Shown here in pieces: positions 1-64,000 of a stretch of DNA of 64,000 nucleotides. The DNA is from Sedimenticola sp. (lineage in GTDB: Bacteria; Pseudomonadota; Gammaproteobacteria; Chromatiales; Chromatiaceae), in the NCBI GenBank assembly GCA_002869585.1, contig PKUO01000011.1, forward strand, positions 1 through 64,000, written 5' to 3'. Within the stretch, counting starts at the first letter, position 1. The number at the start of each line of letters is the position of its first letter. The notes under the pieces were generated by a model. That model saw nothing but the letters and a program-made list of their open reading frames with translations, searched no databases and was not told the DNA's origin. The position numbers were made by a program, and so were the translations under genes.

Positions 1-98
1 GCCAGCAGCAGGAACCCACCGAAGCGACTCGGGAGTGGTTCAATGCCACGCCTGAGCGCCGTAGGAATCCCTGGGCTTCAGGCCGGGGAGGATGTCAA
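1..98 (+). mobile_element. Right end of an IS200/IS605-type element (tnpB tail, omega-RNA-like hairpin), cut by window edge
   Basis: Positions 68-89 form a 9-bp stem (68-76 with 81-89, one G-G mismatch and one G-T pair) around a TTCA loop, followed by GAGGATGTCAA. This hairpin plus GTCAA tail is what I know as the right end of many TnpB-only (IS1341/IS605-like) elements, where it is also the 3' scaffold of the omega RNA. In frame 3 the first bases read QQQEPTEATRE, like the common C-terminal KQEPTE stretch of TnpB, but the frame then runs on through the hairpin without a stop, so the tnpB end may be degraded. The rest of the element lies outside the window, so intactness is unknown. The end lies 10 nt from the ptsI stop codon. 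The family assignment is from pattern memory, not a search. Confidence 0.55.
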
Positions 99-107
99 TG
101 GGGACTG

Positions 108-1835
108 TCAATACTCCTGGCATATCTGGGCGATACGCTCGGATATATCCGCCTCATGCAGATGTTGGAATAGCCGATCGGTTCTCTCACTGAGTTTCCC
201 GGCATCGAGTTCACATAGCAGGCGTTTGGCGTCCAGCAGGGCGCCAGGCTGCATGCTGTACTCCTGGAGTCCCATGCCCAGCAGCAGCGGAATGTAGCTG
301 GGATCGCCCGCCATTTCGCCACACATGCTGACCGGTTTGTTGTAATGCCGCCCGGCATCGATCACCATTTTGATCAAGCGCAGAATCGCGGGGTGAAGCG
401 GGTCGAACAGGTAGTTCACCTCGTCATCGACACGGTCAATGGCTAGGGTGTACTGGATCAGATCGTTGGTGCCGATGGAGAGAAAGTCGAGCGCATTGGC
501 AAATCGGTCTGCCGATAGCGCGGCGGCAGGCACATCGATCATGCCGCCTACCTGGATGTTTGTATCAAAGGGGGTGCCATCCTGACTGAGACTCAGCTTT
601 GCCGCCTCCAGATGCTGTTTCAGTGCTGCCACCTCCGAGAGTGTGGAGAGCATCGGGACCATGATCCGTACCGGGCCATGCGCCGATGCCCGCAGAATGG
701 CGCGCAGTTGCGGCAGAAACAGCCTGGGTTCCTTGATACAGAGCCGGATTGCCCGCAGGCCCAGCGCCGGGTTGCAGACCGGGGTGTTGCCCAGACAGCC
801 ATCCACCTGTTTGTCGGCCCCCAGGTCGAGTGTGCGGATTGTTACCGGAATACCGTTCAGCCCTTCGACCACTGATCGGTAGGCCTCGTAGTGTTCATCT
901 TCATCCGGTGGCGTATCCCGGTTCATGTAGAGAAACTCGGTGCGATAGAGACCGACGCCGTCTGCCTGCAGGGCGCGGGTGGTCGCGATATCCTCCGGCA
1001 GTTCAATATTCGCCATCAGAGAGAGCTGCATGCCATCGCGCGTGATAGCGGGCTTGCCAATCAGCTTGCTCAGCTGCTTGGCCTGCTCAAGATTGTCGAC
1101 GATGCGCTGCCGGTAGAGGATCAGTGTCTGCTCGTCTACATCACTGATCACCAGCCCCGCGCCGCCATCGACGATCACTTGCCGGCCATGTCCCAGCAAC
1201 TGGGTGGCGGAGTGCAGGCCGACGATGGCCGGAATGCCGAGACTGCGCGCCAGGATCGCGGTATGCGACATCGGTCCGCCATACTCGGTGATGAAGGCGG
1301 CAATACCCTGGTGTTTCATCAGGATGGTATCGGCAGGACTCAGGTCCTGGGCAAGGATCACCTTGCCTTCCAGGGCATTGCCCTGGGTATCCTCAGCCTG
1401 GTTTAACAGCCCCTTGTGGATCTGGTTGACGACATGATCGACATCATCCTTGCGGGTACGCAGATAGGGGTCTTCCATCTCGTCGAAGACCTTAACCAGG
1501 GCGTTGCGCTGTACCTGCAGGGCGGATTCAGCGGTGTAACTGTTTTGCGCAATCAGTTCGATGGGTGCGGCCACAAAGGCGGCATCGTCGAGCATCAGCA
1601 GATGGGTGTCGATGAACGCCAGGATATCGGAACGGGTGTCGGAAGGGATCTTGGATTTGATGGTCTTGAGCTGCGCCCGGGCGCTCTCCACCGCCAGCCG
1701 GTAGCGTTCGATCTCCTGGAAGACCTGGTCTTGTGGTATATGGCTGATGCTGACATCTATCCGCCCGCGTTGCAGCAGGAAGGTCTCGCCGATGGCGATG
1801 CCTTTGGCGACACCGATGCCGGTAATGCTGTGCAT
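108..1835 (-). CDS. ptsI: Phosphoenolpyruvate-protein phosphotransferase (PTS enzyme I)
   Basis: The 575-residue protein has the full enzyme I layout: an N-terminal HPr-binding helical part, the swivelling phosphohistidine domain with GGPMSHTAILARSLG (phosphorylated His191), and a C-terminal TIM barrel that binds PEP (RTEFLYM near 298, LDLGADK near 336, IGTNDLIQYT at 454-463, catalytic Cys505 in SMCGEMAG). It moves phosphate from PEP to HPr in the cytoplasm. There is no N-terminal GAF domain, so it is PtsI rather than PtsP. Its start overlaps the ptsH stop by one base (TAATG), so the two are translationally coupled. With ptsN and rapZ next door and no EIIB or EIIC gene in the window, the likely job is regulatory (PTS-Ntr) rather than sugar uptake. 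An IS-type end lies just past the stop codon. Confidence 0.95.
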   Translation of the reverse strand: MHSITGIGVAKGIAIGETFLLQRGRIDVSISHIPQDQVFQEIERYRLAVESARAQLKTIKSKIPSDTRSDILAFIDTHLLMLDDAAFVAAPIELIAQNSYTAESALQVQRNALVKVFDEMEDPYLRTRKDDVDHVVNQIHKGLLNQAEDTQGNALEGKVILAQDLSPADTILMKHQGIAAFITEYGGPMSHTAILARSLGIPAIVGLHSATQLLGHGRQVIVDGGAGLVISDVDEQTLILYRQRIVDNLEQAKQLSKLIGKPAITRDGMQLSLMANIELPEDIATTRALQADGVGLYRTEFLYMNRDTPPDEDEHYEAYRSVVEGLNGIPVTIRTLDLGADKQVDGCLGNTPVCNPALGLRAIRLCIKEPRLFLPQLRAILRASAHGPVRIMVPMLSTLSEVAALKQHLEAAKLSLSQDGTPFDTNIQVGGMIDVPAAALSADRFANALDFLSIGTNDLIQYTLAIDRVDDEVNYLFDPLHPAILRLIKMVIDAGRHYNKPVSMCGEMAGDPSYIPLLLGMGLQEYSMQPGALLDAKRLLCELDAGKLSERTDRLFQHLHEADISERIAQICQEY

Positions 1836-2104
1836 TATTCGCCCTCTCCGAAGCGGTTCTGCACCAGTTGTTCCAAGGCGCTGACTGCCGCTGCCTCATC
1901 CTCACCGTCGGCGATCAGGGTGAGGGTCGTGCCCTGTCCGGCGGCCAGCATCATGATCGACATGATACTTTTGCCATTCGCCTGGGTGCGCTGATTGGCG
2001 AGCTGAATGTTGCTCTTGAATTCGCTGGCAGTGGCGACGAATTTGGCGGCGGCCCTGGCGTGCAGTCCAAGCTTGTTGATGATGTTTAACTCCCGGTTGA
2101 TCAT
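1835..2104 (-). CDS. ptsH: HPr phosphocarrier protein (NPr-like)
   Basis: This 89-residue protein has the HPr fold signature: GLHARAAAKFV with the phosphoryl-accepting His15 and Arg17, and a second site NGKSIMSIM with Ser46, the residue that HPr kinase modifies in species that have it. It accepts phosphate from enzyme I and passes it to EIIA proteins, here most likely PtsN. It is about the usual length for the family (85-90). It lies in a minus-strand run rapZ-ptsH-ptsI and overlaps ptsI by one base. No hprK is visible in the window, so whether Ser46 is used cannot be told. Confidence 0.95.
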   Translation of the reverse strand: MINRELNIINKLGLHARAAAKFVATASEFKSNIQLANQRTQANGKSIMSIMMLAAGQGTTLTLIADGEDEAAAVSALEQLVQNRFGEGE

Positions 2105-2167
2105 AGTGTTAACAGGCTCTAACTGGTTTTCGAATAGTGTTTGGCGATATGTTCATCTACACGCGGC

Positions 2168-3028
2168 TCAGCGGGAGAGTTCACGGTGGCGCAACTGTAC
2201 CGATGGGTTGCTTTGCCGGAAATGTGCGGAGAGTCGTTCCGTAAGATATACGGAGCGGTGCTGGCCGCCGGTGCAGCCGATGGCGATGGTTAGGTAACTG
2301 CGGCCATCCGCCTGAAAGCAGGGAACCCACTCCTCAAGAAAGCGGGTTATCTGGCTTGCCAGCCGCTGCACTTGTTCATCCTCGCCCAGAAAATCCTGCA
2401 CGGCTTGATCCCTGCCGGTCAGTGGGCGCAGGGCCGGGTGCCAGTGGGGATTGGGCAGACAGCGTGCGTCATAGACAAAGTAGGCGTCTCTGGGTACCCC
2501 GTGTTTGAAACCGAACGATAGAAACAGGAGTGAGATCTCTGTGTGTTTGCGATCGCTGACCCGCGAGCGAATGATATCCCGCAGCTGGTGGATGTTGGTG
2601 CGGGTCGTGTCAATGCGCAGATCGGCGGCGGTGAGAATCGGCGCCATGATTTCCCGCTCATGATCGATGGCGTCCGCCAGAGAACGGTTGCTGTCAGACA
2701 GGGGGTGCTTGCGCCGGGTTTCGCTGAATCGCGTGATCAGTGCGTCGTTTTGGGCGTCGAGGAAAATGATCTCATAGTCGATGCCCTGTGACTTCAGGGG
2801 CTCGAGCAGTGACATGATGTCCTTCAACTCCTCTGAGGGATTGCGGGCATCGATTCCGACGGCGGTACGCTGATAGCGCGCCTCCTGCCTGCCCGAGAGC
2901 TCGGCTGTCAGAGTGCGCAGCATGAAGACCGGGAGATTGTCGATGCAGTAGTATCCGGCATCTTCCAGTGTGTGCAGTGCGACGCTTTTTCCTGAGCCGG
3001 ACAACCCGGTGACAATGATCAGTTTCAT
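2168..3028 (-). CDS. rapZ: RNase adapter / nucleotide-binding protein RapZ
   Basis: The 286 residues begin with a P-loop, GLSGSGKS at 8-15, followed by the family-typical SVALHTLEDAGYYCIDNLP. The C-terminal half carries the RapZ signatures SFGFKHGVPRDAY (171-183), the NPHWHPALRPLTG stretch (193-205) and GCTGGQHRSV (251-260). In E. coli RapZ binds small RNAs and presents them to RNase E to control amino-sugar synthesis; in other bacteria the same family links PTS phosphorylation to gene expression. Length and motifs are complete. It lies between ptsN and ptsH, the usual gammaproteobacterial rpoN-hpf-ptsN-rapZ-ptsH order. No GlmY or GlmZ target is visible here, so the local role is inferred from the family. 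Confidence 0.95.
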   Translation of the reverse strand: MKLIIVTGLSGSGKSVALHTLEDAGYYCIDNLPVFMLRTLTAELSGRQEARYQRTAVGIDARNPSEELKDIMSLLEPLKSQGIDYEIIFLDAQNDALITRFSETRRKHPLSDSNRSLADAIDHEREIMAPILTAADLRIDTTRTNIHQLRDIIRSRVSDRKHTEISLLFLSFGFKHGVPRDAYFVYDARCLPNPHWHPALRPLTGRDQAVQDFLGEDEQVQRLASQITRFLEEWVPCFQADGRSYLTIAIGCTGGQHRSVYLTERLSAHFRQSNPSVQLRHRELSR

Positions 3029-3129
3029 ACAGTCAAAACAGGCCTCAATCTAACCAGTAAGCATTGAGTATATCCTGATTTTTGTGTCAGACACATGTCC
3101 CGCAAGCGCCGATCGCGGGTCCTGCGGGG

Positions 3130-3600
3130 TCAGGCGGTTTCGGCCAGCAATTCGCGGTTCATAATATTGTAGCGGATGACTTCCGGGTCCTTGGACTCCC
3201 TCAGCTTCGTGCAAAACTGGGCATTGCTGAACAGCGTCGCCAGACTGGCGAGCAGCTGGAGGTGTTCTTGAGTGGCCTCTTCAGGCACCAGCAGACCGAA
3301 TACCAGGTCTACCGGCTGGTTGTCGATGGCGTCGTAGTCAACGCCATCCGAGAGTTGAATAAATGCGCCATAGGCCTTGTCGATACCGGCCATGCGGGCA
3401 TGGGGCAGGCCGATGCCGTGCCCCAGCCCTGTGCTACCGAGCCGCTCCCGCTCGAGCAGTTTGTCGAAGACAGCTTCTGGAGTCAGCTCAGGAGATGAAC
3501 TCGACAGGAGCCTACCCATCTCTTCCAGTGTGCGCTTTTTACTGGCGGCCTTGTTGCTGCAGCTGATGCGCTCAATGGTCAGAAAGTTTGCAGGAAGCAT
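3130..3600 (-). CDS. ptsN: Nitrogen-regulatory PTS EIIA protein (EIIA-Ntr)
   Basis: This 156-residue single-domain EIIA protein has the phosphorylation site in GIGLPHARMAG, with His67 the acceptor, and the fructose/mannitol-type EIIA core (LVFGLLVPEEATQEHLQLL). It receives phosphate from HPr and, in relatives, controls potassium transport, sigma-54-linked functions and stress responses by protein contacts. The N-terminus (LTIERISCSNKAASKKRTLEEM) matches PtsN rather than sugar-specific EIIA. It starts 26 nt after hpf in a typical rpoN-hpf-ptsN-rapZ cluster. All expected residues are present. Confidence 0.95.
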   Translation of the reverse strand: MLPANFLTIERISCSNKAASKKRTLEEMGRLLSSSSPELTPEAVFDKLLERERLGSTGLGHGIGLPHARMAGIDKAYGAFIQLSDGVDYDAIDNQPVDLVFGLLVPEEATQEHLQLLASLATLFSNAQFCTKLRESKDPEVIRYNIMNRELLAETA

Positions 3601-3626
3601 AGTTTACCCGGCTCAAATGTTGGTTA

Positions 3627-3953
3627 TCAGACAGATGGTTCCATACCCTTGAGGGTGGCGCCATTTCGATGATTGGTGTTTTTCTCCTTGTGTTTTTTTA
3701 CCTGGCGGTCAATTTTGTCGACCAGTCCGTCTATTGCGGCGTACATATCCTCTTCAACACAGTCGGCAAAAATGTCAGCACCGTTGACATGTAGAGTTGC
3801 TTCCGCCTTTTGTCTTAACTTTTCAACACTTAGAATTACATGCAAGTTGGTTACATGGTCAAAATGGCGTTCAAGTCTTTCAAATTTCGTATCCACATAA
3901 TTGCGGAGTGCTTCGGTAATATCTACATGATGGCCGGTGAGGCTGATTTGCAT
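3627..3953 (-). CDS. hpf: Ribosome hibernation promoting factor (short form)
   Basis: The 108-residue protein begins MQISLTGHHVDITEALRNYV and continues with the single ribosome-binding beta-alpha domain of the HPF/YfiA family (KFERLERHFDHVTNLHVILSVEK). It lacks the C-terminal extension of long-form HPF, so it should work as the gammaproteobacterial short form that helps 70S ribosomes pair into inactive 100S dimers or sit idle. The basic tail (QVKKHKEKNTNHRNG) fits rRNA contact. It starts 24 nt after the rpoN stop codon, its conserved position in this cluster. Confidence 0.93.
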   Translation of the reverse strand: MQISLTGHHVDITEALRNYVDTKFERLERHFDHVTNLHVILSVEKLRQKAEATLHVNGADIFADCVEEDMYAAIDGLVDKIDRQVKKHKEKNTNHRNGATLKGMEPSV

Positions 3954-3977
3954 GGTTGGCTCCTTAAAACATAACCT

Positions 3978-5483
3978 CTAGACGAGGCGCTTACGCTCGT
4001 TTGATGGCGGGATTGCCATCGCTTCACGGTATTTTGCTACAGTTCTTCTGGCAACTTCGATGCCCTGTTCAGCGAGAATCCCCGCTATCTTGTTGTCGCT
4101 GAGAGGTTTCTTGGGTTTTTCTGCAGCGATCAGTTTTTTGATCAGGGCGCGGATTGCCGTGGCTGAGCATTCACCGCCTCCAGTCGTACTCACATGGCTG
4201 GAAAAAAAGTATTTAAACTCCAGTGTGCCGCGTGGCGTGTGCATGTATTTCTGGGTGGTAACCCTGGAGATGGTTGATTAATGCATCTCCAGCGCTTCCG
4301 CTATATCGCGCAGCACCAGTGGTTTCATCGCCTCTTCGCCGTATTCGAAAAATCCGCGTTGGAATTCGACGATCTTGCTGGCGACGCGCAACAGGGTTTC
4401 ATTTCGGCTGGTCAGGCTTTTTATGAACCAGCGGGCCTCCTGCAGGTGATTCTTCAAATACTGGTTGTCATGACTGTTATCGGCACGTCGGATCAATTTT
4501 GAATAGTCGGAGTTGACTCTGAGCTTCGGGGTCGCATCCGGATTGAGCTCGACGCGCCAGACCTCCTCGTGTTTGGAGACGAACACGTCGGGGGTAACAT
4601 ACTCCGGTTCGACCTCCGAAATCTGTGTGCCGGGGCGTGGATTGAGGGATCTGATCAGCGCATGGATCTCCCGCAGCTGGTCATCGTCGATCTTCAGTTT
4701 GCGCTTGATCTGGTTCAGATCCTGGTTGGCCAGAAGGTCGAAATGGTCGCGGATCAGCTTGATCGCGGCTTGCCGATAGGGTGAATCCTGTTCCGGGAGC
4801 TGGTTGAGCTGGATCAGCAGACATTCCCGGGGATCGCGTGCGGCTACACCCGGTGGATCGAACTGCTGGATTCTGTGGAGTACCGCCTCGATCTCATCCA
4901 GGTCGATCTCCTGGCTGTCAATGTCCGTGGCCAGGTCCTCGAGGGGAATGCTCAGGTATCCGTCTTCATTGATACCGTCGATGATGGCGGTGGCGATCTC
5001 ACGGTCCTGGTCACTGAAAGGCGTCAGATTGAGCTGCCAGATCAGGTGGTCGTTGAGTGTGAGGGCGTTGTGGCTGAGGGCGAGATAGTCGGTATCGCCC
5101 TGATCGCTGCCGCTGCTGCCCGAACTCTGCGGTATGCTGCTTTCATAGACATCGTCCCAGTTGATATCCACCGGCAGGTCTTCGGGGATCTCGTTGTCCT
5201 CCCGGTTCAGCTCGCGGTAGACATCCGCCTCTTTGGTCTTGGTTGCCTGTTCAGATTCCGCCAGATCCCGCGTGGCACTTGCCTGGGACTCCTGGTCATG
5301 GCCGTTGAGCCCCTCTCTGGCTTCCCCTTCATCCTCGGTCTCCAGCATCAGATTGGAATCCAGCGCGTCCTGGATCTCCTGTTTCAGGTCGAGCGTAGAT
5401 AGCTGTAACAGGCGTATTGCCTGTTGCAGCTGGGGTGTCATGGTGAGGTGCTGTCCGAGGCGAAGCTGTAAGGTTTGCTTCAT
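3978..5483 (-). pseudogene. rpoN: RNA polymerase sigma-54 factor, interrupted by an in-frame TAA
   Basis: The reading frame encodes a complete sigma-54 factor of 501 codons plus stop, but codon 402 is TAA (plus-strand TTA at 4278-4280). Before it: region I (MKQTLQLRLGQHLTMTPQLQ), an acidic region II, and the core-binding region up to KPLVLRDIAEALEMH. After it, without frame change: [17 protein letters not shown], then the RpoN box [10 protein letters not shown] at about 478-487 and the normal C-terminus. E. coli RpoN reads [15 protein letters not shown] here, so the stop replaces the conserved Glu, a single GAA-to-TAA change. The helix-turn-helix and RpoN box would be missing from the 401-residue product, which should not recognise -24/-12 promoters. 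A downstream ATG at 4244 could restart only the last 88 residues. Recent inactivation and a base-calling error both fit. Confidence 0.93.
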
Positions 5484-5637
5484 ATATGGCTATCGGTACG
5501 AATCTGGTATGTTATTTGTATGTTTTGTTGGCTCTAATTTCATTCTAGCCGAAAAAAGCGGGTTTGTTGCAAAGTATTCTTCTTCATATTTTTGCTATGG
5601 ATCAACAGATTTGCACCAAAAATCCCCTGATTAGGAA

Positions 5638-6363
5638 TTAAAGCCTGAACTCTTTACCCAGATAGACATCCCGCACCTCATCATGGGCGAGGATGGCATC
5701 CGGTTCACCCTCGGCCAGTACGCTGCCGTCGCTGATGATGTAGGCGCGTTGGCAGATGCCCAGCGTTTCGCGCACATTATGATCGGTGATCAGGATGCCG
5801 ATATCCCTCGAACCCAGCTCACGGATGATGTTCTGGATATCTCGCACCGATATTGGATCGATGCCGGCAAAGGGTTCATCGAGCAGGATGAATTTCGGCT
5901 CCACTGCCAGGCAGCGGGCAATCTCCAGGCGCCGGCGTTCGCCTCCGGAGAGTCCCATCGCCAGATTGTCCCTGAGGTGGCCGAGATTGAAATCGTGCAT
6001 CAGGCCTTCGCAGACTTCAGCCTGCTGGGTTTTATCCAGATGTCTGAGCGTCTCCAGCACCGCGAGAATGTTGTCCCGCACCGTCAGCTTGCGAAAAACC
6101 GAAGGTTCCTGGGCCAGGTAACCCAGGCCCAGTCGGGCGCGGGTGTGCATCGGCAGGGTGGTGATTTCCTGGTTATCTACGCTGATATTGCCGCCTTCTG
6201 CAGGGATCAGGCCGGCAATCATGTAGAAACAGGTGGTCTTGCCTGCCCCATTCGGGCCCAGCAATCCAACGATTTCACCGCTGTTGACCTGAAGCGACAC
6301 GCCATTGACCACGGCCCGCTTGCGATAATGTTTGACCAGGTCGGTCGCTGTGAGTGTCGTCAT
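5638..6363 (-). CDS. lptB: LPS export ABC transporter ATP-binding protein
   Basis: This 241-residue ABC ATPase has Walker A GPNGAGKT (36-43), signature LSGGE (138-142), Walker B FILLDEP (158-164) and the switch His195 in ITDHNVRE. The FAGIDP sequence after Walker B is typical of LptB. It powers extraction of lipopolysaccharide from the inner membrane with LptF and LptG, which are not in this window. Its start overlaps the end of lptA by four bases, so lptC-lptA-lptB are one operon. The 154 nt between its stop and rpoN probably contain the rpoN promoter; a TAGAAT box is visible on the minus strand near 5546, but without a well-spaced -35. Confidence 0.95.
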
Positions 6364-6884
6364 TGGTTGCCGGTGTTGCCGTTTTTCGATTCGATGGTGA
6401 CCTTGACCCGTTCCTTGCCTTTTGCGCTGGCGCCGGCCTTGACTACCGCCTTGGCGCGATCATATGTGATGCGGTCGCTTTTGAAACTGTCCTTGCCCTG
6501 GGTCAGCTCGGCGTCACCGATCAGGAACAGGGTGTCGCTATTGGCGAGATATTCGGCCTGTTTTGCCTTGCCCTTGATGGTGCCGCTGCCTTGGTCGCCA
6601 TCCTGCTTGAACGTGACCGGGTTGCCGTTGGCAACCACCTTGCTGGTCACCCCGTTGGTCTGGGTGACGGTAATGCTCGAGGCAGTAATGCGAATGCTTC
6701 CCTGGGTGAGGATGACGTTGCCTTTGTAAATGCTCTGGCCCGTGCCGTCATCGATTTCGACGCTGTCTGCCTCGATGCCGATCGGCTGATCCTTGTCCGA
6801 TTCCAGGGCGAAGGCCGTTGTGTTGAGCAGCAGCAGCGCCGCGAATAGCCAGGAGTTTCTGTTGCAGGTGTTATTCAACCTCAT
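6360..6884 (-). CDS. lptA: LPS transport periplasmic bridge protein LptA
   Basis: Starting at the second ATG (6884), the protein has a signal peptide (hydrophobic [15 protein letters not shown]) followed by an OstA-like jellyroll domain beginning [22 protein letters not shown] and running through [15 protein letters not shown] and SDRITYD. LptA forms the periplasmic bridge carrying LPS from LptC to LptD. An ATG five codons upstream (6899) is possible, but GGGGA lies just before the chosen start. It overlaps lptC by 14 nt and lptB by 4 nt. The tail ([18 protein letters not shown]) is short and polar. Family length is about 175-185, and this one fits. Confidence 0.92.
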
Positions 6885-7428
6885 ATCTTCCCCGTACATC
6901 TGCCAGTAGCTTGATTCGTATCGGTTTATTGAACCATGCCTGCATACCCGTTGCTTCCACGCGGTTTTTCAGGCTGGTCAAGTTTACCTTGTTATCGGTT
7001 TCCAGGTAGTTGTTTTTCGGCTGCACGCGGAGGTCTTCAGCCACTATATGGACCGGGGCGGTCGCCTTGCTGGCCGGGCGGTCGATGGTGACGCCACCCT
7101 GGAGCAGCACCAGTTCGCCATCCCCGGAAACCCAGCCGGTTTTCGCATCGACTCGCCAGGGGGGCTTATCGCCATCGAACAGCATGAAATGGGGTGTGGT
7201 CACCTCGGTGCTGTCATCTTCTGGAAAATGCACCAGTTTTTCGGTGGTCATGCGTTGGCTGAGCTGCCCCTTTTTATCGAAAGTCTTGGCAATCAGCCCC
7301 TCGACGAAGAAATCCGGCGCTGTGATCGAGGGCTCATTGTATTCCTGAACATGGTTGCCGCTGAGCAGCCAACTCGCCACGACCAGTACAAATAGCGCGA
7401 GTGCGATGATATAAGGGCGCTTGTCCAC
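6871..7428 (-). CDS. lptC: LPS export protein LptC
   Basis: The 185-residue protein starts with GTG and has one N-terminal membrane anchor (YIIALALFVLVVASWLLSG) and a periplasmic OstA-like domain (ITAPDFFVEGLIAKTFDKKG... HFPEDDSTEVTTPHF... GWVSGDGELVLLQGGV). LptC receives LPS from the LptBFG complex and passes it to LptA. Placement between kdsC (3 nt upstream) and lptA (overlapping) is the standard yrbG-kdsD-kdsC-lptC-lptA-lptB order of gammaproteobacteria. Sequence conservation in this family is low, so the call rests on architecture and position as much as on sequence. Confidence 0.92.
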   Translation of the reverse strand: MDKRPYIIALALFVLVVASWLLSGNHVQEYNEPSITAPDFFVEGLIAKTFDKKGQLSQRMTTEKLVHFPEDDSTEVTTPHFMLFDGDKPPWRVDAKTGWVSGDGELVLLQGGVTIDRPASKATAPVHIVAEDLRVQPKNNYLETDNKVNLTSLKNRVEATGMQAWFNKPIRIKLLADVRGRYEVE

Positions 7429-7431
7429 CGT

Positions 7432-7953
7432 TTACAGGTACCTGGCGAGCATCTCTTGCAGGCTGCCGCGCGCCTCCATCAGCAGCTCACAGACTTCGCG
7501 GGCCGCCCCCCGGCCGCCGTTTGCCTCGGTCTGCCAGTGGGCGTGCTGCTTCACCAGCTTGTGGGCATCCTGGACGGCAATCGCCAGGCCGACGTGTTTC
7601 ATGATGGGCAGGTCGACGACATCGTCGCCGACGTAGGCAATCTGTCGATGGTCGAGATTGAGCTTTTTGATCAGTTCCAGATAGGACGGGAGTTTGTCTA
7701 TTTGACCCTGGTAGACATGGCGAATACCCAGGCTTTCCATGCGGGTAGCCACCACCTGCGAGGTCCGGCCGGTGATGATAGCGATCTCCACCCCGGTTTC
7801 GCGCAGCATTTTCATGCCGTGCCCGTCTTTGGAATTGAAAGCCTTGTACTCCTGGCCGTCATCACCAAGGTACAGGCTGCCATCGGTGAGTACTCCGTCC
7901 ACATCGAAAATGACCATTTCGATGGCGGCAGCGCGTTCCATTATGTCTTGCAT
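7432..7953 (-). CDS. kdsC: 3-deoxy-D-manno-octulosonate 8-phosphate phosphatase
   Basis: I start the protein at the ATG at 7953 (173 residues), because an AGGA Shine-Dalgarno lies seven bases upstream; a start at 7983 would add ten residues and overlap kdsD. It is a HAD phosphatase of the C0 (capless) type: DVDGVLTDG at 17-25 with the nucleophile Asp17, IITGRTS as motif II, and GDDVVDLPIMK as motif IV. It removes phosphate from Kdo-8-phosphate to give Kdo for the LPS inner core. It follows kdsD and precedes lptC, linking Kdo synthesis to LPS export. Confidence 0.95.
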   Translation of the reverse strand: MQDIMERAAAIEMVIFDVDGVLTDGSLYLGDDGQEYKAFNSKDGHGMKMLRETGVEIAIITGRTSQVVATRMESLGIRHVYQGQIDKLPSYLELIKKLNLDHRQIAYVGDDVVDLPIMKHVGLAIAVQDAHKLVKQHAHWQTEANGGRGAAREVCELLMEARGSLQEMLARYL

Positions 7954-7972
7954 GGCAATATCCTGTTTTTCT

Positions 7973-8971
7973 CTAAACAACACCTGCCTTGAGCAGGTCG
8001 TGCATATTGATTGCGCCGATCACCTTCTGCTGTGGATCGACGATAATCAGGGCGTTGATCTTATTGTCTTCCATGATGGTCAGTGCCTCAGCCGCCAGAA
8101 TATCCGCCGGGATGGTTTTGCACTGCCGGGTCATGACTTCGGCGACTTTGCACTGGCGTAAGTCCAATTGCCGGTCCAGGGTTCTGCGCAGATCACCGTC
8201 GGTGTATATCCCCGCTATTCTACCCTGTGGATCGATAACAGCGGTCATTCCGAGGCCCTTGTTGGTCATCTCCATCAGCGCCTCTTTGAGTTCGGCATCC
8301 TGCGTGACCACCGGAATCTCATTGCCGGAATGCATGATGTCACGCACGTGCAGCAACAGACGCCGGCCGAGGCTGCCCCCGGGATGAGAGCGGGCAAAGT
8401 CCAGTTCGGTAAAGCCGCGGGCCTCGAGCAGGGCAATGGCCAGGGCGTCGCCCATGGCGAGCGTTGCGGTGGTGCTCGAGGTGGGGGCCAGGTTCAGTGG
8501 ACAGGCCTCCTGCTGGACGCTGACATCAATGTGTACATCGGCTTCGCGCGCCAGGTTGGAATTCGGCTTTCCGGTCATCGCGATCAGGGGGACGCCGAGT
8601 CGCTTGATGATCGGCAGAATGGTCAGCAACTCGGCGGTTTCGCCGGAATTGGACAGCGCCAGCACCACGTCCTTGTCGGTGATCATGCCCAGATCGCCGT
8701 GGCTGGCCTCACCAGGGTGGACGAAGAATGAGGGTGAGCCGGTGCTCGCCAGGGTTGCTGCAATCTTGCTGCCGATGTGACCCGATTTGCCCATCCCGGT
8801 GACCACGATTCGGCCCTGGCATTCGAGCATATGAAAACAGGCCTGGGCAAAGTCACCGTTGATACGTTCGGCCAGCGCGGCGACAGCCGCGGCCTCGTTG
8901 TTGATCACGGCCAGTCCCAGGGTCTGGAGTTTTTTTGCTTCTTCTGCGTCTACGCTGATTTTTTTGTTCAT
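7973..8971 (-). CDS. kdsD: Arabinose-5-phosphate isomerase
   Basis: The 332-residue enzyme has an N-terminal SIS sugar-isomerase domain (GMGKSGHIGSKIAATLASTG, then SHGDLGMI and LALSNSGET) and two C-terminal CBS domains (MHSGNEIPVVTQDAELKEAL and VMTRQCKTIPADILAAEAL). It turns ribulose-5-phosphate into arabinose-5-phosphate, the first step towards Kdo. Its ATG overlaps the stop of the upstream exchanger gene by four bases. Length and domain order match E. coli KdsD (328). Confidence 0.95.
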   Translation of the reverse strand: MNKKISVDAEEAKKLQTLGLAVINNEAAAVAALAERINGDFAQACFHMLECQGRIVVTGMGKSGHIGSKIAATLASTGSPSFFVHPGEASHGDLGMITDKDVVLALSNSGETAELLTILPIIKRLGVPLIAMTGKPNSNLAREADVHIDVSVQQEACPLNLAPTSSTTATLAMGDALAIALLEARGFTELDFARSHPGGSLGRRLLLHVRDIMHSGNEIPVVTQDAELKEALMEMTNKGLGMTAVIDPQGRIAGIYTDGDLRRTLDRQLDLRQCKVAEVMTRQCKTIPADILAAEALTIMEDNKINALIIVDPQQKVIGAINMHDLLKAGVV

Positions 8972-9993
8972 GTCTGCGGTTGAATGCTTAGCGTTATACC
9001 CGTGGTTTGTTCAGCGCTGGCCGAACTCTTCTGGGCATCGAAAAACAGCATACCCTGATAGCCGATGAAGGCGGCAAGCAACAAGGCGGCCTCGAAGCGA
9101 TTGATCCGCCCGGGTCCACCGAAACCGTATCCCATGACGAACAGGGCCAGGGTGAGGCCGATCATCATAGTCATATCGCGACTGAATACCTCATCGGCAA
9201 AAGGGCCTGGGGCAATCAGACCGGGCATGGAGAGTACGGCCATAATATTATAGAGGTTGGAGCCGATGATGTTGCCGATGGCGATGTCATGCTCCTTTTT
9301 CAGGGCGCTGGTAATGCTGGCCGCCAGCTCCGGCAGGCTGGTGCCGAGGGCGACGATGGTCAGGCCAATGATCAGGTCACTGATACCGAAGGCGGTAGCC
9401 ACATTGACTGCGCCCCAGACCAGCATGCGCGAGCTGATCAGCAGTGATATCAGGCCGAGTACGAACAGCGCCACCGCCTTTTGGGTGGACATGGATCCCG
9501 GAATTTCTGCATCAAACTCCATCTCCATCGGATCAGAGTTGCGATGTCGCATTGCGATGCGCACCATGCCGTAAGATACCGCCGCCAGAGCCAGCAGGAG
9601 GACCACGCCATCGAATACGCCCAGGTCGCGGTCTATCATCAGCAGCATGGCAAGCAGGCAGATCGCAAGCAGGATCGGATACTCACGCCTGAGGGTGTCG
9701 GAGTGGACGCTGAGCGGGGCAATGATGGCTGTAATCCCCAGGATCAGGCCGATGTTGGCAATATTCGAGCCTAGGGCGTTACCGATTGCCAGTCCTGGAT
9801 TGCCCTGAAATGATGCCACGACTGAAACCAGAATCTCCGGTGCCGAAGTGCCGAAACCAACGATGGTCAACCCAATCAGCATGGGTGATACACCCAGGTT
9901 TCTGGCAATTACCGCAGCGCCTGTGACAAAGCGTTCGGCGCCCCAGACGAGAATTGCAAATCCTGCAATGATTGCAACGATGTTAAGCAGCAT
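8968..9993 (-). CDS. yrbG: Calcium/sodium antiporter (CaCA family, YrbG type)
   Basis: The membrane protein has the duplicated alpha-repeat of CaCA exchangers: GFGTSAPEILVSV in the first half and ALGTSLPELAASI in the second, each followed by GN..GSN motifs (GNALGSNIANIG, GNIIGSNLYNIM). About ten hydrophobic segments are visible. I start at the ATG at 9993, where the first membrane helix (LLNIVAIIAGFAILVWGAERF) begins; an in-frame GTG at 10065 would add 24 polar residues unlike the family. No strong Shine-Dalgarno supports either start. The family exchanges Na+ for Ca2+ across the inner membrane. It heads the yrbG-kdsD-kdsC-lptCAB run. Confidence 0.9.
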   Translation of the reverse strand: MLLNIVAIIAGFAILVWGAERFVTGAAVIARNLGVSPMLIGLTIVGFGTSAPEILVSVVASFQGNPGLAIGNALGSNIANIGLILGITAIIAPLSVHSDTLRREYPILLAICLLAMLLMIDRDLGVFDGVVLLLALAAVSYGMVRIAMRHRNSDPMEMEFDAEIPGSMSTQKAVALFVLGLISLLISSRMLVWGAVNVATAFGISDLIIGLTIVALGTSLPELAASITSALKKEHDIAIGNIIGSNLYNIMAVLSMPGLIAPGPFADEVFSRDMTMMIGLTLALFVMGYGFGGPGRINRFEAALLLAAFIGYQGMLFFDAQKSSASAEQTTGITLSIQPQT

Positions 9994-10137
9994 AAAGATT
10001 TCGTACTGATTGGAATTGTAGGGTTGGCGCCATTGCGCCGGTGGAATTGTTTCAGACCTTGGCACTATTGTCCAAAGCTGTTTTCCCCATGCCGGTCCGC
10101 TTGATCATGGGGTGAGAGTTTTGATGTCAGGAGGTGG

Positions 10138-10323
10138 TCAGTTCGCCTGGTTCTTGATTTTTCCACACCGGCTGCATTGATAGCGGCTGACCAGTTTTCC
10201 TTGTGTGACGTCGAAAACACTCTCCTTGTCTAGCTGCCATTTGTGATGTCCTTGCCGGCAGAGGGTATTTCCTTTGTGGCGCTCACTGGCCTTGGGTCTT
10301 TTGAAAGGGATGATCTCCGCCAT
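10138..10323 (-). CDS. Small conserved zinc-ribbon-like protein
   Basis: This 61-residue basic protein starts MAEIIPFKRPKASERHKGNTLC and has a Cys/His pattern, C22 and H26-H27 followed by a C-terminal CSRCG pair, that could bind one zinc ion. I recognise the N-terminus as a small conserved protein of gammaproteobacteria of unknown function. It lies 13 nt after the DUF4426 gene, probably in the same transcript. Regulatory or nucleic-acid binding would fit the fold but is a guess. The 144 nt between it and the exchanger start show no further gene. Confidence 0.8.
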   Translation of the reverse strand: MAEIIPFKRPKASERHKGNTLCRQGHHKWQLDKESVFDVTQGKLVSRYQCSRCGKIKNQAN

Positions 10324-10336
10324 TGTCCGGTGGCCG

Positions 10337-10777
10337 CTAGTCGATGAAGAACTGTTGTGTCAGCCGTGCTTTCAGTGGGGTACTGTGACCTTCGGGTTTC
10401 ACTTCCAGATAGAATTCGAGGCTCTCCTGATCGGTGATCGGGAAGTCGCCAATGTAGTAGATGGCCTCGCCCTCGCGGATCTCTTTAAGCGCGATATCTT
10501 TCCGCTGGCCGATCAGGTTGGTGGCATAGGCTTCAACGGATGCCGCAACCGGTTGGCCGGTGGTATTGGCAACATCCTTGATAACGCTGATATTCAGCAG
10601 TCCGCGGAATTTACTCCGGACCAGGCCGTAGGTAGTTGCGATTTCAGGGCTCAGGGTGGTTACCGGCAGTGCATTGTGATGGATGGTATAGCCATCGGCC
10701 TGGGTAATATTTTCCGCAAGGAGTTGCAGTGGCGCGAGGAGAGCGAGAAGCATGAGGATTCTGGGGAAAATGGCCAT
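10337..10777 (-). CDS. DUF4426 exported protein
   Basis: The 146-residue protein has a clear signal peptide (ILMLLALLAPLQLLA, cleavage before EN) and a mature domain with DGYTIHHNALPVTTLSPEIATTYGLVRSK, which I recognise as DUF4426. The fold is expected to be a small periplasmic or outer-membrane-associated beta domain; function is unknown. It lies upstream of the zinc-ribbon-like protein and is the second of a probable two-gene unit. In many gammaproteobacteria this family lies near proC-yggT-yggU, as here, which supports the call but not a role. Confidence 0.85.
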   Translation of the reverse strand: MAIFPRILMLLALLAPLQLLAENITQADGYTIHHNALPVTTLSPEIATTYGLVRSKFRGLLNISVIKDVANTTGQPVAASVEAYATNLIGQRKDIALKEIREGEAIYYIGDFPITDQESLEFYLEVKPEGHSTPLKARLTQQFFID

Positions 10778-10878
10778 TGGCGTGACTCCAATCGATTCGT
10801 CTGGCGGTTATTGTTGATTTATGAGATGTGGAAACCGGGAAAAAGTTTCCTCCCAGGTAGTGCTCGGCAGGCCCTGTA

Positions 10879-12858
10879 TCAGGAGACCTGACTGTTGCTG
10901 ATCAGGCGTGGTGCGGTGCGCTCCGCTTCGACCAGTGGCCGTGAGTTGTTGAGGTTGTTGTACATGTTGCGCAGGATAGTCAACTGTTTGGCCACAGCGT
11001 TGTACTGCTCCTGGAGTTCAATAATCCTGGATTCAAGGGTGTCACGGGAGCGGCTTACCTTCTGCAGATCCTGCAGGCGGCGCTCCATCTGGTTTTTGTG
11101 CTCCTGAATCTGGAAGGCCAGTGGCTCAAGGGCGGTTTTCAGCCAGTTATCGACCTCTTGTCGGGACTGGAAAAAGATGTCTCTGGCGCGACTGACCATG
11201 GCGATGAAGAAGCGTTTTACCACGAAATGCTTCTCGGTCATGGTGGTGACAGGGCTTTTGCGGAAAATTTCCGCTTCCTGGTAGAGCAGTTCAAGCTCCA
11301 CGCGGTAGCGCATGATCGAGAACATTTTCGGTTGCACCAGGGTGAAGCCGTGATCGTTCTGGAAACGGCGATAGATGCTGCGAATCAGCTTGCGGGCCTG
11401 TTCGCTCTGCTCAACCACTACCTGCATATTGCCACGCATCTCGTCGAACAGGCTGCGCATGTTGGTTTTCAGTCCAGGGGTGGTCCAGTTGCCGGACATT
11501 TTGTGCCGGGTCTGGCTGATGCTCTTTTCCAGCTTTTTCAGGTCGAGGGCGTCGCGCAGCACGTTCGCCTGCTCTTTCAGGACCTTGCGGCTTGCCTGAA
11601 AGCTGTTGACGTTGCGCATGTATTCAGCCTGCTCGTCGCGGGTTCTGGCCATCATGTGTTCGATCACATCCTGGCTCTTGCCGCTCAGCTGGCGCAGCTC
11701 TTCCAGCTGTTTTTTGATGCCGTTGAGCTTGTGGGTGACCACGCCGCGGGTGTTCTCCAGCATCTGGCTGATTTCCGCGGTGACGGTGTCCTGGATGATC
11801 TCCTGGCGCGAGTTGAGAATGTCCCGCGACAGATAGTTCTCCAGTTGCTGCAGGGCGCTCTTGTCCAGCAGGGGCTGATCATCCTTAACCTTGGCCAGCA
11901 GACCCTTCTGGGCGGAAACAGGAAAAATGGCGCTGCGGCTGATGCCCAGTATTTTCGCCGTGCTGTTGCGCTGATCCTCGATGGACTGGTTGATGCTGCC
12001 TTCGTCCTTCAGGTCGTCCCACAGGGTGTCAATCTTGTTCAGCACCACCATCAGGCCGCGCTTGCGGCTGCTGTGAAACCCCTTGATATGGTTCTGCCAC
12101 ATCTCCAGGTCGGTACGCGTGACGCCGGCGTCCGCGGCCAGCACGAACAGCACAGCCTGTGACGATGGCAGCATGTTCAGCGTAAGTTCCGGTTCGCTGC
12201 CGAGGGCATTCAGGCCGGGTGTGTCCAGAATACACAGGCCGCGCTTGAGTAGTGGATGGGGAAAGCTGATCAGGGCATGGCGCCACTTGGGGATTTCAAC
12301 GTAGGTGGGCGGCTTGCTCTGATGCAGATAGTGTTCCGGGTCGTACATCCCGAGGCGCACCGCCTCTTCGAGGGTGACGCGGCGGGTCTGGATCACCTCG
12401 CGCAGACAATCCTCCACCTGATCCGGGGAGTTGATGTCCAGCGGATAGGTTACCCACAGGCTCTTGTCCTGTTTCAGTTAATCGAAGGAAGACTCTTCGA
12501 GGCGGGTCTCTATCGGCAGCAGGCGGATATAGGATTTGTCCTCACTGCTGTCGTAAAACATCTCGGTAGGGCACATGGTGGTGCGCCCTGCGGTTGATGG
12601 AAGCAGTCTGCGGCCATAATCGGCAAAGAAGATGGCGTTGATCAGTTCGGTTTTGCCGCGGGAGAATTCTGCAACGAAGGCGATGGTGAGGCGGTCGCTG
12701 TTGAGTGCGGCCATGCACTCCTTGATGCGTTTTTCACCATCGGCTGTAGCCAGTTTATGGCGTTTCAGCCACTCACGGTAGTCAGACACAGTGCGAATGA
12801 GCCCGGCCTTCCACTGCTCATAAGCGTATAACTGTTTGTCGAGACGTGATTGTTCCAT
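10879..12858 (-). pseudogene. Dynamin-like GTPase, interrupted by an in-frame TAA
   Basis: One uninterrupted frame of 659 codons plus stop encodes a bacterial dynamin-family protein, but codon 127 is TAA (plus-strand TTA at 12478-12480). Before it: the G1 P-loop AEFSRGKTELINAIFF and the G2-like AGRTTMCPTEM. After it, in the same frame: LKQDKSLWVTYPLDIN, G3 LDTPGLNAL, G4 LNKIDTLWDD, then long coiled-coil helices. Upstream and downstream parts each lack part of the GTPase site, so neither product should work alone. The second part could start at a GTG at 12417. Family members with this N-terminus occur beside proC and yggT in gammaproteobacteria; a membrane-remodelling role is inferred. A point mutation and a sequence error both fit. 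No frameshift is involved. Confidence 0.88.
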
Positions 12859-12948
12859 CGTTTTTTATCTGCCCGATATGTCTGGCTGGTCCGGGTGCAT
12901 TTAGCCGAAAGTGTAGCTTATTCTTCCAAAAAAAACCTGTGTTGTCAC

Positions 12949-13236
12949 TCATTTAGCGACAATAGGTAAGGGAATCTTTAATGGATTTCGTATCCGCAGG
13001 CGTTTGCTGCGGCTGGTTTCGCCGCTTTCCAGGGAAATCCGGCTCTTGGCGACGCCAAACTGCTTGGCCAGAAAGCCGATCAGATGACTGTTGGCCTTGC
13101 CGTCGACCGGCGCTGCCTTGATGCGGATCTTGTAGTACTCATCGAAAGGGCCGGCGAATTCGTCCTTGCTGGCACGCGGTTGAATGCGAACATTGAGAAT
13201 CAGATCATCTCCGTCCCAGCGATACCATTCATCCAT
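12949..13236 (-). CDS. yggU: DUF167 family protein YggU
   Basis: This 95-residue protein matches the DUF167/YggU family: LNVRIQPRASKDEFAG near the start and IRIKAAPVDGKANSHLIGFLAKQFGVAKSRISLESGETSRSKRLRI in the core. It is a small alpha/beta cytosolic protein of unknown role. It follows yggT by two bases, as in E. coli, and completes the yggS-proC-yggT-yggU set. The 90 nt to the dynamin-like gene contain no visible gene. Confidence 0.92.
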   Translation of the reverse strand: MDEWYRWDGDDLILNVRIQPRASKDEFAGPFDEYYKIRIKAAPVDGKANSHLIGFLAKQFGVAKSRISLESGETSRSKRLRIRNPLKIPLPIVAK

Positions 13237-13238
13237 GG

Positions 13239-13817
13239 TTAGCGAAACGGACTGCCCAGCAACACCTGTATTGGCGGGAGCAGCAGCATTTTCAGCAATA
13301 CCAGGCCGACGATGACCAGCATCGGCGAAAGGTCCAGGCCGCCGAGTGGAGGGATGATCCGGCGGGCCGGCCCGAGCAGGGGCTCTGTCAGGCTGTAGAG
13401 CAGGCTGGCAGCCGGATTATAGCCTCCAGTGCCCACCCAGCTGAGAATTACCTGGATGAAGATGGCAATCAGGAAAAGATTGATCGCCAGGGCGATCAAT
13501 TCCGGGAGTGACCACAGGAAGGCCGACAGGAACTGTCCGCCTACGCCGGTAACCAGCAGTGTCAGTGCGAGTTCGAGGGACTTCACCAGCCAGGCCAGCA
13601 CCAGGGATGAGATATCCATGCCTGACACCCCGGGGATGAATCGCCGCATGGGTTTCAATACCGGGCTGGTCACTTTGACCACAAACTGGGAGATGGGGTT
13701 GTGGAAGTCGGCCCGGAACAGCTGCAGCAGAAATCGTAGCAGAACAACCAGGGCATAGCTGCCAAAGATTATCTGGATCAGAAACACCAACGGATCGGTC
13801 AGATAGGCGCTACCCAT
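13239..13817 (-). CDS. yggT: YggT family integral membrane protein
   Basis: The 192-residue protein has two YggT repeats: an N-terminal hydrophobic pair with LLQLFRADFHNPISQFVVKVTSPVLKPMRRFIPG and a C-terminal pair with ILSWVGTGGYNPAASLLYSLTEPLLGPARRIIPPLGGLDLSPM. About four membrane segments are visible. I use the ATG at 13817, which overlaps the proC stop by one base (TGATG); a GTG one codon earlier is possible. In other bacteria the family affects osmotic and ion stress tolerance and cell division; its biochemistry is unknown. Confidence 0.92.
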   Translation of the reverse strand: MGSAYLTDPLVFLIQIIFGSYALVVLLRFLLQLFRADFHNPISQFVVKVTSPVLKPMRRFIPGVSGMDISSLVLAWLVKSLELALTLLVTGVGGQFLSAFLWSLPELIALAINLFLIAIFIQVILSWVGTGGYNPAASLLYSLTEPLLGPARRIIPPLGGLDLSPMLVIVGLVLLKMLLLPPIQVLLGSPFR

Positions 13818-14644
13818 CACTCATTCCCCAGCATTTCAGAAAGTTCGACAGAGCGGTCTCTGGCGCCGGTCAGTGCCTTGCTGAACAGGTTGCGTATCTC
13901 CCCCTGTTCCAGGATGGACAGTGCGCGTTCGGTGGTTCCGCCGGGTGAGGTCACCTTCTCGCGAAGGACTCCCGGTCCGTCGCTGCTCTCTATGGCCATG
14001 CGCGCCGCTCCCAGTGCGGTCTGGAGGGTCAGTAGCCGGGCCTTGTCCGGGGGGATGCCCAGCTCAGTAGCGGCCTGTTCCATAGCCTCCATGATCAGGA
14101 AGAAATAGGCAGGGCCGCTACCGGAAAGGGCGGTTACCGCATCCATCTTCGCCTCGTCGTCGACCCAGACGGTCAGCCCCACCGAGCGCAGAATGGTTTC
14201 GGCCATATCCCGCTGTTCGCTGGTGACATCGTCACCGGCATGCAGCACGGTGGCCCCAGCCTGTATCATCGCCGGGGTGTTAGGCATGGTGCGCACCAGT
14301 GCGATGTCGCAACCGAGCCAGCGCTTCAGGGATGCCTCGCGGATGCCGGCCGCAATGGAGACCACCAGGGGTGCTGATTTTTTAATGGCAGGCGCAAGTT
14401 CGGTCGCGACCTGGCGCAGGAACTGGGGTTTGACCGCGAGGACGACAATGTCCGCCTGCTCCACCGCCGAGGCGTTGTCTGCGGCGGACTGCACGCCGTA
14501 CCTTGCGGAGAGGTCGGCAAGCTTTTCGGAATCGGGGTCGCTGGCGATGATTCGATGTGGCTTGTAGCCATCGGCGATCAGTCCGCCAATGAGGCTGGCC
14601 GCCATGTTGCCGCCACCGATGAAGGCTATGGTGTTAGTCGACAT
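13817..14644 (-). CDS. proC: Pyrroline-5-carboxylate reductase
   Basis: Started at the ATG at 14644 (275 residues), the protein opens with the Rossmann motif STNTIAFIGGGNMAASLIGGL and carries the C-terminal dimer and substrate domain with GSGPAYFFLIMEAM and VTSPGGTTERALSIL. It reduces pyrroline-5-carboxylate to proline, the last step of proline synthesis. An in-frame start 11 codons upstream gives a longer form without family support. It lies between yggS and yggT as in many gammaproteobacteria. Length matches the E. coli enzyme (269). Confidence 0.95.
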   Translation of the reverse strand: MSTNTIAFIGGGNMAASLIGGLIADGYKPHRIIASDPDSEKLADLSARYGVQSAADNASAVEQADIVVLAVKPQFLRQVATELAPAIKKSAPLVVSIAAGIREASLKRWLGCDIALVRTMPNTPAMIQAGATVLHAGDDVTSEQRDMAETILRSVGLTVWVDDEAKMDAVTALSGSGPAYFFLIMEAMEQAATELGIPPDKARLLTLQTALGAARMAIESSDGPGVLREKVTSPGGTTERALSILEQGEIRNLFSKALTGARDRSVELSEMLGNE

Positions 14645-14724
14645 ATCTGGAAGTCTTCCTGAGTCTGTGCGTTTCAATACTACTCTACCTTATCTGTTGG
14701 CTGCTATTCGCATGCTGTTTACAA

Positions 14725-15426
14725 TCAGTGCGCCTGCACGACAGGATTGCGTGGCCCGAAGATGGCCGTTCCCACCCTGACGATGGTCGCACCCTCGGCA
14801 ATGGCGGCCTCGATGTCGTCGGACATACCCATGGAGAGGGTTTCCAGCGGCAGTTCCGGCGTTGCGAGTCTGTCCCGGATCTCCCGCAATCGCCGGAAGG
14901 GTTCGCGCTGGGCTTGAAAATCATCCGCCGGGGCCGGTATGGCCATCAGGCCGCGGAGTTTCAGGCGCGGCATTTTGCCAATAGCCTTGATGGCGCTTTC
15001 CACCTGATCAGGCAGGAAGCCACCCTTGGTCTGCTCGATATCGACATTCACCTGCAGGCAGATATTGAGGGGAGGCAGTCCCTCGGGACGCTGATCATTG
15101 AGCCGCTGCGCATGCCTGACATCGTCGAGACTGTGAACCCAGTCGAAATTTTCGGCAATGGGTCGTGTTTTATTGCTCTGGATTCTACCGATAAAATGCC
15201 ATTGTGCAGCAGTGCCTCTGAGTTCGTTGATCTTCGGCAGGGCCTCCTGGAGGTAGTTTTCGCCAAAAGCATCCTGGCCCGCCTCCAGTGCTTCGCTGAT
15301 ATCGGAGACAGGCCGCGTCTTGCTGACTGCCAACAGCGCGATCTCTGCGGCTGGGCGGCCGGCGCTTCCGGCAGCCAGCCGGATACGCTCTTGTACCTGT
15401 TTGAGATGCGCCCTGATCGAATCCAT
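14725..15426 (-). CDS. yggS: Pyridoxal phosphate homeostasis protein (YggS/PLPBP)
   Basis: The 233-residue protein, started at the ATG at 15426, is an alanine racemase-like TIM barrel with Lys36 in EIALLAVSKTRP as the PLP-binding residue, then FGENYLQEALPKI, WHFIGRIQSNKTR and the C-terminal LSMGMSDDIEAAIAEGATIVRVGTAIFG. The family buffers free PLP and affects amino-acid pools; it has no known catalysis. It is divergent from pilT, a conserved neighbour, and the 183 nt between must hold both promoters, though I find no convincing -35/-10 pair there. Confidence 0.95.
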   Translation of the reverse strand: MDSIRAHLKQVQERIRLAAGSAGRPAAEIALLAVSKTRPVSDISEALEAGQDAFGENYLQEALPKINELRGTAAQWHFIGRIQSNKTRPIAENFDWVHSLDDVRHAQRLNDQRPEGLPPLNICLQVNVDIEQTKGGFLPDQVESAIKAIGKMPRLKLRGLMAIPAPADDFQAQREPFRRLREIRDRLATPELPLETLSMGMSDDIEAAIAEGATIVRVGTAIFGPRNPVVQAH

Positions 15427-15609
15427 GATGAAAAAATGCCGACTGATGTATACTTCGTTTATTAGCAAATTACGTATAGAATCCTGATATTAAATCAGAT
15501 TCGTGATAGTTTTGCTCATAATGAAAGCTGCCATGACGGTTTTCAAGGGGAGCTCTCGAGAAAAACTGGCTTACGCAGTCACTGTTGTGTCTTTAGGGGG
15601 ATGATTCGA

Positions 15610-16647
15610 ATGGATATTGCTGAGCTACTTGCTTTCAGCGTTAAGCACAATGCTTCGGACCTGCATTTGTCAGCTGGGCTCCCGCCCATGATCCGAGTGG
15701 ATGGCGACATTCGCCGAATCAACGTACCTGCGCTTGAACACAAGGTGGTTCATGGGCTGGTCTACGACATCATGAACGATAAGCAGAGAAAGGATTTCGA
15801 GGAGTTTCTGGAGACGGACTTCTCCTTCGAAATTCCCGGCCTGGCCCGTTTTCGTGTCAACGCCTTCAACCAGGACCGTGGCGCCGGCGCAGTCTTTCGT
15901 ACTATTCCCTCCAAGGTGTTGACCCTTGAAGATCTGGGTTGCCCAGAGACTTTCAAAGAGATCATTAGCGTTCCGCGAGGTCTGGTACTGGTTACCGGGC
16001 CGACCGGTTCCGGTAAATCCACCACGCTGGCTGCGATGATGGATTACAAGAATGATACCGACTACGCCCACATCCTGACGATCGAAGATCCCATCGAATT
16101 TGTGCACACCAGCAAAAAGTGCCTGGTGAACCAACGTGAAGTGCATCGGGATACCCTGGGCTTTGCCGAGGCGCTACGCTCAGCGCTGCGTGAAGACCCG
16201 GACATCATTCTGGTCGGTGAGCTACGCGACCTGGAGACCATTCGACTGGCGCTGACCGCCGCTGAGACCGGGCATCTGGTGTTCGGTACCCTGCATACCA
16301 GCTCGGCTGCGAAGACCATCGACCGTATCATCGACGTCTTCCCCGCCGGTGAGAAATCCATGGTCCGTTCCATGCTCTCGGAATCGCTGCGGGCGGTTGT
16401 AGCCCAGTCCCTGCTGAAGAAATCAGGTGGCGGGCGTACTGCGGCCTGGGAGATCATGGTCGGCACCCCTGCAATCCGTAACCTGATTCGTGAAGACAAG
16501 GTGGCCCAGATGTACTCGGCCATTCAGACCGGACAGGCCTATGGCATGCAGACCCTGGATCAGCATCTCCAGGAACTGGTCAAGAGAGGCTGGGTGAGTC
16601 GTATCGATGCGCGTGCCAAGGCGGTCAACAAAGATATATTTACCTGA
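15610..16647 (+). CDS. pilT: Type IV pilus retraction ATPase PilT
   Basis: The 345-residue ATPase starts at the ATG at 15610, with GGGGGA eight bases upstream; an ATG three codons earlier lacks this spacing. It has Walker A GPTGSGKST (130-138), Asp box HILTIEDPIEF, Walker B DPDIILVGELRD, His box TGHLVFGTLHT, and the PilT-specific AIRNLIRE motif near the C-terminus that is needed for retraction. It pulls type IV pili in for twitching motility and DNA uptake. It is followed 64 nt later by pilU. With the Pil-Chp genes at 27-37 kb, the window holds much of the motility control but no pilin gene. Confidence 0.97.
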   Translation: MDIAELLAFSVKHNASDLHLSAGLPPMIRVDGDIRRINVPALEHKVVHGLVYDIMNDKQRKDFEEFLETDFSFEIPGLARFRVNAFNQDRGAGAVFRTIPSKVLTLEDLGCPETFKEIISVPRGLVLVTGPTGSGKSTTLAAMMDYKNDTDYAHILTIEDPIEFVHTSKKCLVNQREVHRDTLGFAEALRSALREDPDIILVGELRDLETIRLALTAAETGHLVFGTLHTSSAAKTIDRIIDVFPAGEKSMVRSMLSESLRAVVAQSLLKKSGGGRTAAWEIMVGTPAIRNLIREDKVAQMYSAIQTGQAYGMQTLDQHLQELVKRGWVSRIDARAKAVNKDIFT

Positions 16648-16711
16648 TTGGACATAATAATAAACAAGGACCTGGCCATGATGGTCGGAAAAGTAATAAG
16701 AGAGGATCGGC

Positions 16712-17827
16712 GTGGATTTTAATTCACTATTGAACCTGATGGTTCACAAGAAGGCATCAGACCTTTTTATCACGGTGGGCATGCCCCCGTGCATCAAAGT
16801 GAACGGACGCATCACGCCCGTTTCCAAAACCCGCATCAGCGATGAACAGGCCCGAGAGCTGGTGCATGGTCTGATGACGCCATCCCAGCGCGAAGAGTTC
16901 AAGCACACCAACGAGTGTAACTTTGCGGTGAATGCCAAGGATTGTGGTCGTTTCCGCGTCAGCGCCTTCGTTCAGCGCGATGAGGTGGGGATGGTGTTGA
17001 GGCGCATTGAAACCACGATTCCGGAAATCGAAGGCCTGTTGTTACCGCCGATCATCAAGGATCTGGCAATGACCAAGCGGGGGTTGATCATCTTCGTTGG
17101 CGCAACCGGCACCGGTAAATCCACCTCGCTGGCCTCGATGCTCGGTTACAGAAACCGCAACAGTTCGGGGCATATCATTACCGTCGAGGACCCGATCGAG
17201 TTTATTCATGAACATGCGGGTTGTATCGTTACCCAGCGTGAGGTGGGCATTGATACCGAATCCTACGAGATAGCGCTGAAAAACACCCTGCGCCAGGCTC
17301 CCGATGTGATTCTTATTGGTGAGATCCGCAGCCGGGAAACCATGGATCATGCGGTGGCCTTCGCCGAAACCGGACACCTCTGTCTTTCCACCCTGCATGC
17401 CAACAATGCCAATCAGGCGTTGGACCGCATCATCAATTTTTTCCCCGAGGACCGGCGCGATCAGGTGTTCATGGATCTCTCGCTCAACCTACGGGCCATT
17501 GTCGCGCAACAGCTGGTTCGCCGCCCTGACGGTAAAAGCAGAAGACCAGTGGTGGAGGTGTTGGTCAACACCCCGCTGGCATCTGATCTGATCCGCAAGG
17601 GTGAAGTGCACAAGCTGAAGGAACTGATGAAGCGCTCAACCGAGCAGGGTATGGTGACCTTCGATCAAGCCCTCTATAACCTCTACAAGGAGGGTGAGGT
17701 CACTTACGAAGACGCCATTTTGCATGCCGACTCTGCCAACGAGGTACGCCTGATGATTAAGCTCGGCAGTGGCGATGCGGATCAGTATTCAGCCAAGCTG
17801 AGTACCGTGTCACTGCTGGACGAATAG
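16712..17827 (+). CDS. pilU: Type IV pilus accessory retraction ATPase PilU
   Basis: The 371-residue paralogue of PilT starts with GTG at 16712, after an AGAGAGGA stretch. It has N-terminal MVHKKASDLFITVGMPPCIKVNG, Walker A GATGTGKST, Asp box HIITVEDPIEF, and His box TGHLCLSTLHANNANQALDRI. The C-terminus is longer than in PilT and lacks AIRNLIRE, as expected for PilU. PilU works together with PilT to raise retraction force. The gene ends 48 nt from the convergent pyrK end; I see no hairpin with a T-run in between. Confidence 0.95.
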   Translation: MDFNSLLNLMVHKKASDLFITVGMPPCIKVNGRITPVSKTRISDEQARELVHGLMTPSQREEFKHTNECNFAVNAKDCGRFRVSAFVQRDEVGMVLRRIETTIPEIEGLLLPPIIKDLAMTKRGLIIFVGATGTGKSTSLASMLGYRNRNSSGHIITVEDPIEFIHEHAGCIVTQREVGIDTESYEIALKNTLRQAPDVILIGEIRSRETMDHAVAFAETGHLCLSTLHANNANQALDRIINFFPEDRRDQVFMDLSLNLRAIVAQQLVRRPDGKSRRPVVEVLVNTPLASDLIRKGEVHKLKELMKRSTEQGMVTFDQALYNLYKEGEVTYEDAILHADSANEVRLMIKLGSGDADQYSAKLSTVSLLDE

Positions 17828-17875
17828 AGGATTTATCCGGCGCGACGGGATGACCTTCTCGGCGATCGCTCCAGT

Positions 17876-18760
17876 TTAGACAAACACATCCCTGGCGTTG
17901 AACACGGGTCCATCCACACAGACCCGCTTCATCGCTGGTCCCAATGCGGTCTGGACCTCGACCACACAACCGGCACAGCCCCCCACGCCACAGGCCATGA
18001 ACTCTTCGAGAGATACCTGGCAGGGAATGGCGTACTCCTGTGCCAGCCTGGCGACGGCCTCCAGCATCGGGTGCGGTCCGCAGGAGAGAATTTCCACCTC
18101 AGTTCGCGCCTGCTCATCCAGGCTCTCCAGCCAGGCCCGCGCCAGATCCGTGACATAGCCTTGGTGGCAACCGGCAAAGCCCTGCAGACTGGCCAGTCGA
18201 CTGGCGATACCCCAATCATCCAGTAGCGGCATCGCAGCGATCACTCCTTCGGGCAGATTCGGTATAAGAATCTGTGAGGGCTTGGGCTTGAAGGGGAAAG
18301 GTACCTCTGAGCCGAGGATGACGAACGGTTGGAAATCCTTATTACCCTTGACCGATTCAGCCGCAAAGATCATGGGTGGCATACCGACCCCGCCGCCGAT
18401 CATCAGCGGGCGGGGCTTGCTGATCTTGAACGGGACGCCGATCGGACCGAGTGTACTGATCTGCTCGCCGACCTTGCGCTGCGCCAAAAGCCGGGTGCCT
18501 TCACCGACCGCCTTGTAGAGAAAATCCACCCAGCCCTCGGATGGTGAAACGCGCATGATCGAAATAGGCCGGCGCAGGGGCTTGGAGCGGTCACACTGGA
18601 TATGGGCGAAGCTGCCCGGCTGCGCCGACTCGGCGATACGCTTTGCACGGATGCGCAGGATGTACTGATCACCCTCGAAGGCCTGATGGGAGATGATCTC
18701 AGCATCTTCAACAAAGATGCTGTCACGATGGGATTGGCTGCCAGCCGTGGGTACGCTCAT
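17876..18760 (-). CDS. pyrK: Dihydroorotate dehydrogenase electron-transfer subunit-like protein (PyrK family)
   Basis: The 294-residue protein has a ferredoxin-reductase FAD domain (FAHIQCDRSKPLRRPISIMRV with the RxYS-like RRPIS), an NAD-type domain (PLMIGGGVGMPPMIFAAE, ILSCGPHPMLEAVARLA) and a C-terminal CX4CX2CX15C set at Cys257, 262, 265 and 281 for a [2Fe-2S] cluster. That is the PyrK design, which passes electrons between class 1B PyrD and NAD. I start it at the ATG at 18760; an upstream TTG would overlap pyrC. It lies 4 nt after the dihydroorotase-like gene. No pyrD is in the window, so whether it serves PyrD or another oxidoreductase is open. Confidence 0.85.
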   Translation of the reverse strand: MSVPTAGSQSHRDSIFVEDAEIISHQAFEGDQYILRIRAKRIAESAQPGSFAHIQCDRSKPLRRPISIMRVSPSEGWVDFLYKAVGEGTRLLAQRKVGEQISTLGPIGVPFKISKPRPLMIGGGVGMPPMIFAAESVKGNKDFQPFVILGSEVPFPFKPKPSQILIPNLPEGVIAAMPLLDDWGIASRLASLQGFAGCHQGYVTDLARAWLESLDEQARTEVEILSCGPHPMLEAVARLAQEYAIPCQVSLEEFMACGVGGCAGCVVEVQTALGPAMKRVCVDGPVFNARDVFV

Positions 18761-18764
18761 AGGA

Positions 18765-20057
18765 TTATTCTTTTCGCTCAAAAACAATGTTCCCTTCGAA
18801 TAGGGTGTGGGTCACTTCACCGGTCAGTTCCCAGCCCAGAAACGGGGTGTTGTGTCCGGCGCTGATCAGATTCTGCGGGGTGACAATCCAATGCTTGTCG
18901 GGGTCGAAGATGCAGATGTCGGCACTGGCGCCTGTATTCAGCCGGCCATAAGGAAGACCCATGATATCCGCAGGGCCGCAGGTCAGCCGGGCAATTGCGG
19001 TGGTCAGCGGCATGACGCCTTCATCTACCAGTTTCAGGGTCAGTGGCAGCAGGGTTTCCAGGCCTGAAATGCCCGGCTCGGTGGCTGGAAACGGGGCTTC
19101 CTTGGCGTCCGGCTCATGGGGTTGGTGATCAGAGCAGATCGCGCCGATCACCCCCTTGGCAAGACCGGAGCGTAGCGCATCCCGATCAGTCAGGCTGCGC
19201 AGTGGCGGTTGTACATGACAGTTGCTGTCGAACCCCTCGATGTCCATCTCGGTCAGATGGAGCTGGTGAACGGCCACATCAGCGGTCACCGGCAGGCGAT
19301 TCTGCTGTCCCTGTTCGAGGATGCGCACCGCTGTTCCGCTGGACAGGCTGCGGAAATGGACATGACATCCGGTATGCTCGGCCAGGGCGATATCCCGCGC
19401 CACGGCGACTGTTTCCGCCGCCTCGGGAATGGCTGGCAGACCAAGCCGGCTGCTGACCGGGCCTTCGTGGGCGCAGCCATTGTCGCGCAGGTGCCGGTCT
19501 TCGGGGCGGAGCACGGCAATGATACCAAAGGTCGCGGCATACTCCAGTGCGCGCCGTTCAATCAGCGTGTTGGCGATCGGCATATAGGCGTTGGTGACAG
19601 CGATGCAGCCGGCACGCTTCAGCGCGACCATTTCACTCAGTTGCTCGCCGGCCAGCCCCTGGGTCATCGCCCCATAAGGCAGTACCCGGGCATTCCGCTC
19701 GCGTTGCGCACGGCGGATGACCAGTGTCGCTACCGCCGGCGTGTCGATCACCGGGTCAGTATCCGGGGGGAAGCAGAGGGTAGTGATGCCGCCTTTTGCC
19801 GCCGCCTTGGTCTCACTGCCGATGTTGGCCTTGTGTTCCAGTCCTGGCTCGCGCAGCCGGGCGCTCAGGTCGACCAGGCCAGGGCAGACAATTTTATTCG
19901 TGGCATCGATAACCCGTCCGGGGACAAAGCCCTCGGGCTGTTCACCGATTGCCAGGATGCGTTTGTCGGCGATGTAGATATCGGTGACGGTATCGATAGC
20001 GTTGGCCGGGTCGATGAGACGCCCGTTGCGGATCAGAATCTGTCGTGCGTTGCTCAT
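18765..20057 (-). CDS. pyrC: Dihydroorotase-like protein, predicted non-catalytic (PyrC'/PyrX type)
   Basis: This 430-residue amidohydrolase has the type I dihydroorotase frame: [23 protein letters not shown] near 50-72, [17 protein letters not shown], and [17 protein letters not shown] with the late Asp. The metal-binding DxHxH motif is changed to DLSAR (Ser65 and Arg67 in place of the histidines), and the usual HAED motif reads LRPED. This matches the inactive PyrC' subunit that in Pseudomonas assembles with PyrB as class A aspartate transcarbamoylase. Its start overlaps pyrB by four bases, supporting a PyrB-PyrC' complex. A catalytic dihydroorotase should be elsewhere in the genome. Confidence 0.92.
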
Positions 20058-21028
20058 CGTGCCCCCCCCTGCGCCTGGGCGCCCATGGTCATGGACATGA
20101 TGGCCATGCGTACCGCGATGCCAAAGCTGACCTGCTGCAGGATCACCGACTGGGGGCCATCGGCGACCACGGAATCTATCTCAACCCCGCGATTGATCGG
20201 GCCTGGGTGCATGACAATGGCATCCGGCTTGGCGGCGGCAAGGCGCGCCTGGGTCAGGCCGAAGAGTTGGAAATATTCGTGCTCGCTCGGCAGCAGGGCG
20301 CCGCGCATGCGCTCCTTTTGCAGCCGCAGCATAATGATCACGTCGACGTCTTTTATCCCCTCCATCAGGTCATGGTAGACATGCACGCCCATGGTGCGCA
20401 CGTGGGCGGGCAGCAGGGTGCGCGGTGCGATCACGCGTACCTCGGAGGTTCCGAGCAGGTTCAGGGCCAGGATCTGCGACCGCGCTACCCGGGAGTGCAT
20501 GATGTCGCCGACGATGGCGACCCTGAGTCCGGTGAACTCCCCTTTGTGACGGCGAATGGTGAACATGTCCAGCATAGCCTGGGTGGGGTGGGAGTGGCGT
20601 CCGTCACCGGCGTTAATGACGCTGACATGGGGTGCGGAGTGGTTGGCGATAAAGTGCGCCGCGCCGCTGTCGGCGTGCCGTACCACGAACATGTCGACAT
20701 GCATCGCCTCGAGGTTGCGCAAGGTATCCAGCAGGGTTTCACCCTTGGCAGTGGCCGAGGTGTTGATGTTGAGATTCAATACGTCGGCGGAAAGTCGCTT
20801 GGCGGCGACCTCGAAGGTGGTTCGGGTGCGGGTGCTGTTTTCAAAAAACAGATTGCAAATTACCTTGCCGCGCAGCAGGGGGACTTTTTTTACTGTGCGC
20901 TCCGATACCCCGGTGAATGATTCGGCGGTATCTAGAATTTCAGTTAAGAGGGTTTTGTTAAGTCCATCAATGGTCAGAAAATGCTTCAGCCTGCCATCCT
21001 CGTTGAGCTGGATGTTCTGATCGCTCAC
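20054..21028 (-). CDS. pyrB: Aspartate carbamoyltransferase catalytic subunit
   Basis: Started at the GTG at 21028 (324 residues; GAGG lies nine bases upstream), the protein has the carbamoyl-phosphate loop [13 protein letters not shown] (61-73) and the aspartate-domain motif [11 protein letters not shown]. It makes carbamoyl aspartate, the first committed step of pyrimidine synthesis. A TTG at 21043 is an alternative start. It overlaps pyrC' by four bases and follows pyrR by 11 nt. No pyrI regulatory subunit is seen, consistent with the Pseudomonas-type PyrB-PyrC' enzyme. Confidence 0.95.
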
Positions 21029-21039
21029 GTTACTGTGCC

Positions 21040-21591
21040 TCAATCGGTTTCATTGCTTCGGGCGTGTTTCTTTGATTTTCCGATGACCAGTCCGAGGGGC
21101 TCGGGGCCGGTCAGGGTGATGGTTTCATCCAGTTTCAGCGGGGGGCGGACACCCACCACGCTGGGCTGAATCGGCAGTTCACGGCCACTGCGTTCGACCA
21201 GTGTCACCAGCATGATGGATGCCGGTCGTCCATAGTCGAATATTTCGTTCATTGCTGCACGGATGGTTCGTCCGGTTTGCAGGACGTCGTCCACCAGAAT
21301 GATGTGTTTGCCATCGACCGGGAAGGGGATGTGGGATGGTTTGACTTCCGGATTCATGCCAATCCGGGTAAAGTCGTCACGGTAGAACGAAATATCCAGC
21401 GTCCCCAACGACTCTTTCAGGGCGAGTTTATGGTGGAGTTTTTCCGCCAGCCAGACCCCGCCGGTATGGATGCCGATCATGACCGGGGCGGTGATGCGGT
21501 TGGTTTCCAGGCGGGATTTCAAAGCCAGGGCCATTTCGTTGATCAGCCCTTCGATCTCCTCGGCCTGCATGTAGATCTTGTTATCGCTCAC
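21040..21591 (-). CDS. pyrR: PyrR bifunctional regulator / uracil phosphoribosyltransferase homologue
   Basis: The 183-residue type I phosphoribosyltransferase has [14 protein letters not shown] and the PRPP loop [19 protein letters not shown]. The family either binds pyr mRNA leaders or acts as a minor uracil phosphoribosyltransferase; in Pseudomonas the same gene precedes pyrB and affects pyrimidine gene expression. It overlaps ruvX by 11 nt and precedes pyrB. I see no obvious PyrR-binding attenuator in the short gaps of this block, so RNA binding here is not supported by sequence. Confidence 0.93.
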
Positions 21592-21979
21592 TTAGCCAGG
21601 TTTCCAGTATCAGTTTTGCCGCAATTGCATCCAGTTCTTCGATTTTTTTCGGGCGTCTGCCCAGTTCGGCTTTCGCCTGTTTCGAGGTCAGACGTTCATC
21701 CACCAGGTAGACCGGTAGATGATACCTCCCCTCGAGTTGTCTTGCGAAGCGTTTAATGCGTGGTGCGATCTCCGCTTCACTGTCGTCCATGTTGTAGGGC
21801 AAGCCGACGATCAGCGCCTCGGGCTGCCAGGCCTCGATCAGTCGGGATATGCCCTCCCAGTCGGGCTGTTGCCTGATGGCGCGTAAGGTTTCCAGTGGCG
21901 TGGCGGTTTGGGTCAGTGTCTGTCCAACGGCGATGCCGATTTTCGCAGGGCCAAAGTCGAACCCGAGTGAGGTGCCCAT
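21581..21979 (-). CDS. yqgF: Putative pre-16S rRNA nuclease (RuvX/YqgF)
   Basis: The 132-residue RNase H-fold protein begins MGTSLGFDFGPAKIGIAVGQTLTQTATPLETL and carries ALIVGLPYNMDDSEAE and VYLVDERLTSKQAKAEL, with acidic residues Asp8, Glu (VDERLTS) and a late Asp (ELDAIAAKLILETW) in the places expected for catalysis. YqgF is required for 16S rRNA 5'-end maturation in E. coli. It lies between yqgE and pyrR in the conserved gshB-tonB-yqgE-yqgF-pyrR order. Length is typical (E. coli 138). Confidence 0.95.
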   Translation of the reverse strand: MGTSLGFDFGPAKIGIAVGQTLTQTATPLETLRAIRQQPDWEGISRLIEAWQPEALIVGLPYNMDDSEAEIAPRIKRFARQLEGRYHLPVYLVDERLTSKQAKAELGRRPKKIEELDAIAAKLILETWLSER

Positions 21980-21997
21980 ATTTAAGCCGCACGATCC

Positions 21998-22561
21998 TCA
22001 GGCATGGCCAGCCTGGTTGCTGAGCAGGTTGAGGTCGACGCCGATAATCGCGGCGGCGGCCCGCCAACGATCGCCTGCCGGTGTGTCGAATATGACGCTC
22101 TCATCGGCCGGGCCGCTTAGCCAGGCATTGGCGGTCAATTCCTCTTCCAGCTGCCCGCTGCCCCAGCCCGAATAGCCCAGGGCAATGAGGGTCTTCTCGG
22201 GGCCTTTTCCGTTGGCGATCGCTTCGAGGATGTCGATTGAGGTTGTGAGGCTGATGCTGTCTGTGATCTGCAGGGTGGAGTCCCAGCGAGCTGCCCCGGT
22301 GTGCAGCACAAAGCCGCGGTCGGTCTGTACCGGTCCGCCGATGTAGATCGGCTGTTCACCTGCGTCGCCCTGAATATTCTCGATGTCCAGTTGGCCCAGG
22401 ATGTCGTTCAGATGAAGGTCTATGGGTCTGTTCAGGATGATCCCCATGGCGCCATCCGGATTATGCTCGCAAAGATAGGTGACCGTGTGATGGAAGTTTC
22501 TGTCTGCCAGGCCCGGCATGGCGATGAGAAAATGGTTGGTCAGATTCGCGTTGTCGCTCAT
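21998..22561 (-). CDS. yqgE: YqgE/AlgH family protein
   Basis: Started at the ATG at 22561 (187 residues), the protein begins MSDNANLTNHFLIAMPGLADRNFHHTV and has EHNPDGAMGIILNRP, YIGGPVQTDRGFVLH and ALGYSGWGSGQLEEEL, all signatures of YqgE (AlgH). The protein is small, cytosolic and of unknown biochemical role; it was linked to alginate regulation in Pseudomonas. A start 12 codons earlier would add residues without family support. It precedes ruvX by 18 nt. Confidence 0.95.
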   Translation of the reverse strand: MSDNANLTNHFLIAMPGLADRNFHHTVTYLCEHNPDGAMGIILNRPIDLHLNDILGQLDIENIQGDAGEQPIYIGGPVQTDRGFVLHTGAARWDSTLQITDSISLTTSIDILEAIANGKGPEKTLIALGYSGWGSGQLEEELTANAWLSGPADESVIFDTPAGDRWRAAAAIIGVDLNLLSNQAGHA

Positions 22562-22612
22562 GCCATATAGTATCCGGAACTGCCGATCGGATCGCAACCG
22601 CTGTTTTTTTCG

Positions 22613-23503
22613 TTACTGGGAAAAAAGCGTGTTGTTGTTGACGAATTGCCAGGTGCGGGTGATCTCGAGGATATCCGTCTCCTTGCGGATCTCCGCCGGA
22701 AAAGGGGCGAACGGAGCGGCCAGTTTGACGATACGGATCGCCGAGTCATCCAGGAGTTTGTGCACGGACGACTTGAGGATGGTGATTTTTTGCACCGTGC
22801 CGTCAGGCCTGACGGCGACCGACAGGACCAGGTTGCCATAGAGTTTTCTGCGTTTCGCCTCATCCGGGTAGTTGAGGTTGCCGATATTCTCCACCTTGCG
22901 CCGCCAGGCCTCGAGATAGCTGGCGTATTTGTACTCCTGGGTGCTGGCGCTGATCACCTTCTTGCGTGGGCGCTTGGCATAGGCCTTGGTCTTCTTGTCC
23001 AGCTGCGCGGTCAGCCGGGCGATCTCCTGGTTGGTGCTGGCAAGCAGTTGGGCCACGGAAACCTCGCGCTTCTCGGTGGGTAACGGTGGTTTTTTGACCT
23101 CGGTGTCGATCTTTTTCTCTGCCGGCGCCTGCTGGGTGATTACCTTGCGCGGTTCGGGTTTGGGGGGCGCCGAGGGTGGCGGTGTGGGCTGGCTTTCGCG
23201 TACCGGTTGGGGCGCCAGGGTGGGGGATGGCGGGGTCATTTCGGTAGTCGGTTTAACCGCCTTCTCCTCTTCCCCCCCGCCTTGCTGGCTGGTCTGCGCC
23301 AGAAAATCGGCCTTTTCCGCCTTCTCTGCCACCTTGGGGTTTTTCACCACCATGATCTCCAGGGTGCGATCGGGTGGCGGTTGTTTCTCCTGTTTTTCGA
23401 TATTGAAACTGATGCCGAGAATGATCACGGTGTGGATGCTCAAGGCGAAGAACAGCGTCAGTCCCAAGCGGTCTACGGCGGTATCATTCGCGGAGCTACT
23501 CAT
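22613..23503 (-). CDS. tonB: TonB family energy-transducing protein
   Basis: The 296-residue protein has a short cytoplasmic N-terminus, one membrane helix (LGLTLFFALSIHTVIILGISF), a Pro- and Lys/Glu-rich periplasmic stretch (positions 40-150), and a C-terminal TonB domain (KYASYLEAWRRKVENIGNLNYPDEAKRRKLYGNLVLSVAVRPDGTVQKITILKSS) ending ITRTWQF. It should couple inner-membrane proton force to outer-membrane receptors, but no exbB, exbD or receptor gene is adjacent, as is usual for the copy next to gshB. A glutamate/lysine-rich helix (ASTNQEIARLTAQLDKKTKAYAKRPRKK) links stalk and C-terminal domain. Confidence 0.92.
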   Translation of the reverse strand: MSSSANDTAVDRLGLTLFFALSIHTVIILGISFNIEKQEKQPPPDRTLEIMVVKNPKVAEKAEKADFLAQTSQQGGGEEEKAVKPTTEMTPPSPTLAPQPVRESQPTPPPSAPPKPEPRKVITQQAPAEKKIDTEVKKPPLPTEKREVSVAQLLASTNQEIARLTAQLDKKTKAYAKRPRKKVISASTQEYKYASYLEAWRRKVENIGNLNYPDEAKRRKLYGNLVLSVAVRPDGTVQKITILKSSVHKLLDDSAIRIVKLAAPFAPFPAEIRKETDILEITRTWQFVNNNTLFSQ

Positions 23504-23513
23504 AAAACGGGTA

Positions 23514-24581
23514 TCAACGGCCAGTGTCGATCGGGGGACTGATGTGTACGGCGTCTGCCGGCGCTTCGAGCTCTACTCTTGCGGCCATTGCTGGCGTCAT
23601 GTGTATCCTGCCCTGATCGTCGAATAGCAGCACCTGCTCGATGCCCATTTGTCTGGCGATTTTGAACCACCCGTCTGGCCCGGCGATAAACAGTGCGGTG
23701 GCAGCTGCGTCGGCGCGGGTGGCGTCCGAATCGATTACCGTAACCGACCGGGTCCCTTCAGCGGGGTAGCCGGTGCGCGGATCAATGATATGGTGAAAGC
23801 GCTTGCCCTGCCATGTGAAATAGCGTTCATAGTTGCCAGAGGTGAACACGCTCTCATTTTCCCGGGTGGCGATGGTGGCAATCACGCCTTCGCCTTTGGG
23901 GTGCCGAATGCCGATTCTCCAGGGGGAGCCGTTGCGCGAGCCTATGGCGGTGAGATCGCCACCGGCGTTGATGATTGCGTTTTCGATGCCCAGTTGCTGC
24001 AAATGTTTGATGGCCAGGGAGATGCCGTAGCCTTTGCCAAAGGCGCCGAAATCGAGCTTAACACGGGGGTTGCGGCTCTGCAGGGTGATGCCGTCAATGT
24101 TCAGATCGCTCATTTGCGGGTTCTGTTCCAGCAGTCTGGCGATGGTTTCCGGTTCGGGGGGGCGATGGCCTTCGGGGTCATTGCTGTGGAAGCCCCAACT
24201 ATCGATCAGGTGGCCGATTGCCGGGTTGAACAGACCGTCACTCTGCTGTGAGAGCTCAGCGCCGATTTTGATCAATGTGAGCACCGAGGGCGGGGTGGAA
24301 AAGGTTTCGCCTTCGGAGATCAGGCGATTGACGCGTCCCAGTGGACCCGGGTCCCAGGCATGCCAGGCCTTGTGCATTTCTGCAAAGTCCTGCTCAAGGG
24401 CGTCGGTCGCCTGTTGCGCCTGCTGTTCGGTTACGCCCGCCAGGCTGAGATCGACAAGGGTGCCAAAGGCCAGGAAACGGGTGTTGATCACTTCGGCCGG
24501 GCGCTCGCAACCGGCCGCGAGGAGTAGAAGCCAGCCCAATATCAGCGAAAGAGAGATTTTTGCGGGGGAGGGACGACTCAT
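23514..24581 (-). CDS. apbE: FAD:protein FMN transferase (ApbE), lipoprotein
   Basis: The 355-residue protein has a lipoprotein signal (LGWLLLLAAGC, lipid-modified Cys at about 25) and the ApbE domain: FLAFGTLVDLSLAG, SDGLFNPAIGHLIDSWGF, VKLDFGAFGKGYG, NAGGDLTAIG and HHIIDPRTGYPAEGTRSVTVI with the Mg-binding Asp. It attaches FMN through a phosphoester to Thr or Ser of target proteins in the periplasm, such as Nqr or Rnf subunits, none of which are in the window. It sits between gshB (4-nt overlap) and tonB, an insertion relative to the order I know from Pseudomonas. Confidence 0.94.
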   Translation of the reverse strand: MSRPSPAKISLSLILGWLLLLAAGCERPAEVINTRFLAFGTLVDLSLAGVTEQQAQQATDALEQDFAEMHKAWHAWDPGPLGRVNRLISEGETFSTPPSVLTLIKIGAELSQQSDGLFNPAIGHLIDSWGFHSNDPEGHRPPEPETIARLLEQNPQMSDLNIDGITLQSRNPRVKLDFGAFGKGYGISLAIKHLQQLGIENAIINAGGDLTAIGSRNGSPWRIGIRHPKGEGVIATIATRENESVFTSGNYERYFTWQGKRFHHIIDPRTGYPAEGTRSVTVIDSDATRADAAATALFIAGPDGWFKIARQMGIEQVLLFDDQGRIHMTPAMAARVELEAPADAVHISPPIDTGR

Positions 24582-25531
24582 TGCTGGATGTGCTTTTCAA
24601 TCCTATCCATTAACAGTGCGCTGATATTCAGGTTGTACAGCTTGTCGAGTTCGCGAATGCAGGTGGGGCTGGTGACGTTGACCTCGGTGAGATAATCCCC
24701 GATGACATCCAGCCCGGCGAAGAGTATGCCCCGTTTTTTCAGTTCCGGCCCCACCTGTTGCGCAATCCAGTGATCCCTTTCCGACAGCGGGACGCCTTTG
24801 CCAATGCCGCCGACCGCCAGATTGCCGCGGGTTTCACCCTCCTTGGGGATGCGTGCCAGGGCGTAGGGAACCGCTTCGCCGTCGACCATCAGGATGCGCT
24901 TGTCGCCGCCGGCGGTGATTTCCGGAATGAAGCGCTGGGCCATGGCGAACTTGGTGCCGTGTTCGGTCAGTGTCTCAATGATCACATTGATGTTCGGATC
25001 ATTTTGTCGGACACGAAAAATCGATGCGCCACCCATGGTGCCGAGGGGTTTCAGGATAATATCCCGCTGCTCATGGAGGAAGTCGATGAACTGCTGGTGT
25101 CTCCTGGATACCAGCATCGGGGTGCAGCACTGGGGAAACCAGCTGGTAAACAGTTTTTCATTGCAGTCACGCAGTGCGGCAGGTTTATTGACCACCACAA
25201 CTCCCTCCTGCTCGGCCTTTTCGAGAAGATAGGTGGTGTAGATGTACTCCATATCGAAGGGCGGGTCCTTGCGCATGAGAATGGCGTCCATTCCGGCAAG
25301 GGGGGCGGTCTGCTCTTCGTGGAACTGGAACCAGCCCTCCGGGTTGTCTGTCACGGTCAGGCGTTTCAGTAGGCCAAATGCCTTGTCATCCTGCAGGTAC
25401 AGATCCTGCTGCTCGGCATACCAGATGTTCCAGTTCCTCGCCTGGGCTTCCAACAGCATGGCGAAGGTGCTGTCCTTCTTTATGTTGATGGAGTCGATCG
25501 GATCCATCACGACGCAGAGTGATATTTTCAT
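24578..25531 (-). CDS. gshB: Glutathione synthetase
   Basis: This 317-residue ATP-grasp enzyme begins MKISLCVVMDPIDSINIKKDSTFAMLLEAQ and has RKDPPFDMEYIYTTYLLE, ILKPLGTMGGASIFRV, and the C-terminal GLDVIGDYLTEVNVTSPTCIREL. It joins gamma-glutamylcysteine and glycine to make glutathione. It is the first gene of the minus-strand gshB-apbE-tonB-yqgE-ruvX-pyrR-pyrB-pyrC'-pyrK run; only short gaps separate these genes, so they may share one transcript. The 269 nt upstream is AT-rich and shared with the divergent 25801 gene. Confidence 0.96.
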   Translation of the reverse strand: MKISLCVVMDPIDSINIKKDSTFAMLLEAQARNWNIWYAEQQDLYLQDDKAFGLLKRLTVTDNPEGWFQFHEEQTAPLAGMDAILMRKDPPFDMEYIYTTYLLEKAEQEGVVVVNKPAALRDCNEKLFTSWFPQCCTPMLVSRRHQQFIDFLHEQRDIILKPLGTMGGASIFRVRQNDPNINVIIETLTEHGTKFAMAQRFIPEITAGGDKRILMVDGEAVPYALARIPKEGETRGNLAVGGIGKGVPLSERDHWIAQQVGPELKKRGILFAGLDVIGDYLTEVNVTSPTCIRELDKLYNLNISALLMDRIEKHIQQ

Positions 25532-25800
25532 AGGCCTATGATAACCGAGGGAGATCAGCTTGTGGGTGGATTGTAATCGAATTGCAATTTTAATTTAGTT
25601 AAAGATTTGCAAAAAGAAGTCGTAATAACCTTATGAGTTGCAGTAACTTTAATCCCTTGCTATCGTCTGCTCTAAGTATATCCGTACAGCAATGATCGCT
25701 GATCCAGAATAAAAATAATAAAACCGGCAGAGTCTGGGGAATTAAAGTCATTTTTACAATAACGATACATTCTTGACCGGTTTTGGGAGGCTTAAGCGTA

Positions 25801-26223
25801 ATGAGCGGGCTGAATTACGGGCAGAGCAGGCATCGATCCCTATTTTTTGCATCCTTGATGTGTTCTTTCTGGGTGGGAACTGTGAACTCTGTCACAGTGT
25901 CGGCAGCCGGTGAGGATGACTACCTCAAGGCCATTGAGATGGAGACCGAAAAGGTTGAGAGAAAGTCAGCCAACATGGAACTCTCTTCACTGCAGGAAGC
26001 TGCGCCAACTGAAAGACCGAGGGGTCCTGCGGGCGAGGGCTTTTCCTCCGAGCTGACACTTGCGGAGTTCGAGCAGGAGCTCGCTGACAAATACACAGGG
26101 ACAGCGCGGTTCTACCAAAAACTGCCCAGACGAACCCAGGAAGAGGTATATCAGGAGTATTTGAAAGGAGCGTCTATCTCCGAGGTACGGACTAAGATCA
26201 TGAATCGTTTTCTTCACAGATAA
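25801..26223 (+). CDS. Small exported protein of unknown function
   Basis: The 140-residue protein starts at the ATG at 25801, ten bases after GGAGG; an earlier in-frame start lacks this site. It has a signal-like N-terminus (SLFFASLMCSFWVGTVNSVTVSA) and a polar mature part with a charged N-terminal helix (EDDYLKAIEMETEKVERKSANM) and a compact C-terminus (YTGTARFYQKLPRRTQEEVYQEYLKGASISEVRTKIM). I do not recognise the family. It is followed 61 nt later by the exported rhodanese, and the pair precede pilG. In its 5' region an 8-bp inverted repeat (AAAACCGG ... CCGGTTTT, about 25,731-25,785) flanks an AT-rich stretch. Confidence 0.8.
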   Translation: MSGLNYGQSRHRSLFFASLMCSFWVGTVNSVTVSAAGEDDYLKAIEMETEKVERKSANMELSSLQEAAPTERPRGPAGEGFSSELTLAEFEQELADKYTGTARFYQKLPRRTQEEVYQEYLKGASISEVRTKIMNRFLHR

Positions 26224-26284
26224 CCTGGTCTGGCTCGGTTTCGTTTCTGTGAACATCGCGGCAGGTGAATTTGGAGAGTAATGA

Positions 26285-27025
26285 ATGAAGTCGATAAGCA
26301 GACTGCTGATCATATTTTTGCTGTTGTTTCTGGGTGGTGCTGTGCTCGCGGCAGAAACAGAAGAGGAGTTGAAAATAGGGGAGGCGGACTCAGTCATCCC
26401 GCTCTATGAAGGCAAGCCTTATCTGCATGTGATTCATCAGGGGCGTTCCGTCAAGGTGGAGCGTGTCCAGGACCCCGACTACGAGTTGCGGGGCTATTTC
26501 GCCAAGACCAGCAGAAAGTGTCCCCCCTTCTGTTTGAAGAGAATGGAAGTCGATCCCCGCGTGCCGTCGGTGGGTGAAATCGAGGTTTTCGATTTCATGG
26601 AGAATCAGCTGCGCGATGGCACAGGGCTGATTATCGATGCGCGTACGCCAAGCTGGTACGAGAAAGGGACAATTCCGGGCTCGATCAACATCCCATTTAC
26701 CATCCTGAGCAAGTCTGTAGATGATCTCGAGATGATCGAGCAACTGGAGCTGTTCGGCGCCAAACCCCGCGAGGATACCGGTGCTCTGACTCAAAAGCTC
26801 GAGGAGTGGGGGATTGTCGATGCAACGAATAAAACCGATAAGTGGGACTTCAGTAACTGCAAAGAGTTGCTGCTGTGGTGTAATGGTCCCTCCTGTGGAC
26901 AATCGCCGCGTGCGATCGAGGGTCTTCTTGAGGTGGGCTACCCCCCTGAAAAGCTGAAATACTACCGGGGTGGAATGCAGATCTGGCAGCTTTTTGGTTT
27001 AACTACAATCGTGCCAGAGGGCTGA
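26285..27025 (+). CDS. Exported rhodanese-like protein
   Basis: The 246-residue protein has a signal peptide (LLIIFLLLFLGGAVLAAE) and a rhodanese domain: GLIIDARTPSWYEKGTIPGSINIPF and the active-site stretch LLLWCNGPSCGQSPRAIEG with Cys199 likely catalytic and Cys204 close by, followed by YYRGGMQIWQLFGL. A second Cys pair, CPPFC at 79-83, precedes the domain. Rhodanese domains carry sulfane sulfur; here it would act in the periplasm. It sits just before pilG, with a 59-nt gap, an unusual partner for a pilus chemosensory operon. Function in sulfur handling or in pilus biology cannot be told apart from sequence. Confidence 0.88.
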   Translation: MKSISRLLIIFLLLFLGGAVLAAETEEELKIGEADSVIPLYEGKPYLHVIHQGRSVKVERVQDPDYELRGYFAKTSRKCPPFCLKRMEVDPRVPSVGEIEVFDFMENQLRDGTGLIIDARTPSWYEKGTIPGSINIPFTILSKSVDDLEMIEQLELFGAKPREDTGALTQKLEEWGIVDATNKTDKWDFSNCKELLLWCNGPSCGQSPRAIEGLLEVGYPPEKLKYYRGGMQIWQLFGLTTIVPEG

Positions 27026-27084
27026 TCGTATTATTTGGATTGTAGCGGCCAACCGGCTGCTGTAATGGTTCTGGAGCGTTGGTT

Positions 27085-27510
27085 ATGAGCAGTGGGAGTG
27101 TGGCTGTGAGTGAAAATTTCGAAACGGATATCTCCGGTCTGAAGGTGATGGTCATCGACGACAGTAAGACCATCAGGCGCACCGCCGAGAGTCTGCTGAA
27201 GAAGGCTGGGTGCGAGGTGTTGACCGCAATCGATGGATTCGAGGCGCTGGCGATCATCGCAGACACCAATCCGGATGTCATATTCGTCGATATCATGATG
27301 CCCCGGCTAGACGGCTATCAAACCTGTGCATTGATCAAGAACAACGATGACTTCAAGCGCACCCCGGTGATCATGTTGTCATCCAAGGATGGTCTGTTTG
27401 ATCGTGCACGCGGCAGAATCGTCGGGTCCGAACAGTATCTGACCAAACCCTTTACCAAGGATGAACTGCTTGGTGCGATTCGCAAGCATGTGGCGCGACA
27501 TGCTGCCTGA
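27085..27510 (+). CDS. pilG: Twitching motility response regulator PilG
   Basis: A 141-residue stand-alone receiver domain. VMVIDDSKTIRR holds the acidic pocket, DVIFVDIMMPRLDGY the phosphorylated Asp, and MLSSKDG plus LTKPFTKDEL the conserved Ser/Thr and Lys. Started at the ATG at 27085 with GGAG eight bases upstream. In Pseudomonas PilG is phosphorylated by ChpA and promotes pilus extension and cAMP synthesis. It is the first gene of pilG-pilH-pilI-pilJ-chpA-chpC. Confidence 0.94.
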   Translation: MSSGSVAVSENFETDISGLKVMVIDDSKTIRRTAESLLKKAGCEVLTAIDGFEALAIIADTNPDVIFVDIMMPRLDGYQTCALIKNNDDFKRTPVIMLSSKDGLFDRARGRIVGSEQYLTKPFTKDELLGAIRKHVARHAA

Positions 27511-27574
27511 TCGTTGTTGATGTATAAGGAAATCCTGAGTTTTGATCTTGATTCCCAGAATAAGGCATTTTTAG

Positions 27575-28009
27575 ATGAGAAGTTTCTTTAAACGTAGTGA
27601 TTCTGCTGCCAGCAGCAGAGCCTCCAGCGGAGACGCTGATGCAAAAGGAACTGTTTTGATTGTTGATGATTCGCCCACTGAAACTCACGTTCTTCGCGGC
27701 ATTCTGGAGAGAGCCGGTTATGCCGTGCTGTCCGCCGAGGATGGTGAAAGCGGCATCCAGGAGGCTACATCACACAAGCCTGACGTGATTTTGATGGATG
27801 TGGTAATGCCGGGTCTCAATGGATTTCAGGCAACCAGGCAGTTGAGCAAGAATCCTGAAACAGCGGATATTCCAATCATTATGGTAACCACCAAAGACCA
27901 GGATACCGATCGTGCCTGGGGCTTGCGCCAGGGGGCCAAAGAGTATGTGGTGAAACCGGTGAAAGCCGCAGAGCTTCTGGACAAGGTAAGCTCGGTGCTC
28001 AGTACATGA
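27575..28009 (+). CDS. pilH: Twitching motility response regulator PilH
   Basis: The 144-residue receiver protein has TVLIVDDSPTETHVLRGIL, the phosphoacceptor stretch VILMDVVMPGLNGFQATRQL and YVVKPVKAAELL. Its first 25 residues are Ser/Asp-rich and unlike PilG. In Pseudomonas PilH acts as a phosphate sink and supports retraction. It follows pilG by 64 nt and precedes pilI by 15 nt. Confidence 0.94.
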   Translation: MRSFFKRSDSAASSRASSGDADAKGTVLIVDDSPTETHVLRGILERAGYAVLSAEDGESGIQEATSHKPDVILMDVVMPGLNGFQATRQLSKNPETADIPIIMVTTKDQDTDRAWGLRQGAKEYVVKPVKAAELLDKVSSVLST

Positions 28010-28024
28010 TGGCGGTGATATAAC

Positions 28025-28570
28025 ATGGAAAAAACGCCTTCCGCAGAATTGATAGCGCTGTTGCAGACCATTGAACAGCGCAGCCAGCAGAATGCTGCCG
28101 GTATCCCAAAGCAGGAGCAGAGCCAGAATTTCTGGGAAGGGGTGTTGTGCCAGGTCGCGGGTGTTGATGTCGTGGCCCCCCTCAATGAGGTCAAGGAGAT
28201 CCTGAATTTTGCTCCCACCATCACTATCGTTCCAGGCGCCAAGGAGTGGTTGCTCGGTATCGCCAATATTCGTGGCAATCTGCTGCCAATCATCGACCTG
28301 CAACGATTTCTGGGAGGCAGCCCTGTCGTCAAAGGCCGCAGAACCCGTGTGTTGGTGATCAATCATGCCGGGGTGTTCGCTGGTCTATTGGTAGAGAAGG
28401 TGCAGGGCATGCGCCACTTCGCTGAGGATATGGTTGTTGAAGCGCCAGATCTGCAGGGTGCCATCCGGGATTATATCGATGGTGGCTGTATGGTGGACGG
28501 GGAGATCTGGCCGGTGTTCAGAATGAACAGATTGGCCGCGAGTGCCGGCTTTCAGATGGCCGCGGCCTGA
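28025..28570 (+). CDS. pilI: CheW-like adaptor PilI
   Basis: The 181-residue CheW-domain protein has FWEGVLCQVAGVDVVAPLNEVKEIL, IVPGAKEWLLGIANIRGNLLPIIDLQRFLGG and RVLVINHAGVFAGLLVEKVQGMRHF, the two beta-barrel lobes of CheW. It links the receptor PilJ to the kinase ChpA. It lies between pilH and pilJ, the fixed order in the Pil-Chp operon. The N-terminal 30 residues are polar and probably flexible. Confidence 0.95.
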   Translation: MEKTPSAELIALLQTIEQRSQQNAAGIPKQEQSQNFWEGVLCQVAGVDVVAPLNEVKEILNFAPTITIVPGAKEWLLGIANIRGNLLPIIDLQRFLGGSPVVKGRRTRVLVINHAGVFAGLLVEKVQGMRHFAEDMVVEAPDLQGAIRDYIDGGCMVDGEIWPVFRMNRLAASAGFQMAAA

Positions 28571-28650
28571 GGTGTGTCACTTTGCCTCATCGCAGGTTTG
28601 AATTTAATAGTTAATAAGCAGAAAGATACTCTGTCGGGAGAGAGACTGAG

Positions 28651-30699
28651 ATGAGCAAAAGGTCTGGAAAGACAGCGGGTAGCGATTCCGCGACGAACAA
28701 GCTTGTTGTGTTGCTGTCACTGGGTGTCCTAATCACCCTCCTGTTGGCACTGGTTACATATTTGCACGTGTCCAATTCCGAGGCGAATGAAGAGGGTTAT
28801 CTTCTGCGTTCGGCCGAACAGCGGGTGATTTCGCAGAAGATCGCAAAACATGCGCTATCGGCGGCCTCAGGTGATCAGGACTCCTTCCCGCAGTTGCAGG
28901 AATCCCGCGATCAGTTTGAAAAATTGCTCAGAGAACTGAAGTCTGGTGATCCCCAGCACAACCTGCCGCCCAGCCCAACGGACGTGGCCGCAGATCTGAA
29001 GAATCTGGAGAACAGCTGGCTCGAACTCAGACAGAACGCGGATGATATCCTTGCCAACCGCGAGTCCATTCTCTCGGTACGTGAATTTATTGGTGTAATC
29101 ACCGAGTTTGTTCCTCAGCTTCAGGAGAATTCCACTGAGGTTGTCGATATTCTGGTGGGCACGGGCGCCACACCCAAGCAAATAGCCACGGCCGCTAATC
29201 AGCTGATGCTGGTAGAGCGCATCGACAAGAACGTCACCAAGGTGCTCTCTGGCGGGCAGGCCACCGCCGCCGCCATCGATCAATTCAGCCGCGATGCCGA
29301 TCGCTTCGGCAGAGTGCTTGAAGGCATGCTGCAGGGTAGTGATTCACTGGGTATCGACAAAATCAATGCCGAAGAGGCTGTGGATAAGCTGCGCGAAGTG
29401 GCCATGCTGTTCAGCTCCATCAAGGACCATGCCGATGAAATCATCGAGACAGTGCCTGCGGTACTGCCCGCACTGGAGTCGGCAAGCCAGGTAACGGCGG
29501 TTTCCGACCGGGTGAATATCACCTTGGATCAGATGATCAACGCCTACAACCAAGAACCCGGGCGCATCAGCATACTGGGTATAACGGCGGGTCCGGCGAT
29601 CATCACCATCCTGGGTGTTCTGGCAGCGGTGCTGCTACTGCTGCTGGGCTATATGTTGCTGATGCAATCAAAAAGACGTGAGCAGGTCAGCAAGGAGCAG
29701 AACGAGCGAAATCAGGAGGCGATTCTGCGCCTGCTGGATGAGATGGGCGATCTGGCGGACGGTGATTTAACCGTGACGGCAACCGTTACCGAAGATGTAA
29801 CCGGCGCCATTGCCGACTCCATCAACTATGCGATTGAGGCGCTGCGCAGCCTGGTAACCACTATCAACCAGACCTCGGAGCAGGTATCCAGTTCGGCACA
29901 GGAGAGCCGCGCCACCGCCATGCATCTTGCCGAAGCGAGTGAGCATCAGGCCGAGCAGATTGTCTCCGCCACCAAATCGATGAAGGATATGGCCAACGCG
30001 ATTGACCAGATGTCCCAGGATGCCAACGAATCGACGGAAATTGCCCAGCGTTCCGTGGAAATTGCCGGTAAAGGCGCCGAAACGGTGCGCCGTACCATCC
30101 AGGGCATGGATACCATTCGTGAACAGATTCAGGAGACCTCCAAGCGAATCAAGCGTTTGGGTGAGAGCTCCCAGGAGATTGGGGATATCGTAGAGCTGAT
30201 TGATGATATCGCCGATCAGACCAATATCCTGGCGTTGAATGCCGCCATGCAGGCGGCAATGGCCGGTGAGGCCGGTCGCGGCTTCGCTGTGGTTGCGGAT
30301 GAGGTACAGCGTTTGGCGGAACGTTCCGGTAACGCCACGAAGCAGATTGAAGCCCTGGTTAAAACGATTCAGGCAGACACCAATCAGGCGGTCAGTTCAA
30401 TGGAGTCCACCACCAGCGAAGTGGTGTCGGGCGCCCGGCTGGCCGAGGATGCAGGCGAGGCACTGAAAGAGATTGAGCAGGTGTCAAACTACATTGCGGA
30501 ACGTATTTCACAGGTTGCACAGTCTGCACGCTTGCAGTCTGAAGAATCTGGCCGAATTGACGATACCATGAGTGTGATCCAGGAAATTACCACGCAGACT
30601 TCCGATGGTACGGCGCAGACTGCCGCGTCTATCGGACTCCTGGCGGATTTGGCGGATGATCTGCAACGCTCGGTTGCCGGTTTCAGGCTGCCCGAATAA
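28651..30699 (+). CDS. pilJ: Methyl-accepting chemotaxis receptor PilJ
   Basis: The 682-residue receptor has two membrane helices ([21 protein letters not shown] near 25 and [23 protein letters not shown] near 310-330), a periplasmic helical ligand region between them, a HAMP segment and a long signalling helix with the MCP hairpin [33 protein letters not shown]. Possible methylation Gln/Glu pairs flank the hairpin. It should sense surface or pilus state and control ChpA through PilI. Length is as in Pseudomonas PilJ (682). Confidence 0.96.
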
Positions 30700-30758
30700 T
30701 TTTTCATAGGTATTGAACACCTGTTGATTCAATATCCTTGATGGAGTGGATGCCGAGT

Positions 30759-33700
30759 ATGAGCAGTACTCAAAACTACAGTACGCTGAAATGGATTCGA
30801 GGCGAGTTGGATGCTTCACTGACTGCAACCCGACGCTCTCTTGAAGACTATGTCGAGAGTGGTGATTCAGCACTGATAGACGATTGTTCCGATCGTCTGC
30901 ACCAGGTTCATGGCTCATTGCAAATGATGCAAATCTACGGCGCCGCCATGCTCGCCGAAGAGATGGAGCTGGTTACCAACGCTCTCAAAGAGGAGAAGAC
31001 GAAGCACAGGGAAGAGGCATCCGAGGCGCTGATGCTTGGCATTATCCAGCTCTCGGAATACCTGGAAAAGCTGGAGGGGGGCGCCAGGGATCTGCCGATT
31101 CTGCTGTTGCCCCTGCTCAACGAGTTGCGCGCCACCCGCGAGGCAGCACTGCTTTCCGAGGTCGCTTTTATATCGCCGGAGCTGGATCGGCGACTGCAGT
31201 CGTTCGCCAATACCGGTGTTGCAAACCCGCAACTGTCCGGCATTATCAAGAGCAACAGGCACAAGTATCACATGGCGTTGCTGAACTGGTTTCGGGGTAC
31301 TGATATCAGCGGCGGCCTGCAGGCAATCGCCGATATTTTTCAGCAAGTCCAGCACCAGGCGGGCACTGAGTCGATCAAGCGTCTGTTCCAGGTTGGACAT
31401 GCGCTGTTAGTCGCCCTCAAGGAGGGCAGCGTCGATAGTGGTTTGGCTACCAAGCAATTGGTGGGCCGGGTCGACCGGCATATCAAAAGCATTATCAGCG
31501 GGGATGAATCTTCCGTTGATCCGGTTGCAGCGCGTGATCTGCTGAAAAATCTGCTCTACTACCTGGCGTGCGCGAAAAGTGCCAATCCGGCGATCGTCGA
31601 GATCCAGCAGGAGTTTGAGCTGGAGAATGTCATACCTGATCAGACAACCATTTCCCAGGAAAGGGATGCACTACATGCCCCCGGTCGTGCACTGTTTGAT
31701 TCCCTGCGAACCGCAATAGATGATGATCTGACTGTCATCAAGGACAGTCTGGATCTCTACATACGAACACAAAGCGATGATCAGGATCGCTTGACCGCGC
31801 TCGAGCAACCGATGCGCAAACTGGCGGATACCCTGGGAATGATCGGCCAGGGCGGACTACGCAACCGGCTGAAGCGTCAGGCTGAACGGGTCGCGGCGAT
31901 TGGCACTGATAGCGAACCTCTGCGTGAACCGGATCTGATGTCCATGGCCAGCGATATCTTGTTTATCGAGACTTCGCTGAATAATCTCTCAGAACCTCGC
32001 CAGCACTACGCCATTGAACACGCGGCCGCGGACGAAGAGTCCGCCCTTCCGCAAGGGGAGTTTGAACGCCTGGTTGACAGCGTCATGCATGAAGCCACCG
32101 TGGATATGGCGAAATGCAAGGAAGCGGTGATCACCTATATAGACGCCCCCGATGTCGCCCACAATCTGTCGGATGTGCCGGCGAAATTTAAGACTATTGC
32201 CGGGGCCTTCAGGATACTCAAGCTGGCTGAACCCGCCGGATTGATGGAGCAACTGGCAAACTATGTGAATACCCGGCTGCTTGTAGCCGAGGCCGTTCCC
32301 GAGACTGAAGAGCTCAACGCCTTTGCCGATGCCATCACCGCTATCGAGTACTTCATGGAGGCAATCGTAGAGGGTCGTGGCGTTCAGCGCGATATTCTCA
32401 GTGTTGCTGAAAAGGCCGTCGAAAGACTTGGGTTGCAATCCCTGCCAGAGACCGAAATCCAGGAAGAGGTTCCGGAGACTGTCGCGGATCAACCCGAAGA
32501 ATTACCCGTTGAGGAAGAAGAACCCGCAGTCGCAGCCTCTGAAGAGTCACTGGATGAACAACCCAGCGAGCCACCCGGTGAATCGGCCAGTAAACCGGAA
32601 GCCCAGCCACACAAGTTCGTGGCTGAGGATATCGATCCGGAGATTCTCGATATCTTCATCGAAGAGGCCCGCGAGGAGTTGGATGTCATCCGTGAATACT
32701 TCCCGCGTTGGCAGAAGGACCGTGAAGCACGTGATGCGCTGATTACATTCCGGCGCTCTTTCCACACCCTGAAAGGCAGCGGCCGCCTGGTGGGCGCCAC
32801 AACCATCGGTGAACTGGCCTGGTCCATCGAACAGCTTCTCAATCGGATTATCGATGAGACGGTTGAAGTTTCACCGGAAGCCATCGCTGTCATCAGCGAC
32901 TGTATTGGTGTTCTCCCTGATTTGATCGATTGTCAGGAATGCGGTGAGGCCGCTCAGGTCGATGTGCAACCAATTATGGATCGTGCCTTCGCGCTGGCTG
33001 ATCCCAATTACGTTGCACCTGAGGTTGAGGCGGAAGAGGCGTTGCCAGTATCCGAGCCGTTAAGCGAGGAAACCGCCCAGGAAGCTGTTACGGAAGAGCC
33101 TGACCAATCTGAAGAGACCGCTGTTGAGGCTGACGAGGAGTTGGCCGGGCAGGAACCAGAGGAGCCGGTCGCCGAGCCCGCCCTGGTTATGGATCCGATA
33201 CTGCTGGAGATCTTCGAGTCGGAGTCCCGAGGCCATATCGAAACGCTGCGTGCATTCATCGATGCCTGCCGGGAAAATGAGTATTACTGCGGAATAGACG
33301 ACCAACTTTCGCGCGCCTGGCATACCCTGCATGGTAGTGCAAAGATGGCGGAAGTGGCATCGATCGCAGCGATCAGTTCAGCCAATGAAAAGTATATCAA
33401 TACACTGATATCCAATGGCATGCGTGCCGATAGTGAGGTGCTCAACCTGCTGGAAGACAGCGTTGATACCATTGACGCCGTATTGGCCGCGATCAATCAA
33501 CCTGGCTCGGAACTGCCTTACTGGGATACCACTGTCGACGAAGTGATCCAGGCCTGTGATGCGTTGGTTTCCCAGCAGGTGCCGGAGCATCTGGTCGATG
33601 AGGCTGTTGAGGTTTCCGAGGAGATAACCGAGTCACCGACAGTAGAAGACCAGGTTCCCGAAGAGATCCAACAGGAATCTGAGCCTGAAAGCTATCCGGA

Positions 33701-36365
33701 TGAGAGTGATCTGCTCGAACCGACCGAAGCTGAGTTTCAGGGTGAAGACCTTGAGGAGATTGAATTTCCAGATTCGACCCTGATTGGTGTCGAAGAACTC
33801 GAACCCGAGGACCTGCAACCGGGTGAGCTGGATGAATTGGTGGAGCCGGAGCCTGCATTTGCAGAGCCCGAAACAGAGACACCAGAGCCGGTTACCGCAG
33901 TCACCGCCGATATGGTGGAAGTCGATGGCGATCCAGAGCTGATCGAGATCTTTCTGGAAGAGGCCCGTGAGCTGCTGGAATCCATAGAAACGAGCTATAC
34001 GCAGTGGCGTGAGGATATCAGCGCAGCCGAACCCGTGGCTGAGCTTGAACGAACGCTGCACACCCTCAAGGGTGGTGCGCGTCTCTCTGGCGCCATGCCG
34101 ATCGGTGATTTGAGCCACGCCTTCGAATCATTCCTTACCGGCATTGACTACGCGCGGATCGAGGCCTCCCCTCAGGTGATAGAGCTGGCCCAGTCTGTGA
34201 TCGATCGCCTGGCGGAACAGATTGAAGACCTGTCCAGCGGTCCCAAGGTGCGTCCAGCAGATGATCTGGTGCAGCGCCTGGAGGATGTTTTCAATATCGA
34301 TCAGGCCGTGGTTCCCGATCTTGCCGCTGAATCGGAGCGCGAACCGGAGCAGCCTGAAGTGTTGCAGCCCGAGCCGGAAGAGATCGAGGCCCAGGCTGAC
34401 AGTGACGAAGCAACTGCCGAAGAGGTCGATCTGGAAGAGACGGAGAGTACCGAAACCACTCCGACAGGCCCAGAAACGATCAGCAGTGACAGAATCAAGA
34501 CAAGAGCCCCAGCGCCCGTGCGCGCCCATCGCGAGCAGGTGCGCGTTCGCTCGGATATGCTGGACCGGCTGGTCAACCACGCCGGTGAAGTGAGTATTTA
34601 TCGCGCCCGCATCGAGCAGCAAAACTCGGCGTTGGGTTTCAACCTGACCGAGCTGGATCAGACGGTTGATCGCCTGCGCAACCAGCTCAGACAACTGGAG
34701 ATTGAGACCGAGGCACAGATCCTCTTCAGGTATGACCAGGATAAAGACGACGAAAGCAGCGTCGATGAGACCTTCGATCCGCTGGAACTGGACCGTTTCT
34801 CGACCATACAGCAGGTATCGCGAAGCCTGTTGGAGACCGTTAACGACCTGAACAATATCTACCGTTTTCTCGATGAGTTGCAGAAAGAGACGGATACCCT
34901 TCTGCTCCAGCAGTCGAGGATCATGACAGACCTTCAGGATGGTCTGATGCGTACGCGCATGGTGCCCTTCTCGAATCTGGTGCCGCGCTTGCACCGGGTT
35001 GTCCGTCAGACCTGCAACCCGCTGGGTAAGCAGGCCGAACTGGAGGTTCACGGTGCCGAAATCGAGTTGGATCGCGGCATTCTGGAACGCATGATTGGAC
35101 CCTTCGAGCATCTGCTGAGAAATGCCGTCTCCCACGGTATCGAGCGGCCGGATGTCAGGCGTCAGAGCGGTAAGGATGCACAGGGCCGAATCACCCTGGA
35201 TGTGCGACGCGAAGGCTCGGATGTCCTACTGACGATTGCCGATGATGGCGCGGGCATCGATGTCGACGCTATCAGGCAACGAGCGATCAAGAAAGGCTTG
35301 CTCGATCCCCATGCTGTCGTCACCAATAACGACATTCTGCAGTTCGTATTTGAGCACGGTTTCAGCACGGCTGATGAGGTGACCCAGATTGCAGGCCGGG
35401 GCGTTGGTCTGGATGTCGTAGTGAGCGAAGTGAAGCAACTGGGTGGTTCGCTGGATATCTCCTCTGAACCGTCCAAGGGCACACACTTTATTATCCGCTT
35501 GCCACTGACACTGGCGATTTCCGATGCGCTGCTGGTTGAACTGGGCGAGGAGATCTATGCGATCCCCCATACCAGTATCGAAGGCGTGGTGCGTGTCAGC
35601 TATTCCGAGCTCAAGGCCTGTTATGAAGGGCAGCAGACTGCCTACAACTATGCCGGACAGGATTACCAGGTGCGCTATCTGGGCAACCTGCTGAATGTCA
35701 GTCAGTTGGATCTGTCGGAACACCGCAAATGGTATCCGCTGCTGCTGGTCAGGGCCGGTGATCATCATGTCGCCATGCAGGTCGACAGCCTGATCGGCAA
35801 TCGTCAGATCGTGGTCAAATCGGTCGGCTTGCAGGTGGGTTCGGTGCGTTATATCTCCGGGGGAACCATCCTTGGCGACGGCCGGGTGGCATTGATTCTG
35901 GACGTGACCGCACTGGTCCGACTGGATATTGCCCATACCGCCGCCCCCAGCGCTGTCAGTACAAGAGATTCTTCCCTCGAACCCGGTGTGGGCCGCACGG
36001 TGATGGTGGTGGACGACTCGATTACCGTGCGCAAGGTCACCGGACGACTGCTGGAAAGACACGGTATGAATGTCATTACCGCAAAGGATGGCGTGGATGC
36101 CGTGGCCATGCTCCAGGAGTACCGGCCTGATGTGATGTTGCTGGATATCGAGATGCCGCGCATGGACGGCTATGAACTGGCCAGACACATGCAGAATTCC
36201 GAGGAACTGCAGGGTATTCCGATCATCATGATTACTTCGCGCAGCGGCGACAAGCATCGTAAGCTGGCGATGGAACTGGGTGTTAAGCGCTATCTTGGCA
36301 AGCCCTACCAGGAGGCTGATCTGCTGGATAACATCTATGCCGTATTACGGGAGGCCACAGCATGA
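30759..36365 (+). CDS. chpA: Hybrid histidine kinase ChpA (multi-Hpt CheA-type)
   Basis: Counting from the ATG at 30759 (GGAG lies upstream; ATGs at 30741 and 30750 are alternatives), about 1868 residues. Domain order: an N-terminal FimL/Hpt-like module (HQVHGSLQMM near 51), a degenerate one near 440, three Hpt modules with FHTLKG His669, WHTLHG His855 and LHTLKG His1101, separated by acidic Glu/Pro linkers; then the CheA dimerisation and ATPase (LRNAVSHGIE, DDGAGID, GRGVGLDVV), a CheW domain, and a C-terminal receiver (LLDIEMPRMDGYE). Pseudomonas ChpA has more Hpt-like modules, so this is a shorter form. Overlaps chpC by four bases. It phosphorylates PilG and PilH. Confidence 0.95.
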   Translation: MSSTQNYSTLKWIRGELDASLTATRRSLEDYVESGDSALIDDCSDRLHQVHGSLQMMQIYGAAMLAEEMELVTNALKEEKTKHREEASEALMLGIIQLSEYLEKLEGGARDLPILLLPLLNELRATREAALLSEVAFISPELDRRLQSFANTGVANPQLSGIIKSNRHKYHMALLNWFRGTDISGGLQAIADIFQQVQHQAGTESIKRLFQVGHALLVALKEGSVDSGLATKQLVGRVDRHIKSIISGDESSVDPVAARDLLKNLLYYLACAKSANPAIVEIQQEFELENVIPDQTTISQERDALHAPGRALFDSLRTAIDDDLTVIKDSLDLYIRTQSDDQDRLTALEQPMRKLADTLGMIGQGGLRNRLKRQAERVAAIGTDSEPLREPDLMSMASDILFIETSLNNLSEPRQHYAIEHAAADEESALPQGEFERLVDSVMHEATVDMAKCKEAVITYIDAPDVAHNLSDVPAKFKTIAGAFRILKLAEPAGLMEQLANYVNTRLLVAEAVPETEELNAFADAITAIEYFMEAIVEGRGVQRDILSVAEKAVERLGLQSLPETEIQEEVPETVADQPEELPVEEEEPAVAASEESLDEQPSEPPGESASKPEAQPHKFVAEDIDPEILDIFIEEAREELDVIREYFPRWQKDREARDALITFRRSFHTLKGSGRLVGATTIGELAWSIEQLLNRIIDETVEVSPEAIAVISDCIGVLPDLIDCQECGEAAQVDVQPIMDRAFALADPNYVAPEVEAEEALPVSEPLSEETAQEAVTEEPDQSEETAVEADEELAGQEPEEPVAEPALVMDPILLEIFESESRGHIETLRAFIDACRENEYYCGIDDQLSRAWHTLHGSAKMAEVASIAAISSANEKYINTLISNGMRADSEVLNLLEDSVDTIDAVLAAINQPGSELPYWDTTVDEVIQACDALVSQQVPEHLVDEAVEVSEEITESPTVEDQVPEEIQQESEPESYPDESDLLEPTEAEFQGEDLEEIEFPDSTLIGVEELEPEDLQPGELDELVEPEPAFAEPETETPEPVTAVTADMVEVDGDPELIEIFLEEARELLESIETSYTQWREDISAAEPVAELERTLHTLKGGARLSGAMPIGDLSHAFESFLTGIDYARIEASPQVIELAQSVIDRLAEQIEDLSSGPKVRPADDLVQRLEDVFNIDQAVVPDLAAESEREPEQPEVLQPEPEEIEAQADSDEATAEEVDLEETESTETTPTGPETISSDRIKTRAPAPVRAHREQVRVRSDMLDRLVNHAGEVSIYRARIEQQNSALGFNLTELDQTVDRLRNQLRQLEIETEAQILFRYDQDKDDESSVDETFDPLELDRFSTIQQVSRSLLETVNDLNNIYRFLDELQKETDTLLLQQSRIMTDLQDGLMRTRMVPFSNLVPRLHRVVRQTCNPLGKQAELEVHGAEIELDRGILERMIGPFEHLLRNAVSHGIERPDVRRQSGKDAQGRITLDVRREGSDVLLTIADDGAGIDVDAIRQRAIKKGLLDPHAVVTNNDILQFVFEHGFSTADEVTQIAGRGVGLDVVVSEVKQLGGSLDISSEPSKGTHFIIRLPLTLAISDALLVELGEEIYAIPHTSIEGVVRVSYSELKACYEGQQTAYNYAGQDYQVRYLGNLLNVSQLDLSEHRKWYPLLLVRAGDHHVAMQVDSLIGNRQIVVKSVGLQVGSVRYISGGTILGDGRVALILDVTALVRLDIAHTAAPSAVSTRDSSLEPGVGRTVMVVDDSITVRKVTGRLLERHGMNVITAKDGVDAVAMLQEYRPDVMLLDIEMPRMDGYELARHMQNSEELQGIPIIMITSRSGDKHRKLAMELGVKRYLGKPYQEADLLDNIYAVLREATA

Positions 36366-36832
36366 CCCAGAGCACTAATTCATTAGAGGTGCGTGGTGTG
36401 CTGCTGCCCCTGCAAGGGGGGCAACTGCTGCTGCCCAATGCAACAGTCAATGAGGTGGTTGGATTTCGTGATCCGACACCGGTGGACAGCAATGACACCG
36501 ATTGGCTGCTCGGCACCTTTGACTGGCGTCAGCAGAAGGTGCCGATAGTTGCCTTCGAGAAACTCCTGGGATTGCCGAAAGATGAAACCGGGCACCGTGC
36601 GCGGATCGCCATCTGCAATACTCTCAATGGCAATGCACGTTGTCCCTATATCGGTATTCTGCTGAGGTCGATCCCGCATCTGACGCGTCTTACCGAGGAG
36701 CTGATTGCCCCTTTGGGCGAGTTGGGTGACGCCGGACCGATGGTTGCACGGCAGGTAAGGCTGAATGGACAGGAGGCGTGGATCCCTGATCTGGATGCCC
36801 TGGAACAGGCAGTTCTGGATATTATCAACTGA
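36362..36832 (+). CDS. chpC: CheW-like chemosensory protein ChpC
   Basis: The 156-residue protein has a CheW-type domain: GVLLPLQGGQLLLPNATVNEVVGFRDPTP, WLLGTFDWRQQKVPIVAFEKLLGL and a C-terminal IPDLDALEQAVLDII. It lies four bases inside the chpA end, the place of chpC in Pseudomonas. It may link other receptors to ChpA. Sequence is diverged from canonical CheW, as is normal for ChpC. It ends seven bases from the convergent rsmE stop. Confidence 0.9.
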   Translation: MTQSTNSLEVRGVLLPLQGGQLLLPNATVNEVVGFRDPTPVDSNDTDWLLGTFDWRQQKVPIVAFEKLLGLPKDETGHRARIAICNTLNGNARCPYIGILLRSIPHLTRLTEELIAPLGELGDAGPMVARQVRLNGQEAWIPDLDALEQAVLDIIN

Positions 36833-36839
36833 TCTGCCG

Positions 36840-37574
36840 CTAGCGAAAATCACCCCACAATGCCTGCATGGCGGCGATCGCCGCCAGAGGCGCTGTTTCT
36901 GTACGCAACACCCTTGGTCCAAGCTGAACGCCATGGAAACCTTCCCGCTTCGCTGACGCTATCTCTTCCTCGGAGAGCCCGCCTTCGGGTCCTACCAATA
37001 GACAGGTCCCAGATTCTGGTGGACTGAGTGATGCCAGGGTATCGCTGCTGCGGTGATCGAGCAGCAGGTTGTGTTGTTGGGCTTCCCGTTTGTTTATCCA
37101 GTCCTGCAACTTCAAGGGCGCATGCAGCATCGGCAGTCGCCGACGGCCTGACTGCTCACAGGCTGCGATAAGGATGTTCTGCCAATGCTGGATGCGTTTC
37201 TGCATCCGTTCGTCCGAGATTCTGACTACACAGCGTTCGCTGACCAGGGGAGTGATCTCGGTGACGCCTAGTTCCACCGATTTCTGGATGGCAAAATCCA
37301 TGCGCTCTCCCTTGGAGATCCCCAGCCCGAGATGGATCGCCAGGCAGGCTGCGCTCTCCTGTGCTCCCCTCTCGGAGATGGCAATATCGACCTGCCTTTT
37401 GCCCAGGCTGATGATCACTCCCTGGTAGTCATGCCCGTCACCATTGAACAGAATAACCGGCGCATCGGCTTTCAAGCGCAAGACCTGAATCAGATGGCGT
37501 GCCGGTCCCTCCTCCAGGGAGAGGGTGCTGTCGGGAGAAAGCGTTTGATGGGTATGGATTCTGGGTGTGCGCAT
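36840..37574 (-). CDS. rsmE: 16S rRNA (uracil-1498-N3)-methyltransferase
   Basis: The 244-residue protein has an N-terminal PUA-like domain (ARHLIQVLRLKADAPVILFNGDG) and a C-terminal SPOUT knot with LVGPEGGLSEEEIASAKREGF and LGPRVLRTETAPLAAIAAMQ. It methylates U1498 of 16S rRNA with SAM. It follows metF by 16 nt, so it may be co-transcribed with the methyl-cycle genes ahcY-metF, which supply SAM turnover. Length matches E. coli RsmE (243). Confidence 0.96.
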   Translation of the reverse strand: MRTPRIHTHQTLSPDSTLSLEEGPARHLIQVLRLKADAPVILFNGDGHDYQGVIISLGKRQVDIAISERGAQESAACLAIHLGLGISKGERMDFAIQKSVELGVTEITPLVSERCVVRISDERMQKRIQHWQNILIAACEQSGRRRLPMLHAPLKLQDWINKREAQQHNLLLDHRSSDTLASLSPPESGTCLLVGPEGGLSEEEIASAKREGFHGVQLGPRVLRTETAPLAAIAAMQALWGDFR

Positions 37575-37590
37575 CTCAATTTCGCTGTAT

Positions 37591-38442
37591 CTACAGACCG
37601 AGATTGTTCCAGATCTTCAACACGCTGTGCGACTGATTCATGGTGTAGAAGTGGAGCCCCGGTGCCCCCTGTTCCAGCAGGCGGTCGCAGAGTGTGGTGA
37701 CCACATCCAGACCGAAAGATTTTATGCTGTCGATGTCATCACCCATGGCCTCAAAGCGCTTGCGCATCCAGCGTGGTATCTCGGTACCACAACTGTCAGA
37801 AAAGCGCGCCAGTTGGGTATAGTTGCTGATCGGCATGATGCCGGGAACTATGGGTATGTCTATGCCCAGTTTCTCGCAACTCTCAATGAAACGGAAATAG
37901 GCATCGGGGTTATAGAAATATTGGGTGATTGCGGCACTGGCGCCGGCATCGACCTTGCGCTTGAAATTCTGCAGATCGCTGTTGGCGTTTCCGGCCTGCG
38001 GATGGAATTCAGGGTAAGCAGCCACTTCGATATGAAAGTAGTCACCGAATTCGCTGCGGATCAGCGCCACCAGTTCATTGGCGTAGTTGAGTTCACCAAC
38101 CCCTCCCAGGCCTGCTCCAGAGGGGAGATCGCCGCGCAGGGCGACAACACGCTTTATATTCTGTGACTTGTAATAGGTGAGGATCTCGATGATTTTTTCT
38201 CTGCTGCTACCGACGCAGGAGATGTGTGGTGCGGTGCCAAACCCCTTTGCAACCAGCCAGTTGACCGATTCGAAGGTGCGCTCCTGAGTTGAGCCGCCCG
38301 CTCCATAGGTGACAGAGAAATAGAGCGGATTGACCACCGACAGCTTCATGACGTTGGTTTGCAACTTCTCCATGCCGGCTTCGGTTTTAGGCGGAAACAG
38401 TTCGAAGCTGAATGTGGGTGTGTATTTTTTTTGTGATTCCAT
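37591..38442 (-). CDS. metF: 5,10-methylenetetrahydrofolate reductase
   Basis: The 283-residue flavin TIM barrel begins TPTFSFELFPPKTEAGMEKL and has FSVTYGAGGSTQERT, VVALRGDLPSG, VAAYPEFHPQA and VDAGASAAITQYFYNPDAYFRF. It makes 5-methyl-THF for methionine synthesis. In its leader a GGCGGC/GCCGCC hairpin (38460-38475) stands 18 nt upstream of the ATG, close to the ribosome site, and could affect translation. It lies downstream of ahcY, 116 nt after its stop, behind a probable terminator. Confidence 0.96.
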   Translation of the reverse strand: MESQKKYTPTFSFELFPPKTEAGMEKLQTNVMKLSVVNPLYFSVTYGAGGSTQERTFESVNWLVAKGFGTAPHISCVGSSREKIIEILTYYKSQNIKRVVALRGDLPSGAGLGGVGELNYANELVALIRSEFGDYFHIEVAAYPEFHPQAGNANSDLQNFKRKVDAGASAAITQYFYNPDAYFRFIESCEKLGIDIPIVPGIMPISNYTQLARFSDSCGTEIPRWMRKRFEAMGDDIDSIKSFGLDVVTTLCDRLLEQGAPGLHFYTMNQSHSVLKIWNNLGL

Positions 38443-38513
38443 GATTGGGCAGACCTACTGGCGGCAGATGCCGCCGAACAACATGACGGTGAGGAGTAGA
38501 TTACGTGTTTTGG

Positions 38514-38545
38514 ATTGCGAAGCCCAGCATTCCGGGCCTCGCAAT
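38514..38545 (-). terminator. Hairpin after ahcY
   Basis: The hairpin pairs ATTGCGA with TCGCAAT (7 bp), then after an A-C mismatch GCCC with GGGC, around an 8-nt loop. It begins 14 nt past the ahcY stop on the minus strand. No U-run follows, so it may be a weak terminator or an RNA-stability element that separates ahcY from metF. Confidence 0.45.
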
Positions 38546-38558
38546 TCGTCATTTCAGA

Positions 38559-39974
38559 TCAGTAACGGTAATGGCCCGGTTTATAGGGACCGTCTACCGG
38601 AACGCCGATGTAGTCGGCCTGTTGTTTGGAGAGCTTGCTGAGATTGACTCCAATCTTCGCCAGGTGCAGGCGCGCCACCTCCTCGTCCAGGATCTTGGGC
38701 AGGGTGTAGACCTTCTTCTCGTAGGCCGCGCCATTGTTCCAGAGCTCCATCTGCGCCAGGGTCTGGTTGGTGAAGCTGTTGGACATCACGAAGCTGGGAT
38801 GACCGGTCGCGCAGCCGAGATTAACCAGGCGTCCCTCGGCCAGCAGAATGATGCGTCTGCCATCGGGGAAGATGATGTGATCGACCTGGGGTTTGATGTT
38901 TTCCCAGGTGTACTTCTTCATGTTGGCGACATCGATCTCGTTATCGAAGTGGCCGATGTTGCAGACGATCGACTGGTCCTTCATCTTGACCATGTGGTCG
39001 TGGGTGATGACATGGTAGTTGCCGGTGGCGGTGACGAAGATATCCGCCTGGGAACAGGCGTCATTCATGTCTACCACACGGTATCCTTCCATTGCCGCCT
39101 GCAAGGCGCAGATCGGGTCGATTTCAGTCACCCACACTGTGGCGCCGAGTCCGCGCAGTGACTGGGCGCAGCCCTTGCCAACATCGCCATAACCGAGAAC
39201 CACGGCAATCTTGCCGGCGATCATCACGTCGGTGGCGCGCTTGATGCCATCCACCAGGGATTCACGGCACCCATACAGGTTGTCGAATTTCGACTTGGTG
39301 ACCGAGTCATTGACATTGAATGCGGGGAAGGGGAGGTCGCCGCGCTCTTCCATCTGGTAGAGGCGATGTACCCCGGTGGTGGTCTCCTCGGTCACGCCGC
39401 GGATGTTTTGCAGGATGTTGGAGTACCAGCCGGGCTGTTGCGCAATGCGTTGCTTGATTGCGGCATACAGCACCTCTTCCTCTTCACTGCTGGGGTTGTC
39501 GAGCAGGCTGAGGTCTTTTTCCGCCTTGGCGCCGAGACTGATCAGCAGGGTGGCGTCGCCGCCGTCATCGAGAATCATATTGGGTGTGCCGCCATCGCTC
39601 CACTCCATGATCCTGTGGGTATAGGCCCAGTATTCTTCGAGGTTTTCCCCTTTGTAGGCGTAGACCGGAATCTGCTCCGCGGCGATGGCGGCAGCGGCGT
39701 GATCCTGGGTGGAGAAGATATTGCAAGAGGCCCAGCGCACTTCGGCGCCGAGGGCGGTCAGGGTCTCGATCAGCACCGCAGTCTGAATGGTCATGTGCAG
39801 GCTGCCGGCGATTCTTGCCCCCTTCAGCGGCTGCTCGGTGGCGTATTTGTCGCGCAGCGCCATCAGTCCGGGCATCTCGGTTTCGGCAATCGCGATCTCT
39901 TTGCGACCCCAGCCGGCCAGGGAGAGATCGGCGACTTTGCAGTCGGTGAAGGATGGGTCAATACTAGCGTTCAT
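38559..39974 (-). CDS. ahcY: S-adenosylhomocysteine hydrolase
   Basis: The 471-residue enzyme has the substrate-site motifs [21 protein letters not shown] and [13 protein letters not shown], the NAD site [51 protein letters not shown] and the C-terminal [13 protein letters not shown]. It splits SAH into adenosine and homocysteine and so relieves methyltransferase product inhibition. A Shine-Dalgarno GGAG lies eight bases upstream of the ATG, just behind an SAH riboswitch. A ~40-residue insert near 160-200 is the longer bacterial form. Confidence 0.97.
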
Positions 39975-39993
39975 GGTTCAGTCTCCGAAAAAA

Positions 39994-40070
39994 CTGAGCG
40001 CCGTTGCCAAGGTAATCCCTGGCCCTAAGCCTGGCAGAAACCGCGGTTTCTGTTGCAACGCTCCTCAGGG
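39994..40070 (-). ncRNA. SAH riboswitch in the ahcY leader
   Basis: The minus-strand RNA contains the SAH aptamer core: GAGGAGCGTTGCAAC near the 5' end and GGCAACGGCGCTCA at the 3' end, which pair as P1 (GAGCG/CGCTC and TTGC/GCAA). Between them is a perfect hairpin, CAGAAACC with GGTTTCTG, followed by CCAGGCTTAGG whose CTTAGG pairs with the 5' CCTGAG as the pseudoknot. This matches the SAH riboswitch found before ahcY in Proteobacteria, which raises expression when SAH accumulates. The ahcY Shine-Dalgarno lies about ten bases after the 3' end. Consensus matched by eye. Confidence 0.93.
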
Positions 40071-40090
40071 CAGGGGGTTCTTTGAAAAAG

Positions 40091-41257
40091 TTACAGCCCG
40101 GCAGCGTCCTTGAGGATCTCGGCCTTGTCGGTCCGCTCCCAGGAGAATTCCGGCTCTTCGCGTCCGAAATGGCCATAGGCCGCGGTTTTCCGGTAGATCG
40201 GTTTGACCAGATCCAGCATTTTCAGAATGCTGTAGGGGCGCAGGTCAAAGTGCTCGCGCACCAACTGTTCGATCTTCTCTTCGGGGATGCGTGAGGTGCC
40301 GAAGGTATCGATGGATATGGAGGTTGGTTCCGCGACGCCGATGGCGTAGGAGATCTGGATCTCACAGCGGTCGGCCAGTCCGGCGGCAACGATGTTTTTT
40401 GCCACATAGCGCCCGGCATAGGCTGCCGAGCGGTCGACTTTCGACGGGTCCTTGCCCGAAAAGGCGCCACCGCCATGACGGGCGGCACCGCCGTAGGTGT
40501 CGACAATGATCTTGCGGCCGGTCAGTCCGCAATCACCCACCGGACCGCCAATCACAAAAGAGCCGGTCGGGTTGATATGGAAGCGGGTGCCCTTGTGCAG
40601 CAACTCGGCAGGTAGTATCGGCTTGATGATGTTCTCCATCACCGCCTCCTGCAGGTGCTTGTATTCGATTTCGGGATCGTGCTGGGTAGACAGCACCACG
40701 GCATCGATGGCGCTCACCTTGCCGTCCACATAACGCAGGGTGACCTGGCTTTTTGCATCGGGGCGCAGCCAGGGGAGGATATTTTCCCGACGCATCTCCG
40801 ACTGGCGCTGGACCAGACGGTGGGCGTAGGTGATCGGTGCCGGCATCAGCACCTCGGTCTCGTTGGTCGCATAACCGAACATCAGGCCCTGGTCGCCTGC
40901 ACCCTGCTCTTCCGGTGCGGTGCGGTCCACGCCCATGGCGATATCGCCGGACTGTTTGCCGATCAGCGACATCACGGCGCAGGTGCTGCCGTCGAATCCC
41001 ACATCGGAGCTGGTATAACCGATTTCGCAAACCACCTTGCGCACCAGTTCATCCAGGTCAACCCAGGCCTCGGTGGTGATCTCACCGGCCACGATCACCG
41101 CGCCGGTTTTGATCATGGTTTCGCAGGCGACACGGGCCCGGCCGGGATTGGGATCCAGTTCCAGAATCGCATCGAGGACGGCATCGGATATCTGGTCGGC
41201 AACCTTGTCCGGGTGACCTTCCGAGACCGATTCGGAGGTGAATATGTAGTCGCTCAT
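40091..41257 (-). CDS. metK: S-adenosylmethionine synthetase
   Basis: The 388-residue enzyme begins [26 protein letters not shown] and has [64 protein letters not shown] and the C-terminal [14 protein letters not shown]. It makes SAM from methionine and ATP. GGAG lies nine bases before the ATG. The leader holds a strong promoter, a 12-bp stem and an overlapping terminator. The next gene downstream is ahcY with its own riboswitch, so the two ends of the methyl cycle are controlled separately. Confidence 0.97.
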
Positions 41258-41382
41258 GTCTTCTGGCTCCGTAAAATAAAAAACCCGCCGGCGGTTAGCT
41301 CAGGCGGGTTTGGAAAACTCTCAGGTTCTCTCTTTAGCCGCATTTTTATTGCGCCCGCAATCTGAGCTCAAATCGGCGCATG
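41258..41382 (-). promoter_or_regulatory. metK leader with mutually exclusive stem and terminator (candidate riboswitch or attenuator)
   Basis: On the minus strand, AGCTCAG (41368-41362) and GCGGG (41358-41354), separated by bulged ATT, pair with CCCGC (41308-41304) and CTGAGCT (41303-41297): 12 bp in all. This stem uses the 5' arm of the terminator (41311-41303), so the two cannot form together. It encloses two smaller hairpins, CGCA/TGCG and GAGAAC/GTTTTC, giving a three-way-junction outline. A 29-codon ORF (41343-41254, no Met beyond the start) also crosses the leader and ends at TGA overlapping the metK ATG, but it has no Shine-Dalgarno. I do not match it to a known SAM riboswitch. Ligand unknown. 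Confidence 0.7.
41271..41311 (-). terminator. Intrinsic terminator inside the metK leader
   Basis: The stem is nine perfect base pairs (AAACCCGCC with GGCGGGTTT, 41281-41289 and 41303-41311) with a 13-nt loop. On the minus strand it is followed by TTTATTTTAC, giving TTTTTTATTTT in total. It ends about 14 nt before the metK ATG. On the plus strand no T-run follows, so it acts in the metK direction. Confidence 0.85.
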
Positions 41383-41388
41383 GCGCTT

Positions 41389-41416
41389 ATTATGGCTTTT
41401 TATAGGCGCTTGTCAA
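41389..41416 (-). promoter_or_regulatory. Sigma-70 promoter of metK
   Basis: A perfect -35 TTGACA (plus-strand 41411-41416) and a -10 CATAAT (41389-41394, five of six) are 16 nt apart on the minus strand. The predicted start is near 41382, giving a 125-nt leader before metK. This is the best promoter match in the window. Confidence 0.8.
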
Positions 41417-41537
41417 TGTTAGCCGGGTTTGTCTCCCCTTGAATTGTCAGGTTTTTTGCGGGCTTGCGCGGCAGAGACGCGAATTGTAATCTGCTGCAAT
41501 AGTTTTGTGATCAGCATGATCAGGGTCGTGTGCAAAA

Positions 41538-42758
41538 ATGTCAGTAAGCGGTGTGCAGCGGAAGATAACGGAGCGGGTATCGGTGGGTGGCGTTGCTATC
41601 GGTGGAGGGGCGCCGGTGGCCATTCAGTCGATGACAAATACCGACACGGCCGATGTGCAGGCTACGGTCGAGCAGGTGCTGGCGCTGGCTCGCGCCGGTT
41701 CTGAACTGGTGCGGTTGACGGTCAACAATGAAGCCGCTGCCCAGGCTGTTCCCGCAATCAGGGAACAACTCGATCAATCGGGATGCCACGTACCGCTGAT
41801 TGGGGATTTTCACTTCAATGGCCACAAACTGCTGAGTAAATACCCGGCGTGCGCCGAGGCCCTTGCCAAGTTTCGCATCAATCCCGGTAATGTCGGTAAG
41901 GGTGGTGCGCGCGATGAGAAGTTTGCCGCGATGATCGACATCGCCCGCCGTTATGACAAGGCGGTACGTATCGGCGTCAATTGGGGTTCCATGGATCAGG
42001 AACTGGTGGTTCGCATGATGGATGAAAATGCCCACAATCCGACACCGAAAAGCAATGAAACGATGATCCGCGAGATCATGGTTGTTTCCGCCCTGGAGAG
42101 CGCCCAGAAGGCCGAATCACTGGGGCTGGCGAAAAATAAGATAATCCTCTCCTGCAAGATGAGTGGCGTTCAGGACCTGATTGCTGTGTATAAGGCGTTG
42201 TCCCGGCGGTGCGACTATGCCTTGCACCTGGGTCTCACCGAGGCGGGAATGGGCTCGAAAGGCATCGTCGCCTCAACCGCAGCCCTGGCCGTATTGCTGC
42301 AGCAGGGTATAGGCGACACCATTCGAATCTCCCTGACACCGGAGCCAGGCGGAAGCCGCACCCAGGAGGTGGTGGTGGCCCAGGAGATTCTGCAGAGCAT
42401 GGGTCTGCGCTCGTTCACTCCACAGGTTATCGCCTGTCCCGGTTGCGGTCGCACCAGCAGCACCTATTTTCAGCAGCTCGCACAGGATATTCAGCGCTAT
42501 CTGCGTGACCAGATGCCGGTCTGGAGTTCACGCTATCCCGGCGTGGAGGATATGTCGGTGGCGGTGATGGGCTGCGTTGTCAATGGGCCTGGGGAGAGTA
42601 AACATGCGAATATCGGCATCAGTCTGCCGGGAACGGGAGAGATTCCGGTGGCGCCGGTTTACGAAGACGGTGAGAAAACAGTCACCTTGAAAGGCGACTT
42701 CATTGCCAAGGAGTTCCAGACGATTGTGGAGCGTTATGTCGAGACGCACTATGGTTAA
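41538..42758 (+). CDS. ispG: 4-hydroxy-3-methylbut-2-enyl diphosphate synthase (flavodoxin type)
   Basis: The 406-residue enzyme has [48 protein letters not shown], and the iron-sulfur region with CPGCGRTSS and [10 protein letters not shown] whose three cysteines hold the [4Fe-4S] cluster. It catalyses the sixth step of the MEP isoprenoid pathway. It is divergent from metK; 280 nt between them hold both promoters and I see only a weak TTGCGC/TAATCT pair on the plus strand for ispG. Confidence 0.96.
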
Positions 42759-42819
42759 TTAAACCGCCAACCGCTGATAACGAAAAACGACAGGTTGGCA
42801 CTATCCTGAGGAGGATGAG

Positions 42820-43317
42820 ATGAAACAGTTTAAACAGGTGGCGGTAATTTTTCTGGGGCTGGCACTGACTCAGCCTGTGTGGGCAGATGAGCCGCCAATG
42901 ACGGTATCGATCAAACGGCTGTCGATGGAGACGGCCCAGGTCATCGCCCAGGGTGCGGTTGAGGCCTGCCGTAAGGAGGGCATACAGATCGGTGTCACCG
43001 TTGTCGATCGTGACGGCACTGTTCAGGCCGTTTTGCGTGATACCATCGCCGCCCTGATCACGGTGAAAATCAGCAAGCAGAAGGCATTTACTGCGGTCAA
43101 TTTCAATGCGCCCACTTCACAGCTGAGTTCACGGGCCAATACCCCGATAGGCCGGGTCAAAGGGCTGGTCATGTCTGCCGGCGGTCTGCCGATCCAGGCC
43201 GGGGGTATGCTGCTGGGCGGGGTGGGTGTCAGTGGCGCGCCATCCGGTGAAACCGATGAGGCCTGCGCCCAGGCCGGCATAGATAAGGTGCTAAGCGATC
43301 TGGAAATGTCCATGTAA
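42820..43317 (+). CDS. Exported GlcG/HbpS-like heme-binding family protein
   Basis: The 165-residue protein has a signal peptide (QVAVIFLGLALTQPVWA) and a DUF336/GlcG-HbpS domain: METAQVIAQGAVEACRKEGIQIGVTVVDRDGTVQAVLRDT, then SRANTPIGRVKGLVMSAGGLPIQAGGMLLGGVGVSGAPSGETDEACAQAGI. HbpS of Streptomyces binds heme and signals redox stress; many relatives have unknown roles. GAGGAGG precedes the start. It follows ispG by 61 nt on the same strand. Confidence 0.88.
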   Translation: MKQFKQVAVIFLGLALTQPVWADEPPMTVSIKRLSMETAQVIAQGAVEACRKEGIQIGVTVVDRDGTVQAVLRDTIAALITVKISKQKAFTAVNFNAPTSQLSSRANTPIGRVKGLVMSAGGLPIQAGGMLLGGVGVSGAPSGETDEACAQAGIDKVLSDLEMSM

Positions 43318-43327
43318 CGCGAAACTC

Positions 43328-43356
43328 TCCGGCCAGGCCGATCAGGCCTGACCGGA
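43328..43356. terminator. Two-way hairpin between convergent genes
   Basis: A 12-bp stem with one C-A mismatch (43328-43339 with 43345-43356) surrounds a GATCA loop. It fills the gap between the ends of the HbpS-like gene and the convergent patatin gene. It has no long T-run on either side, so termination strength is uncertain. Confidence 0.55.
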
Positions 43357-44730
43357 CTAACGCTTCTCCATCGCCATATTTTTCAGCAGGCGGATGAATT
43401 CAGGGTCACTCCTCAAAAGCTCGCGGCCGGCGTTGATCAGTTCATCGGCACTCCCTTCAGGAAGCTTGAAGCCGGTGGGCACCTGGGTGAGCCGCTCACG
43501 CAGCGCCTTGTCCGGGATATCTCCCAGGCTGATCTCTATCAGGTAGACCGGCTTCGTGTTGCAGTTCTTCTGTTCCCTGCACTGGCTGTTGGTGACCTCC
43601 TTTTGCCAGCCTGGCAGGTTGTCGCGGAAATACTCCATAGTTTCAAAATTGTAGTTGGTCAGCGGGATCGTGGTGGCCGCGTCGAGCACCGCGCTGTCAG
43701 GCGGGCTGGTTTTTGATTGCTCCCATTTTGATGGAGTGATGGAGGCCGCATTCACCACGATGATAACGATATGCCTTGCCTTTTGCTGATTGAATTTTTT
43801 CAGGGTGTTCCAGACGCCACCCTCTTCAATCAGTCGGTCGATGATCGCCCTCAATCCCAGGTTGTCAGACAGGCCTCCGTCCAGCAGATGAATGTAGGGA
43901 TGGTTCTCCTGATCCATATAGGTGTTGAGAAACAGGGCGCGCTGGTGGCGCCGGATATTGGTTTCATCCTCCAGCAGCGCGGTGTAGAACCAGGGGGGCG
44001 GTACATGCCCGCAACTGCCGGCATGATTAGTCAGCGTGACCGGTGAGAAGAGCAGCGGCACTGCACAGGAAGCGGCAACCGCCCGGGATACAGGGAATGC
44101 CGTCGGGTCGGAGCAGATCAGGGAAAACTGCTCGGGAGTAAAGCCGAAGCGCCCACCCTTGAATAGATCGGTGGCGTTGATCTGAATGTGGGGGCCGTCG
44201 CCATCGAACAGTTTGTCAATCGATGCATCGGAAAACAACAGGTTGCTGAAAAACTCATCCAGCACATCACCGGTTCCATAGGTTTCCGAACTGAGGCGCG
44301 AGAGTGTCATCGGATTGAGGGTGTAGGCGGTCAGTTCCGATTCGATATCCATATCCAGAAATCGGCTTTTGAAGTCGCTGAACAGGCGGTCACCATAGAG
44401 ACCGTAGTAGGCTGCCGTGATGCTACCGCCGGATACCGAAGAGATCAGGTCGACTTCATCAACCAGGCGCTGACTCAAATCCGCCGACAAGGGTGTTTCA
44501 TGTAGCTGTTCCAGAACACCATAGGCCAGGGCCGAAGCGCGGCTGCCGCCGCCGGAGAAGGTCAAGGCCAGCAAGATGTCATTTCGGCTATCGCTGACTC
44601 CTCTTGCTGAGGGCAGCATGTCTGCGTGTTTCAGCGGTGGATTATCCGGAAAATGGGCGGTGCTGGCGCAACCGGTAATGATCAGGATGACAGAGAGCAG
44701 CAGGAGGTGTTTCATATAGGGTTTAATCAT
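43357..44730 (-). CDS. Patatin-like phospholipase lipoprotein
   Basis: The 457-residue protein has a lipoprotein signal (LLLLSVILIITGC, Cys21) and a patatin domain: LTFSGGGSRASALAYGVL (oxyanion loop), the nucleophile stretch SSVSGGSITAAYYG and the dyad LLDGGLSDNLGLRAI. It should be an acyl hydrolase anchored to a membrane. An ATG five codons in (44715) is an equal start candidate. The C-terminal ~130 residues contain CREQKNCN and no known domain I recognise. It stands alone between convergent and divergent neighbours. Confidence 0.9.
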   Translation of the reverse strand: MIKPYMKHLLLLSVILIITGCASTAHFPDNPPLKHADMLPSARGVSDSRNDILLALTFSGGGSRASALAYGVLEQLHETPLSADLSQRLVDEVDLISSVSGGSITAAYYGLYGDRLFSDFKSRFLDMDIESELTAYTLNPMTLSRLSSETYGTGDVLDEFFSNLLFSDASIDKLFDGDGPHIQINATDLFKGGRFGFTPEQFSLICSDPTAFPVSRAVAASCAVPLLFSPVTLTNHAGSCGHVPPPWFYTALLEDETNIRRHQRALFLNTYMDQENHPYIHLLDGGLSDNLGLRAIIDRLIEEGGVWNTLKKFNQQKARHIVIIVVNAASITPSKWEQSKTSPPDSAVLDAATTIPLTNYNFETMEYFRDNLPGWQKEVTNSQCREQKNCNTKPVYLIEISLGDIPDKALRERLTQVPTGFKLPEGSADELINAGRELLRSDPEFIRLLKNMAMEKR

Positions 44731-44830
44731 GGAGCCTATGGTAAACGCAGTGTCGGTTTCGCGAAAGCAGTGTTGTATTGACCCGGACCGGCTATGCTAT
44801 CTTTGACTGCATTGCAGAGAGGAGGGAGCT

Positions 44831-45445
44831 GTGACTATATTCACAATTTTTGCACTCGCAGGTGCCATGTTTATTCTGGCGATCACCCCCGGGCCTGGGG
44901 TCTTTGCCACTATCGCACGGGCGCTGGCATCGGGATTTTCACATGCCACCGTACTGATTGCAGGGATTGTTCTGGGCGATCTTATTTTTCTGCTCCTTGC
45001 CATCTATGGCCTGGCGGCGGTCGCCGATTTTCTGGGTGGCTTTTTCGCTGTGGTGAAATACGCCGGTGGTCTGTACCTGATCTGGCTGGGGTGGCGCATC
45101 TGGCATAGCGCAGGACGTGCTGTACAGGTAACTGGGGTAAAGGAGTTCTCCTGGCGGGCAAATTTCATCAGCGGCCTGGTGATCACCCTAGGCAACCCAA
45201 AGGTGATTTTGTTCTATCTGGGCTTTCTTCCGACCTTTGTCGATCTGACGGCGCTGACACACCTGGATGTGTTGATTGCTGCGCTGGTGGTATCCCTGGT
45301 GCTGGCTGGTGTGCTGCTTGGCTATGCCTATACCGCTGCCCGGGCGCGGAACGCCTTTACCTCGGGCCGGGCGGCAAGACGACTCAATAAGGCCGCCGGG
45401 GGCGTGATGATGAGCACCGGCGTGGTGCTGATCGCCAAGACCTAG
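44831..45445 (+). CDS. LysE/RhtB family amino-acid exporter
   Basis: The 204-residue protein begins with GTG after AGGAGGGAG and has about six membrane helices. Family motifs are AITPGPGVFATIARALASGF near 17-36, GLYLIWLGWRIW, and ITLGNPKVILFYLGFLPTF. The family exports amino acids or their derivatives such as homoserine, threonine or lysine; the substrate cannot be read from sequence. It ends 15 nt from the convergent NifX-like gene. Confidence 0.92.
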   Translation: MTIFTIFALAGAMFILAITPGPGVFATIARALASGFSHATVLIAGIVLGDLIFLLLAIYGLAAVADFLGGFFAVVKYAGGLYLIWLGWRIWHSAGRAVQVTGVKEFSWRANFISGLVITLGNPKVILFYLGFLPTFVDLTALTHLDVLIAALVVSLVLAGVLLGYAYTAARARNAFTSGRAARRLNKAAGGVMMSTGVVLIAKT

Positions 45446-45460
45446 TTGATAAGCAGTCGC

Positions 45461-45838
45461 TCAGGATAGAGTGACCCCGTTCGAATGACCATGGTCATGG
45501 TCGCTCTCCACAGCCGGCGGCAGCGTTTCACCTCTGGAGACGGCCTGCGCGGCAGCCAGCGTATCGGTTTCACCCGTGGCAAGCACCAGGACACCCATGC
45601 GTGCCAGTTTGTTCTTGAAACCCTCTCCACAACCGCCTGTAATCAGGATGTCGAGTTGCTGCAGCGGATGCGGTTCACTGCCCCTGTATTCGTGCATCGA
45701 CATCTCTTTGGGGAAATCCCAGCGTTCGAGCTCCACAGGCTCACCGCCCGACTTTGATTCATAGACCAGGAAGCGACGGGTCTTGCCGGCGTGTCCGGTG
45801 ATGGTCTTGAAGTTCTGACTGGTGATGCCGATTTTCAT
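45461..45838 (-). CDS. NifX/NifB-C-like dinitrogenase cofactor family protein with His-rich tail
   Basis: The 125-residue protein has the dinitrogenase iron-molybdenum cofactor fold: MKIGITSQNFKTITGHAGKTRRFLVYE, then DILITGGCGEGFKNKLARMGVLVLATGETDTLAAAQAV. Its C-terminus has DHDHGHSNG, a likely metal-binding tail. Related stand-alone proteins occur widely and need not relate to nitrogen fixation; no nif genes are in the window. It follows DUF6858 by 7 nt, so the two are co-transcribed. Confidence 0.88.
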   Translation of the reverse strand: MKIGITSQNFKTITGHAGKTRRFLVYESKSGGEPVELERWDFPKEMSMHEYRGSEPHPLQQLDILITGGCGEGFKNKLARMGVLVLATGETDTLAAAQAVSRGETLPPAVESDHDHGHSNGVTLS

Positions 45839-45845
45839 GCTGTTG

Positions 45846-46238
45846 CTACCTGTTGCATATGGCCTTGACCCACTCTTCCATGGTGATATTCGCCACAGGC
45901 ATCGGGGCCTCGATAAAGGTGATCAGAAATTTGTCTTCCATCTCGGTAACCCCGATGGATCGGGGTCGGACCGCCATCACGTCGGGACTGGGCAGGGTGA
46001 TGCCAAAACAGAAAATGATGCTCATGGCATCAATGATCTCATCCGCGATCTGGCCCTGGGGAAGCTGCTGGGTGTGCGCGTAGTGGTCGAAAATCGCAAT
46101 AAAGGTGGCGGTCTCATGTGTATTTATCTGCTCTTGCAGATAGTCGATGATCTCTTTTGCCGTTGTGAATCGCGTTTCTGATTTTTCCACTTCAAGCGAA
46201 AATACAGCATATTGATTTTGCTGTAAGGACTGCTTCAT
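45846..46238 (-). CDS. DUF6858 family protein
   Basis: Started at the ATG at 46238 (130 residues), with AGGAG six bases upstream; an upstream start at 46334 would add 32 residues without support. The core reads QYAVFSLEVEKSETRFTTAKEIIDYLQEQINTHETATFIAIFDHYAHTQQL and ends IIFCFGITLPSPDVMAVRPRSIGV. I recognise this as DUF6858, mostly seen in sulfur-oxidising and related proteobacteria; the function is unknown. It precedes the NifX-like gene and follows a Crp/Fnr gene and a palindromic operator. Confidence 0.82.
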   Translation of the reverse strand: MKQSLQQNQYAVFSLEVEKSETRFTTAKEIIDYLQEQINTHETATFIAIFDHYAHTQQLPQGQIADEIIDAMSIIFCFGITLPSPDVMAVRPRSIGVTEMEDKFLITFIEAPMPVANITMEEWVKAICNR

Positions 46239-46305
46239 TGACCACTCCTGACTGACGTGCAAACCCATAGGGCGGCTTCCGGCGGGACCACCGCACAATG
46301 TGGGA

Positions 46306-46350
46306 AAAATAACCCTAGTCTGGAGTATGCGCATTGAAAATACGCAATGC
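46306..46350 (-). promoter_or_regulatory. Palindromic operator and class-II-like promoter of DUF6858-NifX-like genes
   Basis: GCATTG and CAATGC (46331-46336 and 46345-46350) form a perfect 6-bp inverted repeat with an 8-bp spacer, which includes TTG-N8-CAA as in Fnr-type boxes. On the minus strand a TATTTT -10 lies at 46311-46306, giving a start near 46299. The operator centre is then at about -41.5, the position for class II activation by Crp/Fnr proteins. The regulator gene lies directly upstream. Start site is predicted, not measured. Confidence 0.5.
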
Positions 46351-46390
46351 CTGAGGTCTTTTCTGGGTTTATGGCAGTTCGGGTGTGTGG

Positions 46391-47095
46391 TCAGTCTTCA
46401 GCCAGATGCTGCAGATTGCGGATATCGAGCAGGAACAGGTTCGGGCGGGTCTCCACCAGCAGGCTCTGACGTTTGAACTCTGCAATGGTGCGGCTGGCGG
46501 TTTCGGTGGTGATGCCCAGCATGGCGCCCATGTCTTCACGGGAAAACAGCTCGCATTCGCTGGACTGTTCGTTGCGAACCAGGCGTAGCAGCAGTCTGGC
46601 GACGCGCTGCTTTGCCGAACCGGTGGAGAGTTCGGTGAGCCAGGCATCGGCCTCGTTGAGTGCCTTCTGCCAGCGTGTCAGCAGTTCCTGGTGCAGTAGT
46701 GGGTTGGTGCGGGATAACGCCTTTACCACCGTAACCGGGAGGCTGCAGGCCTCGGTGGGGTGCAGAACCACGGCATCATGCTGATAGGGTTGGTCGAGCA
46801 GGGCTTCAAGGCCGATGACATCGGTGCTTCGAATCAGGCGCACGATACGCTGAGTGCCGTCCGGCAGATACTGCACCAGTTTGAGAATGCCGTTACGGAT
46901 GGTGTACAGCCGCTCGCCCTTGTCGCCGGCCCGGTAAAGCGTTGATCCGGGCGGCAATGTATAGAGATCAATGGGCTGATGAATCTGATCAAAGTCCTGT
47001 TCGGTGAGTCCGGCAAAGAGTACCGAGTTGCGTAGCGTGCAGCTCAGACAATTGGCTTCACCCTCCCATGCCTCTTTGTCAGTGATCAGTTTCAT
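46391..47095 (-). CDS. Crp/Fnr family transcriptional regulator
   Basis: The 234-residue protein has a cyclic-nucleotide-binding-like barrel (LPPGSTLYRAGDKGERLYTIRNGILKLVQYLPDGTQRIVRLI) and an Fnr-type helix-turn-helix (SREDMGAMLGITTETASRTIAEFKRQ with the recognition ETASR). Cysteines at 16, 19 and 117 are present; E. coli Fnr uses four (three N-terminal, one central), so an Fe-S cluster would need another ligand. It is upstream of DUF6858 and the NifX-like gene and could control them through the palindrome at 46331. Its signal, oxygen, NO or redox, cannot be told. Confidence 0.9.
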   Translation of the reverse strand: MKLITDKEAWEGEANCLSCTLRNSVLFAGLTEQDFDQIHQPIDLYTLPPGSTLYRAGDKGERLYTIRNGILKLVQYLPDGTQRIVRLIRSTDVIGLEALLDQPYQHDAVVLHPTEACSLPVTVVKALSRTNPLLHQELLTRWQKALNEADAWLTELSTGSAKQRVARLLLRLVRNEQSSECELFSREDMGAMLGITTETASRTIAEFKRQSLLVETRPNLFLLDIRNLQHLAED

Positions 47096-47153
47096 ATATG
47101 GATCTTTGCCCGGTTATATAGCAGAACAGCCGTCTAGCTTATCTTTAAAGCAG

Positions 47154-47192
47154 GGCGGCGAATACCCATTATTGCTGGGTGAATTCGCCGCC
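47154..47192 (-). terminator. Long hairpin after trpB2
   Basis: GGCGGCGAAT pairs with ATTCGCCGCC (10 bp), then ACCCA with TGGGT (5 bp) after a two-base bulge, loop TTATTGC. It lies 23 nt past the trpB2 stop. The minus-strand continuation has only a short T-stretch, so it could be a weak terminator or RNA stabiliser at the trpB2 end. Confidence 0.6.
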
Positions 47193-47215
47193 TGTCCCTC
47201 TACTGATGACCTGGC

Positions 47216-48565
47216 TTACCCGAATTTCGGCAGATGGGCCAGTGATTCCTTGATCGCCTCTTCCGGATATTCGAAATCCTCCAGTTCACCGGCAAAATAG
47301 CGGTCATAGGATGCCATGTCGAAATGGCCGTGCCCGGAGAGGTTGAACAGCAGGGTCTTGGGCTCCCCGGTTTCCGTGCAACGCTTGGCCTCGCGGATGG
47401 TGGCGGCGATGGCGTGAGTCGACTCTGGTGCCGGGATAATGCCTTCGGTGCGGGCGAACAGCACACCTGCCTCGAAGGTCTCCAGCTGCGGTACGGCGAC
47501 GGCATCGACCACGCCTTCCTTGTGCAACTGGCTGACCAGTGCCGAGTCGCCGTGATAACGCAGGCCGCCGGCATGGATGCCCGGTGGCATGAAATCATGG
47601 CCCAGGGTGTACATCTTCATCAACGGCGTGAGTCCCACGGCGTCACCCCAGTCGTAGGTGTAGACGCCTTTGGTCAGGGTCGGGCAGGAGGTGGGTTCTG
47701 CGGCGATCAGCTGAACATTTTTGCCTGCCGCCTTGTCGGCAACAAACGGGAAGGCCAGGCCGGCGAAGTTCGACCCGCCACCGCAGCAGGCGATGACCAC
47801 ATCGGGATAATCGCCCACCATCTCCAGCTGTTTTTTGGCCTCCTGGCCGATGATCGTCTGGTGCAGGCAGACGTGGTTGAGCACCGAACCCAGGGCATAG
47901 TTGCTGTCTGCGCGTCCGGCGGCCTCTTCCACGGCTTCCGAGATGGCGATGCCGAGAGAGCCGTTGGAGTCCGGGTGCTCGGCGAGAATTCTCCGGCCTG
48001 TCTCTGTCATGTTAGTTGGGCTGGCGAACACCTCGGCCCCCCAGGTCTGCATCATGGAGCGGCGATAGGGCTTCTGTTGATAGCTGATTTTCACCATGAA
48101 AACACGCACATCGATGCCGAACATCTGGCCGGCCAGGGCCAGAGAACAACCCCACTGGCCAGCGCCGGTTTCGGTGACCAGTCGTTTGATGCCTGCCTGC
48201 TTGTTGTAGTAGGCCTGGGCCACGGCGGTATTGGGTTTATGTGAGCCCGCGGGGCTGACCGCCTCGTTCTTGTAGTAGATTTTTGCCGGGGTCTTGAGTG
48301 CCTGCTCCAGGCGGTGGGCGCGAAACAGCGGGGACGGACGCCAGAGGCTCAGCGCTTCGCGCACCTCGCCTGGAATCTCGATCCAGCGCTCCGTGCTGAC
48401 CTCCTGCATGACCAGCGCCTCCGGAAAGATGGCGAGCATCGCCTCGGGCGGGACGGGATTACCATCGGGGCCCAGATAAGGCGCCGGAGGATTGCTCAGA
48501 TCGGCGGCAACGTTGTACCAATGGGTGGGCATCTCGGATTCTTTGAGCAGAATCTTGGTTTTCAT
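47216..48565 (-). CDS. trpB: Tryptophan synthase beta chain type 2 (TrpB2)
   Basis: The 449-residue PLP enzyme has the Schiff-base Lys110 in [17 protein letters not shown], the TrpB2 opening [30 protein letters not shown] and the phosphate loop [11 protein letters not shown]. The long N-terminus and the position without trpA mark type 2, which can act alone on indole. GGAGAG lies seven bases before the ATG. No other trp gene is nearby. It may salvage indole or work with a distant TrpA. Confidence 0.93.
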
Positions 48566-48741
48566 AAAGGGCTCTCCAGCTTGGGGTTTCGCTTTTTTGG
48601 CTTGTTATATACAGCCCGTGTCGGGCCATTCGCCTAATCTTCACATATTGTGCCCCATGATCGCCACTTTTCTGCGGTTAAATCTGAGTCTGAGGTACAA
48701 TCGCCGGTCTTGAATTTATGGTTTTGGGGGTTTGTATTTAC

Positions 48742-50634
48742 ATGGCAATCGTCACGCTTCGCAATATCCATCTGGGTTTCGGTGGTCCGGCACTACTGGA
48801 TGGTGTCGATCTCGCCATCGAGAAGGGCGAGCGCATCTGCCTGCTGGGGCGCAATGGAGCCGGAAAATCGACGCTGATGAAACTGATTGCCAGTGAGCTG
48901 GTTGCCGATGAGGGTGAGTTGTCGATTCAGAAAGGGGCCTGTATCACCCGTCTGACCCAGGAGGTGCCCACCGATCTCAGCGGGCCGGTGTTCGATGTGG
49001 TGGCTGCCGGACTGGGGGCTCTGGGCGATCTGGTGCGCCAGTATCACCATATCAGTGTGCAACTAGCGGATGGGGGTGACGCAGATCTTCTCGATCAGCT
49101 CTCCCAGGTGCAGCACCAGTTGGAGGCCGCCGATGGCTGGAAATCCGAGCAGCGGGTGGAATCGGTGGTTTCTCGTCTATCCCTCGATCCCGATGTGGAC
49201 TTCCAGTCCCTGTCCGGCGGGCTGAAACGACGGGTATTGCTGGCCAGGGCATTGGTGCGCGAACCGGATCTGCTGATTCTGGACGAGCCGACCAACCATC
49301 TGGATATCGAGTCCATTGACTGGCTCGAGGAGTTCCTGCTCGGTTATGGCGGTACGCTGTTGTTCGTTACCCATGACCGCGCTTTCCTGCGCAGGCTGGC
49401 CACCCGGATTATCGAGCTGGATCGTGGCCGTATCACCTCCTGGCCTGGTGACTACCTCAATTTTCTGCGCCGCAAGGAGGAGATGCTGAATGCCGAGGAG
49501 AAGGCCAATGAGCGTTTTGACAAGCGTCTGGCGGAAGAGGAGGTATGGATTCGCCAGGGGATCAAGGCGCGTCGCACCCGCAACGAGGGTCGGGTGCGGG
49601 CGCTCAAGGCGATGCGTGATGAGTACCGGCAGCGGCGTGAGCAGACCGGCAAGGTGAAGATGGCCCTGCAGCAGGGCGACCGCTCTGGCAAACTGGTTAT
49701 CGAGGCGGAGAATGTCAGCTATGCCTGGGACGACAAGCCGGTTATCCGAGATCTGACCACCACCATACTGCGTGGTGACCGTGTCGGCATCATTGGCCCG
49801 AATGGGGCGGGGAAAACCACCCTTCTCAACCTGCTGCTCGGCAAGCTGGAGCCTGCTTCGGGTACGATTAAGGCCGGGACCAAGCTCGAGGTTGCCTATT
49901 TCGATCAGCTTCGTGGATCGCTCAACGAGGAGAAAACGGTTCAGGACAATGTCGCCGATGGTAGTGACAAGGTGACCATCAACGGTCTGGATAAACACGT
50001 CATCAGCTATCTGCAGGATTTCCTGTTTACCCCTGACCGGGTGCGCCAGCCGGTGAAGGCGCTTTCCGGTGGTGAGCGCAACCGCCTGCTGCTGGCGCGG
50101 CTGTTCGCCAAACCGGCCAACCTGCTGGTGATGGACGAACCGACCAATGATCTTGACCTGGAAACACTGGAATTGCTCGAGGAGTTGCTGCTCGACTACC
50201 AGGGCACACTGCTGTTGGTGTCGCACGATCGGGAATTCCTGGATAACGTGGTGACCAGCTCGCTGGTATTTGAGCAGAATGCCCAGGTCTCTGAGTACGT
50301 AGGTGGTTACAGCGACTGGCTGCGACAACGCAAGCCCGAGTCGTCTGAAATGCCGGTAGCCCGGAAGAAGGAACCTGCGTCAGCACAGGAAAAGCCCAAA
50401 TCCAAGGTGAAAAAGCTCAGCTACAAGGATCAGCGCGAGCTGGACCAGTTGCCCAAACGGCTTGAGCAGCTGGAAGCGGAGATAGATCAACTGCAGGCGT
50501 TGATGTCCGATCCGGCCTTTTACCAGAAGGGAAGCCAGGCGATTCAGGAAAAATCCAGGGAGATGGAGCAAAAACAGGCCGAACTCAGCCATGCCTACGC
50601 GCGCTGGGAAGAGCTTGAATCGCTGACCGGATAG
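48742..50634 (+). CDS. uup: ABC-F ATPase Uup
   Basis: The 630-residue protein, started at the ATG at 48742, has two ABC domains: Walker A GRNGAGKS and GPNGAGKT, signature LSGGLKRR and LSGGERNR, Walker B LLILDEPTNHLD and LLVMDEPTNDLD. It has no membrane segments and ends with a coiled coil (LDQLPKRLEQLEAEIDQLQALM). ABC-F proteins help stalled ribosomes; Uup also affects transposon excision and repair. The two DEPTN motifs and the C-terminal coiled coil fit Uup rather than EttA. Confidence 0.95.
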   Translation: MAIVTLRNIHLGFGGPALLDGVDLAIEKGERICLLGRNGAGKSTLMKLIASELVADEGELSIQKGACITRLTQEVPTDLSGPVFDVVAAGLGALGDLVRQYHHISVQLADGGDADLLDQLSQVQHQLEAADGWKSEQRVESVVSRLSLDPDVDFQSLSGGLKRRVLLARALVREPDLLILDEPTNHLDIESIDWLEEFLLGYGGTLLFVTHDRAFLRRLATRIIELDRGRITSWPGDYLNFLRRKEEMLNAEEKANERFDKRLAEEEVWIRQGIKARRTRNEGRVRALKAMRDEYRQRREQTGKVKMALQQGDRSGKLVIEAENVSYAWDDKPVIRDLTTTILRGDRVGIIGPNGAGKTTLLNLLLGKLEPASGTIKAGTKLEVAYFDQLRGSLNEEKTVQDNVADGSDKVTINGLDKHVISYLQDFLFTPDRVRQPVKALSGGERNRLLLARLFAKPANLLVMDEPTNDLDLETLELLEELLLDYQGTLLLVSHDREFLDNVVTSSLVFEQNAQVSEYVGGYSDWLRQRKPESSEMPVARKKEPASAQEKPKSKVKKLSYKDQRELDQLPKRLEQLEAEIDQLQALMSDPAFYQKGSQAIQEKSREMEQKQAELSHAYARWEELESLTG

Positions 50635-50672
50635 GTTTTTTTTCAATCCACTGGGTACTCCTCATCGAATAG

Positions 50673-50727
50673 CCACATATACTTATAAAGAGTTATGTGG
50701 TTGAATATTAGTAAGATTGAATATTAG
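50673..50727 (+). promoter_or_regulatory. Inverted and direct repeats upstream of soeA
   Basis: CCACATA ... TATGTGG (50673-50700) is a 7-bp inverted repeat, followed by two copies of TTGAATATTAG (50701-50711 and 50717-50727) with a 16-bp period. They lie in a 150-nt AT-rich gap before soeA. The second copy could serve as -35 with a weak TATTTA -10 at 50740. They look like operator sites for a regulator of sulfite oxidation, but no factor is named by sequence. Confidence 0.5.
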
Positions 50728-50784
50728 AATTAGTCAAAATATTTAAATATCTACTTCCCTAGATTAATTAAAGGCTTATTCATC

Positions 50785-53697
50785 ATGCAGGATCCAACAG
50801 CGCAATCTGATCGGGATGTTGGCCGTGTAGAGGTTAAAGAGACCACCTGTTACATGTGCGCCTGCCGCTGTGGTATTCGCGTCACTCTGCGTGACGGTGA
50901 GATTCGTCATATCGAGGGCAATCCGAATCACCCGTTGAATCACGGCGTGATCTGCGCCAAGGGCGCTTCGGGCATCATGAAGCAGTATTCTCCGGCGCGT
51001 CTGACCAAACCGCTGCTGCGCAAGAAGGGCGCTGAGCGGGGCGATTCTGAGTTCGAGGAGATCTCCTGGGATCGGGCATTTCAGATCATGGAGGAGCGGC
51101 TCAGCAAGATCCGCGCTGAAGACCCGAAGAAATTCGCCCTGTTCACCGGTCGCGACCAGATGCAGGCGCTGACCGGGATGTTCGCCAAGCAGTTCGGCTC
51201 ACCGAACTATGCCGCCCATGGTGGTTTCTGTTCGGTCAACATGGCCGCTGGCCTGATCTACACCATCGGCGGCTCATTCTGGGAGTTCGGTGGCCCGGAT
51301 CTGGACCGTTCGAAGCTGTTCATCATGATCGGCACGGCGGAGGATCACCACTCCAATCCGCTGAAGATTGCCATCTCCAAGTTCAAGCGCAGGGGCGGTC
51401 GTTTTATCTCGATCAACCCGATCCGCACCGGCTACTCGGCGGTGGCGGATGAGTGGGTGCCGATCAAGCCCGGCACTGACGGCGCACTGCTGTTGGCGAT
51501 CATCCACGAGCTGATCAAGCAGGGTCTGTACGACCGTGACTTTCTGATTCAGTACACCAACTCGGCAGAGCTGGTGATCAACGACCCAAAACGTGACGAT
51601 CACGGCCTGTTCAAGCGTTTTGAAATGCACATCGAAGAGGGTTGTTTCGACCCGGAGAACAAGCTCTGGTGGGACCGTGATCTGGACAAGGAGATCTCCA
51701 CCCACACCCCGGGCAGCGATCCGCGCCTGCTGGGCGAGTTCGAGTTGCAGGATGGCACCCCGGTCAAGCCCGCCTTTCAGTTGCTGAAGGAGCGTGTCGA
51801 GGAGTACACCCCGGAGTGGGCCGAGGGCATCACAGGCGTGTCTGCCGAGACCATTCGCCGCCTGGCCCATGAGATGGGCGTCACCGCGCGCGACCAGAAA
51901 ATCGAGTTGCCTATTGCCTGGACCGACTGCTGGGAGAATGAACATACCTCGGTGACCGGTAATCCAGTGGCCTTTCACGCGATGCGCGGACTGGCGGCAC
52001 ACTCCAACGGTTTTCAGGGGATTCGCGCACTGGGAATCCTGATGACCCTGCTGGGGACCATTGACCGCCCTGGTGGCTTCCGTCACAAGGCGCCGTTTCC
52101 ACGCCCGATTCCGCCCTGTCCCAAACCGCCCAACAGCCCGGATGGGGTGCAGCCGAATACGCCTCTGGATGGCATGCCGCTGGGCTGGCCATCAAAGCCG
52201 GAGGATCTGTTCGTCGATGAACAGGGCGAGGCGGTGCGCCTGGATAAGGCCTTCTCCTGGGAGTATCCGCTGTCGGTGCATGGCCTGATGCATAACGCCA
52301 TTACCAATGCCTGGCGGGGCGATCCCTACAAGATCGACACGCTGCTGTTGTTCATGGCCAATATGGCCTGGAACAGCTCGATGAACACCGCCAATGTGCG
52401 TGACATGCTGAAGGACAAGGATGAGAACGGCGAGTACAAAATCCCGTTCCTGATCGTCTGTGACAGCTTTTCATCCGAGACCGTCGCCTTCGCCGATCTG
52501 GTGCTGCCGGATACCACCTATCTGGAGCGTCACGACGCGCTCTCCATGCTGGATCGCCCCATCTCTGAATTCGATGGGCCGGTGGATTCCGTGCGTGTGC
52601 CGATTCTGCCGCCCAAGGGCGACTGCAAGCCCTTCCAGGAGGTGCTGATCGAGTTGGTATCGCGGCTTAAACTGCCTGCCTTCGTGAACGAGGATGGCAC
52701 CCGAAAATACCGCAACTACCCGGAATTTATTACCTACTATGAAACCTCGCCGGGTTCCGGTATCGGTTTTCTGGCGGGCTGGCGCGGCAAGGGCGGCGAG
52801 AAGTTCCTCAAGGGTGAACCCAACTCCCGTCAGTGGGAGATGTACCAGAAGAACGATTGCGTCTACCAGTACCATCTGCCGAAGTCCTACCAGTACATGC
52901 GCAACTGGAACAAGGGTTATCTGCAGTGGGCGCGTGCCCATGGCATGACCCGCTATGCCGAGCCGATCACCATCCATCTCTACTCAGAGGTATTGCAGAA
53001 GTTCCGCCTCGCTGCCCAGGGCAAAGGCAAGGGGCGCAAGCCACCGGAGCGCCTGAGAAAGCGTCTGGAGATGCATTTCGATCCGCTGCCGTTTTTCAGT
53101 GAGCCGCTGTTGTCGCGCCTGGTCGATACTCATGAATATCCCTTGAATGCGCTGACCCAGCGGCCGATGGCGATGTATCACTCCTGGGACAGCCAGAATG
53201 CCTGGCTGCGTCAGATCCACACCCACAACTACCTGTTCGTCAATCCTCTGCTGGGCAAACAGAAAGGCTTCGCGGATGGGGATTGGGTGTGGGTCGAGTC
53301 ACCCACCGGCAAGGTGCGCTGCATGTGCCGTTTTTCCGAGGCGGTGGAGCCGGAAACGGTCTGGACCTGGAACGCCATCGGCAAGGCGAGTGGCGCCTGG
53401 GGACTGTCGAACAAGGCCAACGAGTCTCAGATAGGGTTTCTGCTTAATCACGTCATTCCGGAGGAACTGCCGCCCTGCGAGGCCGGATCGTTCATGTCCA
53501 ACTCCGATCCTGTCACCGGACAGGCGGCCTGGTTCGACGTGCGGGTCAAGGTCTACAAGGCGGAAGACAATGAGCCGGCCCAGACCTGGCCGCAGTTCAA
53601 GGCGCAGAAGCATCTGCCCGGACAGGATAAACGTCGGCGCGGTCGCTGGCAGGCCTATTTTGCCGGCCTGTTCCGCAGGAAGGCGAACATCGATTAA
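50785..53697 (+). CDS. soeA: Sulfite dehydrogenase (quinone) molybdenum subunit SoeA
   Basis: The 970-residue molybdopterin oxidoreductase has an N-terminal [4Fe-4S] set CX2CX3CX27C (Cys22, 25, 29, 57) and Cys149 in HGGFCSVN as a possible Mo ligand. There is no Tat signal, so it stays in the cytoplasm, as in Allochromatium SoeABC. With the four-cluster ferredoxin and the NrfD-type membrane protein next to it this is a SoeABC set rather than PsrA/PhsA. It would oxidise sulfite to sulfate. Length, lack of leader and gene order fit SoeA; related reductases of unknown direction remain possible. Confidence 0.9.
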   Translation: MQDPTAQSDRDVGRVEVKETTCYMCACRCGIRVTLRDGEIRHIEGNPNHPLNHGVICAKGASGIMKQYSPARLTKPLLRKKGAERGDSEFEEISWDRAFQIMEERLSKIRAEDPKKFALFTGRDQMQALTGMFAKQFGSPNYAAHGGFCSVNMAAGLIYTIGGSFWEFGGPDLDRSKLFIMIGTAEDHHSNPLKIAISKFKRRGGRFISINPIRTGYSAVADEWVPIKPGTDGALLLAIIHELIKQGLYDRDFLIQYTNSAELVINDPKRDDHGLFKRFEMHIEEGCFDPENKLWWDRDLDKEISTHTPGSDPRLLGEFELQDGTPVKPAFQLLKERVEEYTPEWAEGITGVSAETIRRLAHEMGVTARDQKIELPIAWTDCWENEHTSVTGNPVAFHAMRGLAAHSNGFQGIRALGILMTLLGTIDRPGGFRHKAPFPRPIPPCPKPPNSPDGVQPNTPLDGMPLGWPSKPEDLFVDEQGEAVRLDKAFSWEYPLSVHGLMHNAITNAWRGDPYKIDTLLLFMANMAWNSSMNTANVRDMLKDKDENGEYKIPFLIVCDSFSSETVAFADLVLPDTTYLERHDALSMLDRPISEFDGPVDSVRVPILPPKGDCKPFQEVLIELVSRLKLPAFVNEDGTRKYRNYPEFITYYETSPGSGIGFLAGWRGKGGEKFLKGEPNSRQWEMYQKNDCVYQYHLPKSYQYMRNWNKGYLQWARAHGMTRYAEPITIHLYSEVLQKFRLAAQGKGKGRKPPERLRKRLEMHFDPLPFFSEPLLSRLVDTHEYPLNALTQRPMAMYHSWDSQNAWLRQIHTHNYLFVNPLLGKQKGFADGDWVWVESPTGKVRCMCRFSEAVEPETVWTWNAIGKASGAWGLSNKANESQIGFLLNHVIPEELPPCEAGSFMSNSDPVTGQAAWFDVRVKVYKAEDNEPAQTWPQFKAQKHLPGQDKRRRGRWQAYFAGLFRRKANID

Positions 53698-53756
53698 AGG
53701 CACTGTGCTGAAGCTGTAAGCACCAGCGTCTGAGATAGAATGATTTAGGATCTGAA

Positions 53757-54482
53757 ATGACACAACTAGCCTTGGTAATCGACCTCAATGTCTGCGTGGG
53801 ATGCCATGCCTGCGTCACCAGTTGCAAGGAGTGGAACACCTCGGGTTGGGCCGGGCCCATGCCGGATGAGCGCGCCTATGACGCCGATCCGAGTGGGGTG
53901 TTTTTCAATCGCGTACAGACCTATGAGATCGGTGTCTTCCCGAATACCGAGACCCTGCATTTTCCCAAGTCCTGCCTGCACTGCGAAGATCCCCCCTGTG
54001 TGCCAGTATGCCCCACCGGGGCCAGCTACAAGCGCGAGGACAACGGTGTGGTGCTGGTCGATTATGACAAGTGCATCGGCTGCAAATACTGCTCCTGGGC
54101 CTGTCCCTACGGTGCGCGTGAATTCGATGAACAGGGTAAGGTGATGAAGAAGTGCACCCTCTGTATCGATCGTATCACCGACATGACCCTCCCGGAGTCC
54201 GAGCGTAAACCGGCCTGTGTGCTGGCCTGTCCGACCAGTGCACGCATCTATGGTGATGTACATGATCCCGGTTCGGAGGCATCCCAGGCGATACGCGAGC
54301 AGGGCGGCTATCAGCTGATGCCGGAGTGGGGCACTGAGCCGGCCAATCACTATCTGCCGAGGCGCAAGATACGCATGCACATCCATGAGGATGAGTTGGT
54401 CAGGGCCGACAACCCGTTGTCGAAAGAGGGTGTCGAGCTGCCATTCGATCAGGGTGAAACCCTGGATGATGTGGCCTGGTAA
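53757..54482 (+). CDS. soeB: Sulfite dehydrogenase iron-sulfur subunit SoeB
   Basis: The 241-residue ferredoxin-type protein has four Cys groups for [4Fe-4S] clusters: CVGCHACVTSCKEW, CLHCEDPPCVPVCPTGA, CIGCKYCSWACPYGA and CTLCID ... CVLACPT. It carries electrons from SoeA to the membrane subunit. The gap after soeA is 59 nt. The C-terminus (HIHEDELVRADNPLSKEGVELPFDQGETLDDVAW) is a long acidic tail. Confidence 0.92.
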   Translation: MTQLALVIDLNVCVGCHACVTSCKEWNTSGWAGPMPDERAYDADPSGVFFNRVQTYEIGVFPNTETLHFPKSCLHCEDPPCVPVCPTGASYKREDNGVVLVDYDKCIGCKYCSWACPYGAREFDEQGKVMKKCTLCIDRITDMTLPESERKPACVLACPTSARIYGDVHDPGSEASQAIREQGGYQLMPEWGTEPANHYLPRRKIRMHIHEDELVRADNPLSKEGVELPFDQGETLDDVAW

Positions 54483-54490
54483 TTTTTTAT

Positions 54491-54547
54491 TGCAGGGGCG
54501 ACTTTCGTTGCGATTGACCTCTTCGCGACGGAGCCGCTTCTACAGGC
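54491..54547. repeat. REP-like palindromic element between soeB and soeC
   Basis: Two short hairpins, GCGAC-TTTC-GTTGC (54498-54511) and GCGAC-GGA-GCCGC (54525-54537), face each other within a stretch resembling the CTGTAGGAGCGGC...CGCGA repeats of pseudomonads and relatives. The reverse strand reads CTGTAGAAGCGGCTCCGTCG. It fills most of the 90-nt gap between soeB and soeC. Only one copy is in the window, so family membership is by resemblance. Confidence 0.6.
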
Positions 54548-54572
54548 ATGAATTGATTTAGGAAACGGAATA

Positions 54573-55553
54573 ATGCATCCAGCATTCTCGGTTATATTTC
54601 TTACCACCCTGATTGGCGTCGGCCAGGGGCTGTTTCTGGCGCTCTATACGGGGCAGGTCTATACCCTGGCCAAGCTGTTGCCGGCCCAGGACAGTGTGTC
54701 GTTTTATGCCTTCGGCGGTCTCCTCGCGCTGTTGTTTTTGATCGGCGGGCTTCTGGCTTCGTTCTTTCACCTGGGGCATCCCGAAAGGGCCTGGCGTGCG
54801 GCCTCCCAGTGGCGCACCTCGTGGCTGTCACGTGAGGTGATCGTGCTGCCCGTTTTCATGTTTCTGGTGGCGCTGTATGCGGTGATTCACTTCCTGGGAT
54901 GGACCATGCCGCTGTTCGTGATTGCAGATACCCTGGCCGTGGATTTGACCCTGATTATCGGTTTTCTCGCCAGTATCGCCGCATTCGCGCTGTTCATCAG
55001 CACCGCCATGATCTATGCCTGTCTGAAGTTTTTGCAAGAGTGGCACTCACCGCTGACCGTGGCCAATTACACGCTACTGGGCATCGCTTCCGGTTTCATG
55101 CTGGCGGCGGCATTCTCGGCCTATACGGATGTGGATCTGGTGGTGTTCTTTGGTGTCTGGGCGGTGATTTTTACCCTGATGGGTTTCATTACCCGTGCCG
55201 CGTCGCTGATTCGCAACAAGCAGTTGCGCCATAAATTCAACCTTAAATCCGCAATTGGGGTGCGCCATAGCCAGATGACGCAAAAGGCCCAGGGTTTTAT
55301 GGGCGGGTCGTTCAATACCCGCGAATTCTTTCATGGCAAGTCAAAGGCGCTGGTGCAGTTGGTCAAATACACCTTTCTGCTGCTGGTGTTTGTCGTGCCG
55401 GTGTTGCTGGTCGGTGCATCCTATGCGCTCGAATCATCGACATTGCCGATATTTGCCTTTGTGGCTCAATACCTGGGTTTGATGGTGGAGCGCTGGTACT
55501 TTTTTGCTGATGCCAAGCATCCGCAGAATCTCTACTACCAGTCCATGTCCTGA
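54573..55553 (+). CDS. soeC: Sulfite dehydrogenase membrane subunit SoeC (DmsC/NrfD type)
   Basis: The 326-residue protein has about eight membrane helices, starting HPAFSVIFLTTLIGVGQGLFLALYTGQ and including ASFFHLGHPERAWRAASQWRTSWLSREVIVLPVF, a DmsC-type pattern with conserved His-Leu-Gly-His. It should anchor SoeAB to the inner membrane and pass electrons to quinone. GGA lies upstream of the ATG. The ending is YLGLMVERWYFFADAKHPQNLYYQSMS. Confidence 0.9.
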   Translation: MHPAFSVIFLTTLIGVGQGLFLALYTGQVYTLAKLLPAQDSVSFYAFGGLLALLFLIGGLLASFFHLGHPERAWRAASQWRTSWLSREVIVLPVFMFLVALYAVIHFLGWTMPLFVIADTLAVDLTLIIGFLASIAAFALFISTAMIYACLKFLQEWHSPLTVANYTLLGIASGFMLAAAFSAYTDVDLVVFFGVWAVIFTLMGFITRAASLIRNKQLRHKFNLKSAIGVRHSQMTQKAQGFMGGSFNTREFFHGKSKALVQLVKYTFLLLVFVVPVLLVGASYALESSTLPIFAFVAQYLGLMVERWYFFADAKHPQNLYYQSMS

Positions 55554-55590
55554 TCTTGTTCTTTTGCCTTTGCCAAATTAGGAGAAGACG

Positions 55591-56409
55591 ATGAAAAATA
55601 GTCGCATATTGTTTTTGGGGCTTGTCGCCCTGGTCTTCAGTGTTACTGCCAAGGCCGATGTCCTGGTGCTCGTGCATGGCTATCTGGGCAGTGCCAGTTC
55701 CTGGGAGCAGAGTGGTGTCAACGCCGTGCTGGAGACCAGCGGCTGGTCTCGCGCTGGGGTGTTGCTTGCCGGACCTCAGGGTGTTCAGGTGGTTCCCGTA
55801 TCGGCGGGTGATTCTGACAACAAGGCCTACACGGTGGAGCTGCCCTCGATGGCGCCGATGATGGTACAGGCCAATTACCTGCAGGCGATGCTCCAGGCTG
55901 TGTCCACCCGTCATCCGGGTGAACCGGTGATCCTCGCGGCGCATTCCGCCGGTGGCGTGGTGGCCCGTGTCGTACTGGTCAGGGGTGGTGTGGCCAATGC
56001 CAAGGCATTGATCACCATCGCCAGTCCGCATCTCGGAACGCTCAGGGCCGTACAGGCGCTGGATGCCACGGACAGCTCAGGCCCGTTTGGTTTCGTCAAG
56101 AATATCTTTGGCGGCGACACCTACCATGTGGTCAAGGATTCATGGGGTGCGCTGGTGGATTTGACACCGCCCTATCCGGGTAGTCTGCTCTACTGGCTGA
56201 ATATCCAGCAGCATCCGGATATTGCCTATCATGCCGTTGTGCGTACCGGTGCTGTGGGCATGGGGGATGAACTGGTGCCGGTCTACAGCCAGGATCTGAA
56301 CAATGTACCTGCCTTGCAGGGCAAGGCCCAGGTGGTGGCGGTGAATACCGGGCATGTGCTCAATCCGCAGGATGGTGTGGTGCTGGCGGAGATTCTCAAG
56401 CAGCTCTGA
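55591..56409 (+). CDS. Exported alpha/beta hydrolase (lipase-like)
   Basis: The 272-residue protein has a signal peptide (LFLGLVALVFSVTAKA) and an alpha/beta-hydrolase fold: VLVLVHGYLGSASSWEQ (oxyanion region), AAHSAGGVVARVVL with Ser119 as nucleophile, GMGDELVPVYSQ for the Asp and NTGHVLNPQ for the His. Substrate is unknown; a periplasmic lipase or esterase is likely. AGGAG precedes the start. It follows soeC by 38 nt on the same strand, so it could be co-transcribed, but there is no functional link that I can see. Confidence 0.88.
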   Translation: MKNSRILFLGLVALVFSVTAKADVLVLVHGYLGSASSWEQSGVNAVLETSGWSRAGVLLAGPQGVQVVPVSAGDSDNKAYTVELPSMAPMMVQANYLQAMLQAVSTRHPGEPVILAAHSAGGVVARVVLVRGGVANAKALITIASPHLGTLRAVQALDATDSSGPFGFVKNIFGGDTYHVVKDSWGALVDLTPPYPGSLLYWLNIQQHPDIAYHAVVRTGAVGMGDELVPVYSQDLNNVPALQGKAQVVAVNTGHVLNPQDGVVLAEILKQL

Positions 56410-56419
56410 CAGCAACCAC

Positions 56420-56911
56420 TCAGACCTTGGTAAGGGCCACTACCTGACGATAGGTTTCCTGGAGTATCAGTGCGTCTGTGCTCGCCCTGTGACGGGTAAG
56501 CTGTAATTGGGCAATGACCTGTTCCTTGGTCGGGTGCCAAAACGCGGTCTGTTCTTCGCTGATCAGGGTGCGGATCGATTCAATGCGATACAGCAGCGGT
56601 GAGTCGCAGATGTCGTAGAGTTTCCCCAGCCAGGAGATGTCGTGGCTCCATGCATCGCTGTAGAGCGTCTGTCCAAGGAAGAGCTGATTTAACTGCCGGG
56701 CGATCTCTCGGGGCGACTCCCCTTTCTCAAGCAAGGTGTGTCGGGATATGCCATGGATAGTTTCTGCGGAACTGTCCCAGTGTTTCCAGGTCTTATCGGG
56801 TCTGATCAGATAGCAGTAGCTCATCCTTTCTGGCGTGATCACCCCGATCTCAATCGGATAGCTGTTTCTGCCAAATCCTGATGCTTCTATGTCGATAACC
56901 GCAGGTATCAT
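56420..56911 (-). CDS. 3'-5' exonuclease (DnaQ/DEDD-like)
   Basis: Started at the ATG at 56911 (163 residues): IPAVIDIEASGFGRNSYPIEIG holds the first Asp-Glu pair (D7, E9), SDAWSHDISWLGKLYD the second Asp, and HRASTDALILQETYRQV the His and last Asp, the DEDDh set. It is a small single-domain exonuclease. The target could be DNA or RNA; no other domain helps. An in-frame start 14 codons upstream is less likely. It converges with the lipase gene 10 nt away. Confidence 0.85.
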   Translation of the reverse strand: MIPAVIDIEASGFGRNSYPIEIGVITPERMSYCYLIRPDKTWKHWDSSAETIHGISRHTLLEKGESPREIARQLNQLFLGQTLYSDAWSHDISWLGKLYDICDSPLLYRIESIRTLISEEQTAFWHPTKEQVIAQLQLTRHRASTDALILQETYRQVVALTKV

Positions 56912-57043
56912 GGTTTTCGTTATCTTGGTGGTTATTAAATACCTAGCGGTCACTCGTCGGATAACTGTAGAAATTGTGGTGATAGCGATGCCGATGGTCT
57001 GGGGTACAATCTTTTCCTGTCTTTATAATGTGACTGATGCCCG

Positions 57044-58348
57044 ATGAAAAAAACTGAACTGCTCTCACCGGCCGGCACCATCCGCAATATGCGCTACGCC
57101 TTTGCTTATGGCGCCGATGCGGTTTACGCCGGCATGCCCCGCTACAGCCTGCGTGTGCGCAATAATGATTTTCTCGAGGAGAATCTCAAGACGGGCATCC
57201 GTGAGGCCCAGTCGCAGGGCAAGCTGTTCTACCTGGCCTGTAATTTGATGCCCCATGGTGCCAAGCTTAAGACCTTTGTCGAGGATATCGAACCGGTCGT
57301 GGCGATGGGGCCGGATGCCCTGATCATGTCAGATCCGGGGCTGATCATGATGGTGCGCGAGCGCTGGCCCGAACTGCCGATACACCTGTCGGTGCAGGCC
57401 AACACGGTGAATGCCGCGGCGGTCAAATTCTGGCAGAAGATCGGTCTCACGCGGGTGATCCTGTCACGCGAACTCTCCCTGGATGAAGTGGCGGAGATTC
57501 GCCAGGCCTGCCCGGATATGGAGCTTGAGGTGTTTGTGCATGGCGCCTTGTGCATTGCCTATTCAGGCCGTTGTCTGCTCTCCGGCTATTTCAATCACCG
57601 CGATGCCAACCAGGGGAGCTGTACCAACTCCTGCCGTTGGGAATACCAGGTAGGCGAGACTCAGTTGGGTGAACCGATGACCGGCGTCGCCCAGACTGGC
57701 CAGCAACGCCACCCTGCAGCCGACGAGGTTTATCTGCTGGAGGAGAAAGGTCGTCCTGGTGAGTTCATGCCGATCTTCGAGGATGAGCAGGGCACCTACA
57801 TCATGAACTCCAAGGATCTGCGTGCGGTCGAGCATGTGCATCGCCTGGTAGAGATCGGTGTCGACTGCCTGAAGATCGAGGGCCGCACCAAGTCACACTA
57901 CTACACGGCACGCACAACCCAGGTCTATCGCCAGGCGATTGATGATGCACTGGCCGGAAGGCCGTTTCGTCCGGCCCTGCTGGATGACCTGGAAGGGCTG
58001 GCCTCCCGCGGCTACACCGATGGGTTTTATCAGCGCCATGAGACTGCCGAACTACAGAACTACCGCCAGGGGATCTCAGCCAACAGCCAGCAGATTTTTG
58101 TCGGCGAGGTGCTTGAGGTTGATAACGAAAGATCCATGGCATTGGTCGATGTGAAGAATCGCTTTGCCGTGGGTGACGAGCTGGAGTTGCTCACGCCCCA
58201 GGGCAATCACCGTTTTGTACTGGATGCCATGCTGGATCAGAAACAGGAGAGCGTGAAAGTCGCACCGGGATCGGGGCACCAGATCTGGATGGCGTTGCCT
58301 TCGATGGAAAACCTGGATAAGGCGCTGATAACCCGCTCTCTGATTTGA
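57044..58348 (+). CDS. trhP: tRNA 5-hydroxyuridine modification protein TrhP (peptidase U32 family)
   Basis: The 434-residue protein begins KKTELLSPAGTIRNMRYAFAYGADAVYAGMPRYSLRVRNNDF and has HGALCIAYSGRCLLSGYFNHRDANQGSCTNSCRWEYQ and DCLKIEGRTKSHYYTARTTQVYRQAI, the U32/YegQ signature with an Fe-S-type Cys set. TrhP makes 5-hydroxyuridine at tRNA position 34 from prephenate-derived chemistry. It ends one base from the convergent YaeQ gene, so no terminator is visible. Confidence 0.94.
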   Translation: MKKTELLSPAGTIRNMRYAFAYGADAVYAGMPRYSLRVRNNDFLEENLKTGIREAQSQGKLFYLACNLMPHGAKLKTFVEDIEPVVAMGPDALIMSDPGLIMMVRERWPELPIHLSVQANTVNAAAVKFWQKIGLTRVILSRELSLDEVAEIRQACPDMELEVFVHGALCIAYSGRCLLSGYFNHRDANQGSCTNSCRWEYQVGETQLGEPMTGVAQTGQQRHPAADEVYLLEEKGRPGEFMPIFEDEQGTYIMNSKDLRAVEHVHRLVEIGVDCLKIEGRTKSHYYTARTTQVYRQAIDDALAGRPFRPALLDDLEGLASRGYTDGFYQRHETAELQNYRQGISANSQQIFVGEVLEVDNERSMALVDVKNRFAVGDELELLTPQGNHRFVLDAMLDQKQESVKVAPGSGHQIWMALPSMENLDKALITRSLI

Positions 58349-58349
58349 G

Positions 58350-58892
58350 CTAACGCGGATCGAGCAGCTGCTTGAGTTCGAACTCTGCCGATACGCCGCC
58401 GGTGTCGAGATAGACCACCCCGTCGGTGACTGTCACCGACCAGTCGAAACTCCGTTTCATGCCGGTAGAGACCGCGGTGAGCTGATCACCGGGCAGTAGC
58501 GTGATTTTCAGGTTGGGCATGGCGCGGAGTGATTCCAGATGGGTCTGCTCCCAGCGCCAGGGGTGTTTGGCATAAAGGAAGAGTTCAACCTGCTCCGCCT
58601 TGCGGCAGGCGGTGAGCATGCGCTCGGCGGAGGGCTCACCCGCTTCCACCCAGAGTTTCATCTTCTCGCCAGGCAGTTGATAGCTGATGTCCGGCGAATC
58701 GCCCTCGCAGATCCCTTTGGTGAAGGTCAGTCCCTGTTCATAGCACAGGGCATAGGCCAGAATGCGCGCTACCAGTCGCTCCCCGGTTTCTGACGGATGT
58801 TGTGCCAGGGTCAGCTCAAGCTGCTCATAACAGCCCCGATCCACATCCGAGAGCTGGATTTTCCCACGGTAGATAGTGCTGTTGGCGGCCAT
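58350..58892 (-). CDS. yaeQ: YaeQ family protein
   Basis: The 180-residue protein begins AANSTIYRGKIQLSDVDRGCYEQLELTLAQHPSETGERL and has GICEGDSPDISYQLPGEKMKLWVEAGEPSAER and RSFDWSVTVTDGVVYL, the YaeQ signature with a PD-(D/E)xK-like fold. Its role is unknown. Its start overlaps the DUF3549 stop by one base. It lies second in a DUF3549-yaeQ pair. Confidence 0.93.
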   Translation of the reverse strand: MAANSTIYRGKIQLSDVDRGCYEQLELTLAQHPSETGERLVARILAYALCYEQGLTFTKGICEGDSPDISYQLPGEKMKLWVEAGEPSAERMLTACRKAEQVELFLYAKHPWRWEQTHLESLRAMPNLKITLLPGDQLTAVSTGMKRSFDWSVTVTDGVVYLDTGGVSAEFELKQLLDPR

Positions 58893-59950
58893 CAGCCGTT
58901 GAGCCTTTGAAACAGAGCGCCGATGGCGTTACTCAGCTCTTCGGAGCGTTCAGGATCGCGGATACTGCTCAGCAGCGGTGCACGCAAGCCGGGGATGAAC
59001 AGCAGATCGCTCATACACTGGTCAAAAAACAGCTGACCCTGGTCGTTAACAGCCAGTCTTTCCAGATAGAGGCGCCGTATCCGGTCATCCAGCAGCATCT
59101 CCCAGCAGCGACCGCTGATCGCGGCCAGGATATCCGGTGAGGTTGCGCAGGGGTGTTCAAGCACCCTTTCCACAGACGCCTTTTTGAGCTGCTGGGACTG
59201 GCTGCATGCCACGCCCCTGATACATGCGGCAACTTGCTGGGTGTCTGTTGGCGTTTCGGACAAAATCCTGTCGAGACGATCCAGTAATGCCTGGTTGATC
59301 GCCAGGTTTATGGTTTCGTTTTCCAGGCAGCGGCAAAGGGCTTCCAGGGGCTTGGCCGGGAGGTGAGGGATGGCTGTGACCAGCATTTTGTTGATTTCCT
59401 TCTGACTCTGGCAGAGTGCGATCTCGGCAACCCCCTGATAACCGAGGAATCCCCACTGATCCCAGCCGAGCTTGCCACTGAAATAATCCCTGGCATGTTC
59501 GAAGTATTTGGATGGTGGCTGTTTGAACAGTTGTGCCGCCTTGGCGTGAAACACCGCCATATGCTCGTCCCTGGGCTTGTAGGTGTAGGGATTGTCCTTG
59601 AGCGCGGTATCCAGTTGGCTGCCTTCCTGGGCCGCCTGCAGGTTTTCACCCACCCTTTCCAGCAGCCGGTGCATGAAGTCATCACGCGCTGCCTGTAACA
59701 ACTTGCCCTGTTCATCCAGGGGGAAGCGCAGGAACCACACGGTCGGTTCCCGGTGTTGTTTGCTGTCCTGAAACAGCAGGGCAAACCAGGCCTGTTGCTG
59801 AACCGGGTAGGGATAGGCCAGCTCAGTTTTCTCGAACTTGAGAAAGCTGTCACGACTGATCTTGCCGATCCGCCTGCCCATGTCGAAGATGCGCATCTGT
59901 GTGCCGGTCGATTCGAGGAATACGGTGATCGTGCCGATTGGCCGGTTCAT
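58892..59950 (-). CDS. DUF3549 family protein
   Basis: Started at the ATG at 59950 (352 residues; GGAGAG lies six bases upstream). It begins NRPIGTITVFLESTGTQMRIFDMGRRIGKISRDSFLKFE and has PYPVQQQAWFALLFQDSK, WFLRFPLDEQGKLL and a helical C-terminus. I recognise this as DUF3549, found in gammaproteobacteria; function is unknown. It follows the YcgN-like gene and overlaps yaeQ by one base. Confidence 0.85.
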   Translation of the reverse strand: MNRPIGTITVFLESTGTQMRIFDMGRRIGKISRDSFLKFEKTELAYPYPVQQQAWFALLFQDSKQHREPTVWFLRFPLDEQGKLLQAARDDFMHRLLERVGENLQAAQEGSQLDTALKDNPYTYKPRDEHMAVFHAKAAQLFKQPPSKYFEHARDYFSGKLGWDQWGFLGYQGVAEIALCQSQKEINKMLVTAIPHLPAKPLEALCRCLENETINLAINQALLDRLDRILSETPTDTQQVAACIRGVACSQSQQLKKASVERVLEHPCATSPDILAAISGRCWEMLLDDRIRRLYLERLAVNDQGQLFFDQCMSDLLFIPGLRAPLLSSIRDPERSEELSNAIGALFQRLNG

Positions 59951-59979
59951 TGTTTTCTCTCCGCCTGGCTGCGCCATGT

Positions 59980-60417
59980 TCAGCTGATCCAATCAATCAT
60001 GTAGTGTTCCGGATCATCTGCTTCCAGCTCGCTGATCACGCGACCGGCCACTGAGTTGCCCGAAGCGCGGACGCTGTCCGGGTCGCCGGAAACCAGGGGA
60101 TGCCAATCCGGCAGAGGTTCTCCTTCGGCAAGCAGGCGGTAGGCGCAGGTCTCGGGCAGCCAGTAGGGGTCCTGGAGGATCTCTGCTGTAATGGTGATGC
60201 AGTCGGGTACGTTCACCGAACGGTTCGGATAATCCGTGCAGCGACACTCCTCTTGGTCCAGGTAACGGCAGCAGACACTGGTGAAGTAGATTTCCCGGGT
60301 ATCTGGCTCTTCAAATCGATGCAGGCAGCACTTGGCGCAGCCGTCGCACAGCGCCTCCCACTCATCGGTATTGAGCGCTGCCAGGGGTTTGTTTTTCCAG
60401 AAATCAGGCTCAGGCAT
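59980..60417 (-). CDS. ycgN: YcgN family Cys-cluster protein (UPF0260)
   Basis: The 145-residue protein has PDFWKNKPLAALNTDEWEALCDGCAKCCLHRFEE, then FTSVCCRYLDQEECRCTDYPNRSVNVPDC, the Cys-rich YcgN pattern likely binding an Fe-S or metal centre, and PETCAYRLLAEGEPLPDWHPLVSG. The role is unknown. It starts the minus-strand ycgN-DUF3549-yaeQ run. The 450 nt upstream hold no gene. Confidence 0.92.
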   Translation of the reverse strand: MPEPDFWKNKPLAALNTDEWEALCDGCAKCCLHRFEEPDTREIYFTSVCCRYLDQEECRCTDYPNRSVNVPDCITITAEILQDPYWLPETCAYRLLAEGEPLPDWHPLVSGDPDSVRASGNSVAGRVISELEADDPEHYMIDWIS

Positions 60418-60865
60418 ATCTGCAGGCTTTTGAGAAAGGGGGCATTCTATCGTTATATGCAGGAGAAGGGACAGGTATAGCTGAAATTACCGGTATTAAT
60501 CGTAAGTTCTGCAAACATGAGCCTAAACCCTTTGAAAATTAAGTCATTAATATGCACAAGCAGGGCAGTCATATTGAGCAGGTGCAATATACCAGTCATT
60601 ACCCTCTGAGGGTTTTCATTTTTTAATATAACCTATTGATTTATATCTATTTAACGATTTTGTCTAAAAAATGTACAATCTGACCCGGTTATGGCGGTAG
60701 CAGGGAGTTGTGACCTAATTCCGCTAATTATCCACAATGTTATCCACAGCTTTTGTGGAAAAACAGCCAAGTCAGTGTCAGCGTTGTAAAAATCATAAAA
60801 TTCCTGGGAGTTAATGGTCAGGTTAGTGTGTGGTAGCTGTGAGTGGGCAGGATTAGGACGCGCGT
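60418..60865. other. AT-rich gene-free region with DnaA boxes, orphan promoter and terminator
   Basis: About 450 nt without a gene. From left to right: a short plus-strand hairpin ACCCT-CTG-AGGGT followed by TTTTCATTTTTT (60601-60624), an AT-rich stretch (60613-60680), a plus-strand promoter-like pair TTAACG/TACAAT with a 17-nt gap (60651-60679) and a cluster of three DnaA boxes (60728-60762). No plus-strand gene exists within 2 kb on either side of these signals. The two neighbouring genes both point left. An origin, a DnaA-controlled site or a small RNA gene are possible; none is shown. Confidence 0.6.
60728..60762. promoter_or_regulatory. Cluster of three DnaA boxes
   Basis: TTATCCACA occurs at 60728-60736 and 60740-60748, both perfect consensus and 12 nt apart, and TTTTCCACA (fits TTWTNCACA) lies on the opposite strand at 60762-60754. 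The last two also form a TCCACA/TGTGGA hairpin. Three boxes in 35 bp next to an AT-rich stretch is more than expected by chance. Confidence 0.7.
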
Positions 60866-61117
60866 CTATTCAGGGGCTTTCAGTTCGAGGTTAAGCTGGC
60901 TATCCATGGCCGCGTTTTTCTCGCGCCACTCGTCGATCATCTGCTGTAGTTTTTCCAGACGCTGCTTGTCGGCGTCCATCTCCGCGCGGATTTCCGCCGC
61001 CTCCTTTTCCAGTTGCTGTTTTTTCAACTCAATCTGGCTGATCTCAGACTCGGGGGCTTGAGCCAGTGCGGTCTGGCACAGGGCGAGTGCAAGCCAGGCT
61101 GTATATCTGAATGGCAT
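60866..61117 (-). CDS. Small exported coiled-coil protein
   Basis: The 83-residue protein has a signal peptide (YTAWLALALCQTALAQA) and a single charged helix (ISQIELKKQQLEKEAAEIRAEMDADKQRLEKLQQMIDEWREKNAAM) likely to form a coiled coil. I do not recognise the family; similar short periplasmic coiled-coil proteins are common. It follows sthA by 69 nt and ends by the DnaA-box region. Function unknown. Confidence 0.75.
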   Translation of the reverse strand: MPFRYTAWLALALCQTALAQAPESEISQIELKKQQLEKEAAEIRAEMDADKQRLEKLQQMIDEWREKNAAMDSQLNLELKAPE

Positions 61118-61186
61118 GGGGGCAAAGACCTCCCGGTTGAAAATAGGCGTCGCCCTATTATAAACGCAACCTCTTCCAGTGTGGAC

Positions 61187-62581
61187 TCAGAACAGCCGAT
61201 TCAGGCCGTTCAGGGCCGCGACACGGTAGGCCTCCGCCATGGTCGGGTAGTTGAAGGTTGTTTCAATAAAGTAGTGCAAGGTGTTGGCCTCGCCGCGCTG
61301 GGACATGATCGCCTGGCCGATGTGGATGATCTCGGCCGCGGTTTCGCCAAAACAGTGGATGCCGAGGATTTCGAAGGTCTCGCGATGGAACAGGATTTTC
61401 AACATGCCGACCGTGTGGCCGGTGATCTGGGCGCGGGCCACGCTCTTGAACATGGCGTGCCCGACTTCGTAGGGTACCTGGGATTCGGTCAGCTCACGTT
61501 CGGTTTTGCCGATCGAACTGATTTCAGGATTGGTGTAGATGCCGGTTGGAAACTCCTCGATCAGGCTCCAGTCGCACTGGCCGTCAGCAATATGCGCACC
61601 AACAAAACGCCCCTGGTCATAACTGGCGCTGGCCAGGCCGGGAGGACCAACCACGTCACCCACCGCGTAGATGTGCGGGAGCGCGGTCTGGTAGCTTTTA
61701 TTGATGTTGATCTGGCCGCGGTGATTGACCTCGACACCGATCTCCTCCAGCCCCATGTTGCTGGTGTTGCCGGATCGGCCATTCGCCCAGAGAATTGCCT
61801 CGGTCTTGAATTTCTTCCCTGACTTACAGTGCAGTACCACGCCGTCATCCAACGCCTCGACGCGTTCGTACTCCTCGTTGTTGCGGATTACCACCCCCTG
61901 GTTGCGCAGGTGGTAACTGAGCGCATCGGTGATCTCATCATCGAGGAAGGAGAGCAGCCGGTCGCGGGTGTTGACCAGATTGACCTTGACATCGAGGTTG
62001 CAGAAGATCGAGGCGTATTCGCAACCGATGACCCCGGCGCCATAAATGGTGAGGGACTTAGGGGTGTGCGCCAGCGACAGTACGGTATCGCTGTCGAGAA
62101 TCCGCGGATGGGTGAAGTCCACATCCGCTGGCCGGTAAGGGCTGGAACCGGTGGCGATGACAAAATTGTCGGCGCTGAACTGCTCATCGACCTGATCGGC
62201 CCCTTTCACCGCAACCCTGTGGGTGTCGGTGAACCTGGCGCGTCCGTAGATCACATCCACATCATTGCGCGCATAGTAGCGGTAACGGGTGCTGACCTGG
62301 TCCTGTATCACCGTGTCGGCCGCCTTGAGCAACTGGGGATAATCTATTTTTGCCTGGTCCAGGGTGTGGGCAAAGAGCGGATTGGTCTTGTAGTCGACCA
62401 ACAGCTGTATGTTGTGCCGCAGCGCCTTGCTGGGGATTGTTCCCCAGTGGGTACAGCCGCCTCCCACCTGGTCGTGCAGTTCGATGATGGCAACTTTGTG
62501 ATGGGATTTGGCCAGCTTCATTGCCGCGCCTTCACCGGCCGGTCCGCTACCGATGACGATTGTGTTGTAATGCTTGGTCAT
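61187..62581 (-). CDS. sthA: Soluble pyridine nucleotide transhydrogenase
   Basis: Started at the ATG at 62581 (464 residues). It has the FAD site [21 protein letters not shown], the active-site region [17 protein letters not shown] in which Cys43 remains but its usual disulfide partner is Thr, as in E. coli SthA, and the C-terminal dimer domain ([23 protein letters not shown]). It converts NADPH and NAD to NADP and NADH. A start 21 codons upstream is possible. Divergent copA lies 311 nt away. Confidence 0.95.
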
Positions 62582-62892
62582 GATGCCTTGTGTTCGTTTT
62601 GGGTGGATTGCCGGGCTGCCGTTGTGAGGTGACCAGGTATCCACTTCGATAATTTATATAAAAAACTAATGACTCTATGAGTATAACTTTATATGCTGCA
62701 CTGCACTAGCGGCAATAGGCTGGCTACCATTCAATTCTAATCCATTCATGCATGGTTTGTATGTGGCCTTGCCTGGGTTTTTTACTGCGCTGGATGAGGC
62801 CTAAGAAAAGCGTGAAAATAGCTCCCTGAATTTCCGCGGGGCTGTATGGTCCAATCACTCAACCAGCGACCAAATATCAAAGTTATTTTTAT
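62582..62892. other. Gene-free gap between sthA and copA
   Basis: 311 nt between divergent genes. It is AT-rich near 62640-62700 (possible sthA promoter with TATACT on the minus strand) and shows no gene. I searched it for the CueR-type ACCTTCC/GGAAGGT palindrome before copA and did not find one. No tRNA or clear terminator is visible. Confidence 0.6.
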
Positions 62893-64000
62893 ATGCCAGA
62901 TCCCAGAGAAAACCTGTTGAATCTTAATCTTGCAGTAGAGGGCATGACCTGCGCGGCCTGCTCGACACGCCTGGAGAAGGTGCTCAATCGCCATGACGGA
63001 GTGACTGAGGCGAGGGTCAATCTGGCTAACAACAGTGCCAGTGTGCTGTTTACTCCGGGGTCTATAAACGTATCTGATATTGCCGGTGCGATCGCCAGGG
63101 CGGGCTTTTCCGTGCCGCGGGAAACCCATGAGCTGGATATAACCGGAATGACCTGCGCAGCCTGCTCGACGCGCCTGGAAAAGGTGTTGTCGAGGCTGCC
63201 AGGCGTCGAACAGGCCACTGTCAACCTCGCAACTGAAAAGGCCAGGATCACCGCACCGGCGGGGACGCTGTCACAACAGACGCTGATCCAGGCGGTCAGC
63301 AAGGCCGGTTTCAGCGCCACTCCGGCGGTCACGGAAAAGGTCCAGCGTGAAGCGCAGCAGCGACGCATCGAGCGACGTACCCGGCGGGAGTTGCTCAAAC
63401 TGGTGCTCGCCGTGCTGTTGACCCTGCCCCTGGCGCTGCCGATGTTGTTCATGCCCTTGGGCCTCGATCTGATGCTGCCGGGTTGGCTGCAACTCTGCCT
63501 GGCAACGCCGGTGCAGTTCTGGATCGGCTGGCGTTTTTATGAGGGCGCCTATAAATCCCTGCGAGGGGGTGCGGGGAATATGGATGTGCTGGTAGTGATG
63601 GGCACCAGCGCGGCCTGGGGTTTGAGTGCCTGGGTGACTCTGGTTGGGACGCCTGGCGGTCATCTCTACTTTGAAGCCTCGGCAATGGTGATTACCCTGG
63701 TGCTGTTCGGTAAGTGGATGGAGGGACGGGCGAAACGCAGTGCCGCCTCGGCCATTCGCGCGCTGATGGATCTACGGCCCGATCTGGCGCGGGTCGAGCG
63801 CGACAACCAGGTGCTCGAAGTGGCGGCGGAGACGGTTATTGCCGGTGAGATCGTGCTGGTCCGCCCCGGTGAACGCATACCGGTCGATGGCGTTATCCTC
63901 GAGGGCCGCAGCCAGATTGACGAATCACTGATTACCGGTGAATCACTGCCGGTTCTCAGGGAGGTGGATGATGCTGTGACCGGCGCATCGGTAAACGGTG
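62893..64000 (+). CDS. copA: Copper-translocating P-type ATPase CopA (3' end beyond window)
   Basis: Starts at the ATG at 62893; 369 codons are visible and the frame stays open to the edge. It has two heavy-metal-associated domains, each with [15 protein letters not shown] (near residues 17 and 87), then membrane segments ([33 protein letters not shown]) and the actuator-domain motif [10 protein letters not shown]. The CPC metal site, the phosphorylated DKTGT and the nucleotide domain lie past the edge. It should export Cu(I) from the cytoplasm. Both HMA copies have nearly the same motif. Confidence 0.92.

Follow-up and report, generated by a model that had tools for sequence, protein, structure and literature searches.

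The locus analyzed here raises the question of whether a Crp/Fnr-type regulator and two small proteins of unknown role form one regulatory module, and which cellular process such a module would serve. It lies within a stretch of 64,000 nucleotides from Sedimenticola sp. (referred to as the window), and all of its elements are on the minus strand. The regulator gene (46391-47095, 234 aa), whose PF00027 and PF13545 domains score above cut-off with 62.5 and 53.5 bits, respectively, and place the product in the Crp/Fnr superfamily, is separated by 152 bp from a gene encoding a DUF6858 protein of 130 aa (45846-46238). The exact palindrome GCATTG-N8-CAATGC claimed for this gap by the first-pass annotation is present as GCATTGCGTATTTTCAATGC (TTG-N8-CAATGC, 20 bp, 46350-46331), a predicted operator by motif match and conservation in relatives. 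It is followed by a predicted -10 hexamer, TATTTT (46311-46306), supported by a TANNNT spacing common to most of the loci compared, and by the sequence AGGAG (46245-46249), a possible ribosome-binding site 7 bases 5' of the DUF6858 ATG. The open reading frame list gives a longer DUF6858 gene with a start at 46334, but homologues begin at an MKQ equivalent to position 46238. The family assignment is PF21651 (E 9e-58; 194 bits versus a cut-off of 27). The NifX-like gene (45461-45838, 125 aa), identified by its match to PF02579 and encoding a protein with a His-rich tail, has the same orientation and begins 7 bp past the DUF6858 stop codon, so the two genes are probably co-transcribed.

A search of the host genome for the exact palindrome, as proposed along with the original claim, identified the window copy as the only one in 3.93 Mb. 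As a bare 6+6 palindrome arises in this gap in 17% of shuffles and is unremarkable alone, the case for an operator rests on its conservation. About 80 DUF6858 loci from 36 genera and 14 loci from distant taxa were sampled, and a motif was trained on 36 DUF6858 loci, all outside the genus of the window. Against this motif, with the consensus TTGA-N4-TTTCAATGC, the window site scored 27.8 bits, a value reached by none of 2000 shuffles of the gap (maximum 16.0). Scanning 1.36 Mb yielded 134 matches of at least 11 bits, training loci included, compared to 7 in the reversed sequence. The motif was found upstream of DUF6858 in 53 of 53 sampled loci linked to the regulator and in 23 of the 28 unlinked ones, amounting to 76/81 loci and 34/36 genera. 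As the motif is thus kept in relatives, the lack of conservation that would have spoken against the proposed module was not observed. Within 204 genomes of the family, the exact motif occurred 202 times, with one to a few copies per genome, compared to a single occurrence for the reversed control. It was present in 97 of the 119 genomes with DUF6858 and in 32 of the 85 without (Fisher p 2e-10; the counts ignore relatedness and the genomes are not independent); those 32 genomes carry the motif in the absence of the gene. It also precedes stand-alone tehA or nifX genes. For most other one-mismatch sites in the host genome, no supporting context was found.

The position of the site was equally constrained. 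In the window, the first base of TATTTT is located 29.5 bp from the operator center, which places the center at -41.5 relative to a transcription start predicted near 46299, the spacing that had been claimed. Among the 63 loci in which a site on the strand of DUF6858 scores 17 bits or more, a TANNNT hexamer starts 28.5-30.5 bp downstream of the site center in 57, corresponding to a center at -40.5 to -42.5; shuffles gave a mean of 2.2 and a maximum of 7, and no other position comes near. This fixed distance strongly suggests the placement of a class-II activator, as in Crp/Fnr-activated promoters with a center around -41.5, here deduced from the -10 spacing.

The regulator is FNR-like but not FNR, as judged from its sequence. 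It scores 70.3 bits with the NCBIfam FNR model (NF008365), far below the cut-off of 228. In an alignment to FNR of Aliivibrio fischeri, its residues C16, C19 and C117 correspond to the cluster ligands C20, C23 and C122, whereas V25 occupies the position of C29, where none of 52 orthologues has a cysteine; three instead of four cluster cysteines are therefore aligned. The three Fnr-like cysteines of the first-pass annotation are accordingly present; a fourth cysteine, C181, is likewise unchanged in each of the 52 orthologues aligned. Within the recognition helix, the invariant E198, S201 and R202 align with the E-x-x-S-R of FNR, matching the TTGA core of the site. The predicted model resembles the structures of FNR, GlxR and CRP (Z about 22-23; A. 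fischeri FNR about 22.8). Residues 1-18 of the model have a pLDDT under 50; interpreting C16, C19 and C117 as cluster ligands on structural grounds was therefore rejected, with no distances taken. Together with the TTG-N8-CAA core and the class-II geometry, these features liken the protein to FNR of E. coli and A. fischeri, while the valine in place of C29, the invariant C181, the longer site and the low number of sites in each genome (one to a few) set it apart; inner bases differ from TTGAT-N4-ATCAA, the site of FNR proper, and the extension is conserved. The protein represents a natural FNR variant with one cluster ligand missing. FixK2 of Bradyrhizobium shares the Crp/Fnr fold (Z 22.0), and a cysteine of its DNA-binding domain is redox-reactive; by analogy, C181 could be redox-reactive as well. 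Unlike FixK, however, the regulator carries cysteines at FNR cluster places, and it scores 53 against an NCBIfam cut-off of 300. A single-copy orthologue occurs in 161 of the 204 genomes, and the remaining 43 are without a close one.

To which process the module belongs is indicated by neighboring genes in relatives. In the 53 linked loci, DUF6858 is preceded by the Crp/Fnr gene in the same orientation and in most cases followed by the NifX-like gene, and across the family the order Crp-(TehA)-DUF6858-NifX-(CydAB) is kept on a single strand. This conserved order, together with the site, supports the view of regulator, operator, DUF6858 and NifX-like gene as a module. A gene for a SLAC1/TehA channel is often located 5' of DUF6858, and cydAB, encoding cytochrome bd, follows DUF6858-NifX in 21 of the 53 linked loci and in some others. 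In 42 genomes, cydA lies downstream of the regulator gene in the same orientation at a distance of 3.2 kb or less, in three of them directly and without DUF6858; in two genomes with the regulator directly before cydAB (L279, L281), no good site was found between them. Distant carriers (Rhodocyclaceae, Gallionellaceae and others) have cydAB, nifX or peroxiredoxin genes near DUF6858. Co-occurrence within the family is moderate (DUF6858 with cydA in 68 genomes, alone in 51), and cydA is absent from the host genome. The cytochrome bd link thus comes from relatives, and the module in the host must do something besides serving this oxidase, which is a frequent partner but not the whole point. In one genome without DUF6858 (L286, 1916-6444), a regulator orthologue, a site and a -10 element precede genes matching NorC, NorB, NorE and NorQ domains. 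None was named by an NCBIfam model over cut-off, and we read them as a norCBEQ-like operon. Cytochrome bd is tolerant of sulfide and NO (PMC4815019, PMC10968556). The proposed redox link appears plausible in the light of the cysteines at FNR cluster positions and the cydAB or nor-like genes that follow in relatives. A search of the literature for a NifX/cytochrome bd pairing and for SLAC1 with sulfite in this group yielded nothing useful.

The suggested tie to sulfur oxidation is indirect. A SoeAB-like pair is among the divergent neighbors in many genomes; in the window, no site was found in front of this pair (50785-54482), for which no NCBIfam model scored over cut-off and which we take to be SoeAB. 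In the host genome, sites precede two of four octaheme tetrathionate-reductase-like genes (L186, 4040-4059; L191, 4088-4107). As regulon members, these genes were rejected, as the two sites were not conserved in the relatives sampled: among 30 top-ranked ones sampled, one of them L191's own gene, 2 had a promoter-near site, both on the opposite strand. The terminal oxidase and NO reductase genes provide a better link, and the neighbors assign the module to respiration and not to sulfur oxidation as such.

Of 210 genomes of the order, 124 encode DUF6858, often in two copies, compared to just 3 of 299 across the phylum. The host carries a second DUF6858-nifX copy, preceded by tehA (SLAC1), on another contig (C61). 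M1, H55, C77, R91, P92, F108 and P112 are invariant; the conservation of H55 and C77 suggests a ligand or redox site. No solved structure was found by sequence search. An AlphaFold model (pLDDT 95.6) resembles DUF302 proteins, with Z 12.3 over 109 residues for 1q9u and 10.6 for 1j3m; a Z of 12.7 was obtained for 7tj1, the PDB title of which names a fluoride transporter, and unrelated folds begin at Z 9.0. The predicted model therefore has a DUF302-like fold, but homology by sequence was not supported: none of 71 members matched PF03625, hhalign gave a probability of 0.4%, and DUF6858 is a separate Pfam family. DUF302 genes occur within sox clusters of some sulfur oxidisers, where their role is unknown (PMC5037610). 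The literature searched contained no paper naming DUF6858, and the predicted regulon, for which operator, promoter geometry and partner genes are defined, would provide a first context for this family. The NifX-like protein scores 31.4 bits against the Nitro_FeMo-Co cut-off of 26.3 and matches solved NifX weakly (E 0.11). Unlike NifX/NafY-type members of the Dinitrogenase iron-molybdenum cofactor family, it lacks a nitrogenase context and has a His-rich tail, with DHDHGH near its end as originally described. This tail, found orthologue-wide, is what the suggested metal link is based on.

Taken together, the comparison of sequences shows the site, how it is positioned relative to the -10 element, that it is linked to regulator and targets, and which genes lie nearby; it points to a real, conserved and probably activator-driven regulon. 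We consider it likely that the regulator is a dedicated class-II activator of DUF6858 and the NifX-like gene and, in many relatives, of the cydAB genes that follow. It would bind the motif about 41.5 bp 5' of the transcription start, and in the host it probably also activates the second copy, tehA-DUF6858-nifX. Counting against this reading are the 32 genomes that have sites but no DUF6858, the 43 of 204 genomes that lack a close orthologue of the regulator, the two cydAB loci with no good site (L279, L281) and the lack of cydA in the host. The signal would most likely be a redox-active gas or thiol (low O2, NO, sulfide/polysulfide) sensed through the invariant cysteines. As output, an auxiliary set for respiration or stress tolerance would be made, comprising cytochrome bd, an anion channel of the SLAC1 type and the two small proteins, which may handle cofactor, metal or sulfur species. 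The module thus likely shifts respiration to a stress-tolerant mode when O2 is low or when NO or sulfide is present, and two proteins of unknown role can now be tested directly as parts of a respiratory or stress module. More tentatively, the regulator may be a novel FNR-like redox/sulfur sensor, C29 being lost and C181 added, with a small dedicated regulon, and the DUF302-fold DUF6858 and His-tailed NifX-like proteins may act as a pair on a cofactor or on sulfur or metal species, protecting or equipping respiration whether or not cytochrome bd is present.

The sites might instead be used by another Crp/Fnr protein, either a genuine O2 sensor of the FNR/ANR type or a sensor of NO, with the adjacent regulator being a mere neighbor or itself a target. 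The TTGA-N6-TCAA core resembles an FNR box, and the host genome contains six further Crp/Fnr-like matches, one with a similar CxxC. However, the site extends past the FNR core, to TCAATGC, with a right half of TTCAA rather than ATCAA, the one to a few exact copies per genome are unlike a global FNR regulon, and every regulator-linked locus has the site, which makes this explanation unlikely. Repression of the operon from the site appears even less probable. CydR of Azotobacter, an FNR homologue controlling the cytochrome bd operon, is a known cyd repressor, and the regulator adjoins cytochrome bd genes in some genomes, but a repressor site would not need a spacing as fixed as that in 57/63 loci, and a center at -41.5 (±1) is the classic place of an activator. 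The cioRAB system of Chromobacterium violaceum is a further example of Crp/Fnr or MarR control of a cytochrome bd operon (PMC11837568). Such systems share a dedicated regulator encoded beside the cytochrome bd genes, here in relatives; they differ in that the present regulator is a predicted activator, and that the module includes DUF6858 and a NifX-like gene and is kept in a genome without cydA.

Under the preferred activator reading, the nature of the signal also has to be considered. Persulfidation of the cysteines by sulfide or polysulfide, rather than O2 or NO acting on an iron-sulfur cluster, is a serious possibility, although the balance leans somewhat against it. It would fit the replacement of the FNR ligand C29 by Val, the invariance of C181, the fact that the hosts and some carriers of DUF6858 belong to the sulfur bacteria, and the sulfide tolerance of cytochrome bd (PMC4815019), whereas C16, C19 and C117 occupy the places of FNR cluster ligands, a cluster could be held by three cysteines and one further ligand, and one relative has nor-like genes as a predicted target.

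Several further observations were made at individual loci. Weak matches to the model of cytochrome bd subunit I (E 1e-18 to 1e-25), covering residues 2-251, were obtained in many genomes for proteins some 640 residues long. The tehA/SLAC1 gene on contig C61 (L050, 8399-8932 and 8425-8733) is split between two frames, by a real frameshift or an assembly error. In Rhodospira, outside the family, a similar site, CCATTGCGCTTTCTCATTGC, is located 91 bp 5' of DUF6858 (L036 and L038, position 5900), and no Crp gene was found nearby. In one genus, a stand-alone nifX-like gene with its own copy of the site is flanked by a divergent gene (L208, L209), presumably DsbB-like, and the same gene occurs at L210 and L244. 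In a genome lacking DUF6858, a Crp variant and a site adjoin a gene for a YgaP-like transmembrane protein (PF11127; L240, 3637-4588).
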